The notes beneath the pieces were generated by a model. The model had not been told where the DNA came from. It saw nothing but the letters and a program-made list of their open reading frames with translations, and ran no database searches. Of a DNA stretch of 64,000 bases, positions 1 to 64,000 are shown in pieces. The stretch comes from Bacteroidaceae bacterium. GTDB taxonomy: Bacteria; Bacteroidota; Bacteroidia; Bacteroidales; Bacteroidaceae. Numbering within the stretch: the stretch's first letter is position 1; every line of letters begins with the position of its first letter. The position numbers were made by a program, and so were the translations under genes. The stretch covers positions 19,446 through 83,445 of the forward strand of contig JAGCDQ010000008.1 in assembly GCA_017651245.1 (NCBI GenBank), written 5' to 3'.

Positions 1-329
1 ATACACCTTAAAAAACGGTGCAAAGTTACACATAAATCCCATGTTCACAAGAAAAATCGACACATATTTAATAATAAATAACAACAAATCAGCAAAAATG
101 AACATCTCATTCCACTTTTAGACCTACACAAGAAAGATAATTGCATTTTTTAAACCTGAGTGTGGAAGGAATGACAGAAGACGGAAAAGTGTTGGTGAAT
201 GAGTGAAAGTGAATATTCCACAAGGGGGATAAAGGAACAACACCCCTATGCAACAGGGGAAATCCCCCTACCCCTAGGTAACAGGGAGAGAAGCAGGGTG
301 TAACCAGATTTGGACGGGCGGGCGCATAA

Positions 330-386
330 ATAAGGGCGGGCGCCCGTACATCTGCGAGCGTCCGCCCTTATATGTGGGGGCGGACG
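330..386. repeat. GC-rich competing inverted repeats
   Basis: ATAAGGGCGGGCG (330-342) pairs with CGTCCGCCCTTAT (359-371) with one mismatch. The right arm CGTCCGCC (359-366) can instead pair with GGCGGACG (379-386), so two hairpins compete for the same arm. The block stands out from AT-rich surroundings and resembles REP-type extragenic palindromes. Function is unknown. Confidence 0.55.
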
Positions 387-455
387 GCAAAAACCTTGTG
401 TTGTATTCCTTTTTTGCTTGAGCGAGCATTCGTCGCTCCAACGTCATTTCTTTTG

Positions 456-463
456 CAAAGATA
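456..463 (-). promoter_or_regulatory. Possible Bacteroidota -7 box, leftward
   Basis: CAAAGATA on the plus strand reads TATCTTTG on the minus strand, matching TAnnTTTG. A CTTG (plus 484-487) lies 20 nt upstream in place of TTTG. It would fire into the GC-rich palindromes at 386-330 and a 57-codon open frame that I do not accept as a gene. Confidence 0.35.
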
Positions 464-818
464 CGAAAAATAACTGAGATAAGCAAGAATTTCACCTTCA
501 AAAATGAGAAGTCCAATTGATAAGATGTAAAAAAGTCGCCTCTATCATGTAACATTTTATGCATTTTTTTAAGAAAAAAGGTGAAAAAAGGGCTAAAAAA
601 GGGGCTGTGTCCGAACACAGATGTTAAGAAACATGTTTTTGGGCTTGTTCACAAGTGCAAAAGTCCGTACCTTTGCAACATCCTAAAAACAATCTTTTTA
701 CCTTAAAAAAAATTAATACTTATTGAGAACAGAAAAGTGCCAGTCGTGAGATTAGCGCTTTTTCGCTTTTAAATAGGTACCCTCGTTCGACAATAAGAGT
801 AAAAACTTAAGTTTTTCC

Positions 819-849
819 TTTGTATTGTGCTCACTTAATCGTAACTTTG
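819..849 (+). promoter_or_regulatory. Promoter of ThiD-family gene
   Basis: TTTG (819-822), a 19-nt spacer and TAACTTTG (842-849) match the Bacteroidota housekeeping promoter exactly. The start codon at 867 is only about 12 nt beyond the expected transcription start. The 27 bases at 827-853 match the rpsF promoter (55104-55130) at 25 positions, and CGTTCGACAA lies just upstream in both. Confidence 0.8.
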
Positions 850-866
850 CACCCGATTTATAAATA

Positions 867-1724
867 ATGTACATGAAGAAGCAACTGAACATCGTGTTTG
901 TGATTGCGGGCAGCGAGCCTCTAGGTAGTGCCGGCATGCAGGCAGACATCAAGGCGATCACGGCTTGTGGAGGCTATGCGGCTTGTGCGCTGACAGGCAT
1001 TGTGGATGAGGACACGAGGCAAGTGAAGAGCGTGACGCCTCTGCCAGCTGAACTGGTGACGAGTCAGGCGGAGTCGTTCCTTGGAGATGTGGGCGCACAA
1101 TGCATCAAGACGGGCGTGTTGCCCCGACCTGAAATCATTCATGGTGTGGCTGGTGTGCTGAAACGATACCCCAACGTGAAGAAGGTGATTGACCCTGTGA
1201 TTGTGGACAGCAACGGCGTGCAGTTGGTGAGTGACGAGAGCATTGATGCCTACAAGGAAGAGTTGTTTCCGCTGGCAACGCTCATCACCCCGAACTTCCG
1301 TGAGGCGGAGGTGTTGCTGAAAAGGAAGATCACGAACATCACTGAAGACATCAAGGAGCTGGGACAATGGGGCAACAGCGTCATCATCAAGAGCATGGAG
1401 AGCCAGGTCTATGCAGGACGTGGTGCATCGGCTCAGGATATGCTGTCGGATTTCCTGTATAATGCTGAGACGGGTGAGGTGAAGGAGTTCAGGAAACGAC
1501 GCATCCCCACACACAACGTGAACGGCACAAGCGACTCATTCTCTTCTGCTATCGCCACCTACTTGGCGAAAGGCTATGATTTGCTGAAGGCTGTGGAGAA
1601 GGGTGAGGAGTTCATCAGCAAGGCAATCGCCTTAGGAGCGGAATATGAGTTCGGACACGGCTATGGTCCTGTGCATCCGTGCTTCATGGAGGACAAAGTG
1701 ATACACGAAAGAATCTATAATTAA
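867..1724 (+). CDS. ThiD/PdxK-type ribokinase-family kinase, divergent pocket
   Basis: A 285-residue member of the phosphomethylpyrimidine/pyridoxal kinase family, which uses ATP to phosphorylate a pyrimidine or vitamin B6 compound in the cytoplasm. The fold is visible as AGSEPLGSAGMQAD (14-27), DPVIVDSNG (109 onward), TPNFREAE and NGTSDSF (219-225). Typical ThiD proteins have GTGC at the last motif. Here it is GTSD, so Asp223 sits where the kinase base lies in ribokinase and PdxK. The usual substrate loop (AQNT) reads IVDEDT. These changes make the true substrate uncertain: HMP(-P), pyridoxal or something else. Start 867 fits the promoter; ATG 873 is also possible. No thiamine gene is adjacent. 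Confidence 0.8.
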   Translation: MYMKKQLNIVFVIAGSEPLGSAGMQADIKAITACGGYAACALTGIVDEDTRQVKSVTPLPAELVTSQAESFLGDVGAQCIKTGVLPRPEIIHGVAGVLKRYPNVKKVIDPVIVDSNGVQLVSDESIDAYKEELFPLATLITPNFREAEVLLKRKITNITEDIKELGQWGNSVIIKSMESQVYAGRGASAQDMLSDFLYNAETGEVKEFRKRRIPTHNVNGTSDSFSSAIATYLAKGYDLLKAVEKGEEFISKAIALGAEYEFGHGYGPVHPCFMEDKVIHERIYN

Positions 1725-1732
1725 AAATTAAA

Positions 1733-1827
1733 AGATTGAAAAATTGAAAAATTGAAGTTGCCATTCGGCGTGTTCTCACATCGCGTCAGCAAAAACTTCA
1801 ATTCTTCAATTCTTCAATTCTTCAATT
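1733..1827. repeat. Inverted 8-bp-array element, copy A
   Basis: Three 8-bp units of the xxATTGAA type (1733-1756) precede a unique core of about 39 bp (1757-1795). Four CTTCAATT units (1796-1827) follow. The two arrays are reverse complements of each other, so a transcript could fold into a long hairpin with the core as loop. The core is nearly the same as that of the element at 2896-3000. It lies between the kinase gene and leuB. Confidence 0.8.
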
Positions 1828-1840
1828 CTAATGAACGAAT

Positions 1841-2902
1841 ATGAAATTGAAAATTGCAGTGCTGGCCGGTGACGGTATCGGACCAGAGATTATGGAACAG
1901 GGCGTGGCTGTATGTAGCGCTATCGCCGAGAAGTTTGGACACGAAGTAAGTTACAAGGAGGCGATCTGTGGAGCTCACGCCATCGATGAGGTGGGTGACC
2001 CATTCCCAGAGGACACTTTCCAGACATGCATGGATGCTGACGCTGTGCTCTTCGCATCAGTGGGCGATCCCAAGTTTGACAACAACCCCAACGCCAAGGT
2101 GCGTCCAGAGCAGGGTCTCTTGGCGATGAGAAAGAAGCTGGGCTTGTTTGCCAACATCCGTCCTGTGACCACTTTCGACTGCCTCGTGCACAAGTCTCCA
2201 CTGAAGGACGAGTTGGTGCGTGGTGCCGACTTCATCTGCATCCGCGAGTTGACTGGCGGTATGTATTTTGGCGAGAAGAAGGAAGGCAACGATTATGCCT
2301 ACGACACCAACGCTTACTCTCGTGCCGAGGTGGAGCGCATCTTGAAGGTGGCATACCAGTATGCCCGTCAGCGCAGAAAGCACTTGACTGTGGTGGACAA
2401 GGCGAACGTGCTGGCATCAAGCCGTCTGTGGCGTGCTGTCGCTCAGGAAATGGCACCTCAGTATCCAGACGTGACGACCGACTTCATGTATGTGGACAAT
2501 GCTTCCATGCGCATGATTCAGGAACCTAAGTTCTTCGACGTGATGGTGACTGAGAACACCTTTGGTGACATCCTCACTGACGAAGGCTCTTGCATCACAG
2601 GCTCTATGGGTCTTCTGCCATCTGCATCAACAGGTGAGCACACCCCAGTGTTTGAGCCAATCCACGGCAGCTGGCCACAGGCTAAGGGCTTGAACATCGC
2701 AAACCCATTGGCTCAGATTCTGTCTGTTGCCATGCTGTATGAATACTTCGGCTTGAAGGAAGAGGGTGCCCTCATCCGCGAGGCTGTGAACGCATCACTC
2801 GACCAGAATGTGCGCACACCAGAGATTCAAGTGGAAGGTGGAGCAAAGTACGGTACCAAGGAAGTGGGTGAATGGATTGTGAACTACATTAAACAAAATT
2901 GA
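1841..2902 (+). CDS. leuB: 3-isopropylmalate dehydrogenase
   Basis: Cytoplasmic NAD-dependent enzyme of leucine synthesis that oxidises and decarboxylates 3-isopropylmalate. The 353-residue length is normal. Recognisable parts are the N-terminal [12 protein letters not shown], the substrate segment [10 protein letters not shown] (from residue 135) and the metal/coenzyme region [12 protein letters not shown] (from 239), followed by [10 protein letters not shown]. leuA, leuC and leuD are not in the window, which is unusual for a leu gene. Its stop codon (2900-2902) lies inside the second inverted-array element, and its start is 13 bp after the first, so the gene is bracketed by the two copies. 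Probably co-transcribed with flanking + strand genes. Confidence 0.95.
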
Positions 2903-3000
2903 AAAATTAAAGAATTGAAGGATTGAAGTTGCCATACGGCGTGTTCTCACATCGCGTCGGCAAAAAACTTCAATTTTTCAATTCTTCAATCCTTCAACTC
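2896..3000. repeat. Inverted 8-bp-array element, copy B
   Basis: Four degenerate 8-bp units (2896-2927) precede a core of about 40 bp (2928-2967) and four CTTCAATT-like units (2968-2999). The core matches copy A at 1757-1795 with roughly two substitutions and one extra A. The element contains the leuB stop codon and ends 7 bp before the metA start. It happens to be open in the metA frame, which could mislead start prediction. Confidence 0.8.
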
Positions 3001-3006
3001 TACATC

Positions 3007-3927
3007 ATGCCATTAATCTTACCCGATCAACTCCCAGCCATCGATGAACTGAAGCAGGAAAACATCTTCACGATGGGCTATAAGCGGGCGGACAGTCAGC
3101 AGATTCGTCCGCTCCGACTGGCTGTGCTCAACCTGATGCCGCTGAAGATCACGACGGAGACGGATTTCATCCGCATCCTCTCGAACTCAGCGTTGCAGAT
3201 CAGGGTGGAGTTCATGAAAATCAAGTCACACACCAGCAAGAACACTCCCATCGAGCACATGATGGCGTTCTATCGCAACTTCGAGGACATGAAGAAGGAG
3301 AAGTACGACGGACTCATCGTGACGGGTGCGCCACTGGAGTTCATCAACTTTGAGGAGGTGACTTATTGGGAGGAACTGCAGAAAGTGTTCAACTGGGCAC
3401 ACAGCCACGTGACCAGCACCATCTATGTGTGTTGGGCAGCGTTTGCAGGACTGTACCATTTCTACGGAGTGCCCAAGTACAACACCTCCAACAAGATTTT
3501 TGGTGTGTTCGAGCATCGGATGCTTTCTCCTGAATTGCCTATCTTCAGAGGCTTCGACGATGTGTTCTTTGCTCCACACAGCCGACATTGCGAGGTCTAT
3601 CACAAGGACATCGAGAAAGTGCAAGGACTCCATATCATCGCTGAAAGTGACGAAGCTGGCGTGACCATCGTGGAGGCGCGCAACGGCAGAGAGTTCTTCA
3701 TCACCTGCCATTTGGAGTATTCACCACTCACTTTGGACAGCGAGTACAAACGTGATATCGCGAAGGGAAAGCCCATCAACCTACCACAGAACTACTATCC
3801 GAAGGATGATCCAACACAGATGCCAATCGTGAGATGGCGAGCTGCTGCCAACCTGCTCTACACCAACTGGCTGAATTACTACGTGTATCAAGAAACGCCA
3901 TTCAATATCGATGATATAAAGGAATAA
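3007..3927 (+). CDS. metA: Homoserine O-acyltransferase, predicted acetyl-CoA type
   Basis: MetA-family enzyme (306 residues) that activates homoserine for methionine synthesis. Cys142 (VCWAAFAGLYHF), His235 and Glu237 (CHLEY) are the expected catalytic residues. Residue 111 is Glu (GAPLEF). From memory of studies on the family, Glu111 specifies acetyl-CoA while E. coli-type enzymes with Gly use succinyl-CoA, so O-acetylhomoserine is the predicted product. That agrees with metY at 62020-63297. The frame is open back to 2923, but that part only translates the repeat element; ATG 3007 gives the family N-terminus MPLILPDQLPA. The stop overlaps the next start by one base. Confidence 0.94.
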   Translation: MPLILPDQLPAIDELKQENIFTMGYKRADSQQIRPLRLAVLNLMPLKITTETDFIRILSNSALQIRVEFMKIKSHTSKNTPIEHMMAFYRNFEDMKKEKYDGLIVTGAPLEFINFEEVTYWEELQKVFNWAHSHVTSTIYVCWAAFAGLYHFYGVPKYNTSNKIFGVFEHRMLSPELPIFRGFDDVFFAPHSRHCEVYHKDIEKVQGLHIIAESDEAGVTIVEARNGREFFITCHLEYSPLTLDSEYKRDIAKGKPINLPQNYYPKDDPTQMPIVRWRAAANLLYTNWLNYYVYQETPFNIDDIKE

Positions 3928-5564
3928 TGCGAAGCATCGAACTTCTCGCTCCGGCTAAGACAGCAGACATTGGCATCGAGGCAATACGCCACGGTGCTGA
4001 TGCTGTCTATATAGGTGCCACATCCCATGGCGCCCGTGCTGCTGCCAGCAACAGCGTGGAAGACATCGAGCGACTGGTGAACTTCGCCCATCTCTACAAG
4101 GCAAAGGTGTACGTGACCGTCAACACCCTCGTCTTCGAGAATGAGATGCAGGAAGTGGAACGGCTCATCTGGAAACTTCACGACATCCAAGTGGATGCCC
4201 TGATTGTGCAGGATTTGCGACTCCTCTCGCTCAACCTGCCCCCTATCCCACTCCACGCGAGCACCCAGATGGACAACCGAACGGTGGAGAAGGTGGAGAT
4301 GCTGGCAGGCTTGGGATTCCGTCAGGTGGTCTTGGCAAGGGAATTGACCCTCGATGAAATCACAGCCATCCATGAGAAATGCCCTGACACTCAACTCGAA
4401 GTCTTTGTGCATGGGGCATTGTGTGTTTGTCTGAGTGGACGATGCAACGCCAGCGAGGCGTTGTTTGGCAGGAGTGCCAACCGAGGAGAATGCGCCCAAG
4501 TGTGTCGTATGGCGTTCGACCTCCTTGCTGACGGCAAGACGGTGATGAAAGAGAAGCACTTACTGTCCCTGAAAGACAACTGCCGAATCGACCAGCTCGA
4601 AGAACTGTTGCAGGCAGGAGCCACCTCGCTGAAGATTGAAGGAAGGTTGAAAGAGGCAGATTATGTGAAGAACGTGACTGCCGCCTATTCCGAAGCCCTG
4701 AACGCCATCATTGCCAAGCATCCAACAGAATATTGTCGTGCTTCCTCTGGTGTGGTGCATCTGAAGTTCAAGCCCGACGTGCTGAAGAGCTTCAATCGAG
4801 GATTCGTAAAGGATGTCAGCAAACCAGATGCCAATATCGACACCCCTAAGGCAATGGGAGAACCTGTGACGAAAGACACCATCCTGCATAATGGGGATGG
4901 ACTTTGCTATCTTGAAAGAGGGAAACTGGTGGGATTCCGTGTGAACAATGCCGACATTTTCCGTCCACAGAAGGGCATCCAATACTATCGCAATCAAGAC
5001 CTCGAATGGGACAAGATGCTCAGCAAACCCTCCGCTGAGAGAAAGATTGGCGTGGTCATTGATGTGTACGAAGACCACATCACGATGACAGACGAGGACG
5101 GATTGACGGCTTCTGTCGCCATTCAGGAATCTTTCGAATTGGCACGTAGCCATCAGAAGGACAATATAGAACGGCAACTGAGCAAGCTCGGAGACACCAT
5201 TTTTGAGGCTCAGGACGTCAACATACACCTGAAAAAGAACTATTTCATTCCTTCCTCCATGCTGAGTCAATGGCGACGCGAACTATCGGATGCATTGAGG
5301 TTTGAAAGAGAAAAATATTATCCTTTGGAGCGGCAAGCGCATCAACCCGTCAGCATTGAGGTGGAAAAGCCGTACGAACTCACGCACGACAAGGCAACGC
5401 CTGTCATGATCACCAAATACTGCATCAGACGTCAATTGGGCTTGTGCCTAAGGGAAAAGCCAACAGCCAGAAAAGAACAATTGGCGCTGAAACTGGCGAA
5501 TGGTGCCACGTTCCTTTTGGATTTCGATTGTCACAACTGTTTCATGAAACTATACCTGCCATGA
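3927..5564 (+). CDS. U32 'peptidase' family protein, probable RNA hydroxylase
   Basis: A 545-residue U32-family protein. The N-terminal half carries the U32 signature with Cys166, Cys173, Cys189 and Cys193 (C-x6-C-x15-C-x3-C), expected to bind an iron-sulfur cluster. More cysteines (YCIRRQLGLC, CHNC) lie at the C-terminus. Family members TrhP and RlhA hydroxylate tRNA U34 or 23S rRNA C2501 using prephenate-derived chemistry, and the two-part architecture here is closer to RlhA. Which RNA it acts on cannot be read from the sequence. Its start overlaps the metA stop by one base and its stop overlaps the next start (ATGA), indicating translational coupling. Confidence 0.85.
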   Translation: MRSIELLAPAKTADIGIEAIRHGADAVYIGATSHGARAAASNSVEDIERLVNFAHLYKAKVYVTVNTLVFENEMQEVERLIWKLHDIQVDALIVQDLRLLSLNLPPIPLHASTQMDNRTVEKVEMLAGLGFRQVVLARELTLDEITAIHEKCPDTQLEVFVHGALCVCLSGRCNASEALFGRSANRGECAQVCRMAFDLLADGKTVMKEKHLLSLKDNCRIDQLEELLQAGATSLKIEGRLKEADYVKNVTAAYSEALNAIIAKHPTEYCRASSGVVHLKFKPDVLKSFNRGFVKDVSKPDANIDTPKAMGEPVTKDTILHNGDGLCYLERGKLVGFRVNNADIFRPQKGIQYYRNQDLEWDKMLSKPSAERKIGVVIDVYEDHITMTDEDGLTASVAIQESFELARSHQKDNIERQLSKLGDTIFEAQDVNIHLKKNYFIPSSMLSQWRRELSDALRFEREKYYPLERQAHQPVSIEVEKPYELTHDKATPVMITKYCIRRQLGLCLREKPTARKEQLALKLANGATFLLDFDCHNCFMKLYLP

Positions 5565-6550
5565 GAAAGTTCTTCTATATCATCCTCACCACTCTCATCG
5601 TCTCTTGCGTGGGAGGAACGGTTTCGCAACCCTCGGAGGGCACTCCTTCCGACAGCGACTCTGTGCTCACCATCGTCAATATCGTCGATACAGCAAGTAC
5701 GGAGGACACCACGCTCATGAACATCACCCCTCAGCAGGTGGATTCCCTGATGTTCCGACTGACGCACCATTACTCCGAAAACTTCAACTTCTTGGTGAAG
5801 GCGGATTCGTTGCAACTCATCCCTCGTGAGGGCGATCTCCTTCTGGACACTTGTCACGTCTATAAGAATGACATCATCGCCGTAGCTGCCATCAAGACGA
5901 TCCCAGGGGATTCCATTGACTCCATCTGGGTGAAAGTGGCAAGCAACCAAACGACGATGGGATGGATTCCTGAAAGTGAGTTGCTGAAAGGGGCAACACC
6001 CGACGACCTCATCTCCGAGCTGTTGGATGCTCTCTCCAGCAGCCGCGTCATCTGGATGTCGGCATTGATTGTCATTGGTCTCATCGCTTTCATCATTGGG
6101 AGGAAAAAGACCGTCAAAGGAAAGGAATTGCTACACCTCCTCGATTTTCTCGACGAGATGCAAAGTCCCTACCCTGCTCTGTTCCTCCTGTTTGTCGCCA
6201 TCATGGCTTCGCTGTATGCTTCCGTTCAAAACTTCGTGCCCGAATTCTGGCAAGAGTATTATTTCCACCCTACCCTCAATCCGTTGGTGTTGCCTCCCAT
6301 CATGGCAACGCTAGTAGTGGTGCTGTGGCTGGTCATCATCACCCTCATCGCTGTCATTGACGAGGTGTATCACCATTTCTATTTCATGCCAGGCATCATC
6401 CACCTGACCAAGATTGTGGGAGCAGCGATGATGGTCTATATCGTGGTTTCATGGACAACACTCATTTATGTGGGCTACATCCTATTAGCAATCCTACTCT
6501 ACTTGTTAGGAAAAGTCATTATAAAAACAATAAAGGCTACCCCAAATTGA
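5561..6550 (+). CDS. SH3-like lipoprotein with four membrane helices
   Basis: A 329-residue protein of unknown function. ATG 5561 overlaps the upstream stop and gives a lipoprotein signal (MRKFFYIILTTLIVSC, Cys16). The frame is open further upstream, but only inside the U32 gene. Residues about 50-150 look like a bacterial SH3-type module (DSIWVKVASNQTTMGWIPESEL). About four hydrophobic segments follow (roughly 162-180, 203-220, 243-267, 285-325). A lipidated N-terminus plus a polytopic C-terminus suggests an inner-membrane protein with a periplasmic SH3-like domain. The gene ends the run; its stop codon lies in the loop of the terminator hairpin. Confidence 0.7.
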   Translation: MRKFFYIILTTLIVSCVGGTVSQPSEGTPSDSDSVLTIVNIVDTASTEDTTLMNITPQQVDSLMFRLTHHYSENFNFLVKADSLQLIPREGDLLLDTCHVYKNDIIAVAAIKTIPGDSIDSIWVKVASNQTTMGWIPESELLKGATPDDLISELLDALSSSRVIWMSALIVIGLIAFIIGRKKTVKGKELLHLLDFLDEMQSPYPALFLLFVAIMASLYASVQNFVPEFWQEYYFHPTLNPLVLPPIMATLVVVLWLVIITLIAVIDEVYHHFYFMPGIIHLTKIVGAAMMVYIVVSWTTLIYVGYILLAILLYLLGKVIIKTIKATPN

Positions 6551-6566
6551 CGGGTAGCCTTTTTAT
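6532..6566 (+). terminator. Rho-independent terminator
   Basis: AAGGCTACCC (6533-6542) pairs perfectly with GGGTAGCCTT (6552-6561), followed by TTTTATTT. The stop codon of the upstream gene lies in the 9-nt loop, so the end of the coding sequence forms the left arm. Confidence 0.9.
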
Positions 6567-6591
6567 TTGCTTCTTTCAAAACAGATTCAAA

Positions 6592-7413
6592 TCATGTAGA
6601 TTGTGCCGTTAACGAGGTTGAAATAGGATGCGTGAAGATAAAACGCGCTCCCTTCCCCTGATGCGTAAGGTCGAGCTTCGTTTCACCACCCAATTGCGTG
6701 GCAATCTTTCGACAGATGGGCAAACCCAATCCTGTACCGCCATTCATCGTGTTGAGCTTCTCGAAACGTCCGAAAATCAGTTCTGCCTTCTCTGGAGGCA
6801 CGCCCTCTCCTGTGTCTGTCACAGAGAAGGTGATCATACTCGGGTTCTCCTTCAATGAGACATGGACATGAATCTCACCTTCTTCAGTATGCTTCTCTGC
6901 ATTGGTCAGGAAGTTCATGATCACTTGCTCCACACGTCTTGAATCACTTTCAATCGTGTAGTCGTCATCCACTTCTGAGGTCATATACATATTCACGCCC
7001 TCAGGACAACGATATTTCACAGTACTGATGGCTTTTCGGCACACATCATTCACATTACAAGCACCGATATTCAGGCGATACTTGCCGCTTTCCATATCTG
7101 AGATATCAAGAATGTCATTCACCAGGTTGCTCAACAAATCAGTATTGCTCTGAATAATCACGCCATATTCGGCGATTTCTTCTTCCGACAGCATGTCGCG
7201 AATCTGCTTGTTACAAAGAATCTGGGAAAAGCCGCAAATGGCATTCATCGGGGTTCGGATATCGTGGCTCATATTCTGTAAATACTCCTTCTGCGCCTTC
7301 ATACCCTGCTTATACTTCCCCACATTGGCTTTTTCCTTATAATACATATATATAATGATCGCCAAAGCTATCACCAAAATGGCTATGATGATGGATGAAA
7401 TGATACTATACAT
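6592..7413 (-). CDS. Membrane histidine kinase with minimal sensor
   Basis: A 273-residue kinase. One N-terminal helix (about 4-24) and a short linker are followed by HisKA with MSHDIRTPMN (His50), then HATPase_c with an N-box (NFLTNAEKHT) and GTGLGLPICRK. There is no periplasmic or PAS sensor domain, so any input must come through the helix, a partner or the cytoplasm. No response regulator is adjacent, so it is an orphan kinase here. It has its own promoter and converges with the upstream operon at the 6532-6566 terminator. Confidence 0.88.
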   Translation of the reverse strand: MYSIISSIIIAILVIALAIIIYMYYKEKANVGKYKQGMKAQKEYLQNMSHDIRTPMNAICGFSQILCNKQIRDMLSEEEIAEYGVIIQSNTDLLSNLVNDILDISDMESGKYRLNIGACNVNDVCRKAISTVKYRCPEGVNMYMTSEVDDDYTIESDSRRVEQVIMNFLTNAEKHTEEGEIHVHVSLKENPSMITFSVTDTGEGVPPEKAELIFGRFEKLNTMNGGTGLGLPICRKIATQLGGETKLDLTHQGKGARFIFTHPISTSLTAQST

Positions 7414-7460
7414 AAGCGATCCTCCTTTATCTCATTAAATATACTTTCGAAATTGTGGTA

Positions 7461-7492
7461 CAAATATAGAGAATCACTTCATTACAAACAAA
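7461..7492 (-). promoter_or_regulatory. Promoter of orphan histidine kinase
   Basis: On the minus strand TTTG (plus 7489-7492), a 20-nt spacer and TATATTTG (plus 7461-7468) match the Bacteroidota consensus. The start codon is about 47 nt downstream of the -7 box. Confidence 0.7.
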
Positions 7493-7849
7493 CTTTTTCT
7501 CAAAAATAATTAGTTTTTTTTCGAAAAAAGGAGAAAAAAATCAAAAAAAGCCTTAAAATAGGGCTTTTCGTAACAATTTTACAAGAAAAATAGGGCTAAA
7601 AAGGAAACATAACTATATATAAAAAGAAACATAACAATACATTTGAAGACATCCATAAGGGCACTCTTCCAAACACTTTTCTTCCTTCCATTGGTAAGTA
7701 AAGGAGCATGTCATAACAGCAGCAGTTTCTTCATAATAAAATACAAGACAATCCTTTGTGTGCGCACACATACCTTGATATACATCAATTAAACAAGCTT
7801 TTTTCAAAGTTTTTTTATCAATAATTCGTATCACGCCACAAAAAGGTCG

Positions 7850-7857
7850 TAACTTTG
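7850..7857 (+). promoter_or_regulatory. -7 promoter box of candidate ncRNA
   Basis: TAACTTTG in the extended context CGTAACTTTGCA, as in other promoters of this window. TTCG (7825-7828) lies 21 nt upstream as an imperfect -33 element. No open frame starts nearby. Confidence 0.55.
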
Positions 7858-8147
7858 CAGCGTCAAAAGAAAAGATGGCTTATCGAAGCCTCAGACATCA
7901 ATTGAAAAGTTATCATATAATATAGGTAAATATAGGTATTAGTGTTAAGGTGAGATAAAAAACAGAGCTCAGTAAGGTTAATTGGTTTTGGTAAAATAGA
8001 TTGTTTTTACATAGGATAAACAAGAAGCAGTTAATTAGACATAGGTTATACAATAGGTTTTAGGTTAGTAAAAGATTTTGTTCACTCTTTCAGGATTAAT
8101 GAAAGATGACGAGGAAAGTGAAGTCCGTGATGGATTTCATTTTTTTT
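7858..8147 (+). ncRNA. Candidate non-coding RNA of about 285 nt
   Basis: The interval is bounded by a TAACTTTG promoter (7850-7857) and a hairpin plus eight T's (8119-8147), and has no credible reading frame. It is AT-rich, with repeated (A)TAGGT motifs (about 7922-7945 and 8040-8070) and a perfect small hairpin (TCTTTCA 8086-8092 with TGAAAGA 8100-8106) just before the terminator. I could not match it to tmRNA, RNase P RNA or SRP RNA. It could be a 6S-type or regulatory RNA, but that is only inference. Confidence 0.4.
8119..8147 (+). terminator. Intrinsic terminator of candidate ncRNA
   Basis: TGAAGTCC (8119-8126) pairs with GGATTTCA (8132-8139), with one G-U pair and a 5-nt loop. It is followed by T8 (8140-8147). 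It lies well before the next gene's own promoter at 8181. Confidence 0.7.
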
Positions 8148-8180
8148 GTGTATAATAGCAAGAGATTCTAAAAAATAGAC

Positions 8181-8188
8181 TATCTTTG
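8181..8188 (+). promoter_or_regulatory. Promoter of HAD phosphatase gene
   Basis: TATCTTTG matches the -7 consensus and lies 18 nt before the ATG at 8207. No good TTTG is seen at the -33 position. Confidence 0.6.
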
Positions 8189-8206
8189 CACAGAAATTAA
8201 TTCTCT

Positions 8207-8953
8207 ATGGCAACTTTTTGGACAAAACGGAACGAAGACATCGAAGATGAGAAAACGGCAATGCCTTGGGGCGAACTGTTTGTAAAAGGTGACAGAAACA
8301 TACCTCGACGCCGTCGGTTGAAGGTGGCATTATTCGATTTAGACGGCACATTAGTGGATACGGAAGATCAATATACCATCTTCTGGGGAGCAACTGCGAG
8401 GAAATACCGTCCTGACATACCGCGACTCGAATATATCATCAAGGGTACCACCCTCACCCAAATATTTAGCACTTATTTTCCAGATCCTCAATGGCAAAAG
8501 GAAATTACAGAAGGGTTGAATGCTTGGGAGGCACAAATGTGTTATGAGTTCTACCCTGGGGCGCTTGAATTCCTTAAAGATCTTAAGAACAATGGCGTGA
8601 AATGTGCTGTTGTGACCAGTTCCAACATTCCCAAGATGGAGAGTGTGAAGCAACAGATACCCAATTTTGACATTCTCTTCGACAAGGTGCTCACAGCCGA
8701 GGACTTCACTGCTTCTAAGCCTGCCCCAGACTGTTACCTCTTAGGAGCGAAAGTGTTTGGTGCCGATATCGATGAATGCGTCGTGTTCGAAGATGCTTAT
8801 ACGGGGTTGCAGGCAGGAATGGCATCAGGTATTTTCACCATAGGACTTGCCACAGGACACACCCAAGAGGAAATTCAAGACAAATGCAATTACGTCTTAA
8901 ACGGTTTCGAAGGAATGACTTTTGAAAAAATTCAACAAATAATGGAGGACTGA
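8207..8953 (+). CDS. HAD-superfamily phosphatase, beta-phosphoglucomutase-like
   Basis: A 248-residue cytoplasmic hydrolase. Motif I is FDLDGTLVDT with nucleophile Asp44 and Asp46. Motif II is VVTSSN, motif III the Lys in ASKPAPD, and motif IV VVFEDAYTG. A helical cap lies between motifs I and II, as in the beta-phosphoglucomutase/phosphoglycolate phosphatase group. The substrate cannot be told from sequence. The first 38 residues are an unusual charged extension before the core. ATG 8207 fits the promoter; ATG at codon 19 would remove part of the extension. Transcribed alone and closed by the hairpin at 8934-8973. Confidence 0.88.
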   Translation: MATFWTKRNEDIEDEKTAMPWGELFVKGDRNIPRRRRLKVALFDLDGTLVDTEDQYTIFWGATARKYRPDIPRLEYIIKGTTLTQIFSTYFPDPQWQKEITEGLNAWEAQMCYEFYPGALEFLKDLKNNGVKCAVVTSSNIPKMESVKQQIPNFDILFDKVLTAEDFTASKPAPDCYLLGAKVFGADIDECVVFEDAYTGLQAGMASGIFTIGLATGHTQEEIQDKCNYVLNGFEGMTFEKIQQIMED

Positions 8954-8973
8954 TCAGCCCTCCATTATTTGTT
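8934..8973. terminator. Long hairpin between convergent genes
   Basis: A perfect 15-bp stem (8934-8948 with 8959-8973; core AATAATGGAGG / CCTCCATTATT) overlaps the 3' end of the HAD gene and lies between it and the oppositely oriented DUF1846 gene. The T-run is short, so it may be a bidirectional terminator or an mRNA 3' stabiliser. Confidence 0.65.
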
Positions 8974-9014
8974 CACATATTACTTATCATTCTATATAAA
9001 AAGTCTTCAAAGTG

Positions 9015-10487
9015 TTACTTTTTCTTCACGGGATCGCAAGTGAGTCCGCAACCCAATCGTTTCAGAATCTTACGGTCCACCTCACCCAACATCACCGTGG
9101 TATGCATCTGACATCCACGGAGTTTAGGGAGCTGTTCCAAGGCGCGACGACAGTTCTCATCATGCTGAGAGAGAACGGAAATAGCCACCAGTACTTCATC
9201 GGTGTGGAGACGCGGGTTGGTACCACGTAAATAGTCAATCTTCGTCTTCTGGATAGGTTCAATCATACTCTGAGGAATGAGTTTGATGTCATGGCCAATA
9301 CCCGCAAGATGTTTCATCACATTGAGCAGAAGAGCAGCACAGCATCCGAGCAAATCTCCCGTCTTGGAGGTAATGATGGTTCCGTCTTCCATTTCCATTG
9401 CAGCACAATGAACGCCTGTCTGAGCCTTCCTTTCATTAGCGGCAACTGTGACACGACGATCAGAGGTGGTGAGTTTTGCTTGATTGAAAAGCATCTGTAT
9501 CTTGCTCACTTCGTTCTCGTTGCAGGCGCCATCTGCCAATTTGTTCGTAGCATCGTAGTAACGACGGATGATTTCGTCTTTAGAGGCTTGGCTACACACT
9601 TCATTATTACTGATACAGAATCCCACCATGTTCACGCCCATATCTGTTGGTGACTTGTATGGATTCTCGCCATAAATGCCCTCGAAAAGCGCATTGAGCA
9701 CAGGGAAAATCTCAATATCACGGTTGTAATTGATTGCCACTTTTCCGTAAGCGTCGAAATGGAAGGGGTCAATCATGTTCACGTCATTAAGATCTGCCGT
9801 CGCAGCCTCGTATGCGATATTGACAGGGTGTTTCAGCGGAAGGTTCCACACGGGGAATGTCTCAAATTTGGCATACCCGGCACGGATTCCACGCTTGTTC
9901 TCTCCGTAGAGCTGGCTAAGACACACAGCCATTTTACCACTACCAGGACCTGGAGCTGTCACAATGACGAGCGGACGAGTAGTCTCCACATAGTCATTCT
10001 TGCCAAAACCATTGTCAGAAGCTATCAATTCCACATTATGGGGATAGCCGTCGATGAGATAGTGACAGTAGGACTTGATGCCCAGGCGTTCCAAACGGTG
10101 GCGAAATTGATCAGCAGCACGCTGACCATCATAATGCGTGATAACCACAGATCCCACATAAAAATCACGACTCATGAACTCATCCCGCAAACGCAAAACA
10201 TCTTCGTCATAAGTGATACCCAAATCTGCTCGCATCTTGTTCTTCTCAATATCCTCTGCACTAATCACAATCACAATTTCGAGGCTGTCACGCAATTGTG
10301 CAAACATTCGCAGTTTGCTGTCAGGCTTGAATCCAGGCAACACACGCGAAGCATGGTGGTCGTCGAAAAGTTTGCCTCCCAACTCAAGGTATAGTTTGCC
10401 ATCAAACTGGGCAATACGTTCCCGAATGTGTTGAGACTGAATCCTAAGGTATTTCTCGTTGTCAAATCCTATCTTCATACTATACAT
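9015..10487 (-). CDS. DUF1846 (UPF0371) family protein
   Basis: A 490-residue cytoplasmic protein that matches the DUF1846 family over its full length (MKIGFDNEKYLRIQSQHIRERI, TAPGPGSGKMAVCLSQLY). The TAPGPGSGK stretch looks like a phosphate-binding loop in an NTPase- or kinase-like fold. The family is widespread and structurally known, but its reaction is not established, so no function is assigned. ATG 10487 is used; the in-frame ATG at 10478 gives the family's usual first residues and is equally plausible. The promoter is immediately upstream, with a heptamer array where the -33 element would be. Confidence 0.85.
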   Translation of the reverse strand: MYSMKIGFDNEKYLRIQSQHIRERIAQFDGKLYLELGGKLFDDHHASRVLPGFKPDSKLRMFAQLRDSLEIVIVISAEDIEKNKMRADLGITYDEDVLRLRDEFMSRDFYVGSVVITHYDGQRAADQFRHRLERLGIKSYCHYLIDGYPHNVELIASDNGFGKNDYVETTRPLVIVTAPGPGSGKMAVCLSQLYGENKRGIRAGYAKFETFPVWNLPLKHPVNIAYEAATADLNDVNMIDPFHFDAYGKVAINYNRDIEIFPVLNALFEGIYGENPYKSPTDMGVNMVGFCISNNEVCSQASKDEIIRRYYDATNKLADGACNENEVSKIQMLFNQAKLTTSDRRVTVAANERKAQTGVHCAAMEMEDGTIITSKTGDLLGCCAALLLNVMKHLAGIGHDIKLIPQSMIEPIQKTKIDYLRGTNPRLHTDEVLVAISVLSQHDENCRRALEQLPKLRGCQMHTTVMLGEVDRKILKRLGCGLTCDPVKKK

Positions 10488-10503
10488 TTTTATTTTTCGG
10501 CTG

Positions 10504-10511
10504 CAAAGGTA
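10504..10511 (-). promoter_or_regulatory. -7 box of DUF1846 promoter
   Basis: CAAAGGTA on the plus strand reads TACCTTTG on the minus strand, 16 nt before the start codon at 10487. The -33 position (plus about 10531-10535) falls inside a GTTTAGA heptamer array and has no TTTG. Confidence 0.65.
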
Positions 10512-10519
10512 AGAAAAAA

Positions 10520-10551
10520 GTTTAGAGTTTAGAGTTTAGAGTTTAGAGTTT
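10520..10551. repeat. GTTTAGA heptamer array
   Basis: Four perfect 7-bp GTTTAGA units (10520-10547) plus a partial one. They occupy the -33 region of the minus-strand DUF1846 promoter. A change by one unit would shift the spacing by 7 bp. Confidence 0.9.
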
Positions 10552-10599
10552 TTGCAAGGATTTGTTACTTTTTCAAAAAAATATGCCCAGATGACAAAT

Positions 10600-10634
10600 A
10601 ATTCCTAATTCCTAATTTCTAATTCCTAATTTCT
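10600..10634. repeat. AATTCCT/AATTTCT heptamer array
   Basis: Five 7-bp units in the order AATTCCT, AATTCCT, AATTTCT, AATTCCT, AATTTCT, ending 3 bp before the TATCTTTG box of the nfeD-like gene. The array covers that promoter's -33 position. Confidence 0.9.
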
Positions 10635-10637
10635 TCT

Positions 10638-10645
10638 TATCTTTG
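10638..10645 (+). promoter_or_regulatory. -7 box of nfeD-flotillin operon
   Basis: TATCTTTG lies 30 nt before the ATG at 10676. The -33 region is provided by the heptamer array; an AATTTCT unit places TTTC about 20 nt upstream. Confidence 0.65.
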
Positions 10646-10675
10646 TGGCGAGTTTCAACCAAAACATTAAGAACT

Positions 10676-11293
10676 ATGTTATTTTTTTTAGATGCAGCCC
10701 CTATCCCTCCAGTAGAGACGGGGATGTCTTTTCTAGAAACCTTTCAAGAAATGGACACCTTTATGCAAGTGTTCTGGGGATGTGCTATCGTCGGCTCCAT
10801 CATTTTCATTATTCAGATGGTGCTGACCTTGATTGGTATGGACAGCAGTGATATGGATGTGGACTTCGACGGTGCCGACACGATGGACTTAGGTGGTGGT
10901 ATTTCGCTGTTCAGCATCAAGAACTTCGTCAACTTTATCGTCGGTTTTGGCTGGGGTGGCGTTTGCTTTAGCGGAGCCATTGAGAACAAGTGGTTGCTCA
11001 CACTCATCGCCGTATTGGTAGGTGCAGCATTCGTACTCATGTTCTTCTTCATCAAAAAGCAAACCAAGAAACTGGAGCACAACGGAGCCTTCAACATTGA
11101 AGACTGCGTAGGCAAGACTGTGGATGTTTATCTGCGCATTCCCGCCCAGAAGGGTGGTAAAGGCAAAGTGCAGGTGAGCCTCAATGGTTCTGTCCATGAA
11201 TTCGATGCCATGACTGAAGGTGAAGGTCTCACCAGCGGGCAGAAGGCTGAGGTCGTCAGTGTTATCGATGGCTTCACCGTTTTAGTAAAATAA
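10676..11293 (+). CDS. NfeD-like membrane protein
   Basis: A 205-residue protein with three hydrophobic segments (QVFWGCAIVGSIIFIIQMVL, FVNFIVGFGWGGVCFSGAI, LLTLIAVLVGAAFVLMFFF). A soluble C-terminal domain from about residue 130 (VGKTVDVYLRIPAQKGGKGKVQVS...VISVIDGFTVLVK type) is the NfeD OB-fold. NfeD proteins without a protease domain normally pair with flotillins, and the next gene is a flotillin 41 bp downstream. ATG 10676 is chosen because upstream in-frame codons overlap the promoter. Inner-membrane location is expected. Confidence 0.85.
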   Translation: MLFFLDAAPIPPVETGMSFLETFQEMDTFMQVFWGCAIVGSIIFIIQMVLTLIGMDSSDMDVDFDGADTMDLGGGISLFSIKNFVNFIVGFGWGGVCFSGAIENKWLLTLIAVLVGAAFVLMFFFIKKQTKKLEHNGAFNIEDCVGKTVDVYLRIPAQKGGKGKVQVSLNGSVHEFDAMTEGEGLTSGQKAEVVSVIDGFTVLVK

Positions 11294-11334
11294 ATTAAAT
11301 TGTAAATAGTAAACTATAAAATATCGTAAATATC

Positions 11335-12750
11335 ATGACCTATCTTATTATTGTAGCAGTGGTGGTAGCCATCGTGCTTCTCATCTCCATCATCAATCGT
11401 TACAGAAGATGTCCATCTGACAAAATTCTGGTAGTTTATGGAACCACAGGTAACCGAGGCAGTGCCAAGTGCGTGCATGGTGGTGGTACTTTCGTGTGGC
11501 CTATCATTCAGGATTATGCATACCTGAGTCTGACCCCCATCAGCATTGATGCCAACCTGACCAACGCCCTGTCACGTCAGAATATCCGTGTGGACGTGCC
11601 TTGTCGATTTACAGTGGGTATCTCTACTGACGCAGAGAGTATGACGGCAGCAGCCGAGCGTCTGTTGGGTCTCACAGCTGGTCAGATTCAGGAACTGGCA
11701 CGAGACATACTTTTCGGTCAGTTACGTCTGGTGATTGCCACGATGAGTATTGAGGAATTGAACTCTGACCGTGACAAGTTCCTGGAGGCGATTTCCAGCA
11801 ACGTCGAGGTGGAATTGAAGAAGATTGGTCTTCGCCTCATCAACGTGAACGTGACCGACATCAACGACGAGAGCGGTTACATCGAGGCTTTAGGTCAGGA
11901 AGCCGCAGCCAAGGCTATCAACGAGGCCAAAGTACGTGTGGCTGAACAGGAGAAGTTTGGTGAAATCGGTAAAGCCGAAGCCAACCGAGAAACCCGTATC
12001 CGTACGGCTGAGGCCAATGCATTAGCTGTGCAGGGTGAGAATGAGGCAAAGGTTCAGATCGCCAACTCCGATGCTGATCGTCGTGAACGCGAGGCAGAGG
12101 CACAGCGCAAAGCAATTGCAGCTGAAAAGGTGGCAGCCGCTAAGGCACTTGAAGAGGCTTATTCAGCAGAGCAGAAAGCCGAGGAAGCCCGTGCTGATCG
12201 CGAACGCGCCACTCAGAGTGCCAACGTGCTCGTCAGCCAAGAGATTGAAAAGAAACGTAAAATCATCGAAGCTGAAGCTGAAGCTGAGAAAATTCGCGTG
12301 AATGCAAAGGGTGAAGCTGATGCTGCTTACGCCAAAATGGAAGCTGAGGCAAGGGGTCTCTTCGAGATTCTGAGTCGTCAGGCACAAGGTTACGACAAGA
12401 TGGTACAAGCAGCTGGTGGCGAAGCCAACAAAGCATACATGCTCCTCCTTCTCGAGAAGTTGCCAGAACTCGTCAAGACGCAAGTGGAAGCCGTCAAGGG
12501 TATCAATATCGACCACGTTACCGTTTGGGATTCAGGCAATTCAGCTGACGGAAAAGGCAGCACAGCCAATTTCCTCAGCGGTTTGATGAAAAGCGTTCCC
12601 CCACTCCACGAACTCTTTGATCAGGCAGGTCTTGCCTTACCAGAATATCTGGCCAAGAAAAAGGATTCTTCTGAGGCAGCAGACGTAGAGCCTACCACTG
12701 AGGAGGAAGAATATTTTGAACCTGTAAACAATGACAAAAAGAAGAAATAA
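11335..12750 (+). CDS. Flotillin-like SPFH protein
   Basis: A 471-residue flotillin (FloT/YuaG type). It has an N-terminal membrane helix (about 2-20) and an SPFH domain (about 30-190). A long Ala/Glu/Lys-rich coiled coil with repeated EAEA-type segments (about 190-340) comes next, then a conserved C-terminal part (ANKAYMLLLLEKLPELVKTQVEAVKGINIDHVTVWD) and an acidic/lysine tail. Flotillins oligomerise on the membrane and organise microdomains. The NfeD-like gene directly upstream is the usual partner. The stop is three bases before the GTG start of the next gene. Confidence 0.93.
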   Translation: MTYLIIVAVVVAIVLLISIINRYRRCPSDKILVVYGTTGNRGSAKCVHGGGTFVWPIIQDYAYLSLTPISIDANLTNALSRQNIRVDVPCRFTVGISTDAESMTAAAERLLGLTAGQIQELARDILFGQLRLVIATMSIEELNSDRDKFLEAISSNVEVELKKIGLRLINVNVTDINDESGYIEALGQEAAAKAINEAKVRVAEQEKFGEIGKAEANRETRIRTAEANALAVQGENEAKVQIANSDADRREREAEAQRKAIAAEKVAAAKALEEAYSAEQKAEEARADRERATQSANVLVSQEIEKKRKIIEAEAEAEKIRVNAKGEADAAYAKMEAEARGLFEILSRQAQGYDKMVQAAGGEANKAYMLLLLEKLPELVKTQVEAVKGINIDHVTVWDSGNSADGKGSTANFLSGLMKSVPPLHELFDQAGLALPEYLAKKKDSSEAADVEPTTEEEEYFEPVNNDKKKK

Positions 12751-12753
12751 TCA

Positions 12754-13437
12754 GTGAAGAAATTACTCTATTTGGTGCTCGCGACATGTGTCGTGAGCAC
12801 TTCCATATTTACCATCAGCTGTAGTGATGGTGAGACTTATGCCGAGAAGAAAAAGAAAGAAGAACGATCCATCGGACAGTTTCTTCAGGACAATGACTTT
12901 GTGGGCAAGATCAATCCCATCACAGAAGAACAGTTCTATGCACAAGACAGCATGACCGACCTCTCCAAGAACGAGTTTGTCCGTTTCGGCAACGATGGTA
13001 TCTACATGCAGATTGTCCGCAAGGGAGAAGGTCCCACAATGATGGAATTGGCAAAACAGAGGAAAGACACCACTGTCACTCGTCCTATCCTCTGCAAGTT
13101 CCTCGAATATGACATTCAGGGAGGCGACACCACCAACACCAACCTGACCATCTATAAGGACATGACCAGCAAAATTGATGAGATGATGTGTACATATGAC
13201 CACTATAGTCGCAGCTACACAGCATCCTTCACCATTGGCACCATGAAGGAAGTCTATGGTTCTGTCGTGCCCCAAGGATGGCTTAAACCTCTGGATTTCA
13301 TCCGACTGACCAAAACAGATGGTGAGGAAGCCAAGGTACGTATCATCGTACCACATTCCTCTGGCACCAGCAATGCTTCAGGTAAAGTACAACCCTTCTA
13401 CTACGAGATCACTTACATGATTCCACCGAATTATTAA
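12754..13437 (+). CDS. DUF4827 lipoprotein
   Basis: A 227-residue predicted lipoprotein with signal and lipobox MKKLLYLVLATCVVSTSIFTISC (described as ending at Cys23), then a charged KKKKEE segment. Residues about 40-227 match the Bacteroidota-specific DUF4827 family, whose layout (RKGEG...VRF, PLDFIRLTK, YYEITYMI) recalls FKBP-type folds, though no isomerase activity is shown. It begins with GTG three bases after the flotillin stop, so it is almost certainly translated from the same mRNA. A role linked to the envelope is inferred only from the lipobox and neighbours. Confidence 0.8.
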   Translation: MKKLLYLVLATCVVSTSIFTISCSDGETYAEKKKKEERSIGQFLQDNDFVGKINPITEEQFYAQDSMTDLSKNEFVRFGNDGIYMQIVRKGEGPTMMELAKQRKDTTVTRPILCKFLEYDIQGGDTTNTNLTIYKDMTSKIDEMMCTYDHYSRSYTASFTIGTMKEVYGSVVPQGWLKPLDFIRLTKTDGEEAKVRIIVPHSSGTSNASGKVQPFYYEITYMIPPNY

Positions 13438-13452
13438 ACCAATATATACGAT

Positions 13453-14862
13453 ATGAGTTTGATTAAATCTATTTCAGGCATCCGCGGAACGATTGGCGGA
13501 CGTGCCGGTGAGGGATTGAATCCCCTCGATATTGTGAAATTCACAAGCGCATACGCAACATTGATTCGCCGTACCACCAAGATTGAGAGCAACAAGATTG
13601 TGGTGGGTCGCGATGCCCGCATCTCTGGCGAGATGGTCAAGAATGTTGTGTGTGGCACCCTGATGGGTATGGGCTTCGATGTAGTGAACATTGGACTTGC
13701 TTCCACTCCCACGACTGAGATAGCAGTCACGATGGAAGGTGCCTGTGGTGGTATCATCATCACAGCCAGTCACAATCCCCGTCATTGGAATGCCCTCAAA
13801 CTTCTGAACGAAAAAGGTGAGTTCCTCAATGCCGTAGAGGGTAACGAGGTGCTCAAGATTGCCGAAGCAGAAGATTTCGACTATGCAGATGTAGATGGTC
13901 TCGGTAAGTACATCGAGGACAACTCCTACGACCAGAAACACATTGATCTGGTGCTAGGGCTTGACCTCGTGGATGTCGCTGCCATCAAGAAGCAGAATTT
14001 TCGTGTGGCATTCGACAGTATCAACTCTGTTGGCGGTGTCATCCTGCCTAAACTCTTCAAGGCATTAGGTGTGGAACACGTCACCCCACTCTATGCAGAG
14101 CCTACGGGCGACTTCCAGCATAATCCTGAGCCATTGGAGAAGAACCTTTCCGACATCATGGGACTCATGGCAAAGGGAGGGAACGATGTGGGCTTCGTGG
14201 TTGACCCCGACGTGGACCGTCTCGCTTTCATCTGTGAAGACGGAAAGATGTATGGTGAAGAATACACCCTTGTTACGGTAGCTGATTACATTCTCAAGCA
14301 CACATCTGGCAACACAGTGAGCAACCTCTCCTCCACCCGTGCCCTTCGCGATGTCACTCGCAAGTATGGTATGCAGTACAATGCAGCAGCAGTAGGAGAA
14401 GTGAACGTAGTAACCAAAATGAAGGAGACCAACACCGTCATTGGAGGTGAAGGTAATGGTGGCGTCATCTACCCAGCCGCTCACTACGGCCGCGATGCCC
14501 TCGTTGGTATCGCCCTCTTCCTCAGTCATCTGGCACACGAACGCGAGGCAAAACCCGGACTGACCGTCAGCCAACTTCGTGCCACCTATCCAGATTATGC
14601 CATCGCCAAGAACCGCATTGACCTCGATGCTTCCACCGACGTGGATGCCATCCTCGCCAAAGTCAAAGCAATGTACACAGGAAAGGAAGGTGTGGAAGTG
14701 AACGACATCGATGGTGTGAAAATTGACTTCCCAGACAAGTGGGTGCATCTCCGCAAGTCCAACACAGAGCCCATCATCCGCGTCTATTCCGAAGCTGCCA
14801 CGATGGAGGCTGCAGACGAAATTGGAAAGGCCATCATGGACGTGGTATATTCAATGAAGTAA
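13453..14862 (+). CDS. glmM: Phosphoglucosamine mutase (phosphohexomutase family)
   Basis: A 469-residue alpha-D-phosphohexomutase. It converts glucosamine-6-phosphate to glucosamine-1-phosphate for peptidoglycan and LPS precursors if the GlmM assignment is right. The phosphoserine loop is TASHNPRHWNALK with Ser106. The metal loop is DPDVDRL and the sugar loop GGEGNGGV. The C-terminal phosphate-binding segment is RKSNTEPIIRVYSEA. The GEGNGG sugar loop occurs in Bacteroidota and archaeal enzymes and could also allow phosphomannomutase or phosphoglucomutase activity. Last gene of the nfeD-flotillin run, followed by a strong terminator. Confidence 0.9.
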   Translation: MSLIKSISGIRGTIGGRAGEGLNPLDIVKFTSAYATLIRRTTKIESNKIVVGRDARISGEMVKNVVCGTLMGMGFDVVNIGLASTPTTEIAVTMEGACGGIIITASHNPRHWNALKLLNEKGEFLNAVEGNEVLKIAEAEDFDYADVDGLGKYIEDNSYDQKHIDLVLGLDLVDVAAIKKQNFRVAFDSINSVGGVILPKLFKALGVEHVTPLYAEPTGDFQHNPEPLEKNLSDIMGLMAKGGNDVGFVVDPDVDRLAFICEDGKMYGEEYTLVTVADYILKHTSGNTVSNLSSTRALRDVTRKYGMQYNAAAVGEVNVVTKMKETNTVIGGEGNGGVIYPAAHYGRDALVGIALFLSHLAHEREAKPGLTVSQLRATYPDYAIAKNRIDLDASTDVDAILAKVKAMYTGKEGVEVNDIDGVKIDFPDKWVHLRKSNTEPIIRVYSEAATMEAADEIGKAIMDVVYSMK

Positions 14863-14891
14863 ACAAACTACACATAATTCTTGCAAATATG

Positions 14892-14922
14892 CGGCGTATC
14901 GTCTCGATACGCCGTTGTTTTT
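14892..14922 (+). terminator. Rho-independent terminator after glmM
   Basis: CGGCGTATCG (14892-14901) and CGATACGCCG (14905-14914) form a perfect 10-bp stem with a 3-nt loop, followed by TTGTTTTT. Confidence 0.93.
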
Positions 14923-15054
14923 AAGCACAACATATACTAAACAGATTAGCACCTTTATTCTCACTGATCGTGTAAATTTTTCTTTACAACAGGTATGGTT
15001 TGGGGAAGGTAAAAGAAGAAAGTTGCATTATTTCGAGAAAAAAGCAAGGTTTTA

Positions 15055-15086
15055 TTTGTGTGTTAGCGGGAAAAGGGGTATCTTTG
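15055..15086 (+). promoter_or_regulatory. Promoter of mdh-tamB-tamL
   Basis: TTTG (15055-15058), a 20-nt spacer and TATCTTTG (15079-15086) match the Bacteroidota consensus. The mdh ATG lies 40 nt downstream. Confidence 0.8.
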
Positions 15087-15125
15087 CACATATAATGTAT
15101 AACGCTTAAATTAAACAATAGTATT

Positions 15126-16124
15126 ATGGGATTTTTAACTAATGACAAGCTTGTTATAGTAGGCGCTGGTGGTGCTATCGGTTCCACTATGGTTCAGTTG
15201 GCTTTGACGATGAAGCTGACTCCTAATGTGTGTCTTTATGACGTGTATGCTCCTGGTATGGAGGGTGTGATGGAAGAGATGTTCCATTGTGGTTATGACG
15301 GCGTGAACCTGACGGCTACCACTGATGTGGCTGAGGCGTTCAAGGATGCCAAGTACATCATTTCTTCTGGTGGTGCTCCCCGGAAGGCTGGCATGACTCG
15401 TGAGGATCTTCTGGCTGGCAACTGCAAGATTGCAGAGGAACTGGGTCAGAACATCAAGACTTACTGCCCTGATGTGAAGCACGTGACTGTGATTTTCAAC
15501 CCTGCTGACTTGACAGGTCTGGTGACGCTGTTGTATTCAGGTTTGAAGCCAGGTCAGGTGACCACTCTTGCCGCACTCGACTCTACTCGTCTGCAGTCTG
15601 CTTTGGCTAAGAAGTTTGGTGTGAAGCAGTATGAGGTGACTGGTTGCGCTACTTATGGTGGTCACGGTGAGCAGATGGCTGTGTTTGGCAGCGCTGTGAA
15701 GGTGGCTGGCAAGCCTCTCAACGAGTTGATCGGCACTCCTGCTTGCACACAGGAGGAGTGGGAGCAGCTGAAGGTGGATGTGACGAAGGGTGGTGCGAAG
15801 ATTATCGAGCTTCGCGGACGTTCTTCTTGGCAAAGCCCTGCTTACTGCTCTGTGGAGATGATTCGCTCTGTGATGGGCGGTGAGAAGTTCCGTTGGCCTG
15901 CTGGTACTTACGTTTGCAACGAGAAGTACAACCACATCATGATGGCAATGGACACCACGCTCGACACGAACGGCTGCACTTACAAGATGCCTACTGGCAC
16001 AGCAGAGGAAATGGCAAAGTTGGATGCTTCTTACGAGCACCTTTGCAAGATGCGTGACGAACTCGTAACGCTGAACATTGTTCCTCCAATTTCTGAGTGG
16101 AGCAAGATCAATCCAAACTTGTAA
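15126..16124 (+). CDS. mdh: Malate dehydrogenase
   Basis: A 332-residue lactate/malate dehydrogenase-family enzyme interconverting malate and oxaloacetate with NAD. The Rossmann loop IVGAGGAIGSTM lies at the N-terminus, ISSGGAPRKAGMTREDLL is the substrate-loop region, and the catalytic His is in YGGHGEQM. This is the Bacteroidota type, which is needed for the fumarate-succinate branch in these anaerobes. It has its own promoter. The stop codon is one base from the GTG start of tamB, so central metabolism and envelope assembly share a transcript here. Confidence 0.93.
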   Translation: MGFLTNDKLVIVGAGGAIGSTMVQLALTMKLTPNVCLYDVYAPGMEGVMEEMFHCGYDGVNLTATTDVAEAFKDAKYIISSGGAPRKAGMTREDLLAGNCKIAEELGQNIKTYCPDVKHVTVIFNPADLTGLVTLLYSGLKPGQVTTLAALDSTRLQSALAKKFGVKQYEVTGCATYGGHGEQMAVFGSAVKVAGKPLNELIGTPACTQEEWEQLKVDVTKGGAKIIELRGRSSWQSPAYCSVEMIRSVMGGEKFRWPAGTYVCNEKYNHIMMAMDTTLDTNGCTYKMPTGTAEEMAKLDASYEHLCKMRDELVTLNIVPPISEWSKINPNL

Positions 16125-16125
16125 T

Positions 16126-19100
16126 GTGAAAAGGTACGGAAAGTATACGTTTTTGGGTTGGAGTTGGCGCATCCTTCTGGGGATTGTGCTAACTCCAATC
16201 TTCTTATTGCTGTTGCTTTTCGTACTGCTCTATACGCCTCCTGTCCAGAAGTTCGCAGTGGATAAGGCTGCTGAGATTCTGAGTGAGGAGATGGGCATGG
16301 ATGTGACGGTGGAGAGTGTCCACCTGAAGTTCCCGCTCGATCTCTCGATGGGAGGATTGCTGGCCATTCAGGAGGGCGACACGGTGGTGTATGCCAAAGA
16401 ATTGGACATCAGCATCAAGGCGTTGCCGTTGCTGGAACTGAAGGCGGAGGTGGATGGCATCCATCTGTATGACGCCAAGTTGAACACGAAGGGGTTGATT
16501 GACTCTTTTGTGATCAAGGGAGACCTTGCAGAACTGAGTCTTGATAGCCACAGCACAGACATCAAGGAAGAGCTTGCTGTGGTTAACAAGGCACTGTTGA
16601 GGGATGCCGACTTGATGGTGCTGCTGAATGACACGGTGCCAGAAGACACGACCACCAGCGACGTGAAATGGAAAATCCAAGTGGATGACTTGGCGTTGGA
16701 GAATGTGAAAGCGGCTGTGTTGCTCACTCCACAAGCCGACAGCACTTGGGCAACTGCCCACTTTGCGGAAGCCCACGCCTCGGCATTCATTGACCTCGGA
16801 AATGAAATCTATCAGGTTCCTCAATTGGAACTCAAGAACTCGAAGGCTGGGTTTGAGTATCGAAACGACCCTCGATACCCTCAGCAGTTTGACCCCTCCC
16901 ACATGCTTTTCAGCGAAATCAACATGGAGGTGGATTCCTTTGAATACAAGGGTAAAACGGGCGAGATGGCATTGAATATCCGTCAACTCGCAGGTGTGGA
17001 GCAATCGGGCCTGACCATTACGGAAACACAGGGTAGGGTGGAGATGGACACGCTCTCCCTGACGGTGCCTCACCTCCACATGAAGACGGCTGACAGCGAC
17101 CTGACGGTGGCGTATCGGATGGACATGAATGCCTTCGACGAGGTGAATCCGGGCACGTTCTCCCTGATTGGGGAAGGACAAATCGGCAAGGGTGATGTCA
17201 TCTTCTTCACGCGCATGGGAGGACCAGACACGAAGGATGTGTGCACGATGCTGAACAGGCAGCTGTCCGTGCGTCCGATGGAGGTGCAGTTGAAGGCGGA
17301 GGGTAACCTCGAAACGCTGAATGTGCCTCAGTTGCACCTGAAAGCCCCAGGCTTGGCTGTCGTGGATGGCAGCGTGACCTTGTGGGATGTGGCGAATGAC
17401 CTCTCTCTGAAGACCAACCTGAAAGCAAAGGATGCGCATGGGGCAAGCATCGATTTGGATGGCGGCTATGTGATGGCATCTGATGCCTACAGGGCTGATT
17501 TGGTGTTCAACAATCTGGTGGTGAACAACTATGTGCCGATGGAGGAACGAACCGTCCTGACGGGTAAAGCAAAGGTGAACGGCAGGGGCTTTGATTTCCT
17601 CTCGACCTCCACCACACTGGATGCCACCGCTCATCTCTCCAATGGCTATATGGGCAAGGTGAACCTCAGTAACGTGGATGCTGATGCCACCTTGAAGGGG
17701 GGCAACTTGCAGTTGGCATTGACGGCTGAAAACGACCAGGTGAAGACTGACCTGACTTTTGACGGAACGCTGAAACGTAACTTGATAGAGGGTGTGCTTG
17801 ACCTTAACCTGCCTTATGCCGATTTGCAGAGCATGGGCTTCAGCGAGGATGTGCTGACGACCCGTGCGAACGGCACCATGCAGTTCTCCTACAATATGGA
17901 CAAACTGGTGCGTGTGGAATCGCAGGTGGAGACATTCCACTTGAAGTTGGGGAACGACAGCATCCATACGAATGCGTTCTATCTGTTTGCCGAGGCATTG
18001 AAGGACACGACTTCTGCCACCATCCAGACGGGTGACCTCGACTTCACGTTCTTTGCTCCATACAATATGTTCAACCTGATGCCAAAGGTGGAAAAGCTGC
18101 AGAAGGAGGCGGTGAGCCAATTCAAGAAGCGTGATGTGGATCTCAATGTGCTGAGGTCTTATCTGCCAGAACTGACCTTGCATGTTGCAGCAGGCAGCGA
18201 CAACCCCTTCACCGACATCCTTGAGACCTATGGCATCGAATTCAGGGAGTTTGTTGCCGATGTGGAGGCTTCACCCCACACAGGCTTGATGGGCAACGGA
18301 CATCTGTATGACTTCAGGAAGGACAGCGTGAGGGTGGACACTGCTTTCTTTGAACTGGCACAAGACTCCACGAAGTTTGACTATCGTGTGGGTGTGCAAT
18401 GTAACGACCAACCCCTGCTTCCAGCTTTCCGTGCCTATCTGGACGGTTACCTGAAAGCGAATGAGGTGGATGCCCACCTGACCTACTTCGACAAGAAAGA
18501 CCGCAAGGGTATAGACTTGGGTGTGAAAGGTCTGGCAAGCGACACTTGTGTGACATTCAATTTGTATCCGAAGACACCCATTATCGCCTATCGGGAATTC
18601 TCAGTCAATAGCGACAACTACATCATCACCCGTCCTGACAAGCCGTTCCTTGCCGATGTGCGTCTGGCGAGCTTGTCGGACAGCACCTACTTGGCTGTGT
18701 ATGCCGATGAAAGTGCCATTGGGAAACAAATCGCCAATATCATCGCCAATGACCTCAACATTCAGGAGTTGCTGACGGTGTTGCCGATGCCAGGAATCCC
18801 TTCCATGAGTGGTATCTTGAATGTGGATGCCACCTATATCGACCAGGGAGAAAACTTCATGGTGGAAGGCTCCTTTAATGCTGAGCGCTTTGCCTACGAA
18901 GGTATGAATGTGGGTAATGTGTCCTCACGCTTCACCTATATGCCAGAAGGAGAAACCCGTCATGTGATTGATGGAACATTGGCTTATAATAACCTTGACA
19001 TCCTCGAACTTGACGGCACTTACAATGCAGAGGGAGAAGGAGCACTGGACGCCAAACTCCAATTCTTGGATGTGCCTATGGAGATGTTGTCTCCGTTCAT

Positions 19101-20703
19101 GCCTGACCAGTTGGTGGGCTTCAGTGGAGCAATGGCTGGTGAGATGAAGGTGACAGGTCCGATGAGCGCATTGCTGTTCAATGGTGCGTTGCTGCCCAAG
19201 GATGTGCATGTGCTCTCCAAGCCTTACAGCATCGACCTCGCTTTGGCAAACGACTCGCTCATCTTCAACAATAGCCGTATTGATTTCGATTCGTACAAAT
19301 TCTATGGGGCTGATGTGACCAATCCGCTTACGCTGAACGGTTATGTCGATTTCGCCAACTTCGATGAAATCTTCATGTCGCTCTCGCTCAACGGCAGGAA
19401 CTTCAAACTGGTTGAGTCACCCTATAGCAGCCAAAAGTTGCTGTATGGCGATATGTATGGTGACTTCTTTGCCCGTGTCATCGGTTCCACGAAGGATTTG
19501 ACGGTGCGTGGTCTTGTGCGTGTGTTGCCTACCACAAACATCACCTACATTTTGTCGGAAACGGCACTCTATCAGACCGACCGACTGGAAGACATTGTCA
19601 CTTTTGTCGATTTCAATGCGCCACCGCCTCCAAAGGAATCCATCCCGAAGAAGACCTATATGGGTATCGATATGAACTTGGTGCTGAGCATCGAGGATGG
19701 TGCCAAACTGCGTGGTGAGTTCTCGGCAGATAAGCAGAGTTACGTCAATGTGCAGGGTGGTGGTAACATCACGATGTCGTACACGCCATCAGGTGTGTTC
19801 AACATGCAGGGTCGCTACACCATCAACGAGGGTGAGATGAAATACACCCTTCCTGTCATTCCACTCAAGACCTTCTCCATCCATCCGGGTTCATACATCG
19901 AGTTCACGGGACAACCAGACAACCCACTTCTTAACATCACCGCTACAGAGCGTGTGAAAGCCTCTGTTGCCAAGAGTGACGGCTCTACCCGAACGGTGCC
20001 ATTCGACGTTGGTTTGAAGATTTCCAACACCTTGCAGAACATGGGATTGGAATTCATCATCGATGCTCCTGAAGACCAATCGGTGCAGAACGAACTGGCG
20101 GCAAGTTCAGCAGAGGATCGCAACAAACTGGCAGTCGGCATGTTGGCAACGGGTATGTATCTGTCTAGTACCAACGGCAAGGGATTGGCTGCTGGCGATG
20201 CGCTGAGTGGTTTCTTGGAGGATGAAATCAACAAGATTGCCGGCAATGCACTCTCAACGATGGTGAATGTGAGTGTGGGTGTGGGACAAACGGTTCGTGA
20301 AGATGGTTCGAGACGCACAGATTACTCCTTCCAGTTCTCGCGCAAGTTCTTCTCCGACCGCCTGAATGTGATTATCGGTGGTAAGGTAAGTTCTGACAAC
20401 AATACGACGAGACGCAGTGAGTCAGGTGCCTACATCGACAACGTGTCGTTGGAATGGCGACTCAATAATGGCGGCACACAGTATATCCGTCTTTTCCACG
20501 AGAAAGACTACTCCAGCTTGATTGAAGGCGAACTGGACAGGAACGGATTTGGTGTGGTGCTGCGTAAGAAAGTGGACAAACTCTCCGACTTGGTCATCTG
20601 GAAACGACGCAAGAAGGAAGTGGAGCAGCAGGAAGACAACATCAATGCTGAGAATACAGAAGATAACCTCAATGCTGACAAGACAGAAGATAGAACACAA
20701 TGA
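16126..20703 (+). CDS. tamB: TamB/DUF490 translocation and assembly protein
   Basis: A 1525-residue envelope protein. GTG 16126, one base after the mdh stop, is chosen as start: an ATG overlapping that stop is in the wrong frame, and more upstream in-frame codons lie inside mdh. One N-terminal helix (about 13-35, rich in Leu/Phe) anchors it in the inner membrane. The rest is a long repetitive beta-rich region, as in the groove-forming AsmA/TamB proteins. The C-terminal DUF490 part includes GEMKYTLPVIPLKTFSIHPGS and FTGQPDNPLLNITATE. TamB bridges both membranes and works with an Omp85 partner in outer-membrane protein or lipid transport. Its stop overlaps the partner's start. Confidence 0.92.
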   Translation: MKRYGKYTFLGWSWRILLGIVLTPIFLLLLLFVLLYTPPVQKFAVDKAAEILSEEMGMDVTVESVHLKFPLDLSMGGLLAIQEGDTVVYAKELDISIKALPLLELKAEVDGIHLYDAKLNTKGLIDSFVIKGDLAELSLDSHSTDIKEELAVVNKALLRDADLMVLLNDTVPEDTTTSDVKWKIQVDDLALENVKAAVLLTPQADSTWATAHFAEAHASAFIDLGNEIYQVPQLELKNSKAGFEYRNDPRYPQQFDPSHMLFSEINMEVDSFEYKGKTGEMALNIRQLAGVEQSGLTITETQGRVEMDTLSLTVPHLHMKTADSDLTVAYRMDMNAFDEVNPGTFSLIGEGQIGKGDVIFFTRMGGPDTKDVCTMLNRQLSVRPMEVQLKAEGNLETLNVPQLHLKAPGLAVVDGSVTLWDVANDLSLKTNLKAKDAHGASIDLDGGYVMASDAYRADLVFNNLVVNNYVPMEERTVLTGKAKVNGRGFDFLSTSTTLDATAHLSNGYMGKVNLSNVDADATLKGGNLQLALTAENDQVKTDLTFDGTLKRNLIEGVLDLNLPYADLQSMGFSEDVLTTRANGTMQFSYNMDKLVRVESQVETFHLKLGNDSIHTNAFYLFAEALKDTTSATIQTGDLDFTFFAPYNMFNLMPKVEKLQKEAVSQFKKRDVDLNVLRSYLPELTLHVAAGSDNPFTDILETYGIEFREFVADVEASPHTGLMGNGHLYDFRKDSVRVDTAFFELAQDSTKFDYRVGVQCNDQPLLPAFRAYLDGYLKANEVDAHLTYFDKKDRKGIDLGVKGLASDTCVTFNLYPKTPIIAYREFSVNSDNYIITRPDKPFLADVRLASLSDSTYLAVYADESAIGKQIANIIANDLNIQELLTVLPMPGIPSMSGILNVDATYIDQGENFMVEGSFNAERFAYEGMNVGNVSSRFTYMPEGETRHVIDGTLAYNNLDILELDGTYNAEGEGALDAKLQFLDVPMEMLSPFMPDQLVGFSGAMAGEMKVTGPMSALLFNGALLPKDVHVLSKPYSIDLALANDSLIFNNSRIDFDSYKFYGADVTNPLTLNGYVDFANFDEIFMSLSLNGRNFKLVESPYSSQKLLYGDMYGDFFARVIGSTKDLTVRGLVRVLPTTNITYILSETALYQTDRLEDIVTFVDFNAPPPPKESIPKKTYMGIDMNLVLSIEDGAKLRGEFSADKQSYVNVQGGGNITMSYTPSGVFNMQGRYTINEGEMKYTLPVIPLKTFSIHPGSYIEFTGQPDNPLLNITATERVKASVAKSDGSTRTVPFDVGLKISNTLQNMGLEFIIDAPEDQSVQNELAASSAEDRNKLAVGMLATGMYLSSTNGKGLAAGDALSGFLEDEINKIAGNALSTMVNVSVGVGQTVREDGSRRTDYSFQFSRKFFSDRLNVIIGGKVSSDNNTTRRSESGAYIDNVSLEWRLNNGGTQYIRLFHEKDYSSLIEGELDRNGFGVVLRKKVDKLSDLVIWKRRKKEVEQQEDNINAENTEDNLNADKTEDRTQ

Positions 20704-23042
20704 AAACGTTACGACACATAATATATATATGTATAGCTTGCCTCTTTGTGGCTTGCTCCACCACTGACCATCTGCCAGAGGGAGAGAAACTCTATACGGG
20801 TGTGAAGAAGATGAAGGTGCATGGACAGAAAGGAACCCCTGCTGAAGATGTGGCTGTGACGGAAGTGAAAGCGGCGTTGGCATACAAGCCCAATGGCTCC
20901 CTCTTGGGCAGTTCGTCCAAGCGAAGCCCCCTGCAGGTGGGACTTTGGATTTATAATGCCTATGTGGATAAGCCTCGAAAGGGATTCAACAAGTGGATGT
21001 TCAACTCCTTTGCAGGCACACCTGTCACCATTTCCAGCGTGTCGCCTGAGACGCGCACCAAAGTGGCAACCAACATCTTGCAGAACTACGGTTATTTCCG
21101 TGGAAATGTGGATTACACCCTCATTGACCAGAAGAACCCTCGCAAGCAACGCATTGCCTACGACATCCATTTGGGTGAGCCTTATCTCTATGACAGCATC
21201 CGCTATGCTTTCCGCGATAGCATACAGGACAGCATCATTCATGCTACAGAGAAGGAGGCATACCTTCATCAAGGTGACCAGTTCTCCACACTCAACCTCA
21301 CCAACGAGAAAGATCGCATCGTGAGTGCTTTCCGCAACAATGGCTTGTATTATTATCGTCCTGATTACATCAATTACTTTGCCGATTCCACCAACATCCC
21401 TTATCGGGTGAAGTTGCTGGTGGTGCCTGATTTGGATGTGCCTGACTATGCATCTCGTCAATTCTATTTCGGCAATACCAGTGTGTATATCCGTAAGAGC
21501 CGCACCAGAATGGCTGGGCAACGACGTCGTAGGAATGGTGAGGCAGAAGTGTTTGATGATTCCATTCAGCGTCGTCGGCTGAAGATTGCTTATCAAGGTG
21601 AGAAAATCCCGATCGCTCCACGTGTGGTGATGAAGAACTTCAAGTTCCATTCTCGCCAGATGTTCAATCAATCCAGTGTGGATCAGACGTTGACCAACCT
21701 GCATCGCATGGACATCTTCTCGAATGTCAGGCTTGCCTTCACCCCTCGTGACACCACCAGTTTGAATGACACTATTGACACGCGTATTGACCTGACGATG
21801 GATCAACTGATTGATGCTGAGTGCGATTTCAGCTTCACCCATAAGTCCAACTCTCAGATTGGTCCTGCAGGAGGTGTCACTGTCTCCAAGCGTAATGCGT
21901 TCCGTCATGGCGAGACTTTGTCGGTGGGCGTTCGAGGCAGTTATGAATGGACCACAAGGAAAATGTATGGGGAAGAAGAACGCGTCAATTCCTATCTGGC
22001 AGCACTCGACGTCTCTCTGTCTTATCCTTGGATTGCGTTCCCTTGGCTCAACAAGCGTTTCTACAAATACCCCACCTCAACAGAGTTCAAGGTGACTTTG
22101 GAGCAACGAAAACGAGCATACTACTATCGTTTGATGTCCTCCACGATTGAGGCAACCTACGATTTCCAGACGTCCCGTTCATGGAGCCATAAGTTGACTC
22201 CTCTGACGGTCACCTACAATAAGATGCAGAACACGACAGACCGTTTTGATTCCATCTACTTTTTCAATCAAGCCCTCTACGTGTCTCTGCAAGATGTGTT
22301 CATTCCTGCACAGCAATACACCATCACTTACGACAACACGTGGAACAACCGCATTCGTCATACGATGCACTTTGAGGGAACGGTGAAGCAGTCATCTAAC
22401 TTCCTCAACCTCACCAACGCTATACTGGGATTTAATTACTATCAAAAGGATAAGAAGCTGCTCTCCACGCCTTATTCGCAGTTCCTTAAGTTCAATTTCC
22501 AACTCAAGAACATCTTCCACATCACAGAAAAGACTTCTATCGCCACTCGTATACAACTGGGAGCTATTTGGTCATACGGAAACTCCGACTATGCACCCTA
22601 CAGCGAACTCTTCTATGTGGGTGGTGCCAACAGTATCCGAGCCTTCTCCATTCGTAGCATTGGTCCTGGACGTTTCCGCGATGACTATTTGGGCATCTAT
22701 TTAGCCCAAACGGGTGATGTGAAGTTGGAGATGAATGCTGAGTATCGTTTCCCCATCATCAATGCCTTCCAAGGAGCACTCTTTGTCGATGCCGGCAATG
22801 TGTGGCTCATGCGTGATGATGCCTATCAAGTGGGTGGAAAGTTAGGTGATGGCGGTTTCTTCAATACGATGGCTGTCGGTACAGGTTGCGGACTTCGTTA
22901 CGATCTCGACTTTCTCATCCTGCGTCTTGACTTGGGTGTAGGAATCCATTTGCCCTACGATACAGGCAAATCAACTTATTACAACATTCCAAGGTTCAAG
23001 GACTCTATGACGGTTCACTTCGCAGTGGGATACCCCTTCTAA
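20700..23042 (+). CDS. tamL: TamL, Omp85-family outer-membrane lipoprotein
   Basis: A 780-residue BamA/TamA-superfamily protein. Lipobox FVAC gives Cys19 after a short signal peptide, which is the Bacteroidota TamL variant. POTRA-like segments occupy roughly residues 30-380. A 16-stranded barrel with the characteristic GGANSIRAFSIRSIGPGRF motif follows, and the protein ends in Phe (AVGYPF), typical of outer-membrane barrels. It starts within the last codon of tamB (ATGA, 20700-20703), so the pair is translationally coupled. Its 3' end overlaps the convergent GH43 gene by four bases. Confidence 0.93.
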   Translation: MKTLRHIIYICIACLFVACSTTDHLPEGEKLYTGVKKMKVHGQKGTPAEDVAVTEVKAALAYKPNGSLLGSSSKRSPLQVGLWIYNAYVDKPRKGFNKWMFNSFAGTPVTISSVSPETRTKVATNILQNYGYFRGNVDYTLIDQKNPRKQRIAYDIHLGEPYLYDSIRYAFRDSIQDSIIHATEKEAYLHQGDQFSTLNLTNEKDRIVSAFRNNGLYYYRPDYINYFADSTNIPYRVKLLVVPDLDVPDYASRQFYFGNTSVYIRKSRTRMAGQRRRRNGEAEVFDDSIQRRRLKIAYQGEKIPIAPRVVMKNFKFHSRQMFNQSSVDQTLTNLHRMDIFSNVRLAFTPRDTTSLNDTIDTRIDLTMDQLIDAECDFSFTHKSNSQIGPAGGVTVSKRNAFRHGETLSVGVRGSYEWTTRKMYGEEERVNSYLAALDVSLSYPWIAFPWLNKRFYKYPTSTEFKVTLEQRKRAYYYRLMSSTIEATYDFQTSRSWSHKLTPLTVTYNKMQNTTDRFDSIYFFNQALYVSLQDVFIPAQQYTITYDNTWNNRIRHTMHFEGTVKQSSNFLNLTNAILGFNYYQKDKKLLSTPYSQFLKFNFQLKNIFHITEKTSIATRIQLGAIWSYGNSDYAPYSELFYVGGANSIRAFSIRSIGPGRFRDDYLGIYLAQTGDVKLEMNAEYRFPIINAFQGALFVDAGNVWLMRDDAYQVGGKLGDGGFFNTMAVGTGCGLRYDLDFLILRLDLGVGIHLPYDTGKSTYYNIPRFKDSMTVHFAVGYPF

Positions 23043-24076
23043 CGGAAGTGTTTTTCCAATCGTTTGTATTCCTTCTTGGTGAGGCGCATGAAGCTGCCAT
23101 GCTGAGGAGCGGTGACTCCTTGAATGTCTGCAGGGGAGTGGAAGCCCTTGAGGTATTCGTCGGTTTGACAAATGCGGTAGTGCTTGGGACGGTCACTATA
23201 TTGGATGTATGCCACACGCCACCCTTTCTCTCCGACAATCTGAAAGGCACTGCTGCCTTCGCATTTCTTGTTACCCTCGAAACTTACAAAGTCGCTTTCA
23301 TCGGGCTCTGGCCAAGGTCCTGTGAGATGGTCGGCTTTGGTTTGGAAGATACCCGGATGTCCTCCTTCTTTCTTGATGAGCATGTGATACTTGCCATCAC
23401 TCTTCAGATAGTTGATGTCTGCATCAATCGTGGCATAGCCCCAATCGAAGAGAATGCGTGGCTTGGTGAGTTTGGTGAAGGTCTTGTCTGCATAGCTATA
23501 CACCATTCGGTCGTACTTGTCATCTTCGTTGAAACTCCAGATGGAGTAGTAGATGAAGTACCCCCCTTTCTCACCATTCTTCCATACATAATCAGGGTCC
23601 CAGAAGATTTGGGGTGCCCACACACGATTAATCTTGCTCCAGTCGACAATGATGTCAGGACTTTCAGGGTCACAGAAGATTTCGTTGCCTTTGCGAAAAT
23701 CGAACGTGGTGGATGTCCAATGGATGAGGTCGTCACTTTTGAGGAGGTTGATGCCGTAGTTGTACCACTGCTTGCTCTTGGCAACACACATATCTGTTGT
23801 CACCATCAGATAGCCATTTCCTGAATCCGACTTGCGACACACATATGCATCACGCTGTCCTCCCTCGATACCAGCCAGCTTCTGTGCATCCATGATGGCT
23901 TTTCCTTCGTTGAGGTCGTGATAGTGAAGTCCGTCGCGACTGAGGGCATAAGCGGTGAATTCACCATTGTCGCTCATGTGGCAGTAAAGATAACCATAAG
24001 CACCCTTCTGAAGATTCTGGGCGCACAGATTCAGAGTCGGAATCGTGAGAAGGAGGATCGTGATAAATTGTTTCAT
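23039..24076 (-). CDS. Glycoside hydrolase family 43-like enzyme
   Basis: A 345-residue secreted beta-propeller glycosidase. ATG 24076 gives the signal peptide MKQFITILLLTIPTLNLCAQ; the frame is open up to 24121 but lacks a better start. GH43-like features are WAPQIFWDPDY, the TIDADINYL segment and EGSSAFQI with a likely general-acid Glu. The catalytic base Asp near the N-terminus is less clear. GH43 enzymes remove arabinose or xylose from plant polysaccharides. There is no SusC/D or other CAZyme next to it, so the substrate is unknown. It lies 46 bp downstream of sprA on the same strand, probably one transcript. Confidence 0.8.
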   Translation of the reverse strand: MKQFITILLLTIPTLNLCAQNLQKGAYGYLYCHMSDNGEFTAYALSRDGLHYHDLNEGKAIMDAQKLAGIEGGQRDAYVCRKSDSGNGYLMVTTDMCVAKSKQWYNYGINLLKSDDLIHWTSTTFDFRKGNEIFCDPESPDIIVDWSKINRVWAPQIFWDPDYVWKNGEKGGYFIYYSIWSFNEDDKYDRMVYSYADKTFTKLTKPRILFDWGYATIDADINYLKSDGKYHMLIKKEGGHPGIFQTKADHLTGPWPEPDESDFVSFEGNKKCEGSSAFQIVGEKGWRVAYIQYSDRPKHYRICQTDEYLKGFHSPADIQGVTAPQHGSFMRLTKKEYKRLEKHFR

Positions 24077-24122
24077 TATTTGAGGGGTTATAATTATCGT
24101 CAGGGTGAAGGGTGAAATCACT

Positions 24123-27100
24123 TTACCTCGTTAATGAGAATTTCATGCTGACACCGAAATCAACGGTCGTAGTAGGATAAGAGGATTGTGACACGAGGGG
24201 CACATTACGCTGCCAATCGAAGAATCCTGTGAGACTGAGGAGACGACTGAAAGTATAGTTACCTGTAAGGCTGAAGTGATAGGCAGTGGCTCCACTGGTA
24301 GCAGTAGTCACAGCAGTCTGTATGTTGCGGTTGAGGGCATTTTGCAGACGGTAGGTGAAATTAGCCTTGAGGTCAAGGTCGTGGCTCACAGTGTTGCGTG
24401 TACGTGCATTGGTGTTGGTGGTTGTATTATCTTTCTTGTTCTTGGATTTCGACTTGGACTTTCTGCTTTCATTGCTTTGGATGCTCTTGGCACCAAAGAG
24501 ACCGATGTCTTTGATTTTATAGCCCATACCAACTTCAATGTCATTAGAGAAGTTTTCTGTAAGGGCAACACTCGTCATAGAAAGGTTGAGGGTGCGAGTC
24601 TTGTTGTATTTCAATGTGGCAGTCATACCACTATTGAAAGCCATATCAACACCGATGAAAGGTGAGAAGGACTCATTGATGCTAACGGTGGAGACGTTGT
24701 ACATGGAAGAAGGGATAGGGTTGCCTGTGGTGACATCCTTGATGAATCCCCAACCATTCATGTACTCCATGAAGTTGGAGTAGGAATTGTAGGCTCCGAC
24801 TGAGTAAACGCTCTTATAGGCATGATTGATATTGAAACTCTTGAAGTGGTCAGCAAACCATGGGGAGAGCTTAATCAGTCCACCATAGGAGAGGCTCCAG
24901 TTCGGCATGAGGCGTGAGATGGCTGGGAAAATGTCGAGTGGAGAGGAAATAGCATTACCTCCACAGTAAGCAGAGAGGAATGCAGGCACCATCACGTCGG
25001 CAGAATAAAGTTCCACTCCGCCATTCTCTGGATTATAGGTCTTTCCTGCCCATTCACTACCCGCCCTCTTGGGATAGGTGACATTGGCATAGCGTGCTTC
25101 GATGCGGCTCTTCACAATCGGCAGGTTCTTGAGGAATTTCTCGAAGTGCTTCGAGTGATAGTTGTTGTTGATGTTACCACCTGACTCGAATGCGGAACCG
25201 ATAGAGATGACCGTCATTGAGAACGAACCGCTTTGAGTCGCAGGCATTCCTTCATACATGAACTGGATGCTGCGAGACTTATTGACGGTACGAGTGGCTG
25301 TGAGGTCAATCTTGAGATCTTTGATAGGCTCCAGAGTGGCTTTCAGCTGGAGGTCTTCCATCGCTGCTGATGTGGCAGGAGTGGTGATATTGCTGTCATT
25401 CTGCATGAGCCATCCGTGTCTTGCCGCCTTGTCTATATAGTTGTCACTCACAGCACCGAGGGCAAATGGAATACCAGGAGAAAGAAGACCATCAATGTGC
25501 TTCTGTCCGAAAGCGTCACCCACTTCTGTACGGAAACCAGGAAGAGTGAGTGCATAGGTATTGCGATAAGAGATGCTGGCATTGCGCACCATCATAAGTC
25601 CTCGTGCGAACACCTGTGCTGTCTTGTACCATGAGAGGTCATCCAATGGACGTTTAGCAACTACGTTGATCTTGATTGGGATGGTGTCTTGGTTCTTCAC
25701 CTTGATGGTATTGGCATCCACTTTCTTATATTTCAGCTTATAGATCTTTCCCTCAGCGGTAGTGGCACGCACAATAAGTCGCTTGGAGTTTTGGCTGTGC
25801 TTCACCTCCGTGCTGGTAGAGTCGTTAAGGGTCACCTCTTTGGTAAATCCTTTGGACTTCTTGCTGGCGTCGTTCTTTGCCGTCTTGTCCTTGCTATCTT
25901 TGCTATTCTTGCTACTCTTGCTATCGCTTTCTTTCTCTTCATCTCCCTCTTTAGCAGCAGTCCTAGCGTTTCTGGAGGCTGTGTTCTGACGGGTGTTGGA
26001 TGTATTCTTCTTGGTGTTGCCAGAGAGTCGTTTTTCTGCATCAGCCAAGAATTTCCATTTCTTGTAAAGTGTTTCGAAGTTCAGGCGTCCATTGAGGTTG
26101 ACGGTACGTTGAGTGCTGGCAGTGTTTCCGAGCGAGGTACCGTCTTCCAGTTCTGTGCCTCGTGTCCAGTTATAGTTAGCGTTGTAAGTGCCATCGGCTG
26201 TAATCCAATCAAAGATTGGTATCTTATTGATAGGCACCTGATAGGAGCCGTTGAAAGTACTCCGGTAAGTAAGTGGACGTCCAAAGGATGCAAGACTCCG
26301 CTTCACAGAGTCTTTCCATGCAGCATACTCGTTAGGATATAGATGCTTGTTGACGATGACATTGGGCTCCTCTATTTCAGCATGAGTGGAGGATGTCCAC
26401 GACATCTTGAGTGCCTTGAAAATATCCCATTTCACTGTAAGGTCACGATTCCAAAGAATCTGGTCCGAGAAGATAACAGGCATCTTGGTACCCGCATCAA
26501 TGTCCCGTTCCTGGAATTCGTAATAACTGCGTGTGAGGTCGGTGTTGAACGAGAGGCTTTGTGGCAGCCATTGAAGGTTCTGCGCCTTGATGATATCGAG
26601 CCACTTTGACTTGCCCTTCAGGTTCTTGAAAGGCTCCAGCGGCTTGTACTTTGGTGAGTAATTGTATCCGAGGTTAAGACGCCAATTCTCCTCATTCTCA
26701 TACACGGTGGTCTCACCTGTCTTGTAGCGTTGGCTGTAACTGTAGCTAAACGTAAAGTTGGCAGGGTCATAAGGCATTGGCTTACGGCTCTGGACGTTCG
26801 ATCTCCAGTTGGAAAGCGACAGGTTCTTGTTTTTGACAATGCTTTCAGTAAGATTGCTGAGTGAGTCACGTGCAGCCTTGTTCTCACATTCGTCAAGGGC
26901 ATCCTTTAGCAGCATGTCAGTGTCGAAAGGATTGTACTTGGGCGAGAGTTTTTGCCAAGAGTAAGAATAGTAGAGCGGCAGGTTCATTTTCCACTTATCA
27001 GGGAAGAACTTACCTAACTGGAATTGTGTGGTGACGCTCCACTCATAGAGGTTATCATTTCTGCGTTGAGACACCTTGTCCTCCAATCCGCCAAATCCCG

Positions 27101-30100
27101 CAGTTTCCACATGACCCGTCACATTGACAGAACCCAGGTCAGACATCTGTACATTCAGGTTACCTTGTGCTGCCCAACCTCCTTCTGTGCTATAGTCCTG
27201 CATACGAAGTTCGTTCACCCACACCTCCACATCACTTGTGCGACGACCATTGTTGCGCACACCCATCATCATCGTCTTCACTTCTCCCAACGAAGGATTA
27301 CCAATGATGCTCACCTTGTTGTTGGGACGGTTCTTGTCATAAGCATAATAGAGTTGCGTATAACTTGCCGAACCATTCGCCCTTGCCTTGTTACGTTCAT
27401 GCTTGAGGTCGGTGAAAGTGCTGAAGTCAATGTCGAGCATGTTCTCCTCTGGCCATACAGCCTTGCAACCTTGTGCTGTGTAGGTATCGTAATGTCCCGC
27501 GGGGGTGAGTTTGAGCGGTATCTCATATTCGTAGTAGTTGCTCTTGTAGTCGCTACCCATTCGGATGAAGAGACTCATCTGGTTGTCTTGCAGCTCGGTG
27601 TCACCCTCCATCGCATTGGCATGAACGAACATCTGCAGGTGCTTGTAGTTGCGGAAGTCCATATTCATCGTCTTGTACACAGCTCGTGCATCACCTGATG
27701 CCAAATTCTCGACGGAGAGTGCCAACGCCTGCTCATTCTCTTGCGAGAGCTGAGGCTGTGAAGGATCGAGCACACGGGTGATGCCTGGAGGCAGCACGTA
27801 GTTCACAGGAGTTTTGTCGTTATTTTCCTCGATGTTGACGGCAGATGGCACGATGCTTCCGCTCACACTGGGCTTCTCATTCGTGTAAAGGGCTTGTGTG
27901 TAGGTACGCCATTCACCTTCCACCAAATCAAGGTTTGCCAGACGCACCACGATAGGCTCTTCGAATCCTGTCATGTACATTCGCATGAAGCGGATGCTGG
28001 AGAAATCGTTGATGGTTCCCTCCTTGCTGTCATACTCATCCACTGGGATGCGGAACTGATACCAAGTGGCATTCTCTTTGTTTCCGTTGCGAAGTCCGAC
28101 ACTGGTTTCACGAGAATCAACAATGTAGTTCCGACCAACCACCATATCCTGCGGACGGAGGCTGATGTGGTACTCGTAGAAGTTCTCATACTCGTTCATC
28201 GTGTAGTCGGAGTTCACATCCTCGGCATCGGGCGTGCTCTTGTAGGCTGTGGAATATCGTTCGCCCGTGCCACCGCTATTGGGTGAGTTGCCTTCAGGTG
28301 AGTTGATGTATTTGTAGCGTTCGAGGATGGACGTGTGAGCGGCATCGAAGTCGCTGCCTCTGAAGTAGTGGTAGTCGTCACCTGCAGGGTCTTCAAAAAT
28401 GGAATCGTAGGCGGCTGTGCTCACCTTACCCTTCAGGGCGTTGAGGTAGTCAGCATAAATGCCATAAGAACGTTCCTCCACATCTGAAAGGCCATTCAAA
28501 CCGATATCCTGCTTGGGACGAGCACCACTTTCGTTGGAGAATGAATAGACCACAGATTTTTCGCTGGGCACACGTCCCCACAGCGTCTCCACATAAGTAG
28601 AGGCATTGTTGACAGGCATACCACTCTCATACGCCTTCTTTCCATCCTTCAGCACATCTTCGCTGATGTCGCCCAAGTTGAAATAGAGGTCGCCGCCATA
28701 GCGTCGGTCATCCTTCGTGTAGATGAATGGGTCGAGCATCCAGAATTCAATATATTGAATGTTGCTGGTTTCAAAGTCGCTGAAGTCCAGTTTCTTCATC
28801 ATACCTCCCCATCGCTTCTTAGGATCATTCAGATGGGCATTTTGATCCACATCCGTATCGAGGTTGTAAGGACCACGTTCTGAAGGATAGTATGCCAAGT
28901 TGAGGATGTCCAACGTGTTGGCATCACCCGTATTGGTGTCGCGGTTCGGATAGACCTCACGCACATAGACCTCACGCACATAGTGGTTGGACAGTTGGTT
29001 AACGTCAGCTTTGATGTGCGCAGGAGTCATCGAAGAAGAGCGGCGTGTGAACAGTGGGTCAATCCTATACCATGCCAGTCGAGCACGGTTGTAGCCATAT
29101 TTCACATCGTTGGAGAGTTTACCATATTCCAGATGAGATGGTGTAGAAGACAACACCCACTCCTTCGGGTTGCTCACGCTGTGAGGCATTTTGGTGCGTT
29201 CAAAGTCATCCAGATAAGACGCATTGCCCTGCGTGTCCTCCGACGTTTCTGCTTTCAGTTGGGCATATTCGCCCGTGAAAGAGATGGTGGAGGGGGCGCT
29301 CAGGTTAAGAAGTGGCAGCTTGTCGAGCATATTGGTGAGCCATTGTGAGTTTTGTTTCCAATTGATATGGAAACCCCACATGGTGTTGTTCAGCGGTTCA
29401 CTACCCATCGTCACTTTAGAAGTGAGTGGCTTCTCCTTCACCCTCAGGAAAGTACCACCAATGTTGAAGTTCTTGGAGAAGTCATAATCCCAGTTCAAGC
29501 CCAGCATGGTCTTGCGCATGAAGGAGAAAGTGTCCAAGTCTTCAACACTGACACTCACATTTGTGCCGGCATCAATGAGACTCTGATTGATGATTTTGAC
29601 CACACCCCTGTAGTAATCGATACTATAGTCGGTACCTTCTGTCAGGGTGACACCGCCTGCTGTCACCTTCACGGAACCTGGAGCGATGCTCGTAGTTCCG
29701 AGGGAGATTTCGCTACCGCTGGTCGCCTTGTATTCACCAGTCAACGTGAATTTGTTCTTCTCGGCTATCTGTTTCGCCACGATCTTGGTGGAATCGTAAA
29801 GTTGATCGTAGCAATATTTGTCAGCCAGGTCATCATTTCCCAACTTCTGTCGCAGCCAGTCACCAAAAGGCTCCACGACGGGGAAGATGACACGTCCCGT
29901 CTGCGATTGGATGGTGTAGCCCTCGATAAAGTCAAACCTGCCGTTAGGGTTCGTCTTTTGGTTATCATCCAGACGGTCTAAGTTCATCATCTTCAGCAAT
30001 GTGGTTTGTTTGAAAGGCTCTTCAGGAATGTAGCTGATGTTCACACCTGTCGTATCGCTCAGATACTTGATGTCCATCTTGAATTTTTCCCGTTGCACAG

Positions 30101-31697
30101 AGGTTGCTTTCAGGTTATACACGTTCTTCATCATCAAATCCCAGTTGGCAATTCTAGGCGAACCAGATGTGTTCTTCAGCAACTTCACGAACAGCGCCTT
30201 GTCGTTATCTTTTTGGTCAGCAGAGAACTCACCTACCTGATAGGTCTGTCCGTTGTAGGTGTACTCGTATGCCACAGCCAGCACTTGATTAGGCTGAAGA
30301 TTGGTTTTCAAACTGATGTATCCCAAGTGCTGATTCAAGGTGTATTCCGAAGAAGAGAGCAAACGCGCATTTTCCACCTTCTCATACTCGATACCACCAA
30401 CCATCACAGGATTCAGCACCTGACTCGTCTGATCCATGTTGCGGGCATCAACGTAGGTGCTGACCATCTGGGCATATTGTTTGTTGCTCTCGTTGCTAGG
30501 GATTTCGAGTCGGGAGCCAGCCCAAATGCTGTTGCCGATTTTGACACCTTCCGCCAAATCCACCAAACCCACGATATTGCGGGTGTTCATGGTCTGTCCG
30601 CCCGTGTTGGTCAGCCAAACCTCAATGCGGTTGATGGTGATACCGCTGATGATATTCGGCAAGGTGGAGCATGCCTTGTCGTAAGTATCGTGGAAGTAGT
30701 GAGCAAGGAAGAAGTGACGGTTCTCATCGTAATCGTATGCCTGAATTTCATACGTGTCCACTTGATTGCCCCCTCGGCTGCCAACAGTGGTTGATTGTGT
30801 CTTCTTCTGGCTCAGCACAGTTTGCAATTTCAAACGTCCGAATTGCAAGTCCGTCCTGATACCGAACAGGACATTAGAACCCCTGATAAGACTTGAGTTG
30901 GTAGGAAAATCTACATAACCTGCCTCCAACTTCTTCACAATGTCATCTTCCTTTCCTTCGTAGGCAAGTTTCAGGTTCTTCTTGTCAAACTCAAAGGTGG
31001 CATCTGTGTCGTACCTGATGTTGAAATCCATCTGGTTTCCCACCTTTGCATCCACATTGATGTTGATTTTCTCGTCAAAGTCGAATGCTTTGGTCACACG
31101 GGCACGTTCTGAGAGGGACGGGTTGTCCACAAACTTGTAATTGTAGCCGAATTTCAGCTCCGCACTACCTCGTGTATTGATCTGCACACCGCCAGGACCG
31201 AAAATCTTCTCTGCGGGTCCCAAATCGAAGTGCATGTTGGTGAAGTCAAACTTCTCCTTCCCTTTCGTCGTGAACAAAGAATCGTTCCTCACCTTGAAAT
31301 AATCGCGGAAAGACTTCTGCTCTGACCACTTCATATACTCCTGAGGGGTCAACATCCAAGGTTGGCTCAAGAAGTTGTCGCCCAACTTTGTACCTACCTT
31401 GTAATAGCCTGATTTTTCGTCATATACCGCTGTGTCTGGCTTCAGGTTCTCAGGGTCTTGCAAGTCCAAAGAAAACTCCTCCGAGTGGGCATCTTGCGGA
31501 TAATCCGTCTTCTTCACCTTCACCGAATCCCCCGACACAACACTGGATGACGAGAACACATTACTACCGCTCACTTTCGCGATAGCACTTATGCTCGTCA
31601 TAACCAATAAGATATATAATATATTTCGAAGAATCCGTTTCAAGATGCAACGTCTGTGTTGTGAGGCCTCAAGCCCCATTCCTACATATTCTAACAT
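24123..31697 (-). CDS. sprA: T9SS outer-membrane translocon SprA/Sov
   Basis: A very large protein (up to 2524 residues) with the size and sequence character of SprA/Sov, the giant beta-barrel pore through which type IX secretion cargo leaves the cell. A signal-peptide-like helix (ILRNILYILLVMTSISAIA) lies near residues 21-40. Most of the rest is beta-rich with many aromatic and Asn/Asp residues. A low-complexity Lys/Ser/Asp stretch lies at roughly 1900-1960, and the end (DFGVSMKFSLTR) resembles a barrel terminus. Possible starts are ATG 31697, a later ATG, or TTG 31643, which would give a cleaner signal peptide. No protein with a recognisable T9SS C-terminal domain was seen in the window. 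Confidence 0.92.
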   Translation of the reverse strand: MLEYVGMGLEASQHRRCILKRILRNILYILLVMTSISAIAKVSGSNVFSSSSVVSGDSVKVKKTDYPQDAHSEEFSLDLQDPENLKPDTAVYDEKSGYYKVGTKLGDNFLSQPWMLTPQEYMKWSEQKSFRDYFKVRNDSLFTTKGKEKFDFTNMHFDLGPAEKIFGPGGVQINTRGSAELKFGYNYKFVDNPSLSERARVTKAFDFDEKININVDAKVGNQMDFNIRYDTDATFEFDKKNLKLAYEGKEDDIVKKLEAGYVDFPTNSSLIRGSNVLFGIRTDLQFGRLKLQTVLSQKKTQSTTVGSRGGNQVDTYEIQAYDYDENRHFFLAHYFHDTYDKACSTLPNIISGITINRIEVWLTNTGGQTMNTRNIVGLVDLAEGVKIGNSIWAGSRLEIPSNESNKQYAQMVSTYVDARNMDQTSQVLNPVMVGGIEYEKVENARLLSSSEYTLNQHLGYISLKTNLQPNQVLAVAYEYTYNGQTYQVGEFSADQKDNDKALFVKLLKNTSGSPRIANWDLMMKNVYNLKATSVQREKFKMDIKYLSDTTGVNISYIPEEPFKQTTLLKMMNLDRLDDNQKTNPNGRFDFIEGYTIQSQTGRVIFPVVEPFGDWLRQKLGNDDLADKYCYDQLYDSTKIVAKQIAEKNKFTLTGEYKATSGSEISLGTTSIAPGSVKVTAGGVTLTEGTDYSIDYYRGVVKIINQSLIDAGTNVSVSVEDLDTFSFMRKTMLGLNWDYDFSKNFNIGGTFLRVKEKPLTSKVTMGSEPLNNTMWGFHINWKQNSQWLTNMLDKLPLLNLSAPSTISFTGEYAQLKAETSEDTQGNASYLDDFERTKMPHSVSNPKEWVLSSTPSHLEYGKLSNDVKYGYNRARLAWYRIDPLFTRRSSSMTPAHIKADVNQLSNHYVREVYVREVYPNRDTNTGDANTLDILNLAYYPSERGPYNLDTDVDQNAHLNDPKKRWGGMMKKLDFSDFETSNIQYIEFWMLDPFIYTKDDRRYGGDLYFNLGDISEDVLKDGKKAYESGMPVNNASTYVETLWGRVPSEKSVVYSFSNESGARPKQDIGLNGLSDVEERSYGIYADYLNALKGKVSTAAYDSIFEDPAGDDYHYFRGSDFDAAHTSILERYKYINSPEGNSPNSGGTGERYSTAYKSTPDAEDVNSDYTMNEYENFYEYHISLRPQDMVVGRNYIVDSRETSVGLRNGNKENATWYQFRIPVDEYDSKEGTINDFSSIRFMRMYMTGFEEPIVVRLANLDLVEGEWRTYTQALYTNEKPSVSGSIVPSAVNIEENNDKTPVNYVLPPGITRVLDPSQPQLSQENEQALALSVENLASGDARAVYKTMNMDFRNYKHLQMFVHANAMEGDTELQDNQMSLFIRMGSDYKSNYYEYEIPLKLTPAGHYDTYTAQGCKAVWPEENMLDIDFSTFTDLKHERNKARANGSASYTQLYYAYDKNRPNNKVSIIGNPSLGEVKTMMMGVRNNGRRTSDVEVWVNELRMQDYSTEGGWAAQGNLNVQMSDLGSVNVTGHVETAGFGGLEDKVSQRRNDNLYEWSVTTQFQLGKFFPDKWKMNLPLYYSYSWQKLSPKYNPFDTDMLLKDALDECENKAARDSLSNLTESIVKNKNLSLSNWRSNVQSRKPMPYDPANFTFSYSYSQRYKTGETTVYENEENWRLNLGYNYSPKYKPLEPFKNLKGKSKWLDIIKAQNLQWLPQSLSFNTDLTRSYYEFQERDIDAGTKMPVIFSDQILWNRDLTVKWDIFKALKMSWTSSTHAEIEEPNVIVNKHLYPNEYAAWKDSVKRSLASFGRPLTYRSTFNGSYQVPINKIPIFDWITADGTYNANYNWTRGTELEDGTSLGNTASTQRTVNLNGRLNFETLYKKWKFLADAEKRLSGNTKKNTSNTRQNTASRNARTAAKEGDEEKESDSKSSKNSKDSKDKTAKNDASKKSKGFTKEVTLNDSTSTEVKHSQNSKRLIVRATTAEGKIYKLKYKKVDANTIKVKNQDTIPIKINVVAKRPLDDLSWYKTAQVFARGLMMVRNASISYRNTYALTLPGFRTEVGDAFGQKHIDGLLSPGIPFALGAVSDNYIDKAARHGWLMQNDSNITTPATSAAMEDLQLKATLEPIKDLKIDLTATRTVNKSRSIQFMYEGMPATQSGSFSMTVISIGSAFESGGNINNNYHSKHFEKFLKNLPIVKSRIEARYANVTYPKRAGSEWAGKTYNPENGGVELYSADVMVPAFLSAYCGGNAISSPLDIFPAISRLMPNWSLSYGGLIKLSPWFADHFKSFNINHAYKSVYSVGAYNSYSNFMEYMNGWGFIKDVTTGNPIPSSMYNVSTVSINESFSPFIGVDMAFNSGMTATLKYNKTRTLNLSMTSVALTENFSNDIEVGMGYKIKDIGLFGAKSIQSNESRKSKSKSKNKKDNTTTNTNARTRNTVSHDLDLKANFTYRLQNALNRNIQTAVTTATSGATAYHFSLTGNYTFSRLLSLTGFFDWQRNVPLVSQSSYPTTTVDFGVSMKFSLTR

Positions 31698-31746
31698 AAA
31701 AACGTAAAAACTTCCACATTATTGTATAAATACAAAGAAAAAACTG

Positions 31747-31754
31747 TAACTTTG
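31747..31754 (+). promoter_or_regulatory. -7 box of pepD promoter
   Basis: TAACTTTG followed by GCA, 18 nt before the ATG at 31773. ATTG (31721-31724) lies 22 nt upstream as a poor -33 element. The box falls in the short divergent gap with sprA. Confidence 0.6.
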
Positions 31755-31772
31755 CAAGAAAAACAACAGCAT

Positions 31773-33209
31773 ATGACAACAAAGACGAATACAATAGAAT
31801 GCGTCTTCAGCATCTTTCGTGAACTGAACCAAATACCACGTCCTTCTCATCATGAAGAACGGGTGGCTGACTATCTCTGCCAGTTTGCAGAGCGACTCCA
31901 TCTGGAATATGAGCGTGACAAGGAGAATTGCGTGGTGATCCGTAAAGCTGCCAGCCCTGGGTGTGAAAAGGCAGAACCCATCGTGCTGCTCAACCACATG
32001 GATATGGTTTGTGTCGGGATGGCTGATCCGCTGAAAGATTCCATCGAGGCGTATGAGGAAAACGGTTGGATGAAGGCACGAGGCACGTCGTTGGGAGCGG
32101 ATAATGGCATCGGACTTTCAATGGCACTTGCCGTTCTTGAAGACGACAGCATCGTGCATCCAGCATTAGAGGTCATCACCACCACAAACGAAGAGGATGG
32201 TATGTCGGGGGCCTCGCAGTTGAGCAAGGATTTCCTCAAAGGTCGCAAGGTCATCAACCTCGATTCTGAAGACTATGACACCATCACAACAGGTGCTGCA
32301 GGAGCCTGCTTGCAGTTTCATCGCATCCCAATACAGCGAAAGCCCGTGCCAGAAGGGCTTTGCTGGAGTCGCATCCGAATAGAAGGAGGACTGGGCGGAC
32401 ACTCAGGCGTGGACATCAACAAGGGACGTTGCAGCGCAATCCTCCCAGCAAAATCCATCCTTAAGGCTATCAGTCAACGGAACGACATAGAGGTGGCTCA
32501 CATCAATCTAGGTGAAGCCAACGCCTCGATTGCCTCGAAAGGCGAAATCATCGCGCGCATCCCTACAGGAGAGGCTTCCGAATACCTCCAACAAACCATC
32601 GAGAACATCAATCATTGGATGCATGAGGAATTTGGCAATACCGACCCACACATTCATTGTTGCATCGAAGCTTGTGAACAGCTCGACACCATCATTCCTC
32701 AAGAGGTTCTGACAGCATTGGTGAACTGTCTGGAGCAAGTGCCACAAGGTGTGGTGAAGATGAGCAAGACGATGCCAGGAACAGTGGAGACATCCAACAA
32801 TATAGGACGCATCGTGACAGAAAAAGACCACATCTTCGTCTCCACTCACACGCGCAGTTTCATCGACGACGATATGGCTGCCCTCAGCCAAGAAATCGCC
32901 AAAGTCTTTCCAAAATCCGAAGTCGTGATGTCCGCTCCTGCATGGCAAGAAGACCAACAATCTCCTTTCCTTCAACTGGTTAGCGACACCTTCCAAGACG
33001 TGTTGGGTTGGCGTCCCCGCATGGTGGCGATGCACTTTGTCCTCGAGGCAGGTTTCTTTGTGCAGCACTATCCCGGCATCCAAATCGCCAGCATCGGTCC
33101 TCGCATCGTAGAGCCCCACTCCACCAGCGAACGCATCGAACTCTCCACAATCCACGACATTTGGCAAGTGCTCCTCAAACTGCTCCAACGATTGGCAGGT
33201 AAAATGTAG
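31773..33209 (+). CDS. pepD: Aminoacyl-histidine dipeptidase (carnosinase-type)
   Basis: A 478-residue M20-family metallopeptidase that cleaves Xaa-His and other dipeptides. Metal and catalytic residues are visible in order: LLNHMDMV (His and catalytic Asp), GADNGIG (bridging Asp), TTNEEDGMSGA (catalytic Glu and metal Glu), DSED, and the final His in VEPHSTSERI. A dimerisation lid lies between. Start 31773 is used because upstream in-frame codons overlap the promoter. No signal peptide is present, so it is cytoplasmic. Transcribed alone; the large repeat region follows it directly. Confidence 0.9.
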   Translation: MTTKTNTIECVFSIFRELNQIPRPSHHEERVADYLCQFAERLHLEYERDKENCVVIRKAASPGCEKAEPIVLLNHMDMVCVGMADPLKDSIEAYEENGWMKARGTSLGADNGIGLSMALAVLEDDSIVHPALEVITTTNEEDGMSGASQLSKDFLKGRKVINLDSEDYDTITTGAAGACLQFHRIPIQRKPVPEGLCWSRIRIEGGLGGHSGVDINKGRCSAILPAKSILKAISQRNDIEVAHINLGEANASIASKGEIIARIPTGEASEYLQQTIENINHWMHEEFGNTDPHIHCCIEACEQLDTIIPQEVLTALVNCLEQVPQGVVKMSKTMPGTVETSNNIGRIVTEKDHIFVSTHTRSFIDDDMAALSQEIAKVFPKSEVVMSAPAWQEDQQSPFLQLVSDTFQDVLGWRPRMVAMHFVLEAGFFVQHYPGIQIASIGPRIVEPHSTSERIELSTIHDIWQVLLKLLQRLAGKM

Positions 33210-33231
33210 CATATCGTAAAATACCCTAACA

Positions 33232-33455
33232 ACCTAACATTCGTCTTCAAATGGATTGTGGTTCAGTTAGTTGTCTACGTTAGGTCTTGTGCGAAGACCT
33301 AACATGGACCTAACACTCACCTTATCAGGCAGCAGTCAAAGAGATATCAGTGTGAGATTAAAATGTTAGGTTAATGTTAGGTCTTGTTTATAGACCTAAC
33401 ATACGAATATGGTTGATATACAGTTAAATGCAAGCAAAATGTTAGGTTGTTAGGT
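33232..33455. repeat. Nine GTTAGGT/ACCTAAC motifs with two hairpins
   Basis: GTTAGGT or its complement starts at 33232, 33279, 33297, 33308, 33365, 33376, 33394, 33441 and 33449. Two pairs make perfect hairpins: GTTAGGTCTT (33279-33288) with AAGACCTAAC (33294-33303), and ATGTTAGGTCT (33374-33384) with AGACCTAACAT (33392-33402). They may terminate pepD transcription or bind a protein. Confidence 0.85.
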
Positions 33456-33588
33456 CTTTTTGCAAAAAAGTTCTCTTTTCCAAGAAAAACTTCCTCTTAC
33501 CCTTCCAATTTTTGTGCCCCCACGGGAGAGATCTTGCGCCCCCGTGAGGAAAATATTTTTCTCTAACTAGGCAGCAAAAATTGCTTCC

Positions 33589-33730
33589 CCCTAAGGGAAA
33601 ATTTTGCAGCCCCTAGGGGTAACAAAAATTTCCCTTAGGGATTGCAAAAAATTGCCGACGGCAATCCTACCTTTTGCCGTCGGCAAAACGATACTTTGCC
33701 GCCGCCTCTTTTGTGCTTTGCCGTCGGCAA
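33589..33730. repeat. CCCTAAGGGAAA inverted repeat and GCCG-W-CGGC palindromes
   Basis: CCCTAAGGGAAA (33589-33600) is inverted at 33629-33640. Three palindromes follow: ATTGCCG-A-CGGCAAT (33651-33665), TTTTGCCG-T-CGGCAAAA (33672-33688) and TTGCCG-T-CGGCAA (33718-33730). The spacing is irregular. Confidence 0.8.
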
Positions 33731-33750
33731 TTTAAAAACAGCCTTCTGGT

Positions 33751-33816
33751 AGTCCGCTTGGCACTCTCTGATAGTCCGCTTGGCTCGGACTCCCCTTCCG
33801 CTTGGCTTGGACTTCC
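33751..33816. repeat. 22-bp tandem repeat, three units
   Basis: TCCGCTTGGC recurs at 33753, 33775 and 33797, an exact 22-bp period. The array abuts the first 42-bp repeat at 33817. Confidence 0.85.
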
Positions 33817-33900
33817 AATAACTCGCCTCTGCTGTTCAATACTCGTGCGTTATTAAGAAATAAGGTGCCTCTGCTGAGGAATAAGCGTGCGTTATTGAAA
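33817..33900. repeat. 42-bp repeat, cluster 1 (two units)
   Basis: Units begin at 33817 and 33859 (AATAACTCGCCTCTGCTG and AATAAGGTGCCTCTGCTG) and end in a GTTATT-type segment followed by a run of A's. The same unit recurs at 34605-34730. Confidence 0.85.
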
Positions 33901-34419
33901 AAAAAGTTTTAGAAAAGTTTGGAGGATAAGGAAATTTTGCCTTTTCTTGATTTCACTTGACAGTTTTCACCGGGTTAAACTGAATTACTTGTCAACATCG
34001 TTTAAATCGTACTGAAAACCTTGTCAGTCGAATACGTTGAGGTGTTTTGTTGCCTCCCGAGGGTACACTTGTTGGCTCCTCGGGGGAACACTTGCAGGCT
34101 CGGGAGGGTGCAACTGTAAGTTCGAGGGGACAATTTATTTGCAATTCTACCCCTACTTTTTGTATTGAGACTGGTCATTTGACGACAAATACCCCTCCAA
34201 ATGAGATGTTGAGGCTGATTTTTTGAAAAGCCTTCGAGGGCACAAAGTGGCAGATATGGCATCAAAACACAAGGTTTATGCCTGTTTTTGAGCCCTAAAA
34301 AAGCCTATTTTTGAAGGAAACTGTCCTATTCTAATCCATTAGTGTCTTGAGTTGGGAAATGAGAATATGCTGCATCTTATTGTATTACAGCCTTTTAAAA
34401 AAAAGACAAACAACTGAGT

Positions 34420-34566
34420 GTGACAGTTACAGTTGTGACAGTTTATTTTTAAGGGTATCGCACTTTTCTCTATATTCTATATAACTATATATATATGAAT
34501 TAATTAGATAGTATTTAAAGAGATATGTAGTGCTTGTTTTTTAACTGTCACAACTGTAACTGTCAC
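34420..34566. repeat. 24-bp perfect inverted repeat with 99-bp AT-rich spacer
   Basis: The arm at 34420-34443 (GTGACAGTT-ACAGTT-GTGACAGTT) is repeated exactly in inverted orientation at 34543-34566. Each arm also contains two copies of GTGACAGTT. The spacer is almost pure A/T in its middle (ATATAACTATATATATATG). The shape suits an invertible segment or a protein-binding/iteron site, but no TAnnTTTG promoter is found in the spacer on either strand. Confidence 0.9.
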
Positions 34567-34604
34567 GCGTTTAGGCTGATTTTTCTCTATAAAGTATATT
34601 TCCC

Positions 34605-34730
34605 AATAACCTGCCTCTGCTGTTCAATACTCGTGGCTTATTTCCCAATAACCTGCCTCTGCTGAACAATAAGCGTTCCTTATTGGGCAATAACCTGCCC
34701 TTATTCAGGAATAAGTGCCGCTTATTGAAA
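34605..34730. repeat. 42-bp repeat, cluster 2 (three units)
   Basis: Units start at 34605, 34647 and 34689 with AATAACCTGCC and end in (G/C)TTATT; the period is exactly 42 bp. Cluster 1 is about 700 bp upstream. On the minus strand the array is open and would read as 14-residue RLLxNK-type repeats, but there is no sign that it is translated. Confidence 0.88.
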
Positions 34731-34747
34731 AAAAGAAGAAAATTGTT

Positions 34748-34778
34748 TTTGTGGTTCTCAAAGTTTTCTCTACCTTTG
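34748..34778 (+). promoter_or_regulatory. Consensus promoter before the R-M genes
   Basis: TTTG (34748-34751), a 19-nt spacer and TACCTTTG (34771-34778) match the Bacteroidota consensus exactly. Transcription would start near 34785, almost 300 nt ahead of the methyltransferase start, unlike the short leaders elsewhere in the window. Confidence 0.8.
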
Positions 34779-34784
34779 CCATCG

Positions 34785-35060
34785 GTTCGGGGAAAAATCC
34801 GGACTATAACAAAAGCATTCGCTATTATTTCGCGCATAGCCAAGAGCGTCGGAAACTCTATTTGGTATAACAAGCACAGAAATAATATGTGACAGGTGGA
34901 CTATAATGGTTCTTCTGTTCTCGTTGTATTAGCGATGCACACGCACAGCGTGATGCATCCAGTAAACGAGACAGAGGCTCCATCCGACGCCGCCTCTTGC
35001 TATGCGCAATGGAGCATCACGCTTCTTTTGTGTTATAGTGTGACTGATAGTCGATGCTAA
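34785..35060 (+). ncRNA. Candidate structured leader or ncRNA before R-M genes
   Basis: GATGCACACGC (34934-34944) pairs with GCGTG-A-TGCATC (34948-34959), enclosed by TCTCGTT (34919-34925) with AACGAGA (34965-34971). A competing fold pairs GCGTGATGC (34948-34956) with GCATCACGC (35014-35022), which is followed by a T-rich TTCTTTT. GCTCCAT (34977-34983) and ATGGAGC (about 35009-35015) can also pair. Mutually exclusive hairpins with a U-rich end look like an attenuator or small RNA. No known RNA family was recognised. Confidence 0.45.
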
Positions 35061-35079
35061 TTAAACGCATCATCATATC

Positions 35080-36441
35080 ATGTTACATCTCTCAGAATAT
35101 TATGCTCGGATAGAGTCAGAGGAAGAAAACATTGGTTTTGTTCAAGAATCTCAGATTCCAATCCATTTCCTAGAAGAAGAAACTCCTACTCAAGGATATC
35201 GCTTGCTGTCGCTGTTTTCAGGTTGCGGGGGTATGGATATTGGTTTTGAAGGAGGCTTCATTGCCCCTAGAAAGAGTTTTGCCCCAAACAGTTCTTTTAT
35301 AGACCATGTAATAAATGACAAATGGGTTTTTCTTTGTAAGAATCGTTTCAACACGGTGTTTGCCAATGACATTCTACCAGAAGCTAAAGTCGGATGGACA
35401 ACATTCATGAGCAGATATAGGCACACTCCTGAAACATACAAGCTCATGAGTATAGTGGATTTGGTAAAGATGCACAATAGTGGTGCAGACATCTTTCCGA
35501 AACAAATTGACGTGGTGACAGGAGGTTTCCCGTGCCAGGATTTCAGTATTGCGGGCAAACGTAAGGGATTTGATTCTCAAAAAGACCATGAAGGACATTT
35601 ACGTGCTGAAGATGTACCAACAGAAGAGAGTCGAGGAAAATTATATTACTGGATGAAACAAGTGATAGACATTACTCGTCCGAAAATATTTATAGCCGAG
35701 AATGTGAAAGGTTTGGTGAGTTTGGGCGACGTTAAGGACATCATCCAACAAGATTTTGCCTCAGCAGATGGGAATGGATATATTGTGTTGAATCCTCAAG
35801 TTCTTCATGCTGGCAATTATGGTGTTCCTGAATCCAGAGAACGCGTTATTTTTATAGGAATTCGTATAGAGGGACTAAAGAAAGAAGCTTATCGAGCTTT
35901 GACGCAAGATTGTGTTCCTGAAAGATATAATCCTTATCCCCAACCAACTCATAGATGTACTATAGAAGGGGGGCAACTCTTGCCAATGGTCACAACAAGT
36001 GATGTTCTTGCAGATTTGCCAGAACCTGATGACGCATTTGACTTGGCACAGAAAATCTATTCCAAAGCAAAATATCTCAGTAATGGAAGTCAAGGACAAA
36101 CGGAGATAAAACTTAATTCAATTGGTCCCACTATTCGTTCTGAGCATCATGGGAACATTGAGTTTCGACGACTCTCGGCAGAACATGGCGGTACACATAC
36201 AGAAGAGCTGTTAAACGGATTGGATGAACGAAGACTCACTCCACGTGAGTGTGCTTTAATCCAGACATTCCCCCCTGATTATCACTTTGTCATGAGAAGT
36301 GATAAAGGACGTGGATTTCTATTAAGTTCTTCAGCAGCTTACAAGGTAATTGGCAATGCCGTTCCACCAGTGCTTGCATATCATATTGCGAAAAGAATAG
36401 AAGAAGTTTTACCTTTATATTTTTCAGAAAAAGATGGATGA
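35080..36441 (+). CDS. DNA (cytosine-5-)-methyltransferase of type II R-M
   Basis: A 453-residue C5-cytosine methyltransferase. Motif I is FSGCGGMDIGFE (from residue 46). Motif IV is PCQDFSIAGKRKG with catalytic Cys152. Motif VI is ENVKG (Glu207), motif VIII is ESRERVIFIG, and the end carries RRLTPRECALIQTFP and GNAVPP. The target-recognition region lies between about 270 and 370, but its site cannot be read. It protects DNA from the endonuclease encoded next, whose start lies inside its last codons (8-bp overlap). Codons are visibly richer in A/T than in neighbouring housekeeping genes, pointing to horizontal acquisition. Confidence 0.93.
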   Translation: MLHLSEYYARIESEEENIGFVQESQIPIHFLEEETPTQGYRLLSLFSGCGGMDIGFEGGFIAPRKSFAPNSSFIDHVINDKWVFLCKNRFNTVFANDILPEAKVGWTTFMSRYRHTPETYKLMSIVDLVKMHNSGADIFPKQIDVVTGGFPCQDFSIAGKRKGFDSQKDHEGHLRAEDVPTEESRGKLYYWMKQVIDITRPKIFIAENVKGLVSLGDVKDIIQQDFASADGNGYIVLNPQVLHAGNYGVPESRERVIFIGIRIEGLKKEAYRALTQDCVPERYNPYPQPTHRCTIEGGQLLPMVTTSDVLADLPEPDDAFDLAQKIYSKAKYLSNGSQGQTEIKLNSIGPTIRSEHHGNIEFRRLSAEHGGTHTEELLNGLDERRLTPRECALIQTFPPDYHFVMRSDKGRGFLLSSSAAYKVIGNAVPPVLAYHIAKRIEEVLPLYFSEKDG

Positions 36442-37609
36442 CAGCAACTACATTGCAATAAATCTCAGGAATAAAGAGGAAGCACGTTTCGCTCGCTTTA
36501 TGCAAGTTACCACAGAAGCCTTAAGGAAAGACGCCAAGAACAACATCACCTATTACAGTAACCAAAATGGTGAGAAACTTGAAGGAGTTGTCCTTGACAA
36601 GATGCGTTCTTTTGCCTCAGAGTTTGACATCTGCCCAGAAGATATCCGCCATGCTTTGAAACAACATTTTCCTGACATCTTGTTTGGAAACAGGTTTGGC
36701 GTTGAAGTGAAATCAACCAAAGAGCACTCATGGATATCAACAGGAAGCAGCATTGTGGAGAGTCTGAGAGAAGAACAAGTAAAGAAAGTGTATCTGCTTT
36801 TTGGACGTTTATCTGCCCCTGATATAGACTTCCGATGCAAGCCATATGAGGATTGTCTATACGACATCGCTGTAACGCATAGTCCACGTTATCTTATTAA
36901 TATGGACTTGAAAAATAGCAGTCAAACCATCTTTGGGAAGATGCAAGTCAACTATGATACTTTTAGGGAATCATCTGACCAAATAGAACTTGTCAGGAAA
37001 TATTATCGTGAAAAATTTAGAGCAAGTGGGAAGAAAGGAGAAATGCCTTGGTGGATTGGTTCGGATGCCAATGTGAGTGCGGAAATAATGCCTACTTTGC
37101 AGGAGATAGGAAACATTCGTATGTGGGATATCATTGACCGACCCACACAGGAGTTTCTGAAAGCATGCGCATATATATTGTTCCCTGAAATATTCGGTAA
37201 TGAAACGACCAAATTTCAGAACCTCGCTTTATGGTTGTGTTCTCGCTATTCCATCATTAGTTCCAGTCTTCGCGACAAATTCTCTGCAGGAGGAAGAGGT
37301 GACATTTATGTTAATGATGTTTTGAGATGGAAAAATATGCCAAAGATTATTTGTAATATGTTGATACAATTAGAAACTATTCGTAATGTGTTTGAAAACC
37401 ATTCATATCCTTATGAAGAGATTCGATATTGTTCCAATTATTTCCGTCCTAATGTGGATTTGTATAAATCGTGGAAGCAAACCGTCAATTATTACATCAA
37501 GAGCCACAATATCAAAATAGAAGATGTGCTGAAACTCAGATACCTGAGATACACTTCAGACAACAATTTCTTCACGGAAGAAAGGAAAGAATCTAAAATG
37601 GATTTTTGA
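36434..37609 (+). CDS. Type II restriction endonuclease, PD-(D/E)XK type
   Basis: A 391-residue protein placed directly after a cytosine methyltransferase and overlapping it. FPDILFGNRFGVEVKS gives Pro80-Asp81 and Glu91-Val-Lys93, a good PD-x9-EVK nuclease centre near the N-terminal quarter. The remaining 290 residues have no motif I recognise and probably include the target-recognition part. Position, nuclease motif and AT-rich composition make restriction the clear reading; the recognition sequence is unknown. There is no controller (C) protein gene, so timing of expression may rest on the overlap and the long leader upstream. Confidence 0.85.
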   Translation: MDDSNYIAINLRNKEEARFARFMQVTTEALRKDAKNNITYYSNQNGEKLEGVVLDKMRSFASEFDICPEDIRHALKQHFPDILFGNRFGVEVKSTKEHSWISTGSSIVESLREEQVKKVYLLFGRLSAPDIDFRCKPYEDCLYDIAVTHSPRYLINMDLKNSSQTIFGKMQVNYDTFRESSDQIELVRKYYREKFRASGKKGEMPWWIGSDANVSAEIMPTLQEIGNIRMWDIIDRPTQEFLKACAYILFPEIFGNETTKFQNLALWLCSRYSIISSSLRDKFSAGGRGDIYVNDVLRWKNMPKIICNMLIQLETIRNVFENHSYPYEEIRYCSNYFRPNVDLYKSWKQTVNYYIKSHNIKIEDVLKLRYLRYTSDNNFFTEERKESKMDF

Positions 37610-37760
37610 TAGACTCCATCAAGGCAGGTTGCTGATATCTCAAATACTATTAGTGATTGGCGCCATAATTTTGTTCATAATGGTCTACTGCCACTAAATT
37701 TACGAGTGGCGTATTGAGGGGAACGGAAGCAGTCTCAAAGCCACTTTGTTTTAAAGTCAT

Positions 37761-37803
37761 TTTGAGTTACCCACTAACTGCAGTAATTAGTGGGTAACTC
37801 AAA
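37761..37803. terminator. Bidirectional hairpin between R-M and ROK genes
   Basis: TTTGAGTTACCCACTAA (37761-37777) is exactly inverted at 37787-37803 with a 9-nt loop. It sits between the convergent endonuclease and ROK kinase genes and has A/T-rich flanks on both sides. Confidence 0.8.
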
Positions 37804-37846
37804 CACGGTTGGTTTTACGATGGAATTTTGATGGGGCTGAGCCTTT

Positions 37847-38845
37847 TCACTCCTCCCACGCTAATGCTGATGCACCCAGGACGGCGGCGTTGGCATTCAT
37901 GAGGCCGCTGATGAGGAATTTGGCTTTGCCTCGGAAGATGGGCATGACGCTCTTGTTATAGGATTCCTCAATGGGTTTCATGATGAGGTCGCCTGCCTTG
38001 CAAAGACCACCAAAGAAGATGAAGGCTTCGGGAGAGGAGAAGGCTGTGAAGTCGGCACATGCCTCACCCAGCATCTTGCCTGTGAACTGGAAGATTTCGT
38101 TGGCGATTTCATCACCTTGACTGGCTGCGATGGAGACATCAAGGGATTCAATCTGGTCAATGGGTTTGTTGCGAAGTAGAGACGGGCGGTCGGTGGTGGT
38201 GAGGATTTCACGAGCTGTACGTGCCACACCTGTTGCCGAGCAATAAGTTTCAAGACAGCCTGTACGACCACATCCACAAAGACGACCTTCTTTGCCTCGT
38301 ACCGTGATGACATGACCCAATTCTCCTGCGAAACCATCGTGACCATAGACAAGCTGTCCGTTCACCACAATACCAGAACCCACACCCGTGCCGAGCGTGA
38401 TGACAATAAAGTTCTTCATGCCACGAGCCACTCCGTATGCCATCTCACCCATCGCTGCGGCATTGGCATCGTTGGTCATTTTGACGGGGAAAAGAGTTGA
38501 GGGGTGAGAGTTGAGGGTTGAGAGTTGGGTGGAGAACATTTGGGCAAGGGGCACGATGCGGTCGTGTGCCCATGCAATGTTGGGAGCGGTTTCGATGGAA
38601 CCCGTGTAGTAGTTAGCATTGGGAGCACCAATACCCATACCAGCGATATTGTCTATGCCGCCCACTTGATCAATGAGAGGACGGAGACATGCTACGCCAG
38701 CCTCAACAAAGGCTTCAGCAGTGCCGTAAGCTTGCGTCTTGATGGAGTTCTGGGCAACAATGTCACCTTGTGCGTTGACAATGCCAAAGACGGTGTTGGT
38801 TCCTCCAAGATCAACCCCGATAGAGTATGCTTTCTGTTCGTTCAT
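37847..38845 (-). CDS. ROK-family sugar kinase (glucokinase-like)
   Basis: A 332-residue ROK protein. The phosphate-1 motif is IGVDLGGTNTVFG, the catalytic region TNDANAAAMGEM, and the ROK signature GHDGFAGELGHVI precedes the zinc cluster CGCGRTGCLETYCSATG. The domain set fits a glucokinase or related hexokinase rather than a ROK repressor, since no helix-turn-helix is present. ATG 38845 is used; the frame stays open upstream across the promoter, but that part has low-complexity codons. Residues about 106-117 are encoded by a 7-bp repeat array (STLNSHPSTL) just before the TNDANAAA motif, an in-frame insertion absent from typical relatives. Confidence 0.9.
   Translation of the reverse strand: MNEQKAYSIGVDLGGTNTVFGIVNAQGDIVAQNSIKTQAYGTAEAFVEAGVACLRPLIDQVGGIDNIAGMGIGAPNANYYTGSIETAPNIAWAHDRIVPLAQMFSTQLSTLNSHPSTLFPVKMTNDANAAAMGEMAYGVARGMKNFIVITLGTGVGSGIVVNGQLVYGHDGFAGELGHVITVRGKEGRLCGCGRTGCLETYCSATGVARTAREILTTTDRPSLLRNKPIDQIESLDVSIAASQGDEIANEIFQFTGKMLGEACADFTAFSSPEAFIFFGGLCKAGDLIMKPIEESYNKSVMPIFRGKAKFLISGLMNANAAVLGASALAWEE
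38494..38528. repeat. Heptamer array inside the ROK kinase gene
   Basis: Five degenerate 7-bp units (GAGTTGA, GGGGTGA, GAGTTGA, GGGTTGA, GAGTTGG) lie inside the coding sequence. Because 7 is not a multiple of 3, gain or loss of a single unit would shift the frame. Confidence 0.85.
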
Positions 38846-38870
38846 CTTCTTCTTTTTGTTGATTTTGGGG

Positions 38871-38878
38871 CAAAGATA
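38871..38878 (-). promoter_or_regulatory. -7 box of ROK kinase promoter
   Basis: CAAAGATA (plus) reads TATCTTTG on the minus strand, 25 nt before the ATG at 38845. No clear -33 element. Confidence 0.6.
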
Positions 38879-38921
38879 TGAAAAAGAAGTGAAAAGTGAA
38901 TAAGAAAAGGTGAAAAATGTG

Positions 38922-38929
38922 TACCTTTG
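38922..38929 (+). promoter_or_regulatory. -7 box of the LysE-fmt run
   Basis: TACCTTTG lies 27 nt before the ATG at 38957 and is divergent from the ROK promoter. No clear TTTG at -33. Confidence 0.6.
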
Positions 38930-38956
38930 CACTCTAAAACGATTATTAAGCATTTT

Positions 38957-39700
38957 ATGATTTTACAAGCGATTCCCCAGATACCCGAACTGAACTTCCA
39001 GGAATGGATGCAGAATGTGGGTGTGTTTGAGGAAATAATGAAAGGTTTTCTAATTGGCGTGCTGGCTTCAGCCCCTATGGGACCTGTAGGTATTCTGACC
39101 GTGCAACGCACTTTGAATAAGGGACGTTGGGAAGGTTTTGCCACAGGTATCGGAGCAAGCATCAGCGACATTCTGTATGCCATCATCACTGGTTATTTCA
39201 TGTATCTGGTGGTGGACATCATCGAAGACCCTATCATCGCTTTGTGGATTAAAATTATTGGCTCTGCCCTGTTGTTTGCCTTTGGTATCTACACCTTCAA
39301 AAGCATTCCAAAGCAGAAAGTGGTGGACAGAGAATCACCCGTAGAGACGAAGCACAAACTGACGGGATTCATCATTTCGGGCTTTGCCATTACGGTTTCC
39401 AATCCGTTGATTATCTTGTTGTTTGTGGCATTGTTCGGTCAGTTCACGTTTATCTTGGCAGGCAACTGGCTGGCACAGACAATGGGTTATCTGTCCATTG
39501 TGGCAGGTGCATTGGCTTGGTGGTTTGGCTTGACTTGGTTGGTGGATAAGGTGAGAGCCCGTTTCAGCAATCAGGTGATTTGGCGCATCAACCGAATTAT
39601 CGGCATCATTGTGATGGTGGTGAGTGCCTTGATGATTGTCTATGCATTGACGGGCCACACATTCCATTATATTCCTTTCGGAGATAACGAACCAGTATAA
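38957..39700 (+). CDS. LysE-family amino-acid exporter
   Basis: A 247-residue membrane protein with about six helices. The LysE/RhtB-type signature is seen as GVLASAPMGPVGILTVQRTLNKGRWEG, GIGASISDILYAIITGYF and GFAITVSNPLIILLFVALFG. LysE-type carriers export amino acids or related metabolites; the substrate is not determined here. ATG 38957 fits the promoter at 38922; an earlier in-frame TTG overlaps that box. Followed after four bases by the DUF4924 gene, with which it is probably co-transcribed. Confidence 0.85.
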   Translation: MILQAIPQIPELNFQEWMQNVGVFEEIMKGFLIGVLASAPMGPVGILTVQRTLNKGRWEGFATGIGASISDILYAIITGYFMYLVVDIIEDPIIALWIKIIGSALLFAFGIYTFKSIPKQKVVDRESPVETKHKLTGFIISGFAITVSNPLIILLFVALFGQFTFILAGNWLAQTMGYLSIVAGALAWWFGLTWLVDKVRARFSNQVIWRINRIIGIIVMVVSALMIVYALTGHTFHYIPFGDNEPV

Positions 39701-39704
39701 GAGT

Positions 39705-40250
39705 ATGTTTGTAGCAGAACAATTGAGGAAGAAAAATATAGCGGAGTACTTGCTGTATATGTGGCAAGTAGAGGATGTGGTGCGTGCGTTTGGCTTGGAT
39801 GCGGAGAAGATGGCAAAGGAATATGTGCCACAGTTCGGCTTGGATGCAGAGAAAAGCGAGGAGCTGAAGGGATGGTATGAACATCTGATTGAGATGATGC
39901 GTGAGGAGGGTGTGACAGAGAAAGGACATCTGCAGGTGAACAAGAACATCATCATCTTACTGACAGACCTACATGCCCAGTTGTTGAAGTCGAGCAAGCA
40001 TCCATTCTACTCAGCTGCTTATTACAAGGCATTGCCCTTCATTGTGGAGTTGCGGGCAAAGAGTGCTGAGAGTCAGGAGAAGAACGAAATTGAAAATTGC
40101 TTTGATGCGCTGTATGGAGTGATGTTGCTACGAATGCAGAAGAAAGAAGTGTCGGCGGAAACAGCTACAGCTATTGACAACATCGCCAAGTTCATCGGTC
40201 TGCTCTGCGACTATTACAAGAAGGACAAGGAGGGAGAGTTGGAGGTTTGA
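39705..40250 (+). CDS. DUF4924 family protein
   Basis: A 181-residue, mostly helical cytoplasmic protein matching the Bacteroidota-restricted DUF4924 family (FVAEQLRKKNIAEYLLYMWQVED at the start, NKNIIILLTDLHAQLL in the middle). No catalytic motif can be seen and no function is assigned. It starts four bases after the LysE stop. Its stop codon lies inside the heptamer array that fills the gap to rfbD. Confidence 0.75.
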   Translation: MFVAEQLRKKNIAEYLLYMWQVEDVVRAFGLDAEKMAKEYVPQFGLDAEKSEELKGWYEHLIEMMREEGVTEKGHLQVNKNIIILLTDLHAQLLKSSKHPFYSAAYYKALPFIVELRAKSAESQEKNEIENCFDALYGVMLLRMQKKEVSAETATAIDNIAKFIGLLCDYYKKDKEGELEV

Positions 40251-40322
40251 GATTGGAGGTTTGAGGTTTCTTGGCAAGCCAAGCGTGCTAAAGATACGAT
40301 AAGAGGTTTGAGATTTAAGATT
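40241..40322. repeat. Split heptamer array with central hairpin before rfbD
   Basis: Units GGAGGTT, TGAGATT, GGAGGTT and TGAGGTT (40241-40268) and AGAGGTT, TGAGATT and TAAGATT (40302-40322) flank a hairpin CTTGGC-AA-GCCAAG (40270-40283). The layout (array, core, array) recalls the elements around leuB, but with a 7-bp period and direct rather than inverted arrays. Confidence 0.75.
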
Positions 40323-40334
40323 ATAGAAAGAGAT

Positions 40335-41213
40335 ATGAATATTTTAGTGACAGGATGCAACGGACAACTCGGCAATGAGATGCAGTTGTTGGCAAAGGAG
40401 AATGCACAACACACGTATTTCTTTACGGATGTAGTGATTCCAGAGGGAAGCATTGCACAGAAACTGGACATCACAAACGAAGACGAGGTGGAGGCGTTCG
40501 TGGAGGCAAACAAGATTGACTGCATCGTGAACTGTGCAGCGTTTACGGCTGTGGATAAGGCAGAGGATAACGAAGAGTTTTGCAACCTGCTCAATAATAT
40601 CGCTCCTGGCTATCTGGCAAAGGCTGTTGGAAAGCGTGGGGGCAGCATGGTGCAAATCAGCACGGACTATGTGTTTGACGGCACTAATTACACACCCATG
40701 ACGGAAGAATTGCCTACTTGTCCAAACTCTGTCTATGGACGCACGAAGTTGGCAGGTGAGGAGAGCGTGAAGGCAAATTGCAAGAACTATCTCATCATCC
40801 GTACGGCTTGGCTCTACTCTACCTTTGGCAACAACTTCGTGAAGACGATGATTCGTTTAGGTAAAGAAAAGCCTGAGCTGGGCGTCATTTTTGACCAAGT
40901 GGGCACACCAACCTATGCAAGAGATTTGGCGGCTGCTATCTTTGTGGCGATCAACAAGGGCATCGTGCCTGGCATCTACCACTTCTCTAACGAGGGTGTC
41001 ATTTCGTGGTATGATTTCACCAAAGCCATCCACAGGATTGCAGGCATTACAACCTGCCACGTGAGACCACTCCACACATCGGAATACCCCACCCCCGCAA
41101 AAAGACCTCACTATTCCGTGCTGGACAAGACGAAAATCAAGAACACCTACGGCATCGAAGTGCCTTATTGGGAAGACTCTTTAAGAGAGTGTATTGAAAA
41201 ATTGAAGCAATAA
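40335..41213 (+). CDS. rfbD: dTDP-4-dehydrorhamnose reductase
   Basis: A 292-residue short-chain dehydrogenase-type enzyme making the last step to dTDP-L-rhamnose for surface polysaccharide. The NAD(P)-binding motif ILVTGCNGQLG starts at residue 3, and the catalytic Tyr and Lys are in SVYGRTKLAGE. QISTDYVFDG and RTAWLYSTFGNNFVKTM are typical of RmlD. rmlA, rmlB and rmlC are not nearby. ATG 40335 gives the normal N-terminus; the in-frame upstream part is translated repeat. The gap to prfC is only three bases. Confidence 0.93.
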   Translation: MNILVTGCNGQLGNEMQLLAKENAQHTYFFTDVVIPEGSIAQKLDITNEDEVEAFVEANKIDCIVNCAAFTAVDKAEDNEEFCNLLNNIAPGYLAKAVGKRGGSMVQISTDYVFDGTNYTPMTEELPTCPNSVYGRTKLAGEESVKANCKNYLIIRTAWLYSTFGNNFVKTMIRLGKEKPELGVIFDQVGTPTYARDLAAAIFVAINKGIVPGIYHFSNEGVISWYDFTKAIHRIAGITTCHVRPLHTSEYPTPAKRPHYSVLDKTKIKNTYGIEVPYWEDSLRECIEKLKQ

Positions 41214-41216
41214 CAC

Positions 41217-42782
41217 ATGAACGAAATAGAAAGAAGAAGAACATTTGCGATTATCTCGCACCCTGATGCGGGTAAGACCACGTTGACGGAGAAACTGCTG
41301 CTGTTTGGCGGTCAGATTCAGGTGGCTGGTGCAGTGAAGAGCAACAAAATCAAGAAGACCGCCACCTCTGACTGGATGGAGATTGAGAAACAAAGAGGTA
41401 TCTCCGTGAGCACCTCCGTGATGGAGTTTGACTATCAGGACTATAAAGTAAATATTCTTGACACACCGGGTCACCAAGACTTTGCGGAAGATACGTTCAG
41501 GACCTTGACCGCAGTGGATTCTGCCATTATCGTGATTGATGGTGCAAAAGGTGTGGAGGCACAGACACGCAAATTGATGACTGTGTGCCGTATGAGGAAA
41601 ACACCTGTGATTGTGTTCATCAACAAGATGGACCGTGAGGGTAAAGACCCCTTCGACTTGCTTGACGAGGTGGAAAGCGAATTGCAAATCAACGTGCGTC
41701 CCCTCTCTTGGCCTATCAATCAAGGAGCACGATTCAAAGGTGTTTATAACATCTACGAGGAGAACCTCAACCTCTTCACCCCCAATAAGCAGATGGTGAC
41801 AGAAAAGGTGAATGTGGATATCAACTCGGAAGAACTGGATGAGCGTGTAGGGAAAGAAGATGCAGAGAAGTTGCGTGAGGACTTGGAAATGATTGACGGT
41901 GTGTATGACACATTCGATGTGAACACCTATCTGGAAGCAGAAGTGGCACCCGTTTTCTTCGGCTCCGCCTTGAACAACTTCGGTGTACAAGAACTCCTTG
42001 ACTGCTTCGTGAAGATTGCCCCCAATCCACGACCCACGACGGCGGAAGAGCGTATGGTGCAACCAGAAGAACCTAAGTTCACAGGATTCATCTTCAAGAT
42101 TACAGCCAACATCGACCCCAATCACCGTTCTTGTACGGCATTCTGCAAGGTTTGCTCGGGCAAGTTCGTTAGGAACGCCCCCTATTTGCACGTAAGAAAT
42201 GGAAAAACGGTACGTTTCTCCAGTCCTACACAATTCATGGCACAACGAAAGAGTACGATAGAAGAAGCATATCCTGGTGACATTGTGGGTTTGCCAGACA
42301 ACGGTATCTTCAAGATTGGTGACACACTGACAGAGGGAGAGCTGTTGCACTTCAAGGGATTGCCCAGTTTCTCACCTGAGATGTTCAAGTACATTGAGAA
42401 CGCAGACCCCATGAAGACAAAACAGTTGGAGAAGGGTATCAATCAATTGATGGACGAAGGTGTGGCACAGCTGTTTGTGAATCAATTCAACAATCGCAAG
42501 ATTATCGGTACGGTGGGACAGTTGCAGTTCGAAGTCATTCAGTATCGTTTGGAGAACGAATACAATGCCAAGTGTAAATGGAAACCTGTGAGTCTTTACA
42601 AGGCATGTTGGATTGAGAGCGATGATGATGCCGAATTGGATGCTTTCAAGAAGCGCAAGTATCAATATATGGCAAAAGACAAGGAGGGACGAGATGTTTT
42701 CCTGGCAGATTCCAATTATGTGTTGCAAATGGCACAACAGGATTTCAAGCATATCAAGTTCCACTTCACCAGTGAATTTTAA
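41217..42782 (+). CDS. prfC: Peptide chain release factor 3
   Basis: A 521-residue translational GTPase that recycles RF1/RF2 from the ribosome after termination. All GTPase motifs are intact: [24 protein letters not shown] (switch I), DTPGHQDF with the catalytic His, and NKMD. The C-terminal RF3 domain ([23 protein letters not shown]...) has the usual length. Its intact DTPGH motif contrasts with the altered one in the EF-G2-like protein at 49912. Confidence 0.96.
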
Positions 42783-42812
42783 CTAGCCCGTAAGGCAGAG
42801 AAGATCAATTAT

Positions 42813-43379
42813 ATGTTACAAGACGAAGTAAAGAAAGCGATTGAAGTGATGAAGGCAGGCGGTGTCATCCTCTACCCGACCGACACGGTCTGGGGCATCG
42901 GATGTGATGCCACCAACGAGGAAGCCGTGAAGAAAGTCTTTGCCATCAAGAAGAGGGAAGACAGCAAGGCACTCATCTGCTTGGTGGATAGCGATGTACG
43001 CTTGCAACGCTATGTCAGGAATGTGGCAGATGTGACTTGGGATATGATTGAGTTGAGTGAAAAGCCTCTCACCGTCATTTTTGACAACGTGACAGGCTTG
43101 GCTCCCAATGTGATTGCTGAAGACGGCAGTGCGGGATTGAGAATTACGAAAGAGGAGTTTAGCAAAGAACTCTGTTTCCGTTTTCAGAAGCCCATTGTCA
43201 GCACCAGCGCCAACATTAGTGGAGAACCCACCCCACAAACATTCGAAGAAATCAGCGACGAGATTAAGAATGCGGTTGACTATGTGGTCAAGTACAGCAG
43301 ACAGAGTCGCGAGAAGCATAAGCCCAGTAGCATTATCAAAATGAATGCCAACGGTCAATTCACCATTATCAGAGAATAA
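42813..43379 (+). CDS. tsaC: Threonylcarbamoyl-AMP synthase (Sua5/YrdC)
   Basis: A 188-residue YrdC-domain protein making threonylcarbamoyl-AMP from threonine, bicarbonate and ATP, the first step of the universal tRNA t6A37 modification. The N-terminal AGGVILYPTDTVWGIGCDA, the conserved KKREDSKAL and the STSANISGEPTP segment identify it. It lacks the extra Sua5 C-terminal domain, so it is the short TsaC form. It sits 30 bp after prfC and 2 bp before the chloride channel gene. Confidence 0.93.
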   Translation: MLQDEVKKAIEVMKAGGVILYPTDTVWGIGCDATNEEAVKKVFAIKKREDSKALICLVDSDVRLQRYVRNVADVTWDMIELSEKPLTVIFDNVTGLAPNVIAEDGSAGLRITKEEFSKELCFRFQKPIVSTSANISGEPTPQTFEEISDEIKNAVDYVVKYSRQSREKHKPSSIIKMNANGQFTIIRE

Positions 43380-43381
43380 CC

Positions 43382-45193
43382 ATGAATCTTACAAGGATCA
43401 GACGCAAGGAAATCAAGCTCAATCAAGCTATCACCGAATGGCTGAAGGGTGATCATTCAGAACGGCAAATCGTACTGATGATTAGCCTGATGGTAGGTGT
43501 GTGCACAGGTCTAGCTGCTTTCGTCTTGAAATCCTTGATTGAGGAGATTAAACACCTGCTTACATCAGGTTTTGTGGCTGAAGACACCAACCTGCTCTAT
43601 CTGCTCTTCCCAGCGATTGGTATTCTCCTCTCCCTGCTCTTTGTCAAATACATTGTTCGTGGCGACATCAGTCATGGAGTCACGAAGATTCTATATGCGA
43701 TGTCGAGAGGTCGTAGCCGTATCAAGTCGCACAACCGTTGGTCAAGCATCATCGCCAGTGCCATCACCATTGGTTTTGGTGGTTCTGTGGGAGCCGAGGC
43801 ACCTATCGTGCTGACAGGTGCTGCATGGGGTTCAGACTTTGGCAAACGGTTCCATTTGCCTCCCAAGACCTTGATGCTACTCGTCGGATGTGGTGCTGCA
43901 GGTGCTGTGTCTGGCGTGTTCAAGGCGCCTATTGCGGGGTTGGTATTCGTGCTTGAGGTACTCATGCTCGATCTGAGTTTCTCTTCCCTGTTACCACTGA
44001 TGGTCACCAGCATCACTTCCGTATGCGTGTCCTACGCCTTCTACGGAACTGCTCCCCTGTTTGATTTCAATCTCAACAAGGCTTTCAGCATCGACATCAT
44101 CCCTGGCTGCATCCTTTTGGGTATCGCCTGCGGTTTAGTGAGTCTCTACTTCACTCGCACGATGAACTGGCTGGAGGGTATCTTTGGAAAGATCAAGAAG
44201 AAGCGTTATAAGTTCTTTTTAGGTGCCATCGTGTTGGGTATCTTGATTTACTTCTTCCCAGCTATGTATGGTGAAGGTTACGATGTGATCAATCAGCTCA
44301 TCAACAGTGCCTCTGCCAAAGAGATCATGCACAACACCCTTTTCTACGAGAACGACAGCAACCTGCTTATCTACCTTGGATTGGTGCTTCTGCTCAAGGT
44401 GTTTGCCACCACAGCCACTAACGGAGGTGGCGGATGTGGTGGAGTCTTTGCTCCAAGTCTTTTCCTTGGTTGCATCGCAGGTTTTCTCTTCGCCAACCTT
44501 TGGGACACGAGTCTTGGACTTATCATGGGAGAATCAGGTTATCTCTCCCCTAAGAACTGTGGACTTTATGGTATGGCAGGTTTGATGTCGGGCGTGATGC
44601 ACGCTCCCCTCACAGGCATCTTCCTGATTGCCGAACTCACAGGAGGTTACAATCTCTTTGTGCCTCTGATGATTGTGTCTGTTGTTTCCTACCTTACTAT
44701 CAACATCTTCGAGCCCCACAGCATTTATGCGATGCGTCTGGCACGTCGAGGACAACTCATCACCCACAACAAGGATAATGCCATCCTCACATTGCTGAAA
44801 CTGCAATCGGTCATAGAGCGTGATTATAAAACAGTTACGCCCAACATGCCATTAAATCAGTTCATCGTTACCATTGCAAAATCGCACCGTAATATTTTCC
44901 CAGTGGTCGATGCAGGCGGACAACTTTTGGGTGTTGTGTCACTTGACTCTGTGCGACTTTATATGTTCCGTCCCGAACTCTATCGTCAATACACCGTCAA
45001 CCAGTTCATGAAAGAGCCGCCAGCCACTTTGATGGTGAGCGATTCCCTGAAAATTGCCGCAAAGAAATTTGAAGAAACAGGGGCGTGGAATCTTCCTGTC
45101 GTCGATGAAGATCATTTATATATTGGCTTTGTTTCACGATCTGGACTCTTTACGAGTTATCGTGAAACCCTGATCAAATTCAGCCAAGAATAA
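43382..45193 (+). CDS. CLC-family chloride channel/transporter with CBS pair
   Basis: A 603-residue membrane protein. Residues about 25-440 form the CLC domain. The anion-path motifs are a divergent first one (GDISHGV where GSGIP is usual), GAEAP with gating Glu139 retained (GREGP in E. coli ClcA), and GGGCGGVFAPSLFLG. A pair of CBS domains (about 455-600) at the C-terminus may bind adenine nucleotides. Gating Glu suggests voltage- or proton-coupled chloride movement, but the altered first motif leaves ion selectivity open. Starts two bases after tsaC. Confidence 0.88.
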   Translation: MNLTRIRRKEIKLNQAITEWLKGDHSERQIVLMISLMVGVCTGLAAFVLKSLIEEIKHLLTSGFVAEDTNLLYLLFPAIGILLSLLFVKYIVRGDISHGVTKILYAMSRGRSRIKSHNRWSSIIASAITIGFGGSVGAEAPIVLTGAAWGSDFGKRFHLPPKTLMLLVGCGAAGAVSGVFKAPIAGLVFVLEVLMLDLSFSSLLPLMVTSITSVCVSYAFYGTAPLFDFNLNKAFSIDIIPGCILLGIACGLVSLYFTRTMNWLEGIFGKIKKKRYKFFLGAIVLGILIYFFPAMYGEGYDVINQLINSASAKEIMHNTLFYENDSNLLIYLGLVLLLKVFATTATNGGGGCGGVFAPSLFLGCIAGFLFANLWDTSLGLIMGESGYLSPKNCGLYGMAGLMSGVMHAPLTGIFLIAELTGGYNLFVPLMIVSVVSYLTINIFEPHSIYAMRLARRGQLITHNKDNAILTLLKLQSVIERDYKTVTPNMPLNQFIVTIAKSHRNIFPVVDAGGQLLGVVSLDSVRLYMFRPELYRQYTVNQFMKEPPATLMVSDSLKIAAKKFEETGAWNLPVVDEDHLYIGFVSRSGLFTSYRETLIKFSQE

Positions 45194-45194
45194 A

Positions 45195-45229
45195 AGAATT
45201 GAAGAATTGAAGGATTGAAGGATTGAATT
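45195..45229. repeat. 8-bp array forming the fmt leader
   Basis: Units AGAATTGA, AGAATTGA, AGGATTGA, AGGATTGA (45195-45226) plus ATT end directly at the fmt ATG. The last two units put AAGGA-type purine sequences in the ribosome-binding region, one about 10 nt before the start codon. Confidence 0.88.
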
Positions 45230-46183
45230 ATGACAAAAGAAAATCTTAGAATCATATATATGGGCACCCCTGACTTTGCGGTGGAAAGTCTTCGTGCTCT
45301 TGTGGAAGGTGGTTACAACGTTATTGCTGTTGTCACCATGCCTGATAAACCCATCGGACGACACGGGAGTGTACTCCAACCTAGCCCTGTGAAGCAATAT
45401 GCTCTTGAACACAATCTCAAAGTCATGCAACCAGAGAAGTTGAAAGATCCTGTCTTTATAGAGGAGTTGAGAGCATTGAAGGCCGATTTGCAAATAGTCG
45501 TTGCGTTCCGTATGCTTCCTGAAGTCGTATGGAGTATGCCGCCCCTTGGCACCTTTAATGCACATGCCAGTCTCCTGCCCAAGTACCGAGGTGCAGCACC
45601 CATCAACTGGGCTGTCATCAACGGAGAGACAGAAACAGGCATCACAACATTCTTCCTCAAGCATGAGATTGACACGGGAGACATTATCCAGCAGGTGCGT
45701 ATTCCTATAGAAGAGTCTGATAATGTAGAGATGGTGCATGACAAACTGATGGTATTAAGTGGAAAACTTGTCACTGAAACTGTCGATAACATCATCGCAG
45801 GCACTGTCACGTCCATTCCGCAAGACCAATTCAAGGATGTGCCACTCACCCCAGCACCTAAGATTTTCCGTGACACCTGCCGTATTGATTGGAACCAACT
45901 CACCAAACGCATTTACGACTTTATCCGTGGACTCTCCCCCTACCCCGCTGCATGGACAACTTTAGAGGGTAAGTCTGTAAAGATCTATGAAGTAGAAAAG
46001 GATGTTACAACTACTCAAAGCAAACCAGGAACCATCGCCACTGATGGCAAAAACAACCTGAAGGTAGCCACTGCTGACGGATGGATTATTATCAAGACAT
46101 TACAACTTGAAGGCAAAAAGAGAATGCCTGTCTCCGACCTGCTCAGAGGACTAAAAATCAAAGAAAATGCATTTTTTTTGTAA
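45230..46183 (+). CDS. fmt: Methionyl-tRNA formyltransferase
   Basis: A 317-residue enzyme that formylates initiator Met-tRNA using 10-formyl-tetrahydrofolate. The N-terminal IIYMGTPDFAVESL, the catalytic Asn/His/Asp set in NAHASLLPKYRGAAPINWAVINGETETGITTF and a C-terminal OB-type tRNA-binding part (LSPYPAAWT...) are of normal length. The usual partner def is not adjacent. The leader consists almost wholly of the 8-bp repeat array. Last gene of the run from LysE; the next gene has its own promoter. Confidence 0.95.
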   Translation: MTKENLRIIYMGTPDFAVESLRALVEGGYNVIAVVTMPDKPIGRHGSVLQPSPVKQYALEHNLKVMQPEKLKDPVFIEELRALKADLQIVVAFRMLPEVVWSMPPLGTFNAHASLLPKYRGAAPINWAVINGETETGITTFFLKHEIDTGDIIQQVRIPIEESDNVEMVHDKLMVLSGKLVTETVDNIIAGTVTSIPQDQFKDVPLTPAPKIFRDTCRIDWNQLTKRIYDFIRGLSPYPAAWTTLEGKSVKIYEVEKDVTTTQSKPGTIATDGKNNLKVATADGWIIIKTLQLEGKKRMPVSDLLRGLKIKENAFFL

Positions 46184-46187
46184 AAAA

Positions 46188-46219
46188 TTTGCTAATTAAA
46201 TAGAAAATACCTTACTTTG
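46188..46219 (+). promoter_or_regulatory. Promoter of ECF-type sigma gene
   Basis: TTTG (46188-46191), a 20-nt spacer and TTACTTTG (46212-46219; one mismatch to TAnnTTTG). The ATG at 46310 leaves a leader of about 85 nt, longer than for most genes here. Confidence 0.6.
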
Positions 46220-46309
46220 CAGCGCAAAAAGTAAAAAAACCTAAATATTAACATTCAAAATTTATTGCCTATAGAAGAGACATTACGCTAAACCAAAGAC
46301 AAAAGCATA

Positions 46310-46903
46310 ATGAAACAGCTCCGTGAACTTACCGACGAGCAGTTGGTATGTTTATATCAAGAAGGCAATAATAATGCATTCGACATTTTGTTGAAGCGTT
46401 ACGAGAGTAAGGTTTTTTCTTATCTTCTCTATTCAGTCAAAAACCAGGAACTTGCCGAAGATCTCTTTCAAGACGTCTTCGTTAAGATTATTGTCCGTGT
46501 TAAGAATGGGCAATATACAGAAAATGGAAAATTTTCTTCATGGATGATGCGCATCGTCCACAATCACCTCATTGATTACTACCGCACTACCCCAACCTCT
46601 CAGATTATCTCCAACGATGAGTCAGAGATGGATCTCTTCAATCGTGCCGATATCGCCATCAATGAGAACCGCGAGCAGGAAATGATTGATCAGCAAACGC
46701 TTGCAGAAGTCAAAGAACTTATCGCTCAGTTGCCTGATCCACAACGCGAGGTGCTCCTCATGCGTGTTTACGATGAACTATCCTTCAAAGAAATTGCAGA
46801 GAAAACCAATTGTAGCATCAACACTGCCCTTGGTCGTATGCGCTATGCCATTCTCAACCTCCGCCACATGGCATTTGAACGTGGCATCAGTATGGCATCA
46901 TAA
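46310..46903 (+). CDS. ECF-type sigma-70 factor
   Basis: A 197-residue sigma factor with region 2 (YESKVFSYLLYSVKNQELAEDLFQDVFVKI, FSSWMMRIVHNHLIDYYR) and region 4 (LPDPQREVLLMRVYDELSFKEIAEKTNCSINTALGRMRYA, a helix-turn-helix for -35 recognition). An acidic linker of about 40 residues separates them. No anti-sigma gene, TonB receptor or SusCD pair is adjacent, so what controls it is not visible. Transcribed alone between its promoter and a strong terminator. Confidence 0.9.
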   Translation: MKQLRELTDEQLVCLYQEGNNNAFDILLKRYESKVFSYLLYSVKNQELAEDLFQDVFVKIIVRVKNGQYTENGKFSSWMMRIVHNHLIDYYRTTPTSQIISNDESEMDLFNRADIAINENREQEMIDQQTLAEVKELIAQLPDPQREVLLMRVYDELSFKEIAEKTNCSINTALGRMRYAILNLRHMAFERGISMAS

Positions 46904-46927
46904 GAAATGAATCGGATTCATAAACAA

Positions 46928-46962
46928 TAAAATCGGATTACCCTCAAGTAGTCCGATTTTTT
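46928..46962 (+). terminator. Terminator after sigma gene
   Basis: AATCGGATTAC (46931-46941) pairs with GTAGTCCGATT (46948-46958), one G-U pair, then TTTT. Confidence 0.88.
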
Positions 46963-46964
46963 CA

Positions 46965-46998
46965 ATAAAAAAACCTGCGAGACAATGTCTTGCAGGTT
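46965..46998 (-). terminator. Terminator of small lipoprotein gene
   Basis: Read on the minus strand, AACCTGCAAGAC (plus 46987-46998) pairs with GTCTCGCAGGTT (plus 46972-46983) around an ATT loop, followed by a T-run (plus A-run 46965-46971). Confidence 0.88.
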
Positions 46999-47054
46999 CC
47001 ATTCTCTTGGGGGATTCTAACATCCCGAAAGTTGCGCTCTAAAATCGCTTCAGA

Positions 47055-47243
47055 TTATTCAGCGATAGTGTCAGCTGCTACAGTGTCAGCTGCTACAGTG
47101 TCAGCTGCAACTACAGTATCCTCAACAACAGTAGAGTCAACTGCTACAGTGTCAGCTGCAGGAGCCTTCTTGTCGCAAGATACGAAAGATACAGATGCTG
47201 TGAGAGCGATTGCAGCAACAGCTGCGAAAACCAACTTCTTCAT
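47055..47243 (-). CDS. Small repeat lipoprotein
   Basis: A 62-residue predicted lipoprotein. ATG 47243 gives MKKLVFAAVAAIALTASVSF followed by VSC, a good signal and lipobox. The mature part is only about 40 residues and consists of Ala/Val/Asp/Thr repeats (VAADTVAADT). It has no other domain and no known function. It has a clear promoter (TAACTTTG) and its own terminator, so it is probably a real and perhaps abundant transcript. The repeat is encoded by a 15-bp tandem array, so the length could vary between strains without loss of frame. Confidence 0.7.
   Translation of the reverse strand: MKKLVFAAVAAIALTASVSFVSCDKKAPAADTVAVDSTVVEDTVVAADTVAADTVAADTIAE
47068..47112. repeat. 15-bp tandem repeat in lipoprotein gene
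   Basis: GTGTCAGCTGCTACA occurs at 47068-47082 and 47083-47097, and a longer variant follows at 47098-47112. A further related copy lies near 47143-47160. Each unit encodes five residues (DTVAA register) on the minus strand. Confidence 0.9.
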
Positions 47244-47296
47244 AATTTCTTTTACTTTTAATTTGTTAAACAATTAATTTGCTTTCAAAACCGCTG

Positions 47297-47304
47297 CAAA
47301 GTTA
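47297..47304 (-). promoter_or_regulatory. -7 box of small lipoprotein promoter
   Basis: CAAAGTTA (plus) reads TAACTTTG on the minus strand in the extended context GCGTAACTTTGCA. It lies about 53 nt before the ATG at 47243. Confidence 0.65.
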
Positions 47305-47473
47305 CGCACTTTTTAAGATACGATGTTCTCGGAAATCTCTTTTTTTTACCTTTTCATTAAAAAAAATATTTTTTAAGGTAAAAAATGAGCACTTTTGAAG
47401 CAAAAGTGTGCATTGTGTACGGACACACAATATATTTTATCTTGAAAAGTTATATCATATAAAAAAAAAAAAG

Positions 47474-47481
47474 TATCTTTG
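47474..47481 (+). promoter_or_regulatory. -7 box of TlpA-like gene
   Basis: TATCTTTG directly after a run of twelve A's, 38 nt before the ATG at 47520. No TTTG is seen at the -33 position. Confidence 0.6.
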
Positions 47482-47519
47482 CAATTGTTTTAGCAATACA
47501 AGCAACACTAAATCATCGA

Positions 47520-48644
47520 ATGACGAATATGAAAAGTAAGTTTTTTGTCATGCTGGCGGCTGTCCTGATGCTGACAGCAGCTTGTTCGCAGAAGTCAGAG
47601 AATGCATACACCATCACGGGTACTGCAGAGGGTACTCAAGAGGGCGATACTGTGTTCATCTGCGAAATGCAAGGGTATTTCAACATGGTCCCGACAGATA
47701 CTGCCATCATCAAGGACGGCAAGTTCGAATTTAACGGTGAGTGTGAGGGTGCTGCCTTGCGTTGGTTGATGCCCATCCATGAGGGTGAACCCACCACGAT
47801 GGCACAATTCATTCTGGAAAAGGGTGAAATCAAGGCAGAACTGATCAAAGGTGAGGGTGAGAGTAAGATTGAAGGTGGTCCTAATGGAAAACTATATGAT
47901 GAGTTTGAGGAGCAGTGTGGCAAAATTGGTCAGCAAATGGACGGACCTTGGCAAATCAGCTCAGACTCCACCAAAAGTGAAGCTGAAAGGCTGGCTGCAC
48001 AAGAGAAGTTAGATTCGCTGAACAAAGTGATGCAGGCATTTCAAAAGAAGTTCATCATTGACCATGTGCCTTCCGCATGCAGCGACATGCTGTTTGCTTT
48101 CTGTTCGTTCAACTTCTCAGAAGAGGATAACGAGGAGATTTTGAAACTCTTCGGTGAGAAACAGCCCAACTTCCCTGTTTATAAGGCAATCATGGCAGAG
48201 AAAAAGGCTCAGGAATCGACGGCTATTGGTCATGCTTACACAGACTTGAAGATGGACGATCCCAATGGCAAGAGTATCAAGTTGAGTGACTATGTGGGCA
48301 AGAGCAAATATGTACTGATAGATTTCTGGGCTTCATGGTGCGGTCCTTGCCGTGCAGAGATGCCAACAGTGGTGGAAACCTATACAAAGTTTCACGACAA
48401 AGGTTTTGAGGTGGTCGGCGTTTCGCTCGACAATGAGAAAGATTCGTGGGTGAAGGCTATCGAAGACCTCAAGATGCCTTGGCCACAGATGAGTGACCTG
48501 AAGGGTTGGGAAAGCGAAGCATGCGCCACTTATCATGTACAAGCCATTCCTGCCAATGTGCTGGTGGATGAGAAAGGTAACATCATTGCCAAGGATTTGA
48601 GAGGCAAAGACCTCTTGGACAAGATGGCTGAGTTGCTACCATAA
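47520..48644 (+). CDS. TlpA-type thioredoxin lipoprotein with DUF4369 domain
   Basis: A 374-residue envelope protein. Signal and lipobox (MKSKFFVMLAAVLMLTAAC) support either ATG 47520 or, more neatly, ATG 47529. Residues about 27-130 form the DUF4369 beta domain (YTITGTAEG...GDTVFICE) and a helical linker follows. The C-terminal AhpC/TSA-thioredoxin fold has the redox motif WASWCGPCRAEMP. Such Bacteroidota proteins reduce periplasmic disulfides or cytochrome/thiol partners. Transcribed alone. Its stop codon abuts the stop of the convergent hemW gene with no gap and no clear terminator. Confidence 0.9.
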   Translation: MTNMKSKFFVMLAAVLMLTAACSQKSENAYTITGTAEGTQEGDTVFICEMQGYFNMVPTDTAIIKDGKFEFNGECEGAALRWLMPIHEGEPTTMAQFILEKGEIKAELIKGEGESKIEGGPNGKLYDEFEEQCGKIGQQMDGPWQISSDSTKSEAERLAAQEKLDSLNKVMQAFQKKFIIDHVPSACSDMLFAFCSFNFSEEDNEEILKLFGEKQPNFPVYKAIMAEKKAQESTAIGHAYTDLKMDDPNGKSIKLSDYVGKSKYVLIDFWASWCGPCRAEMPTVVETYTKFHDKGFEVVGVSLDNEKDSWVKAIEDLKMPWPQMSDLKGWESEACATYHVQAIPANVLVDEKGNIIAKDLRGKDLLDKMAELLP

Positions 48645-49763
48645 TTATTCATCCCACATGAGGTCAGACATGACCTCGTTAGAAATAAAAAGTCCACGAC
48701 GAGTGAGACAAAGCGTATCACTCGTAAGCGACAAGAGACCTGCCTTCAGATGCTTCTGTACATTCTGAAGGCAGTATTCTTTATGAGCCACACCAAAACG
48801 GCGTTCCAAATCGGAGAGGTGAAGCCCTTCAGAAGTGCGGAGGGATGTGAAAACGTATTCATCGTAGCGCTCGTGCTCAGTCAGATGTTCAGTCACCAAT
48901 GCACAGGGATTCGCCATGTAGTGTTCCAATGAATCTGGATGATGGAATCGATTGCTACCATCATAGGAATGTGCCCCTGCCCCAACTCCCAGATATGGGA
49001 CACCATGCCAATAACTGGAATTATGACATGACTGCATACCGGGCAGAGAAAAGTTACTGAGTTCATAATGTTCATAGCCCGCCCCCCCCAATGCATCTAT
49101 CAGATATTCGTACATCTGCAAAGACACCTCTTCGTCCACTTCTGCAATCACACCTTCAGTAAGCATCCGCTCAAGCACCGTTCCCTCTTCATACATCAGG
49201 GAATACGCTGACAAGTGTTGAACCTGCAAAGAAAGTGCTGTCTGTACATCACATTTCCACTCGTCAAGTGTCTGGTCAGGAAATCCAAACATAAGGTCTA
49301 TGCTAATGTTGGAGAAGCCTGCCTCTTGTGCATCATGAACAGCCTTCATGGCTTGTTCAGCGGTGTGACGACGATGAAGAAAACGTAAACGTTCCTCGTC
49401 AAATGTCTGCACTCCCATGCTGAGTCGATTGATTCCCATCTGTCGGAAACGCTGCAACAGCTCAGGAGTCATGTCATCAGGATTCCCTTCGAGGGTCACT
49501 TCGGCTTTCTCGCGTACATTATATATATTATGAATGGCACCAAGAATCCTCTCCAATTCATCTGGTGGCAATTGAGAGGGTGTGCCTCCTCCAAAATAGA
49601 TTGTATCTACTGGTTCACCAGCCAGAAAATTCCGACGATGCCGCAACTCTTCTACCACCGCATCGACATAGACATGACGCTGTTGAAGCGAAGTGGTGGA
49701 AAAGAAGCCACAATAGATGCATCGCGACTTGCAAAAGGGGATATGTATGTAAATACCTGCCAT
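48645..49763 (-). CDS. hemW: HemW, radical SAM haem chaperone
   Basis: A 372-residue radical SAM protein. IYIHIPFCKSRCIYCGFFS holds the 4Fe-4S cysteines Cys11, Cys15 and Cys18. FGGGTPSQL and LEGNPDDMT bind SAM, and the C-terminal HemN-type domain is complete. The motif ends CGF and lacks the fourth cysteine of true HemN, so a haem-delivery role (HemW) fits better than coproporphyrinogen oxidation. The predicted -7 box ends only about 7 nt before the start codon, implying a leaderless or nearly leaderless mRNA. Confidence 0.93.
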   Translation of the reverse strand: MAGIYIHIPFCKSRCIYCGFFSTTSLQQRHVYVDAVVEELRHRRNFLAGEPVDTIYFGGGTPSQLPPDELERILGAIHNIYNVREKAEVTLEGNPDDMTPELLQRFRQMGINRLSMGVQTFDEERLRFLHRRHTAEQAMKAVHDAQEAGFSNISIDLMFGFPDQTLDEWKCDVQTALSLQVQHLSAYSLMYEEGTVLERMLTEGVIAEVDEEVSLQMYEYLIDALGGAGYEHYELSNFSLPGMQSCHNSSYWHGVPYLGVGAGAHSYDGSNRFHHPDSLEHYMANPCALVTEHLTEHERYDEYVFTSLRTSEGLHLSDLERRFGVAHKEYCLQNVQKHLKAGLLSLTSDTLCLTRRGLFISNEVMSDLMWDE

Positions 49764-49770
49764 GTGAGGA

Positions 49771-49778
49771 CAAATTTA
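49771..49778 (-). promoter_or_regulatory. -7 box of hemW promoter
   Basis: CAAATTTA (plus) reads TAAATTTG on the minus strand. The ATG begins at 49763, so the transcription start would fall at or next to the start codon. Confidence 0.5.
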
Positions 49779-49911
49779 CTTATTATTTCCTTAATAATAA
49801 TGAAAAATGTTAAATAACATAAGTTTTTTTCGCTCCATCCCGATAAAAAGCAGTAATTTTATGCCGTTTTTCGAACAATTACAATAAACAATCATAAATC
49901 TAACCTAAACA

Positions 49912-52071
49912 ATGAAAGTTTACCAAACCAACGAAATCAAGAACATTGCCTTGCTTGGCAATGACGGTGCCGGTAAGACCACTCTTACCGAAGCACTTTT
50001 GTATGAAGCAGGAATCATTAGCCGTCGTGGTCGCATCACACAGAAAAACACCGTGAGCGACTACTTCCCAGTGGAACAGGAATATGGCTACAGTGTATTC
50101 TCTACCGTTTTCCATGTAGAGTGGAACAACAAGAAATTGAACATCATCGACTGTCCAGGTGCTGACGACTTCGTGGGCGCTGCCATGACAGCTTTGAATG
50201 TAACAGACACAGCATTGTTGCTTATCAATGGTCAGTATGGACCAGAGGTGGGTACACAGAACCATTTCCGTTACACAGAGAAGTTGGGCAAACCCGTTAT
50301 CTTCCTCGTGAACCAACTCGACTCTGAAAAGTGTGACTACCACCAAGTGCTCGATAGTCTCATCGGCATTTATGGTCCCAAAGTGGTTCCTATCCAGTAT
50401 CCGCTGAATGAAGGTCCTGATTTCAACAGCCTCATTGACGTGCTGCTGATGAAGAAATATTCTTGGAAGCCTGAAGGTGGTGCTCCTATCATCGAGGAGA
50501 TTCCAGCAGAAGAGATGGACAAGGCAATGGAAATGCATCGTGCCCTCGTGGAGGCAGCGGCTGAGAACGATGAGGGTTTGATGGAGAAATTCTTTGAGAC
50601 CGAAGCATTGACAGAAGACGAACTTCGTTTAGGCATCCGTAGAGGATTGGCAACACGAAGCATGTTCCCTGTGTTCTGTGTATGTGCTACCAAAGACATG
50701 GGTGTACGTCGTTTGATGGAGTTCCTCGGCAATGTGGTTCCATTCGTTGACGAGATGCCTCAAGTACACAACACTCGTGGAGAAGAGGTGAAGCCAGATC
50801 CAAACGCTCCTACTTCCCTTTATTTCTTCAAGACTGCCAACGAGCCACATATCGGTGGTGTGCAGTACTTCAAGGTGATGTCAGGTAAGGTACACGAAGG
50901 TGATGACTTGACCAACACCGACCGTGGTTCGAAAGAGCGCATGGCTCAATTGTTCTGCTGTGCTGGTGCAAACCGCATCAAGGTGGAAGAATTGGTGGCA
51001 GGTGACATTGGATGTACGGTGAAGCTGAAGGATGTACGCACAGGCAATACGCTGGCTGGTAAGGATTGCGAGCATCGTTTCAATTTTGTGAAGTACCCAG
51101 ATCCTAAATACATCCGTTCTGTCAGGGCAGAGAATGAAGGAGATACAGAAAAGATGGTGGCTGCCATCCAAAAGATGTCACAAGAAGATCCAACATGGAT
51201 CCTGGAACAGTCTAAGGAACTGAGACAGACGCTTGTGAAGGGTCAAGGCGAGTTCCACCTCCGCACACTGAAGTGGCGTATGGAGAACAATGAGAAAATC
51301 AACATCAAGTTTGAGGAGCCCAAGATTCCATACCGCGAGACCATCACCAAGGCTGCCCGTGCTGACTATCGTCACAAGAAGCAATCAGGTGGTGCAGGTC
51401 AGTTTGGTGAAGTACACCTCATCGTAGAACCTTACTACGACGGCATGCCAGACCCAACATCTTATAAGTTTGGCAATCAAGAGTTTAAGATCAATGCCAA
51501 GAGCAAGGAAGAAGTTGACCTCGAATGGGGTGGAAAACTCGTGTTCATCAACTCTGTGGTGGGTGGTGCAATCGACACTCGCTTCATGCCTGCAATTCTA
51601 AAGGGTATCATGAGCCGCATGGAGCAAGGTCCTCTGACTGGTTCTTATGCCCGCGACGTTCGCGTTGTTGTTTACGATGGTAAGATGCACCCCGTTGACT
51701 CCAACGAACTTTCATTCATGTTGGCTGGTCGTCACGCATTCTCCGACGCTTTCAAGGAGGCAGGTCCAAAGTTGCTGGAACCAATCTACGACGTAGAGGT
51801 ATTCGTTCCTGGTGACAAGATGGGTGACGTGATGTCCGACCTTCAGGGGCGTCGTGGTATGATCATCGGTAGTGAAAGTGAGAACGGCTACGAGAAGTTG
51901 ATCGCCAAAGTGCCATTGAAGAGCTTGTCAAGCTACTCTACTACCCTCAGTTCCATCACAGGTGGTCGTGCCAGCTTCATTATGAAGTTTGCCTCTTACG
52001 AACTTGTTCCAACTGACATCCAGCAAAAACTGATGAAGGAATTCGAGGAACAGAGCAAGGACGAGGATTAA
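49912..52071 (+). CDS. EF-G2-like elongation factor paralogue
   Basis: A 719-residue EF-G-type protein with all five domains. The G domain is altered. The P-loop is GNDGAGKT (16-23). Switch I has EQEYGYSV where EQERGITI is normal. Switch II is DCPGADDF with Ala84 where EF-G has the catalytic His of DTPGH, and NKxD reads NQLD (134-137). Loss of that His predicts little or no GTP hydrolysis. From memory, a paralogue of this kind in Bacteroides (EF-G2) supports translation without GTPase activity and aids gut colonisation; equivalence is inference. Transcribed alone with its own terminator, away from str-operon genes. Confidence 0.88.
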   Translation: MKVYQTNEIKNIALLGNDGAGKTTLTEALLYEAGIISRRGRITQKNTVSDYFPVEQEYGYSVFSTVFHVEWNNKKLNIIDCPGADDFVGAAMTALNVTDTALLLINGQYGPEVGTQNHFRYTEKLGKPVIFLVNQLDSEKCDYHQVLDSLIGIYGPKVVPIQYPLNEGPDFNSLIDVLLMKKYSWKPEGGAPIIEEIPAEEMDKAMEMHRALVEAAAENDEGLMEKFFETEALTEDELRLGIRRGLATRSMFPVFCVCATKDMGVRRLMEFLGNVVPFVDEMPQVHNTRGEEVKPDPNAPTSLYFFKTANEPHIGGVQYFKVMSGKVHEGDDLTNTDRGSKERMAQLFCCAGANRIKVEELVAGDIGCTVKLKDVRTGNTLAGKDCEHRFNFVKYPDPKYIRSVRAENEGDTEKMVAAIQKMSQEDPTWILEQSKELRQTLVKGQGEFHLRTLKWRMENNEKINIKFEEPKIPYRETITKAARADYRHKKQSGGAGQFGEVHLIVEPYYDGMPDPTSYKFGNQEFKINAKSKEEVDLEWGGKLVFINSVVGGAIDTRFMPAILKGIMSRMEQGPLTGSYARDVRVVVYDGKMHPVDSNELSFMLAGRHAFSDAFKEAGPKLLEPIYDVEVFVPGDKMGDVMSDLQGRRGMIIGSESENGYEKLIAKVPLKSLSSYSTTLSSITGGRASFIMKFASYELVPTDIQQKLMKEFEEQSKDED

Positions 52072-52121
52072 ACACCTTCAAATGGTGCATAGCGTTGACT
52101 ACGTCTGCCTATGCAATAAGA

Positions 52122-52157
52122 AAAAAGGGGAACCTGCTTATACAGGTTTCCCTTTTC
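52122..52157 (+). terminator. Terminator after EF-G2-like gene
   Basis: AAAGGGGAACCTG and CAGGTTTCCCTTT form a 13-bp stem with one G-U pair and a CTTATA loop, then TTC. Confidence 0.88.
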
Positions 52158-52273
52158 ATATTCTATTTAACAAATTAATAAGTAAATTCATTATTTCTAT
52201 TAACATATATCAATATTTTAACTTTACAACAATATTTTTGAGTCTTTTGACGTTCTTATTTTAAGAATTGAGC

Positions 52274-52281
52274 TAAATTTG
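52274..52281 (+). promoter_or_regulatory. -7 box of rprXY
   Basis: TAAATTTG matches the consensus, 17 nt before the ATG at 52299. TTTG at 52246-52249 is 24 nt upstream, longer than the usual spacing. Confidence 0.55.
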
Positions 52282-52298
52282 TAGCAAAGAAATAAAAA

Positions 52299-53828
52299 AT
52301 GAAGAAATCAACCATCATAGTCCTCGCGATAGTCATGGGCATCTCTTTTGCCAGTTTGCTGATTATGCAGATGCGGTATATTGAAGAGGTGACCTCCCTG
52401 CGCTATGAATATTTCGAGGAATCCGTCAACCGTAGTCTCTACGAAACAGCCCATCAACTAGAGTTGTCGGAGACAAAGCGGTATCTGGAGGAAGGCTCAG
52501 ATGCCATGAATGGTATCGCCACTGCATACGATTCCATCTATGCCAACACAGATTCCTCTGTCGTGCAACATATGCATCAGGTGATTGCTAAAGATGGCAG
52601 CGTATTCACCTCACGTGAAACGACCGTCAGTACGAACCTGTCAGACAAGTACTTCACCAAGAAGACGTCTAACAACAATGACCGTTTGCGTTCACTGAAA
52701 GAAATCATGGACATGCGGTATGCCACAGAAAAGAAGCTGGTGGATGAGGTGATTTACAGCATCCTCTATACAGCCAGTGATCGTCCCCTTTCTGAGCGCA
52801 TCGACTTTATAGAATTAGACCAAATCCTCAAGACACAGCTGAACAACAACGGCGTCAATATTCCCTACCACTTTGTCGTCAGCACCAGCAATGGACAAAA
52901 AGTTTATCAATGTTCAGACTATGACGAGACGGGGAATACAAAGGTTTTCACTGTAACACTCTTCAGAAACGATCCCGTACAATGTGGCGGCATTTTGAAG
53001 GTACACTTCCCCAATTTAGGCAAATACATCTGGCGGTCGATGTGGTTCATGATTCCATCGTTCATCTTTACGCTCATTCTGCTCATCACCTTCATTGTCA
53101 CACTCATATTGGTGTTCAGACAGAAGAAACTGACAGAATTGAAGAACGACTTCATCAACAACATGACGCATGAGTTCAAGACCCCCATCTCCTCCATTTC
53201 TTTGGCGGCACAGATGCTGGGCGACGAATCCGTCAGTAAGACACCGGCCCTTTTGCAACGGCTCACCTCAACCATCATTGATGAGACGAAACGCCTCCGT
53301 TTCCAAGTGGAGAAGGTATTGCAACTCTCCATGTATGAGAACCAACGAGCAAACCTCCATATGAAGGAAGTTGACATCAACGAGCTGATATCAGGAGTGA
53401 CCCACACTTTTGCATTGAAAGTTGAAAGAAACGGTGGAAAAATTATCACCAACCTCAATGCCACCGACCCCAATATTTGTGTGGATGACATGCATTTCAC
53501 CAATGTTATCTTCAATCTGATGGACAATGCCGTTAAGTACCGTCGAAAGGATGCAGACCTCGAGCTTAATGTGGAGACATGGAATGAACCTGGATTACTC
53601 TGCATCTCCATCAAGGACAATGGTATCGGTATCAAGAAAGAAGACCTGAAGCGCATTTTCGAAAAGTTCTATCGTGTGCATACAGGAAATTTGCACGACG
53701 TAAAGGGATTCGGACTCGGATTGGCATACGTGTACAAGATTGTGAAAGATCACAAAGGCACCATTGTTGCTGAAAGCGAGTTAGGGATCGGTACAAAATT
53801 TATCATTAAACTGAAAATGAATGATTAA
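52299..53828 (+). CDS. rprX: Sensor histidine kinase RprX
   Basis: A 509-residue membrane kinase resembling Bacteroides RprX. TM1 is about 5-25, a periplasmic sensor domain of about 215 residues follows, and TM2 is about 243-275 (IWRSMWFMIPSFIFTLILLITFIVTLILVF in outline). HisKA has NNMTHEFKTPISS with His291. HATPase_c has an N-box (NLMDNAVKY) and GFGLGLAYVYKIV. No HAMP domain is obvious between TM2 and HisKA. The response regulator follows after 43 bp. RprXY has been linked to stress responses in Bacteroides and Porphyromonas; the signal is not known from sequence. Confidence 0.9.
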   Translation: MKKSTIIVLAIVMGISFASLLIMQMRYIEEVTSLRYEYFEESVNRSLYETAHQLELSETKRYLEEGSDAMNGIATAYDSIYANTDSSVVQHMHQVIAKDGSVFTSRETTVSTNLSDKYFTKKTSNNNDRLRSLKEIMDMRYATEKKLVDEVIYSILYTASDRPLSERIDFIELDQILKTQLNNNGVNIPYHFVVSTSNGQKVYQCSDYDETGNTKVFTVTLFRNDPVQCGGILKVHFPNLGKYIWRSMWFMIPSFIFTLILLITFIVTLILVFRQKKLTELKNDFINNMTHEFKTPISSISLAAQMLGDESVSKTPALLQRLTSTIIDETKRLRFQVEKVLQLSMYENQRANLHMKEVDINELISGVTHTFALKVERNGGKIITNLNATDPNICVDDMHFTNVIFNLMDNAVKYRRKDADLELNVETWNEPGLLCISIKDNGIGIKKEDLKRIFEKFYRVHTGNLHDVKGFGLGLAYVYKIVKDHKGTIVAESELGIGTKFIIKLKMND

Positions 53829-53871
53829 CACATAAAACAAAAATAATAAAACAATTAAAACATTTACAACT

Positions 53872-54603
53872 ATGATTACAGATGAAAGACTTGAAGAAGT
53901 GAACATCCTTCTTTGTGAAGACGACGAGAGCCTCGGCATGCTTCTCCGCGAATACCTTGAGGCAAAGGGCTATAGCACCACACTCTGCCAAGATGGTGAA
54001 GAAGGTTTCGACACGTTCCTGCAAGGCAACTTCAGCCTTTGCATCCTTGACGTGATGATGCCTCGCATGGATGGCTTCACCCTGGCAAGCAAAATCAAGG
54101 AACTGAACTACGACATGCCATTTATGTTCCTCACAGCCAAGAACCTGAAAGACGACGTGCGCGAAGGTTTCGAACTTGGTGCTGACGACTACATCACTAA
54201 GCCATTCTCTATGGAAGAAGTGGTGTTCCGCATTGAGGCGATTCTCCGTCGTGTACGTGGCAAGAAGAATAAGGAAACTGCAGTTCGTCAGATTGGTCAG
54301 TTCACTTTCGACACCCAGAAGCAGATTCTCTCCATTGGCAACAAACAGGAGAAACTCACCACCAAAGAGGCAGAGTTGCTCACCCTGCTTAGCAACCGCC
54401 AAAATGAGCTCTTGCAACGTGATTATGCACTCAAGACCATTTGGATTGATGACAATTACTTCAATGCCCGTTCAATGGATGTGTATATCACTAAGTTGCG
54501 CAAGCACTTGAGAGCTGACCCCAACGTGGAAATCATCAACGTGCATGGCAAAGGATACAAATTGGTCATCACCGAAGATGGCGGGAAAAAAGCAGTTGAC
54601 TGA
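53872..54603 (+). CDS. rprY: OmpR-family response regulator RprY
   Basis: A 243-residue regulator. The receiver domain has the acidic pair EDD (16-18) and phosphoacceptor Asp60 in CILDVMMPRMDG, then a conserved Thr (FLTAK) and Lys (ITKPFS). The C-terminal winged helix (about 140-238; SMDVYITKLRKHLRADPNVEIINVHGKGYKL) binds DNA. It forms an operon with rprX and is closed by a terminator. ATG 53872 is the first in-frame start after the kinase stop. Confidence 0.93.
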   Translation: MITDERLEEVNILLCEDDESLGMLLREYLEAKGYSTTLCQDGEEGFDTFLQGNFSLCILDVMMPRMDGFTLASKIKELNYDMPFMFLTAKNLKDDVREGFELGADDYITKPFSMEEVVFRIEAILRRVRGKKNKETAVRQIGQFTFDTQKQILSIGNKQEKLTTKEAELLTLLSNRQNELLQRDYALKTIWIDDNYFNARSMDVYITKLRKHLRADPNVEIINVHGKGYKLVITEDGGKKAVD

Positions 54604-54618
54604 CAACAGCTAAACACA

Positions 54619-54654
54619 AAAAAGGTGGGCACCCTGGTGTCCACCTTTATTCTT
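54619..54654 (+). terminator. Terminator after rprY
   Basis: AAAGGTGGGCACC (54621-54633) pairs with GGTGTCCACCTTT (54636-54648) with one G-U pair and a tight loop, then ATTCTT. Confidence 0.85.
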
Positions 54655-54710
54655 AATAAATGCATAGAAATCAGCACCTGAGACCATCTGCCCGCAAGCA
54701 CCTCGTGTCA

Positions 54711-54890
54711 CTATGCCTCCAATTTCTTGTTCATGAAGATGTGCGTCAGAAGACCTGCGATAATGAGGAAGAGGCTTCCCCAAGTGTACCAGTTCTGGTC
54801 AGCCAAGTCACCCATGAAGGGGACAAATGCGCAAAGGATAAGCAGCAATGCGCCTAACACGATAAGTAAAATACCAAGATTTTTTTTCAT
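54711..54890 (-). CDS. Small two-helix membrane protein
   Basis: A 59-codon gene: ATG at 54890, stop TAG at 54711-54713. The protein begins [19 protein letters not shown] and has two hydrophobic segments (about 5-25 and 38-52) separated by a short loop with [11 protein letters not shown]. It ends in a positive tail (MNKKLEA). Codon use and the Leu/Ile/Val pattern are those of a real membrane protein. No family name is known to me. It lies between rprXY (convergent) and the ribosomal S6 operon (divergent), with no clear consensus promoter. Confidence 0.7.
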
Positions 54891-55095
54891 TGTATCTATC
54901 TAGTTTTTTGTTGTTATCAATCAAATCAAGTACAAAATAACGACTTTTTCTCCAAACAAAGAAACTTTTCAGCAAGAATTTTTCATTTAGGTACCAAAAA
55001 AGTGTATTTCATAGCTAATTATACAAAAATAATCCGCACTTTGACCACGTCGAAGGTTCTTTCGTTCGACAAGACACAAAAAAAGCCTGTTTTAT

Positions 55096-55126
55096 TTTGC
55101 CATGTGCTCACTTATTCGTACCTTTG
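55096..55126 (+). promoter_or_regulatory. Promoter of rpsF-rpsR-rplI
   Basis: TTTG (55096-55099), a 19-nt spacer and TACCTTTG (55119-55126) fit the consensus exactly. 55104-55130 is nearly identical to 827-853 before the ThiD-family gene. CGTTCGACAA lies upstream in both. A small inverted repeat (GTCGAA...TTCGAC, about 55050-55070) covers that box here. Confidence 0.82.
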
Positions 55127-55196
55127 CACCGCTTTTGCAAAAACAAGAGCACAATTAATAACATTATTAACAAATCAAACTTACATTATTGATCTT

Positions 55197-55529
55197 ATGA
55201 ATCAATACGAAACCGTTTTCATTTTAACTCCCGTTTTGTCTGATGTTCAGATGAAGGAAGCGGCAGATAAGTTTGTCAACTACCTCAAGGACAAGGGCGC
55301 TGAAATCATCAGCACCGAGAATTGGGGTTTGAAGGCATTAGCTTATCCTATTCAGAAGAAGACTTCTGGTTTCTACCAGATGGTCGAGTTCAAGGCCGAA
55401 CCCACAGTGATTGCTAAGTTGGAGTTGCAGATGCGCCGCGACGAGCGTGTGCTCCGCTACCTCACAGTTAAGAACGAAAAGTACGCTGCAGCATATGCTG
55501 AGAAGCGTCGTAACAAGAAGGAGGCTTAA
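55197..55529 (+). CDS. rpsF: 30S ribosomal protein S6
   Basis: A 110-residue S6 protein ([18 protein letters not shown] at the start, [13 protein letters not shown] near the end). It binds S18 in the central domain of the 30S subunit. ATG 55197 gives the normal length; upstream in-frame codons run through the promoter and are not coding. First gene of rpsF-rpsR-rplI; the gap to rpsR is two bases. Confidence 0.97.
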
Positions 55530-55531
55530 TT

Positions 55532-55798
55532 ATGGCAGCACCATCAGAAATCAGATACTTGACTCCTACTACTGTAGATGTTAAGAAGAAGAAGTATTGC
55601 CGTTTCAAGAAGAGCGGTATCAAGTACATCGACTACAAAGATCCAGAATTCCTGAAGAAGTTCCTCAACGAGCAGGGTAAGATTCTTCCTCGTCGTATCA
55701 CAGGCACTTCTCTGAAGTATCAGCGCCGCGTGGCTCAGGCAGTGAAGCGTGCACGTCACCTTGCACTCCTCCCATACGTAGCAGACTTGTTGAAATAA
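55532..55798 (+). CDS. rpsR: 30S ribosomal protein S18
   Basis: An 88-residue S18 protein ([60 protein letters not shown]). It forms the S6-S18 pair on 16S rRNA. Two bases after rpsF; rplI follows after 20 bp. Confidence 0.97.
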
Positions 55799-55818
55799 AA
55801 AATAGGAGGTAAGACAGT

Positions 55819-56379
55819 ATGAAAATCATTCTTAAGCAAGACGTTCATGGCTTAGGCTATAAGGACGAAGTCCTCACAGTGAAGGACGGTTATGGTCGCA
55901 ACTATCTTCTTCCTCAGGGTTTCGCAGTGCTCGCTACTGAGAAAGCCATCAAGCAGCTCAACGAGGAATTGAAGCAGCGCGCTAAAAAGATTGCAAAGAT
56001 CAAGGCAGATGCTGAAGCACTGGCTAAGAAGTTCGAGGGTGTTTCTCTCACTATCAAGGCACGTGTTTCTGAAGGTCGCAACATCTATGGTTCCATCGGT
56101 CCCAAGGAAGTTGCTGCTGCATTGGCAGAGAAGGGTCTTGAGATTGACAGCAAGCTCATCACCATCAAGGGCGTAAAGACCCTCGGCGATTATGAGGCTG
56201 TTGCTCACTTCCACCGTGAAGTATCCGTTGCCATCCCATTCGAGGTGGTTAACGAGGACGGTGAGAAGAATCCAGCTAAGCAGAAGGAAGCTCCTAAGGC
56301 AGCTCCTGTAGCAGAAGAAGCTCCCGTCGAAGAGGCTCCTGAAGCAGAGGAAGCTGACGACGAAGAAGTAGCTGAATAA
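55819..56379 (+). CDS. rplI: 50S ribosomal protein L9
   Basis: A 186-residue L9. The N-terminal rRNA-binding domain (MKIILKQDVHGLGYKDE...NYLLPQGFA), the long connecting helix (about 45-75) and the C-terminal domain are normal. Beyond residue 150 there is an extra tail of about 35 residues rich in Glu, Ala and Pro (EEAPVEEAPEAEEADDEE) that standard L9 lacks. Last gene of the operon, followed by a long terminator stem. Confidence 0.97.
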   Translation: MKIILKQDVHGLGYKDEVLTVKDGYGRNYLLPQGFAVLATEKAIKQLNEELKQRAKKIAKIKADAEALAKKFEGVSLTIKARVSEGRNIYGSIGPKEVAAALAEKGLEIDSKLITIKGVKTLGDYEAVAHFHREVSVAIPFEVVNEDGEKNPAKQKEAPKAAPVAEEAPVEEAPEAEEADDEEVAE

Positions 56380-56400
56380 TTAGCTTGCAACAATAAATCC

Positions 56401-56444
56401 AACGAAGAGGGCTGACACCGCAGTGTCAGCCCTCTTCGTTTTCT
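56401..56444 (+). terminator. Terminator after rplI
   Basis: An 18-bp perfect stem (56401-56418 with 56423-56440; core GAGGGCTGACAC / GTGTCAGCCCTC) with a 4-nt loop, followed by TTCTT. Its symmetric shape may also serve the convergent 5'-nucleotidase gene. Confidence 0.92.
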
Positions 56445-56458
56445 TCACATCACACATC

Positions 56459-57991
56459 TTATTTCACCACTGTGATGCGTCCCTGTGGTTTCGCATACTC
56501 TTGACCGATGTGTCCATTCAATCTATCAGACACGTATTCGATGAAGATTTCATTATACGTCTTCTTCGTCTCCATCACGATGGGGCATCCCTGAAGCGTA
56601 TTGTGAAGTCCACCATCCGTCACACAATACTTGGTAGTGGCAATGGTGTAAGTGCGGTCGGGGTTGATAGGTTCATAGCGCTGAGTGGCACCATTGAGTA
56701 CCTGCACATCGCTCACACTGTGGTCTTTCACGCGTGTGGTGAACTTCAAGCCAGACACCTGTGGGAACTGTCCGTCAGGCTTTGGCAGGAAGCTGACGAG
56801 TTTCTTGAGCATGTTGAGGATGGTGCTACCCTTCACCTCAGCCACTACGATGTAGTTGTCATAAGGCAACAAGGTCAGGAAATCGCCATACGTCAGTTTA
56901 CCCGTTTTCTTCAGCTCGTTACGGATACTACCGCTATTGAGCACAGCGATATCGGAACCTGTCATCAGACGATAAGCATCCGTTACGATGTCACCAGCAT
57001 TCGTCTCCCCCATACGGGCAATCTCATTCCCCTCATCGTCGAGAATGCGCAGAGGCACCTCACTGTTACAAATCACACGGCTCGTCTGCTCCTCCAGGAT
57101 GGCGTGGATGCTGTCCGTCAGTTCTGCCACATAGGCATCCTTCACCGTCACCTTCTCAATCGGAATCAGCTCCGTGGTCATCTTTCCGTCGGGAGTGATG
57201 ACGAGTTTTCCGATGTTGGCAAACTTTGTACCTGTCTGTGACACTACAACGGGCTTACCCACTTTGTTCTTCACGGTATCAGCCACGATGACAGCATGGC
57301 TGTGTCCGTCCAACACGATGTCGATACCCGTCGTATTCGCCACCACGGTATGGGAATCGGAGTTACGATTGGTTTCCTCCTCACCCAGATGGGAATCGAG
57401 TATCACGTAGTCAGCACCAGCACGTCTGGCATCATCCACCGCCTTCTGCACCAGCGCTGGAATATCTTGAATCTGCAGGTCGTAGATGACATTGCCCTCA
57501 TCGTCACGGAAAGCATACGCCTCCGTCTCCATCGAGGTCGGTGTGGAAGCACCCACAAAAGCAATCTTCTTGTTGCCAAAACGCTTCATCACATAAGAAG
57601 CAAAGACGTTGCGTCCCAGCTTTACATCATAAAGATTCGCACACACAATCGGTGCAGGCACCTGACGAAGCAACTGGAACATACGCTCCATACCGTAGTC
57701 ATACTCGTGGTTGCCCAAGGTGATGGCATCGTAAGGCAATGCCCTCATCAGGTCTACCACATACTGTCCCTTCGAGATGGCACCAACGGTCATACCCTGC
57801 ACGTAGTCACCATTCGACACCAATGCCACATAAGCCGTGTCGGCAATCGCATCACGCAATCCTGCCAGCTTGGCATAACCATCCACAGCACAATGCACAT
57901 CATTTTCATAAAGCACCACAATGCTTTTCTGCTGCTGGCCATACGCCATGATGGTACAAGCCAGCATCAACATCAATAAAATCTTTTTCAT
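56459..57991 (-). CDS. Periplasmic 5'-nucleotidase / metallophosphatase
   Basis: A 510-residue secreted enzyme of the UshA/5'-nucleotidase type. The signal peptide is MKKILLMLMLACTIMAYGQ. Dimetal residues are visible in NDVHC, NGDYVQG, GNHEYDYG and DGHSHA. The C-terminal substrate-binding domain has GSIRNELKKTGKLTYGDFLTLLPYDN and ATTKYCVTDGG. Expected to release phosphate from nucleotides or related phosphoesters outside the inner membrane. Likely transcribed with the DUF486 gene 46 bp upstream on the same strand. Confidence 0.92.
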   Translation of the reverse strand: MKKILLMLMLACTIMAYGQQQKSIVVLYENDVHCAVDGYAKLAGLRDAIADTAYVALVSNGDYVQGMTVGAISKGQYVVDLMRALPYDAITLGNHEYDYGMERMFQLLRQVPAPIVCANLYDVKLGRNVFASYVMKRFGNKKIAFVGASTPTSMETEAYAFRDDEGNVIYDLQIQDIPALVQKAVDDARRAGADYVILDSHLGEEETNRNSDSHTVVANTTGIDIVLDGHSHAVIVADTVKNKVGKPVVVSQTGTKFANIGKLVITPDGKMTTELIPIEKVTVKDAYVAELTDSIHAILEEQTSRVICNSEVPLRILDDEGNEIARMGETNAGDIVTDAYRLMTGSDIAVLNSGSIRNELKKTGKLTYGDFLTLLPYDNYIVVAEVKGSTILNMLKKLVSFLPKPDGQFPQVSGLKFTTRVKDHSVSDVQVLNGATQRYEPINPDRTYTIATTKYCVTDGGLHNTLQGCPIVMETKKTYNEIFIEYVSDRLNGHIGQEYAKPQGRITVVK

Positions 57992-58037
57992 ATCTTTCTT
58001 TTAAATGATAATTCCATGTAACTTGACCAATCGGTTC

Positions 58038-58409
58038 TTACTTCCAGAATACGAAATAGACGGCTGCCACCAAACAGAGGAAGGCAGCGGCGTGGTTCCA
58101 GTGGAGATGTTCACCCTGAAACATAAAGGAAGCGATGATAGTGAAGACAGTAAGGGAAACCACTTCCTGAATCACCTTCAGTTGCACGAGTGAGTAAGGA
58201 CCACCGTTACCGACGAAGCCAAGCTTGTTGGCAGGCACCTGCAGCGAGTATTCAAAGAAGGCAATACCCCATGAGAAGATAATCACTAACCACAAGGGCC
58301 AACTGTTGGAAATGTTCATCTGCTGCAACTTCAAGTGGCCATACCAAGCCAGCGTCATAAAGATGTTGCTGCCAATCAGCAACAAAATTGTATAAAGTCC
58401 GTTCAACAT
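58038..58409 (-). CDS. DUF486/DMT-family small membrane protein
   Basis: A 123-residue membrane protein with four helices, matching the DUF486 family (GLYTILLLIGSNIFMTLAWYGHLK, FEYSLQVPANKLGF, QEVVSLTVFTIIASFMFQGE). It is distantly related to small drug/metabolite transporters, with no proven substrate. The promoter (-33 TTTG, 20 nt, TACCTTTG on the minus strand) is immediately upstream, sharing the gap with the trpB promoter and a heptamer array. Confidence 0.85.
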   Translation of the reverse strand: MLNGLYTILLLIGSNIFMTLAWYGHLKLQQMNISNSWPLWLVIIFSWGIAFFEYSLQVPANKLGFVGNGGPYSLVQLKVIQEVVSLTVFTIIASFMFQGEHLHWNHAAAFLCLVAAVYFVFWK

Positions 58410-58428
58410 AATTGTTTAATTTTGGGTA

Positions 58429-58460
58429 CAAAGGTACGGAAACTATGTGAAAACGGCAAA
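58429..58460 (-). promoter_or_regulatory. Promoter of DUF486-nucleotidase unit
   Basis: On the minus strand TTTG (plus 58457-58460), a 20-nt spacer and TACCTTTG (plus 58429-58436). The -33 element touches the heptamer array that begins at 58462. Confidence 0.75.
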
Positions 58461-58461
58461 A

Positions 58462-58492
58462 AACTCTCAACTCTTAACTCTTAACTCTCAAC
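58462..58492. repeat. AACTCTY heptamer array between divergent promoters
   Basis: Units AACTCTC, AACTCTT, AACTCTT, AACTCTC and a partial AAC. It fills the space between the DUF486 -33 element and the trpB -7 box and covers the trpB -33 position. Confidence 0.9.
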
Positions 58493-58499
58493 TTTTTCG

Positions 58500-58507
58500 T
58501 ATCTTTG
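58500..58507 (+). promoter_or_regulatory. -7 box of trpB promoter
   Basis: TATCTTTG lies 8 bp after the heptamer array and 41 nt before the ATG at 58549. The usual TTTG is missing at -33, where the array lies. Confidence 0.65.
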
Positions 58508-58548
58508 TAGCAAAATTCATTCAAATTAAAAACTAAAACCTAACAACA

Positions 58549-59916
58549 ATGAGCACAAAACAAAAACGCTTTATCCTTTCGGAGAATGAGATTCCAACAC
58601 AGTGGTATAACATCCAGGCAGACATGGTGAACAAGCCCATGCCTCCTATTCATCCTGCAACGAAGCAGCCTCTGGGCGTGGATGACCTCGCCCACATCTT
58701 CCCTCGCGAATGCTGTGTGCAGGAACTGGACACTGAACACGCTTGGATTGACATCCCTGAGGAAGTGCTTGATAAATATAAGTATTACCGCAGCACACCA
58801 TTGGTACGTGCTTACGGTTTGGAGGAGGCACTCGGCACTCCTGCCCACATCTATTTCAAGAACGAGAGTGTCAACCCACTCGGCTCTCATAAGATCAACT
58901 CAGCTCTGCCACAGTGCTACTATGCCAAGATGGAGGGCACGACCAACGTAACGACAGAGACTGGTGCAGGTCAGTGGGGTGCAGCTCTTTCTTATGCAGC
59001 TAAACTCTACGGATTGGAGGCAGCCGTTTATCAGGTGAAGATCACGATGCAGCAGAAGCCTTATCGCAGCAGCATCATGCGCACTTTTGGCGCTGTCGTG
59101 GAGGGTTCTCCTTCTATGTCCACCCGTGCTGGTAAGGACATCCTGACGAAGGATCCTACTCACTCTGGTTCTCTCGGCACTGCTATCTCTGAGGCTGTGG
59201 AACTCGCTACTACCACTCCTAACTGTAAATATACCCTCGGTTCTGTGCTGAACCACGTAGGTCTGCACCAGACCATTATTGGTTTGGAGGCTGAAAAGCA
59301 GATGGAGATGGCTGGCGAATATCCAGATATGGTGATTGCTTGCTTCGGCGGTGGTTCCAACTTCGGTGGTATCGCTTTCCCATTCATGCGTCACAACCTC
59401 AAGGACGGCAAGAAGACCGAGTTCATCGCTGCAGAGCCAGACAGCTGTCCTAAGTTGACTCGCGGTCAGTTCCGTTATGACTTTGGTGACGAGGCTGGTT
59501 ACACACCACTCTTGCCAATGTACACCCTCGGTCACAACTTCAAGCCCAGCAACATCCACGCTGGTGGTCTTCGTTATCATGGTGCTGGTATGATTATCTC
59601 TCAGCTCATCAAGGACGGTTATATGTATGGTGTGGACATTCCACAGTTGGAGACTTTCGACGCTGGTATGCTCTTCGCCCGCACAGAGGGTATCATCCCT
59701 GCTCCAGAGAGCTGTCACGCTATCGCAGCTACCATCCGCGAGGCCAACAAGTGCAAGGAGACTGGCGAGGAGAAGGTCATCCTCTTCAACCTCTCTGGTC
59801 ACGGTCTCATCGATATGCCAAGCTACGAAACCTACATCAAGGGTGACTTGCAGAACTATACAGTTACTGACGAGGAAGTGGCTCGCAATTTGGCTGAACT
59901 CGACAAAATGATTTAA
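58549..59916 (+). CDS. trpB: TrpB2-type tryptophan synthase beta chain
   Basis: A 455-residue PLP enzyme joining indole and serine to tryptophan. The PLP lysine is Lys115 in NPLGSHKINSAL and the catalytic Glu is in TETGAGQWG. The phosphate loop is FGGGSNFGG. The length and the NPLGSHKIN form (rather than NHTGAHKIN) place it in the TrpB2 group, which works without TrpA. No other trp gene is in the window. It may salvage indole; this is inference. Two beta-galactosidase-type features follow: the GH35 gene starts six bases downstream, an odd operon partner. Confidence 0.93.
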   Translation: MSTKQKRFILSENEIPTQWYNIQADMVNKPMPPIHPATKQPLGVDDLAHIFPRECCVQELDTEHAWIDIPEEVLDKYKYYRSTPLVRAYGLEEALGTPAHIYFKNESVNPLGSHKINSALPQCYYAKMEGTTNVTTETGAGQWGAALSYAAKLYGLEAAVYQVKITMQQKPYRSSIMRTFGAVVEGSPSMSTRAGKDILTKDPTHSGSLGTAISEAVELATTTPNCKYTLGSVLNHVGLHQTIIGLEAEKQMEMAGEYPDMVIACFGGGSNFGGIAFPFMRHNLKDGKKTEFIAAEPDSCPKLTRGQFRYDFGDEAGYTPLLPMYTLGHNFKPSNIHAGGLRYHGAGMIISQLIKDGYMYGVDIPQLETFDAGMLFARTEGIIPAPESCHAIAATIREANKCKETGEEKVILFNLSGHGLIDMPSYETYIKGDLQNYTVTDEEVARNLAELDKMI

Positions 59917-59922
59917 TTTAGC

Positions 59923-62016
59923 ATGTATCTCAGAGCATTTCTGACGAGCATATTAGTCTCTTGTGCTGCATTCGTTGTGGCACAAGAGACTTTTTGTTTT
60001 GGGACGAACGTCAATCCCGATGGTGTGAAGTTCGAGGTGGATTCACGAGGTTTCATCATTGGTGGCAAGCATGTGTTGCCTGTGATGGGTGAGATTCACT
60101 ATGCCCGTGTGCCCGAACAGGAATGGCGGCGTGAGATTCAGAAGATGCGGGCAGGCGGCATCACTATTATTTCTACCTATGTTTTCTGGATTCACCATGA
60201 AGAGGAAGAGGGACGATGGGATTGGAACGGGAACAAGAACCTGCGAAAGTTCGTGGAGATTTGCCAAGAAGAGAAGATGCCTGTAGTGTTGCGTATCGGT
60301 CCTTTCTGTCATGGAGAAGTCTATCAAGGAGGTTTTCCCGTATGGCTGACGGACAAGGCACAGAGCAATCCTCAGCAGTATAAGCTGCGGACGACGGCAT
60401 CAGGTTTCATGGAAGCGACGAAGAACCTCTATCAGCATATCTTTGCCCAAGTGAAGGGATTGCTTTGGAAGGATGGCGCTCCCATCGTCGGTGTGCAGAT
60501 TGAGAACGAGTGTCGAGGGCCTTGGGCATACTATATGGCACTGAAAGATATAGCGTTGGAGGCGGGTTTTGACACTCCTTTCTATACCCGTACGGGGTGG
60601 CCAAAGTTGAACGGCAATGAGGAGTTCGGCAAGATGCTGCCCCTCTATGGCGACTATGCCGACGGCTTCTGGGACAGGGAACTGACCGATATGCCAGGGG
60701 CTTACAAGGATGCTTTCGTCATGAAGGACACGCGGCTTTCGGCGGTTATCGCCACAGAAGCCTTGGGCACGAATCAAGACACGAAGATGGAGGCGAAAGA
60801 CCTCTCCTACCCTTACCTTACCTGCGAACTGGGTGGTGGCATGATGCCTTCCTATCATCGTCGCATCAACATGAGCGGCAAGGAGGTGAAGCCGCTGGCG
60901 ATTTGCAAGCTGGGGTCGGGCTCCAACCTTCCTGGTTATTATATGTATCATGGGGGTACGAATCCCTACAACCCCAAGCACACGATGGCGGAGACGCAGG
61001 CCACGAGCGTGACCAACTACAACGATATGCCCCACATCACCTACGATTTTCAGGCAATGCTCGGCGAGATGGGGCAGCCCAACTGGACAGCTTGGCACGA
61101 AAGCCGACTCCTGCATCAGTTCCTGGCAGATTGGGGTGAGGAACTGAGCCAGATGGATGTCGATACCCTTTCCGACCACTATGCCCGTCGCGGCTCTTTC
61201 GAATTCCATAATGATTATGTACGTATCCTCAACGAAGAGGGAACATCTTACATCACGCCTCGCAACTGGCATCTGAAAACTTCAACTCTTCAATCTTTCA
61301 ATTCTTCAATTCTCATTGATTGGGCCACCGCAGAACCTTTCTGCCAAGCCGACGGCATCATCTATTTTATTGCCATCGACGGGAAAAAGCCACAACTCTC
61401 CATCAACAGCAAGGTCATAACCCCAAAACTCAACAAACCATTCAAGGCTTCGGGCATGACTTTCTGCGTTCTCTCTCGCGAGAAAGCCTACACCGCCTAT
61501 AAGATTGGTGATAAGCTCTACTACTCTGATGGCATCCTCTACCAAGACGGCGACGTCATCATGGAGGAGACGTGGCAGATGCTTCCCACTCCCGTCAATT
61601 ATGTGCTGACCAAAGAGCACGGTGGTCTCCGCAATGTAGCGATGGGTAGCCAGAAAGTGGCGGCTCAACCCGACGAAAGTGATTGGGAGAAAGCGGCAGT
61701 GTGGACCATCAGCAGCCTCAACGAACTGAACGAAAACCTCAACCTCTATCTACATATATCTTATCAGGGCGATGCGGCCCGCATCTATGCCGACGGTCAG
61801 TTGATAGAGGACAATTTCTGGAACGGAAAGCCCATGCTCGTCCGCCTTTCCGACCTCATCGGCAAGCACGTCGAACTGAAAATCCTGCCGCTCGGCAAAG
61901 GCTATCCCATCTACCTACAAGCAAAAGAAAAGGAGGCTTTGGATAAAGCCCCCCATGGTATTCTGCTCTCGCTCGACAGCATCAAGGTGCTGCAATGCGA
62001 GGATAGAGCGTACTGA
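59923..62016 (+). CDS. Secreted GH35 beta-galactosidase
   Basis: A 697-residue enzyme with signal peptide MYLRAFLTSILVSCAAFVVA. The GH35 catalytic barrel contains GVQIENECRGPW, where Glu196 is the probable acid/base (Glu194 precedes it), and TCELGGGMMPSYHRR with probable nucleophile Glu302. C-terminal beta-sandwich regions follow from about 400. It should cleave terminal beta-galactose from glycans or pectin side chains. Residues about 453-463 (STLQSFNSSIL) are encoded by an 8-bp repeat array inserted in frame in the linker after the barrel. It is six bases after trpB and convergent with metY. Confidence 0.9.
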   Translation: MYLRAFLTSILVSCAAFVVAQETFCFGTNVNPDGVKFEVDSRGFIIGGKHVLPVMGEIHYARVPEQEWRREIQKMRAGGITIISTYVFWIHHEEEEGRWDWNGNKNLRKFVEICQEEKMPVVLRIGPFCHGEVYQGGFPVWLTDKAQSNPQQYKLRTTASGFMEATKNLYQHIFAQVKGLLWKDGAPIVGVQIENECRGPWAYYMALKDIALEAGFDTPFYTRTGWPKLNGNEEFGKMLPLYGDYADGFWDRELTDMPGAYKDAFVMKDTRLSAVIATEALGTNQDTKMEAKDLSYPYLTCELGGGMMPSYHRRINMSGKEVKPLAICKLGSGSNLPGYYMYHGGTNPYNPKHTMAETQATSVTNYNDMPHITYDFQAMLGEMGQPNWTAWHESRLLHQFLADWGEELSQMDVDTLSDHYARRGSFEFHNDYVRILNEEGTSYITPRNWHLKTSTLQSFNSSILIDWATAEPFCQADGIIYFIAIDGKKPQLSINSKVITPKLNKPFKASGMTFCVLSREKAYTAYKIGDKLYYSDGILYQDGDVIMEETWQMLPTPVNYVLTKEHGGLRNVAMGSQKVAAQPDESDWEKAAVWTISSLNELNENLNLYLHISYQGDAARIYADGQLIEDNFWNGKPMLVRLSDLIGKHVELKILPLGKGYPIYLQAKEKEALDKAPHGILLSLDSIKVLQCEDRAY
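61280..61311. repeat. 8-bp array inside the GH35 gene
   Basis: Units CTTCAACT, CTTCAATC, TTTCAATT and CTTCAATT, the same family as the arrays beside leuB and fmt. Copy-number change by one unit would break the reading frame. Confidence 0.88.
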
Positions 62017-62019
62017 TTT

Positions 62020-63297
62020 TTACATCTTCGCCATCGCCTGTTCGAGGTCGGCAATGATGTCTTCTGCATTCTCGATGCCGACAGACAGACGCACGAGGTC
62101 GGGTGCCACACCTGCCTCAAGCAGTTGCTCGTCGGAGAGCTGACGGTGGGTGTGACTGGCTGGATGCAGCACACAAGTACGGGCATCAGCCACATGCGTC
62201 ACGATAGAGATGAAGTCGAGGTTGTCCATGAACTTGATAGCCTCCTCACGGCTTCCTTTCAGTCCAAAGGCAATCACGCCGCAAGAGCCGTTGGGCAGGT
62301 ACTTCTGACCCAGCGCATAATATTTATTGGAAGGCAGACCGCAGTAGTTGATCCAACCCACCTTCGGATTCTTCTCCAACCATTCAGCCACCTTCTGCGC
62401 ATTTTCACAGTGCTGACGCATACGGAGGTGAAGCGTCTCCAAACCAAGGTTGAGTAGGAAAGCATTCTGAGGTGCAGGGATGGAACCGAGGTCACGCATC
62501 AACTGAGCAACGAGTTTGGTCATGTATGCCATCTTGCCAAAAGCCTTCGTGTAAGTCAAGCCATGATAACTCTCATCAGGAGTGGTCAAACCTGGGAACT
62601 TGTCAGCATACGCATCCCAGTCGAAGTTGCCGCTATCCACCACACAACCACCTACTTGCGTCGCATGACCATCCATGTACTTCGTCGTCGAGTGCGTCAC
62701 AATGTCACAGCCCCACTCGAAAGGACGGCAGTTGATCGGCGTAGCGAACGTATTGTCCACAATCAGTGGTACCCCATGCTTGTGCGCCATCTTGGCAAAA
62801 CGCTCGATGTCGAACACGTTGCCGCCAGGGTTGCTGATAGTCTCGCCAAAGAAGCACTTCGTGTTGGGGCGGAACTCCTTCTCAATGCGCTCGTCGTCCC
62901 AGTCGGGGTCGATGAACGTGCACTCGATGCCGAGCTTCTTCATCGTCACACCAAAGAGGTTGTACGTGCCGCCATAGATGCTGTTCGACGTGATGAAGTG
63001 GTCGCCAGCCTGACAGATGTTGAACACGGCATAGAAATTCGCAGCCTGTCCGCTCGACGTCAGCATCGCACCCACACCCCCTTCGAGGGCAGCAATCTTC
63101 TTCGCCACCATGTCGTTCGTCGGGTTCGCCAGACGCGTGTAGAAATAACCGCTATCCTTCAGGTCGAACAGACGAGCCATCTGCTCACTCGTGTCATACT
63201 TGAACGTCGTACTCTGATAAATGGGCAGCTGCTGAGGCTCCCCCTTCGTAGGTTTCCATCCGCCATGAATGCAGATGGTCTCAAGATTCTTCTTCAT
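62020..63297 (-). CDS. metY: O-acetylhomoserine sulfhydrylase
   Basis: A 425-residue Cys/Met-metabolism PLP enzyme of the MetY type. Lys206 in THSTTKYMDGHATQVGG binds PLP. The N-terminal ETICIHGGW, YTRLANPTNDMVAKKIAALEGG and SSGQAANFYAVF are typical, as is the 425-residue length (longer than MetB or MetC). It forms homocysteine from O-acetylhomoserine and sulfide. The metA product predicted at 3007 would supply its substrate. The leader is only about 25 nt, so there is no SAM riboswitch directly upstream. Confidence 0.93.
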   Translation of the reverse strand: MKKNLETICIHGGWKPTKGEPQQLPIYQSTTFKYDTSEQMARLFDLKDSGYFYTRLANPTNDMVAKKIAALEGGVGAMLTSSGQAANFYAVFNICQAGDHFITSNSIYGGTYNLFGVTMKKLGIECTFIDPDWDDERIEKEFRPNTKCFFGETISNPGGNVFDIERFAKMAHKHGVPLIVDNTFATPINCRPFEWGCDIVTHSTTKYMDGHATQVGGCVVDSGNFDWDAYADKFPGLTTPDESYHGLTYTKAFGKMAYMTKLVAQLMRDLGSIPAPQNAFLLNLGLETLHLRMRQHCENAQKVAEWLEKNPKVGWINYCGLPSNKYYALGQKYLPNGSCGVIAFGLKGSREEAIKFMDNLDFISIVTHVADARTCVLHPASHTHRQLSDEQLLEAGVAPDLVRLSVGIENAEDIIADLEQAMAKM

Positions 63298-63326
63298 TGT
63301 ATGTTGATTTTATTGCTTTCGATGTG

Positions 63327-63358
63327 CAAAGATACGACAAAAAAACGCACCGTGCAAA
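63327..63358 (-). promoter_or_regulatory. Promoter of metY
   Basis: On the minus strand TTTG (plus 63355-63358), a 20-nt spacer and TATCTTTG (plus 63327-63334). The -33 element lies inside the hairpin at 63341-63375. Confidence 0.75.
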
Positions 63359-63375
63359 TACACGATGCGTTTTTC
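63341..63375. terminator. Hairpin overlapping the metY promoter
   Basis: AAAAACGCA (63341-63349) pairs with TGCGTTTTT (63366-63374), with inner GTG/CAC pairing. T-runs on both strands make it look like a bidirectional terminator. No upstream gene that would need it is visible inside the window, so it may instead be an operator-like site. Confidence 0.5.
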
Positions 63376-63554
63376 TTATATTATTATCCTTTTTGTTATT
63401 CTATTGCTATCCATTCCGTTTTCAACTCCACGAGGCATACCATTCGTTTACCTCATTTTGTGTTTTTACGCCTTTATTTGTGACTTTGCATGCTGAAAGT
63501 GAAATGCGAACTAAATGCGAACCAGTTTTCTCGGCTTTTACGGATAAAAATGAG

Positions 63555-63562
63555 TACTTTTG
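63555..63562 (+). promoter_or_regulatory. -7 box of the last lipoprotein gene
   Basis: TACTTTTG fits TAnnTTTG and lies 19 nt before the ATG at 63582. No good -33 element. Confidence 0.5.
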
Positions 63563-63581
63563 CAATCAAAAAAACTGACGC

Positions 63582-64000
63582 ATGAAATATTATCACATCA
63601 TCAGCAGCGTCGTGCTGCTCACGCTCTTCTCCTGCACCGACCAGCAGAAGCTGACCCGCGAGGATTTCGACCTCACCGGGGCATGGGTGTTGCGCCATGT
63701 GGAGATTCCCTGGGGAACGGAGTATGACTGCTCGATGGACGGTAACGGCACATCCTGCCTTATCTATGACCGCCAGAACATGCTCTACGAATGCAACATT
63801 TCCTCTACATCCTCGGGGCTGCTCATACAACCGACAGCGAAGTACACCATCACGTTCACCTACAAAGGCGGTGGCGAATGGCTCTATCTGGAGGATGGCG
63901 ATTCGCATCCGCTCAGTGTCTCGGACAGCACCATCACCATCCAGCGAATCGGCATTCTCTACACATTTTCACGTGCTGACGACCTCTACAACGAGTGGGG
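63582..64000 (+). CDS. Lipoprotein of unknown function, 5' part
   Basis: The window ends inside this gene; 139 codons are visible. MKYYHIISSVVLLTLFSC is a lipoprotein signal with lipidated Cys18. The mature part (DFDLTGAWVLRHVEIPWGTEYDC..., YTITFTYKGGGEWLYLEDGDSHPLS) is beta-rich and has a lipocalin-like opening (TGxW). No family was recognised with certainty, and what follows cannot be seen. Confidence 0.75.
   Translation, partial: MKYYHIISSVVLLTLFSCTDQQKLTREDFDLTGAWVLRHVEIPWGTEYDCSMDGNGTSCLIYDRQNMLYECNISSTSSGLLIQPTAKYTITFTYKGGGEWLYLEDGDSHPLSVSDSTITIQRIGILYTFSRADDLYNEW

Follow-up and report, generated by a model that had tools for sequence, protein, structure and literature searches.

The stretch of DNA analysed here (the window, 64 kb of a Bacteroidaceae genome) contains, between a pepD-like peptidase gene and a ROK gene, a restriction-modification (R-M) pair which is preceded by a mosaic of repeats, a promoter-like sequence and a predicted structured RNA (Table 1). 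The first gene of the pair encodes a C5 cytosine DNA methyltransferase, whose best solved relative is the HaeIII methylase, and its ORF overlaps by 8 nt that of the restriction endonuclease (REase), a protein of 391 aa for which no Pfam family was found and whose best PDB match has an E-value of 0.07. Methylase and nuclease genes adjoin as in a Type II R-M system, a function predicted from their sequence. The initial annotation had described an AT-rich R-M pair, and this description is borne out by the PF00145 and REase_II matches and by a GC content of about 40%, compared with 45–51% in the flanking kilobases (to the left of 33000 and to the right of 38000). No tRNA or tmRNA was found in the 64-kb window.

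Table 1. Features of the locus and of the class I leader (positions in the window).
Feature	Position	Strand	Evidence or remark
pepD-like M20 peptidase gene	31773–33209	+	left neighbour of interval 33210–35079
Dispersed repeat mosaic, modules A–F and a second copy of E	33217–34740	+	repeat search, copies in own genome and genus
24-bp 100% inverted repeat, AT-rich centre, inside module F	34420–34443/34543–34566	.	repeat search
Bacteroidetes-type promoter (presumed), TTTG (34748)-N19-TACCTTTG (34771–34778)	34748–34778	+	sequence
Predicted structured RNA leader, class I, P1 to ATG, ~295 nt	34784–35079	+	fold, homologs, covariation
P1 hairpin closing octaloop (GGAAAAAT in window, GGAGAAAT in consensus)	34784–34805	+	stem fit own 6.33 vs cross 5.41
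P2 5' strand, nearly invariant	34815–34831	+	alignment
P3 5' strand, pairs 34999–35007	34832–34840	+	100% of cells paired, 4/9 pairs doubly changed
P4 5' strand, pairs 34983–34990	34846–34853	+	99.5% paired, 6/8 pairs doubly changed
P7 (34919–34925/34965–34971), encloses P8	34919–34971	+	own 7.71 vs cross-sequence 5.00, 52 rows
P10 (34947–34956 pairs 35014–35023), then U-rich tract	34947–35032	+	own 9.68, cross 8.76
P9 pseudoknot GAGG/CCTC around P4 3' strand	34974–34996	+	100% paired
P2 3' strand = P11 5' strand, alternative pairings	35042–35057	+	alignment
P11 3' strand, last base = A of start codon	35067–35080	+	alignment
C5 cytosine DNA methyltransferase, 453 aa	35080–36441	+	PF00145, E 3.1e-49
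Type II restriction endonuclease, 391 aa	36434–37609	+	PADLOC REase_II, E 1.9e-29
ROK gene	3' of REase gene	opposite to R-M pair	

Upstream of the methylase gene, TTTG and TACCTTTG are separated by 19 nt, an arrangement which we take to be the Bacteroidetes promoter pattern; a scan of 34600–35200 found no sigma-70 promoter, and the consensus promoter proposed in the initial annotation is present as one of Bacteroidetes type. The structured segment that it had placed here is confirmed by the folding energy of 34779–35079 (–109.4 kcal/mol; mean of shuffled sequences –75.8, z –6.95). In 48 of 55 copies of the leader, TAnnTTTG is located no more than 110 nt 5' of the RNA core, and among 492 control windows 24 have it. 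The copies are followed by a gene start, gene starts being first-ATG predictions in genomes which are mostly fragmented and presumably metagenome assemblies. The segment 34784–35079 would be the 5' leader of the R-M mRNA, with its own promoter upstream and its end at the methylase start codon, and this non-coding leader is very probably functional.

The Repeat Mosaic

A repeat search of 32800–35400 revealed 16 direct repeat families and 15 inverted pairs, with repeat types including GTTAGGTC, CCCTAAGGG, TTGCCGTCGGCAA, GTAGTCCGCTTGGC and AATAACCTGCCTCTGCTG, so that both the several short repeat families and the perfect 24-bp inverted repeat noticed earlier were found again; the latter has partial relatives elsewhere in its own genome and in the genus. 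The interval had also been thought to have nothing comparable in the window. Within the window, blastn with the interval as query does hit nothing but the interval, but the search of the 2.83 Mb of G000, the genome of the window, gave 86 matches at E ≤ 1, a number in which the query itself and alignments on the reverse strand are counted; of 69 candidates from the first look, 40 were scored. In 20 regions fetched for mapping, the repeats are ordered modules, complete or incomplete, located between many genes that are unrelated to each other, and the ends of the element are modular and variable. Matches occur in 21 of 61 genomes, namely G000 and 20 of 36 others of the genus; the 24 genomes from the order's other families have none. 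Promoter-like sequence adjoins the right end of the mosaic at G000:C51:16557-16607 and C61:46526-46562 as well (L038 and L034, respectively).

G026 is the relative whose DNA matches most closely; its pepD ortholog is 89% identical and is followed by copies of the pepD-side modules, with no DNA match to the window R-M genes among the matches listed. The D-E-F block of the window is 92–96% identical to a G026 copy located about 22 kb from the pepD-side copy on the same contig (the matching copies are G026:C2:21336-22364 and 44770-45133; L072, L076), and these split matches look like dispersed repeats recombining with each other. The pepD and ROK orthologs are apart in both G026 and G015, with about 37 kb between them, on one contig, in G026, and the comparison of the pepD–ROK junction yielded no clean empty site. 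At the orthologous R-M locus of another genome (L071) a divergent copy of the leader is present, with no repeat match within the 13 kb compared. Judged by this distribution, the repeats are ordinary genomic background and not part of the leader, and the two look like neighbours by chance. In fact, the composite regulatory or mobile island of the initial annotation is not supported, since the repeats are dispersed in the genome and the genus; empty-site strains with unchanged repeats, and blocks occurring at random elsewhere, had been named there as the argument against such an island, and G026 keeps the repeats adjoining pepD, with no DNA match to these genes among those listed. The suggestion that the non-coding part is functional survives for the leader, a conserved structured RNA, and falls for the repeats.

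Structure of the Leader

Covariation in the class I leader was assessed on an alignment (A2) of 52 distinct copies. The helices P3, P4, P9 and P11 are paired in 95.7% of the cells, compared with 31–40% when the partner is slid, and together they hold 16 doubly changed pairs, a result equalled by 0 of 500 shuffles (a count, not a probability). One pair of P9 is A-U in 24 copies, G-C in 19 and G-U in 9, and the sequence of P7 differs in nearly every copy shown. For P3, P4, P7 and the pseudoknot P9 the predicted fold is established by covariation, while P2, being nearly invariant, is not provable in the same way. P11 is paired in 87.7% of the cells and fits its own (8.97) and foreign (8.87) partners alike, and it appears to be supported by conservation more than by covariation. 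In the window it consists of two 5-bp pieces with an internal loop, and the gapless start-codon stem scores only 5.5; a start-codon stem of at least 7 is present in 46 of 55 copies, in 6 of 7 divergent defence copies (one of the seven, L387, has a doubtful start) and in 6 of 23 divergent others, compared with 6–10% of shuffles.

P10, which competes with P8 for the strand 34947–34956, is paired in 97.1% of the cells, the shuffles already reaching 94.4%, and could be a pseudoknot that is formed permanently; the idea of P8 as a constant hairpin was dropped, P8 being weaker than P10. The U-rich tract follows P10 in 47 of 52 copies, and a simple terminator scan gave one site, at 35011–35025, against 0.4 expected. 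An octaloop of the P1 type is present in 36 of 54 rows. A different 5' domain replaces the P1/GGAGAAAT hairpin in L165, L170, L195, L199, L205–L207, L209, L211 and L215, among others, and several copies with a variant 5' domain have GACATAT instead. In the leader at L217 (G026:C3:157101-157429) about 40 nt of the P9–P4 region are duplicated in tandem.

Distribution of the Leader

Relatives of the leader are found in bacteria of the gut and the rumen, before many restriction and other genes of unrelated kinds. In a DNA search the segment 34745–35079 matches 27 of 45 genomes of the genus, its own included, some of the matches being short pieces and others extending over about 300 nt at 72–94% identity. 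A pattern describing the core occurs in 49 of 399 family genomes (57 places, 11 of 30 genera) and the reversed pattern in none; the core pattern has no match in viral contigs, and blastn with one leader as query gave no match in phages and plasmids. At the level of the order, the pattern with one mismatch allowed hits 17 of 393 genomes, among which G000 and four outside the family (L222, L223, L231 and L233) carry the RNA on inspection; the remaining hits look like chance.

A covariance model built from 27 rows (R2) finds the RNA in at least 93 of 389 family genomes, which belong to 16 of 30 genera, and at 137 places or more, these counts being lower bounds, as four candidates per genome were scored; the E-values of the models derive from shortened calibrations and are rough. 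In 40 divergent copies outside the model training, P3 is 100% paired and P4 99.4%, with all 8 of its pairs doubly changed, as measured on an alignment fitted to the model, on which further pair types are no higher than in shuffles (470 of 500).

Genes Downstream of the Leader

The near copies surveyed number 58 distinct sequences (the 57 pattern places and two more, with one duplicate dropped), and a first downstream ORF is present in 53. With family names taken from representatives, 37 of these ORFs group with EcoRI-type adenine methylases (fragments included), four encode an unnamed protein of 770–776 aa and two HSDR_N proteins. The other ten are single: they include the C5 methylase of the window, a type IIG enzyme (L170), a PDC-S11 protein (L217), a PLD/Snf2 helicase followed by an Eco57I methylase (L185) and two doubtful ORFs far from broken RNA (L184, L204). 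The five copies with no ORF lie at contig ends (L166, L194), near one (L167), or are L176 and L187. In the EcoRI-type operon that was scanned the second gene encodes a GmrSD_N/HNH nuclease, and the R-M or defence types behind leaders comprise EcoRI-type, C5, type IIG, MmeI, N6/N4 and PLD-helicase/Eco57I.

The 770–776 aa proteins, encoded directly behind the leader at L191, L208, L213 and L216, had no match in Pfam (three scanned), NCBIfam (two scanned) or PADLOC (one scanned) and are candidates for new defence proteins. An 829 aa protein encoded first behind the leader (L215:1799-4285) and one of 825 aa encoded second (L217:2603-5077) likewise had no match in these three databases, and a protein of 246 aa is unnamed by them where scanned.

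The divergent set consists of 40 of the 137 R2 places, fetched for their lower scores (78–160 bits). Two have no ORF, and in 22 of the other 38 the ORF starts between –14 and +12 nt from the end of the RNA. Seven of the 40 are defence-related, namely L387, which adjoins methylase fragments, L388, L389, L398, L405, L409 and L414. Twenty of the 40 first ORFs, three of the seven defence ones included, and the gene of L406 (as L127) were searched against Pfam; the other cargos named in this way are acyltransferases, sulfatases, LRR proteins, a C10 peptidase, a protein kinase, a radical SAM protein, a transglutaminase-like protein and others, and some are unnamed. The idea that the RNA is specific to defence genes was therefore rejected, as divergent copies precede other accessory genes, and no single shared pathway was found among the genes, which are mostly R-M in near copies and diverse in divergent ones. 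With R-M genes dominating the part of the family near the window and diverse genes behind the divergent copies, the whole family would be a broader leader of accessory genes.

EcoRI-Type Loci and a Second RNA Class

Matches to EcoRI-type methylases occur in 75 of 251 family genomes, and 27 of the best 30 loci carry class I RNA or a second RNA, class II. Seventeen match R2 at E < 1e-17 (among them L248, L252 and L265, which are also R2 training rows), 10 others match the class II model, R1, at E < 1e-30 (L250, L257, L258, L260 and L264 being also R1 training rows), and at three (L242, L266, L269) neither class was found with the two models. Thirty C5-methylase loci of the genus served as a control; this set, which does not contain the window and L071, gave no full-length match to R1 or R2 and two weak truncated matches (L288, L290). 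The L071 leader scores 157 bits with R2, but it is also a training row; it was first recognised by eye, from helices that are formed by different sequences.

Class II has covariation of its own: among its 18 aligned sequences, 14 pairs are doubly changed. The class II pattern was found at 26 places in 24 of 398 genomes, the control giving none. Its cargo includes two LRR-type genes in G213 and a third gene with a similar N-terminus, and class II shows the same lack of restriction to defence genes. A variant leader at L125 (G005:C52) matches R1 at E 5.7e-9, and the N-terminus of the protein encoded behind it resembles that of the class II cargo L323. The genome of the window itself holds three unrelated R-M operons with such leaders, located in the window, on contig C2 (an EcoRI-type methylase operon) and on C3 (an N6/N4 methylase and a CfrBI-like nuclease behind a class II leader); at another C5 methylase of this genome, on C19 (L299), R1 and R2 found neither class.

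Separate Histories of Leader and Genes

The window leader is 88% identical to that of an EcoRI-type operon (L182) and 50% identical to that of its own R-M ortholog (L071), the methylase DNA of L071 and of the window being 74% identical, gaps counted. By these values leader and genes have separate histories and move separately. For 13 of 15 copies whose cargo is non-EcoRI or altered, the closest leader in A2 is one from an EcoRI-type operon, a count that is weak alone, EcoRI rows being the majority of A2. At L179 the EcoRI-type methylase stops after its first codons, and N6/N4 and D12 methylases follow behind the same leader, which looks like a case of cargo replaced and leader kept.

Partial copies contain the core in 11 of the 12 loci given. 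Six are without the full P3 partner and P11, and behind four of these (L121, L122, L184, L204) no operon was seen; L167, L176, L179 and L201 keep the P3 partner and P11, and L084 only P3. The other two of the six, truncated class I leaders at L116 (G011:C182) and L187 (G015:C10), precede Eco47II/C5-type R-M genes, which speaks against the complete leader being needed at these loci.

A Proposed Cis-Acting Switch and Its Alternatives

The reading that we favour, with a probability of about 0.7, is that 34784–35079 is the pseudoknotted leader of the R-M mRNA, belonging to an RNA family with no Rfam match and operating as a cis-acting switch. Such a leader would be an attenuator or a translational switch. 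With the strand 35042–35057 engaged in P2 the start region would be open, and with the same strand in P11 a hairpin would be closed against the ATG; the strand 34947–34956 would similarly be engaged either in P8 or in P10, the latter directly before the U-tract. A signal common to the hosts (a metabolite, a protein factor, or the state of the RNA polymerase or the ribosome) would shift these pairings and in this way set the amount of methylase and, through the overlap of the two genes, that of nuclease as well. The conserved alternative pairings, one on the side of the ATG mainly in R-M copies and the other beside the U-tract, suggest a cis-acting switch of this kind. Only 7 of the 40 divergent copies are defence-related and most of the others are without the start-codon stem, so that a start-codon switch cannot be the general mechanism. 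A further and more tentative step, which we regard as rather improbable, would see in the leader a large and widespread Bacteroidales sensor RNA through which many unrelated R-M and accessory operons answer one signal, possibly phage infection or the entry of foreign DNA, with control of immunity made portable by leader exchange.

The absence of a common theme in the genes behind divergent copies would agree with a passive structure of the 5' UTR, which stabilises the mRNA or evens out translation with no sensing; this is unlikely, as invariant unpaired stretches and two conserved alternative complementarities exceed the needs of a stabiliser. A separate defence RNA of guide or antitoxin type, acting in trans or forming an RNP, with a promoter of its own and its 3' end at the U-tract, would account for the promoter, the U-rich tract after P10, the large pseudoknotted fold and the HNH domain in the nuclease behind an EcoRI-type copy. 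We consider it decidedly improbable, because the same kind of RNA stands before unrelated proteins and non-defence genes, the spacing to the ATG is narrow and the P11 stem lies against it, the core is invariant and has no variable guide, and the Cas9d model scores 26 bits (cut-off 375) and the IscB model 25 bits (cut-off 175).

The differing histories of leader and cargo, together with the L179 methylase that stops early and is followed by other methylases, could also point to a fold that matters mainly as DNA, in the form of a recombination site at the front of a mobile cassette, for the exchange of defence genes behind it. This role is highly doubtful: promoter and start codon are regularly placed, covariation including a pseudoknot fits an RNA, no recombinase occurs among the cargo proteins scanned, there is no match in viral contigs (pattern) or in phages and plasmids (one leader, blastn), and the swaps are explicable by ordinary homologous recombination between leaders. 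Finally, that repeats, leader and R-M genes, which adjoin in the window, form one unit is scarcely credible, given that G026 has the repeats with neither R-M genes nor leader and L071 has leader and R-M genes without these repeats.

Comparison With Known Systems

At gathering scores Rfam 15 gave 0 matches in the window, and at permissive E-values the window region and 31 further loci gave weak matches of miRNA, sRNA, lncRNA and snRNA type, all below gathering; a known Rfam family was ruled out at both thresholds. A limited search of the literature found no description of the leader RNA, which may nevertheless have been described before. Bacteroidales-1, Bacteroides-1, Flavo-1 and related motifs are presented in PMC2864571 as candidate structured RNAs of Bacteroidetes; several have Rfam accessions, none of them matched by the leader, and the words "restriction" and "methyltransferase" are absent from the main text of that paper.

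Compared with Type II R-M systems with a C5 methylase of the HaeIII-like kind, which they resemble in their PF00145 and REase_II matches, the proteins of the window are ordinary, and the unusual part is the leader alone. The control of R-M operons is mostly explained by regulator proteins and promoters. An RNA common to unrelated R-M operons, in at least 93 of 389 family genomes, would be a layer of control invisible to gene annotation; the leader would represent a switch open to direct testing, a marker for unnamed genes such as those of the 770–776 aa and 829 aa proteins, and a new target for work aimed at finding a ligand or signal.

The omega-RNA of IscB and the HEARO RNA are of similar size and end near the start of an ORF, and the leader is like them in these respects and in the HNH protein downstream (in the EcoRI-type operon scanned); however, the IscB model stays far below its cut-off, the leader has no Rfam match, and no IscB or TnpB gene adjoins it among the proteins scanned. 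The D12-methyl, DUF3800 and abiF motifs are non-coding RNAs linked to defence or methylase genes and are known from single-family associations. The leader shares with them the location of a structured RNA beside a gene of phage-defence type, but it precedes at least six unrelated R-M or defence gene types and has no Rfam match.

The likeness to riboswitches and attenuator leaders lies in the position in the 5' UTR, which is deduced here from the promoter and the ATG, in a conserved, covarying and aptamer-like folded core with a pseudoknot, and in alternative complementarities before the start codon and the U-tract, those of P2/P11 and P8/P10 being conserved, with weak covariation for P11 and P10. 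Unlike these known regulators, the leader has neither an Rfam match nor an assigned ligand, and it is common to unrelated R-M operons and other accessory genes.
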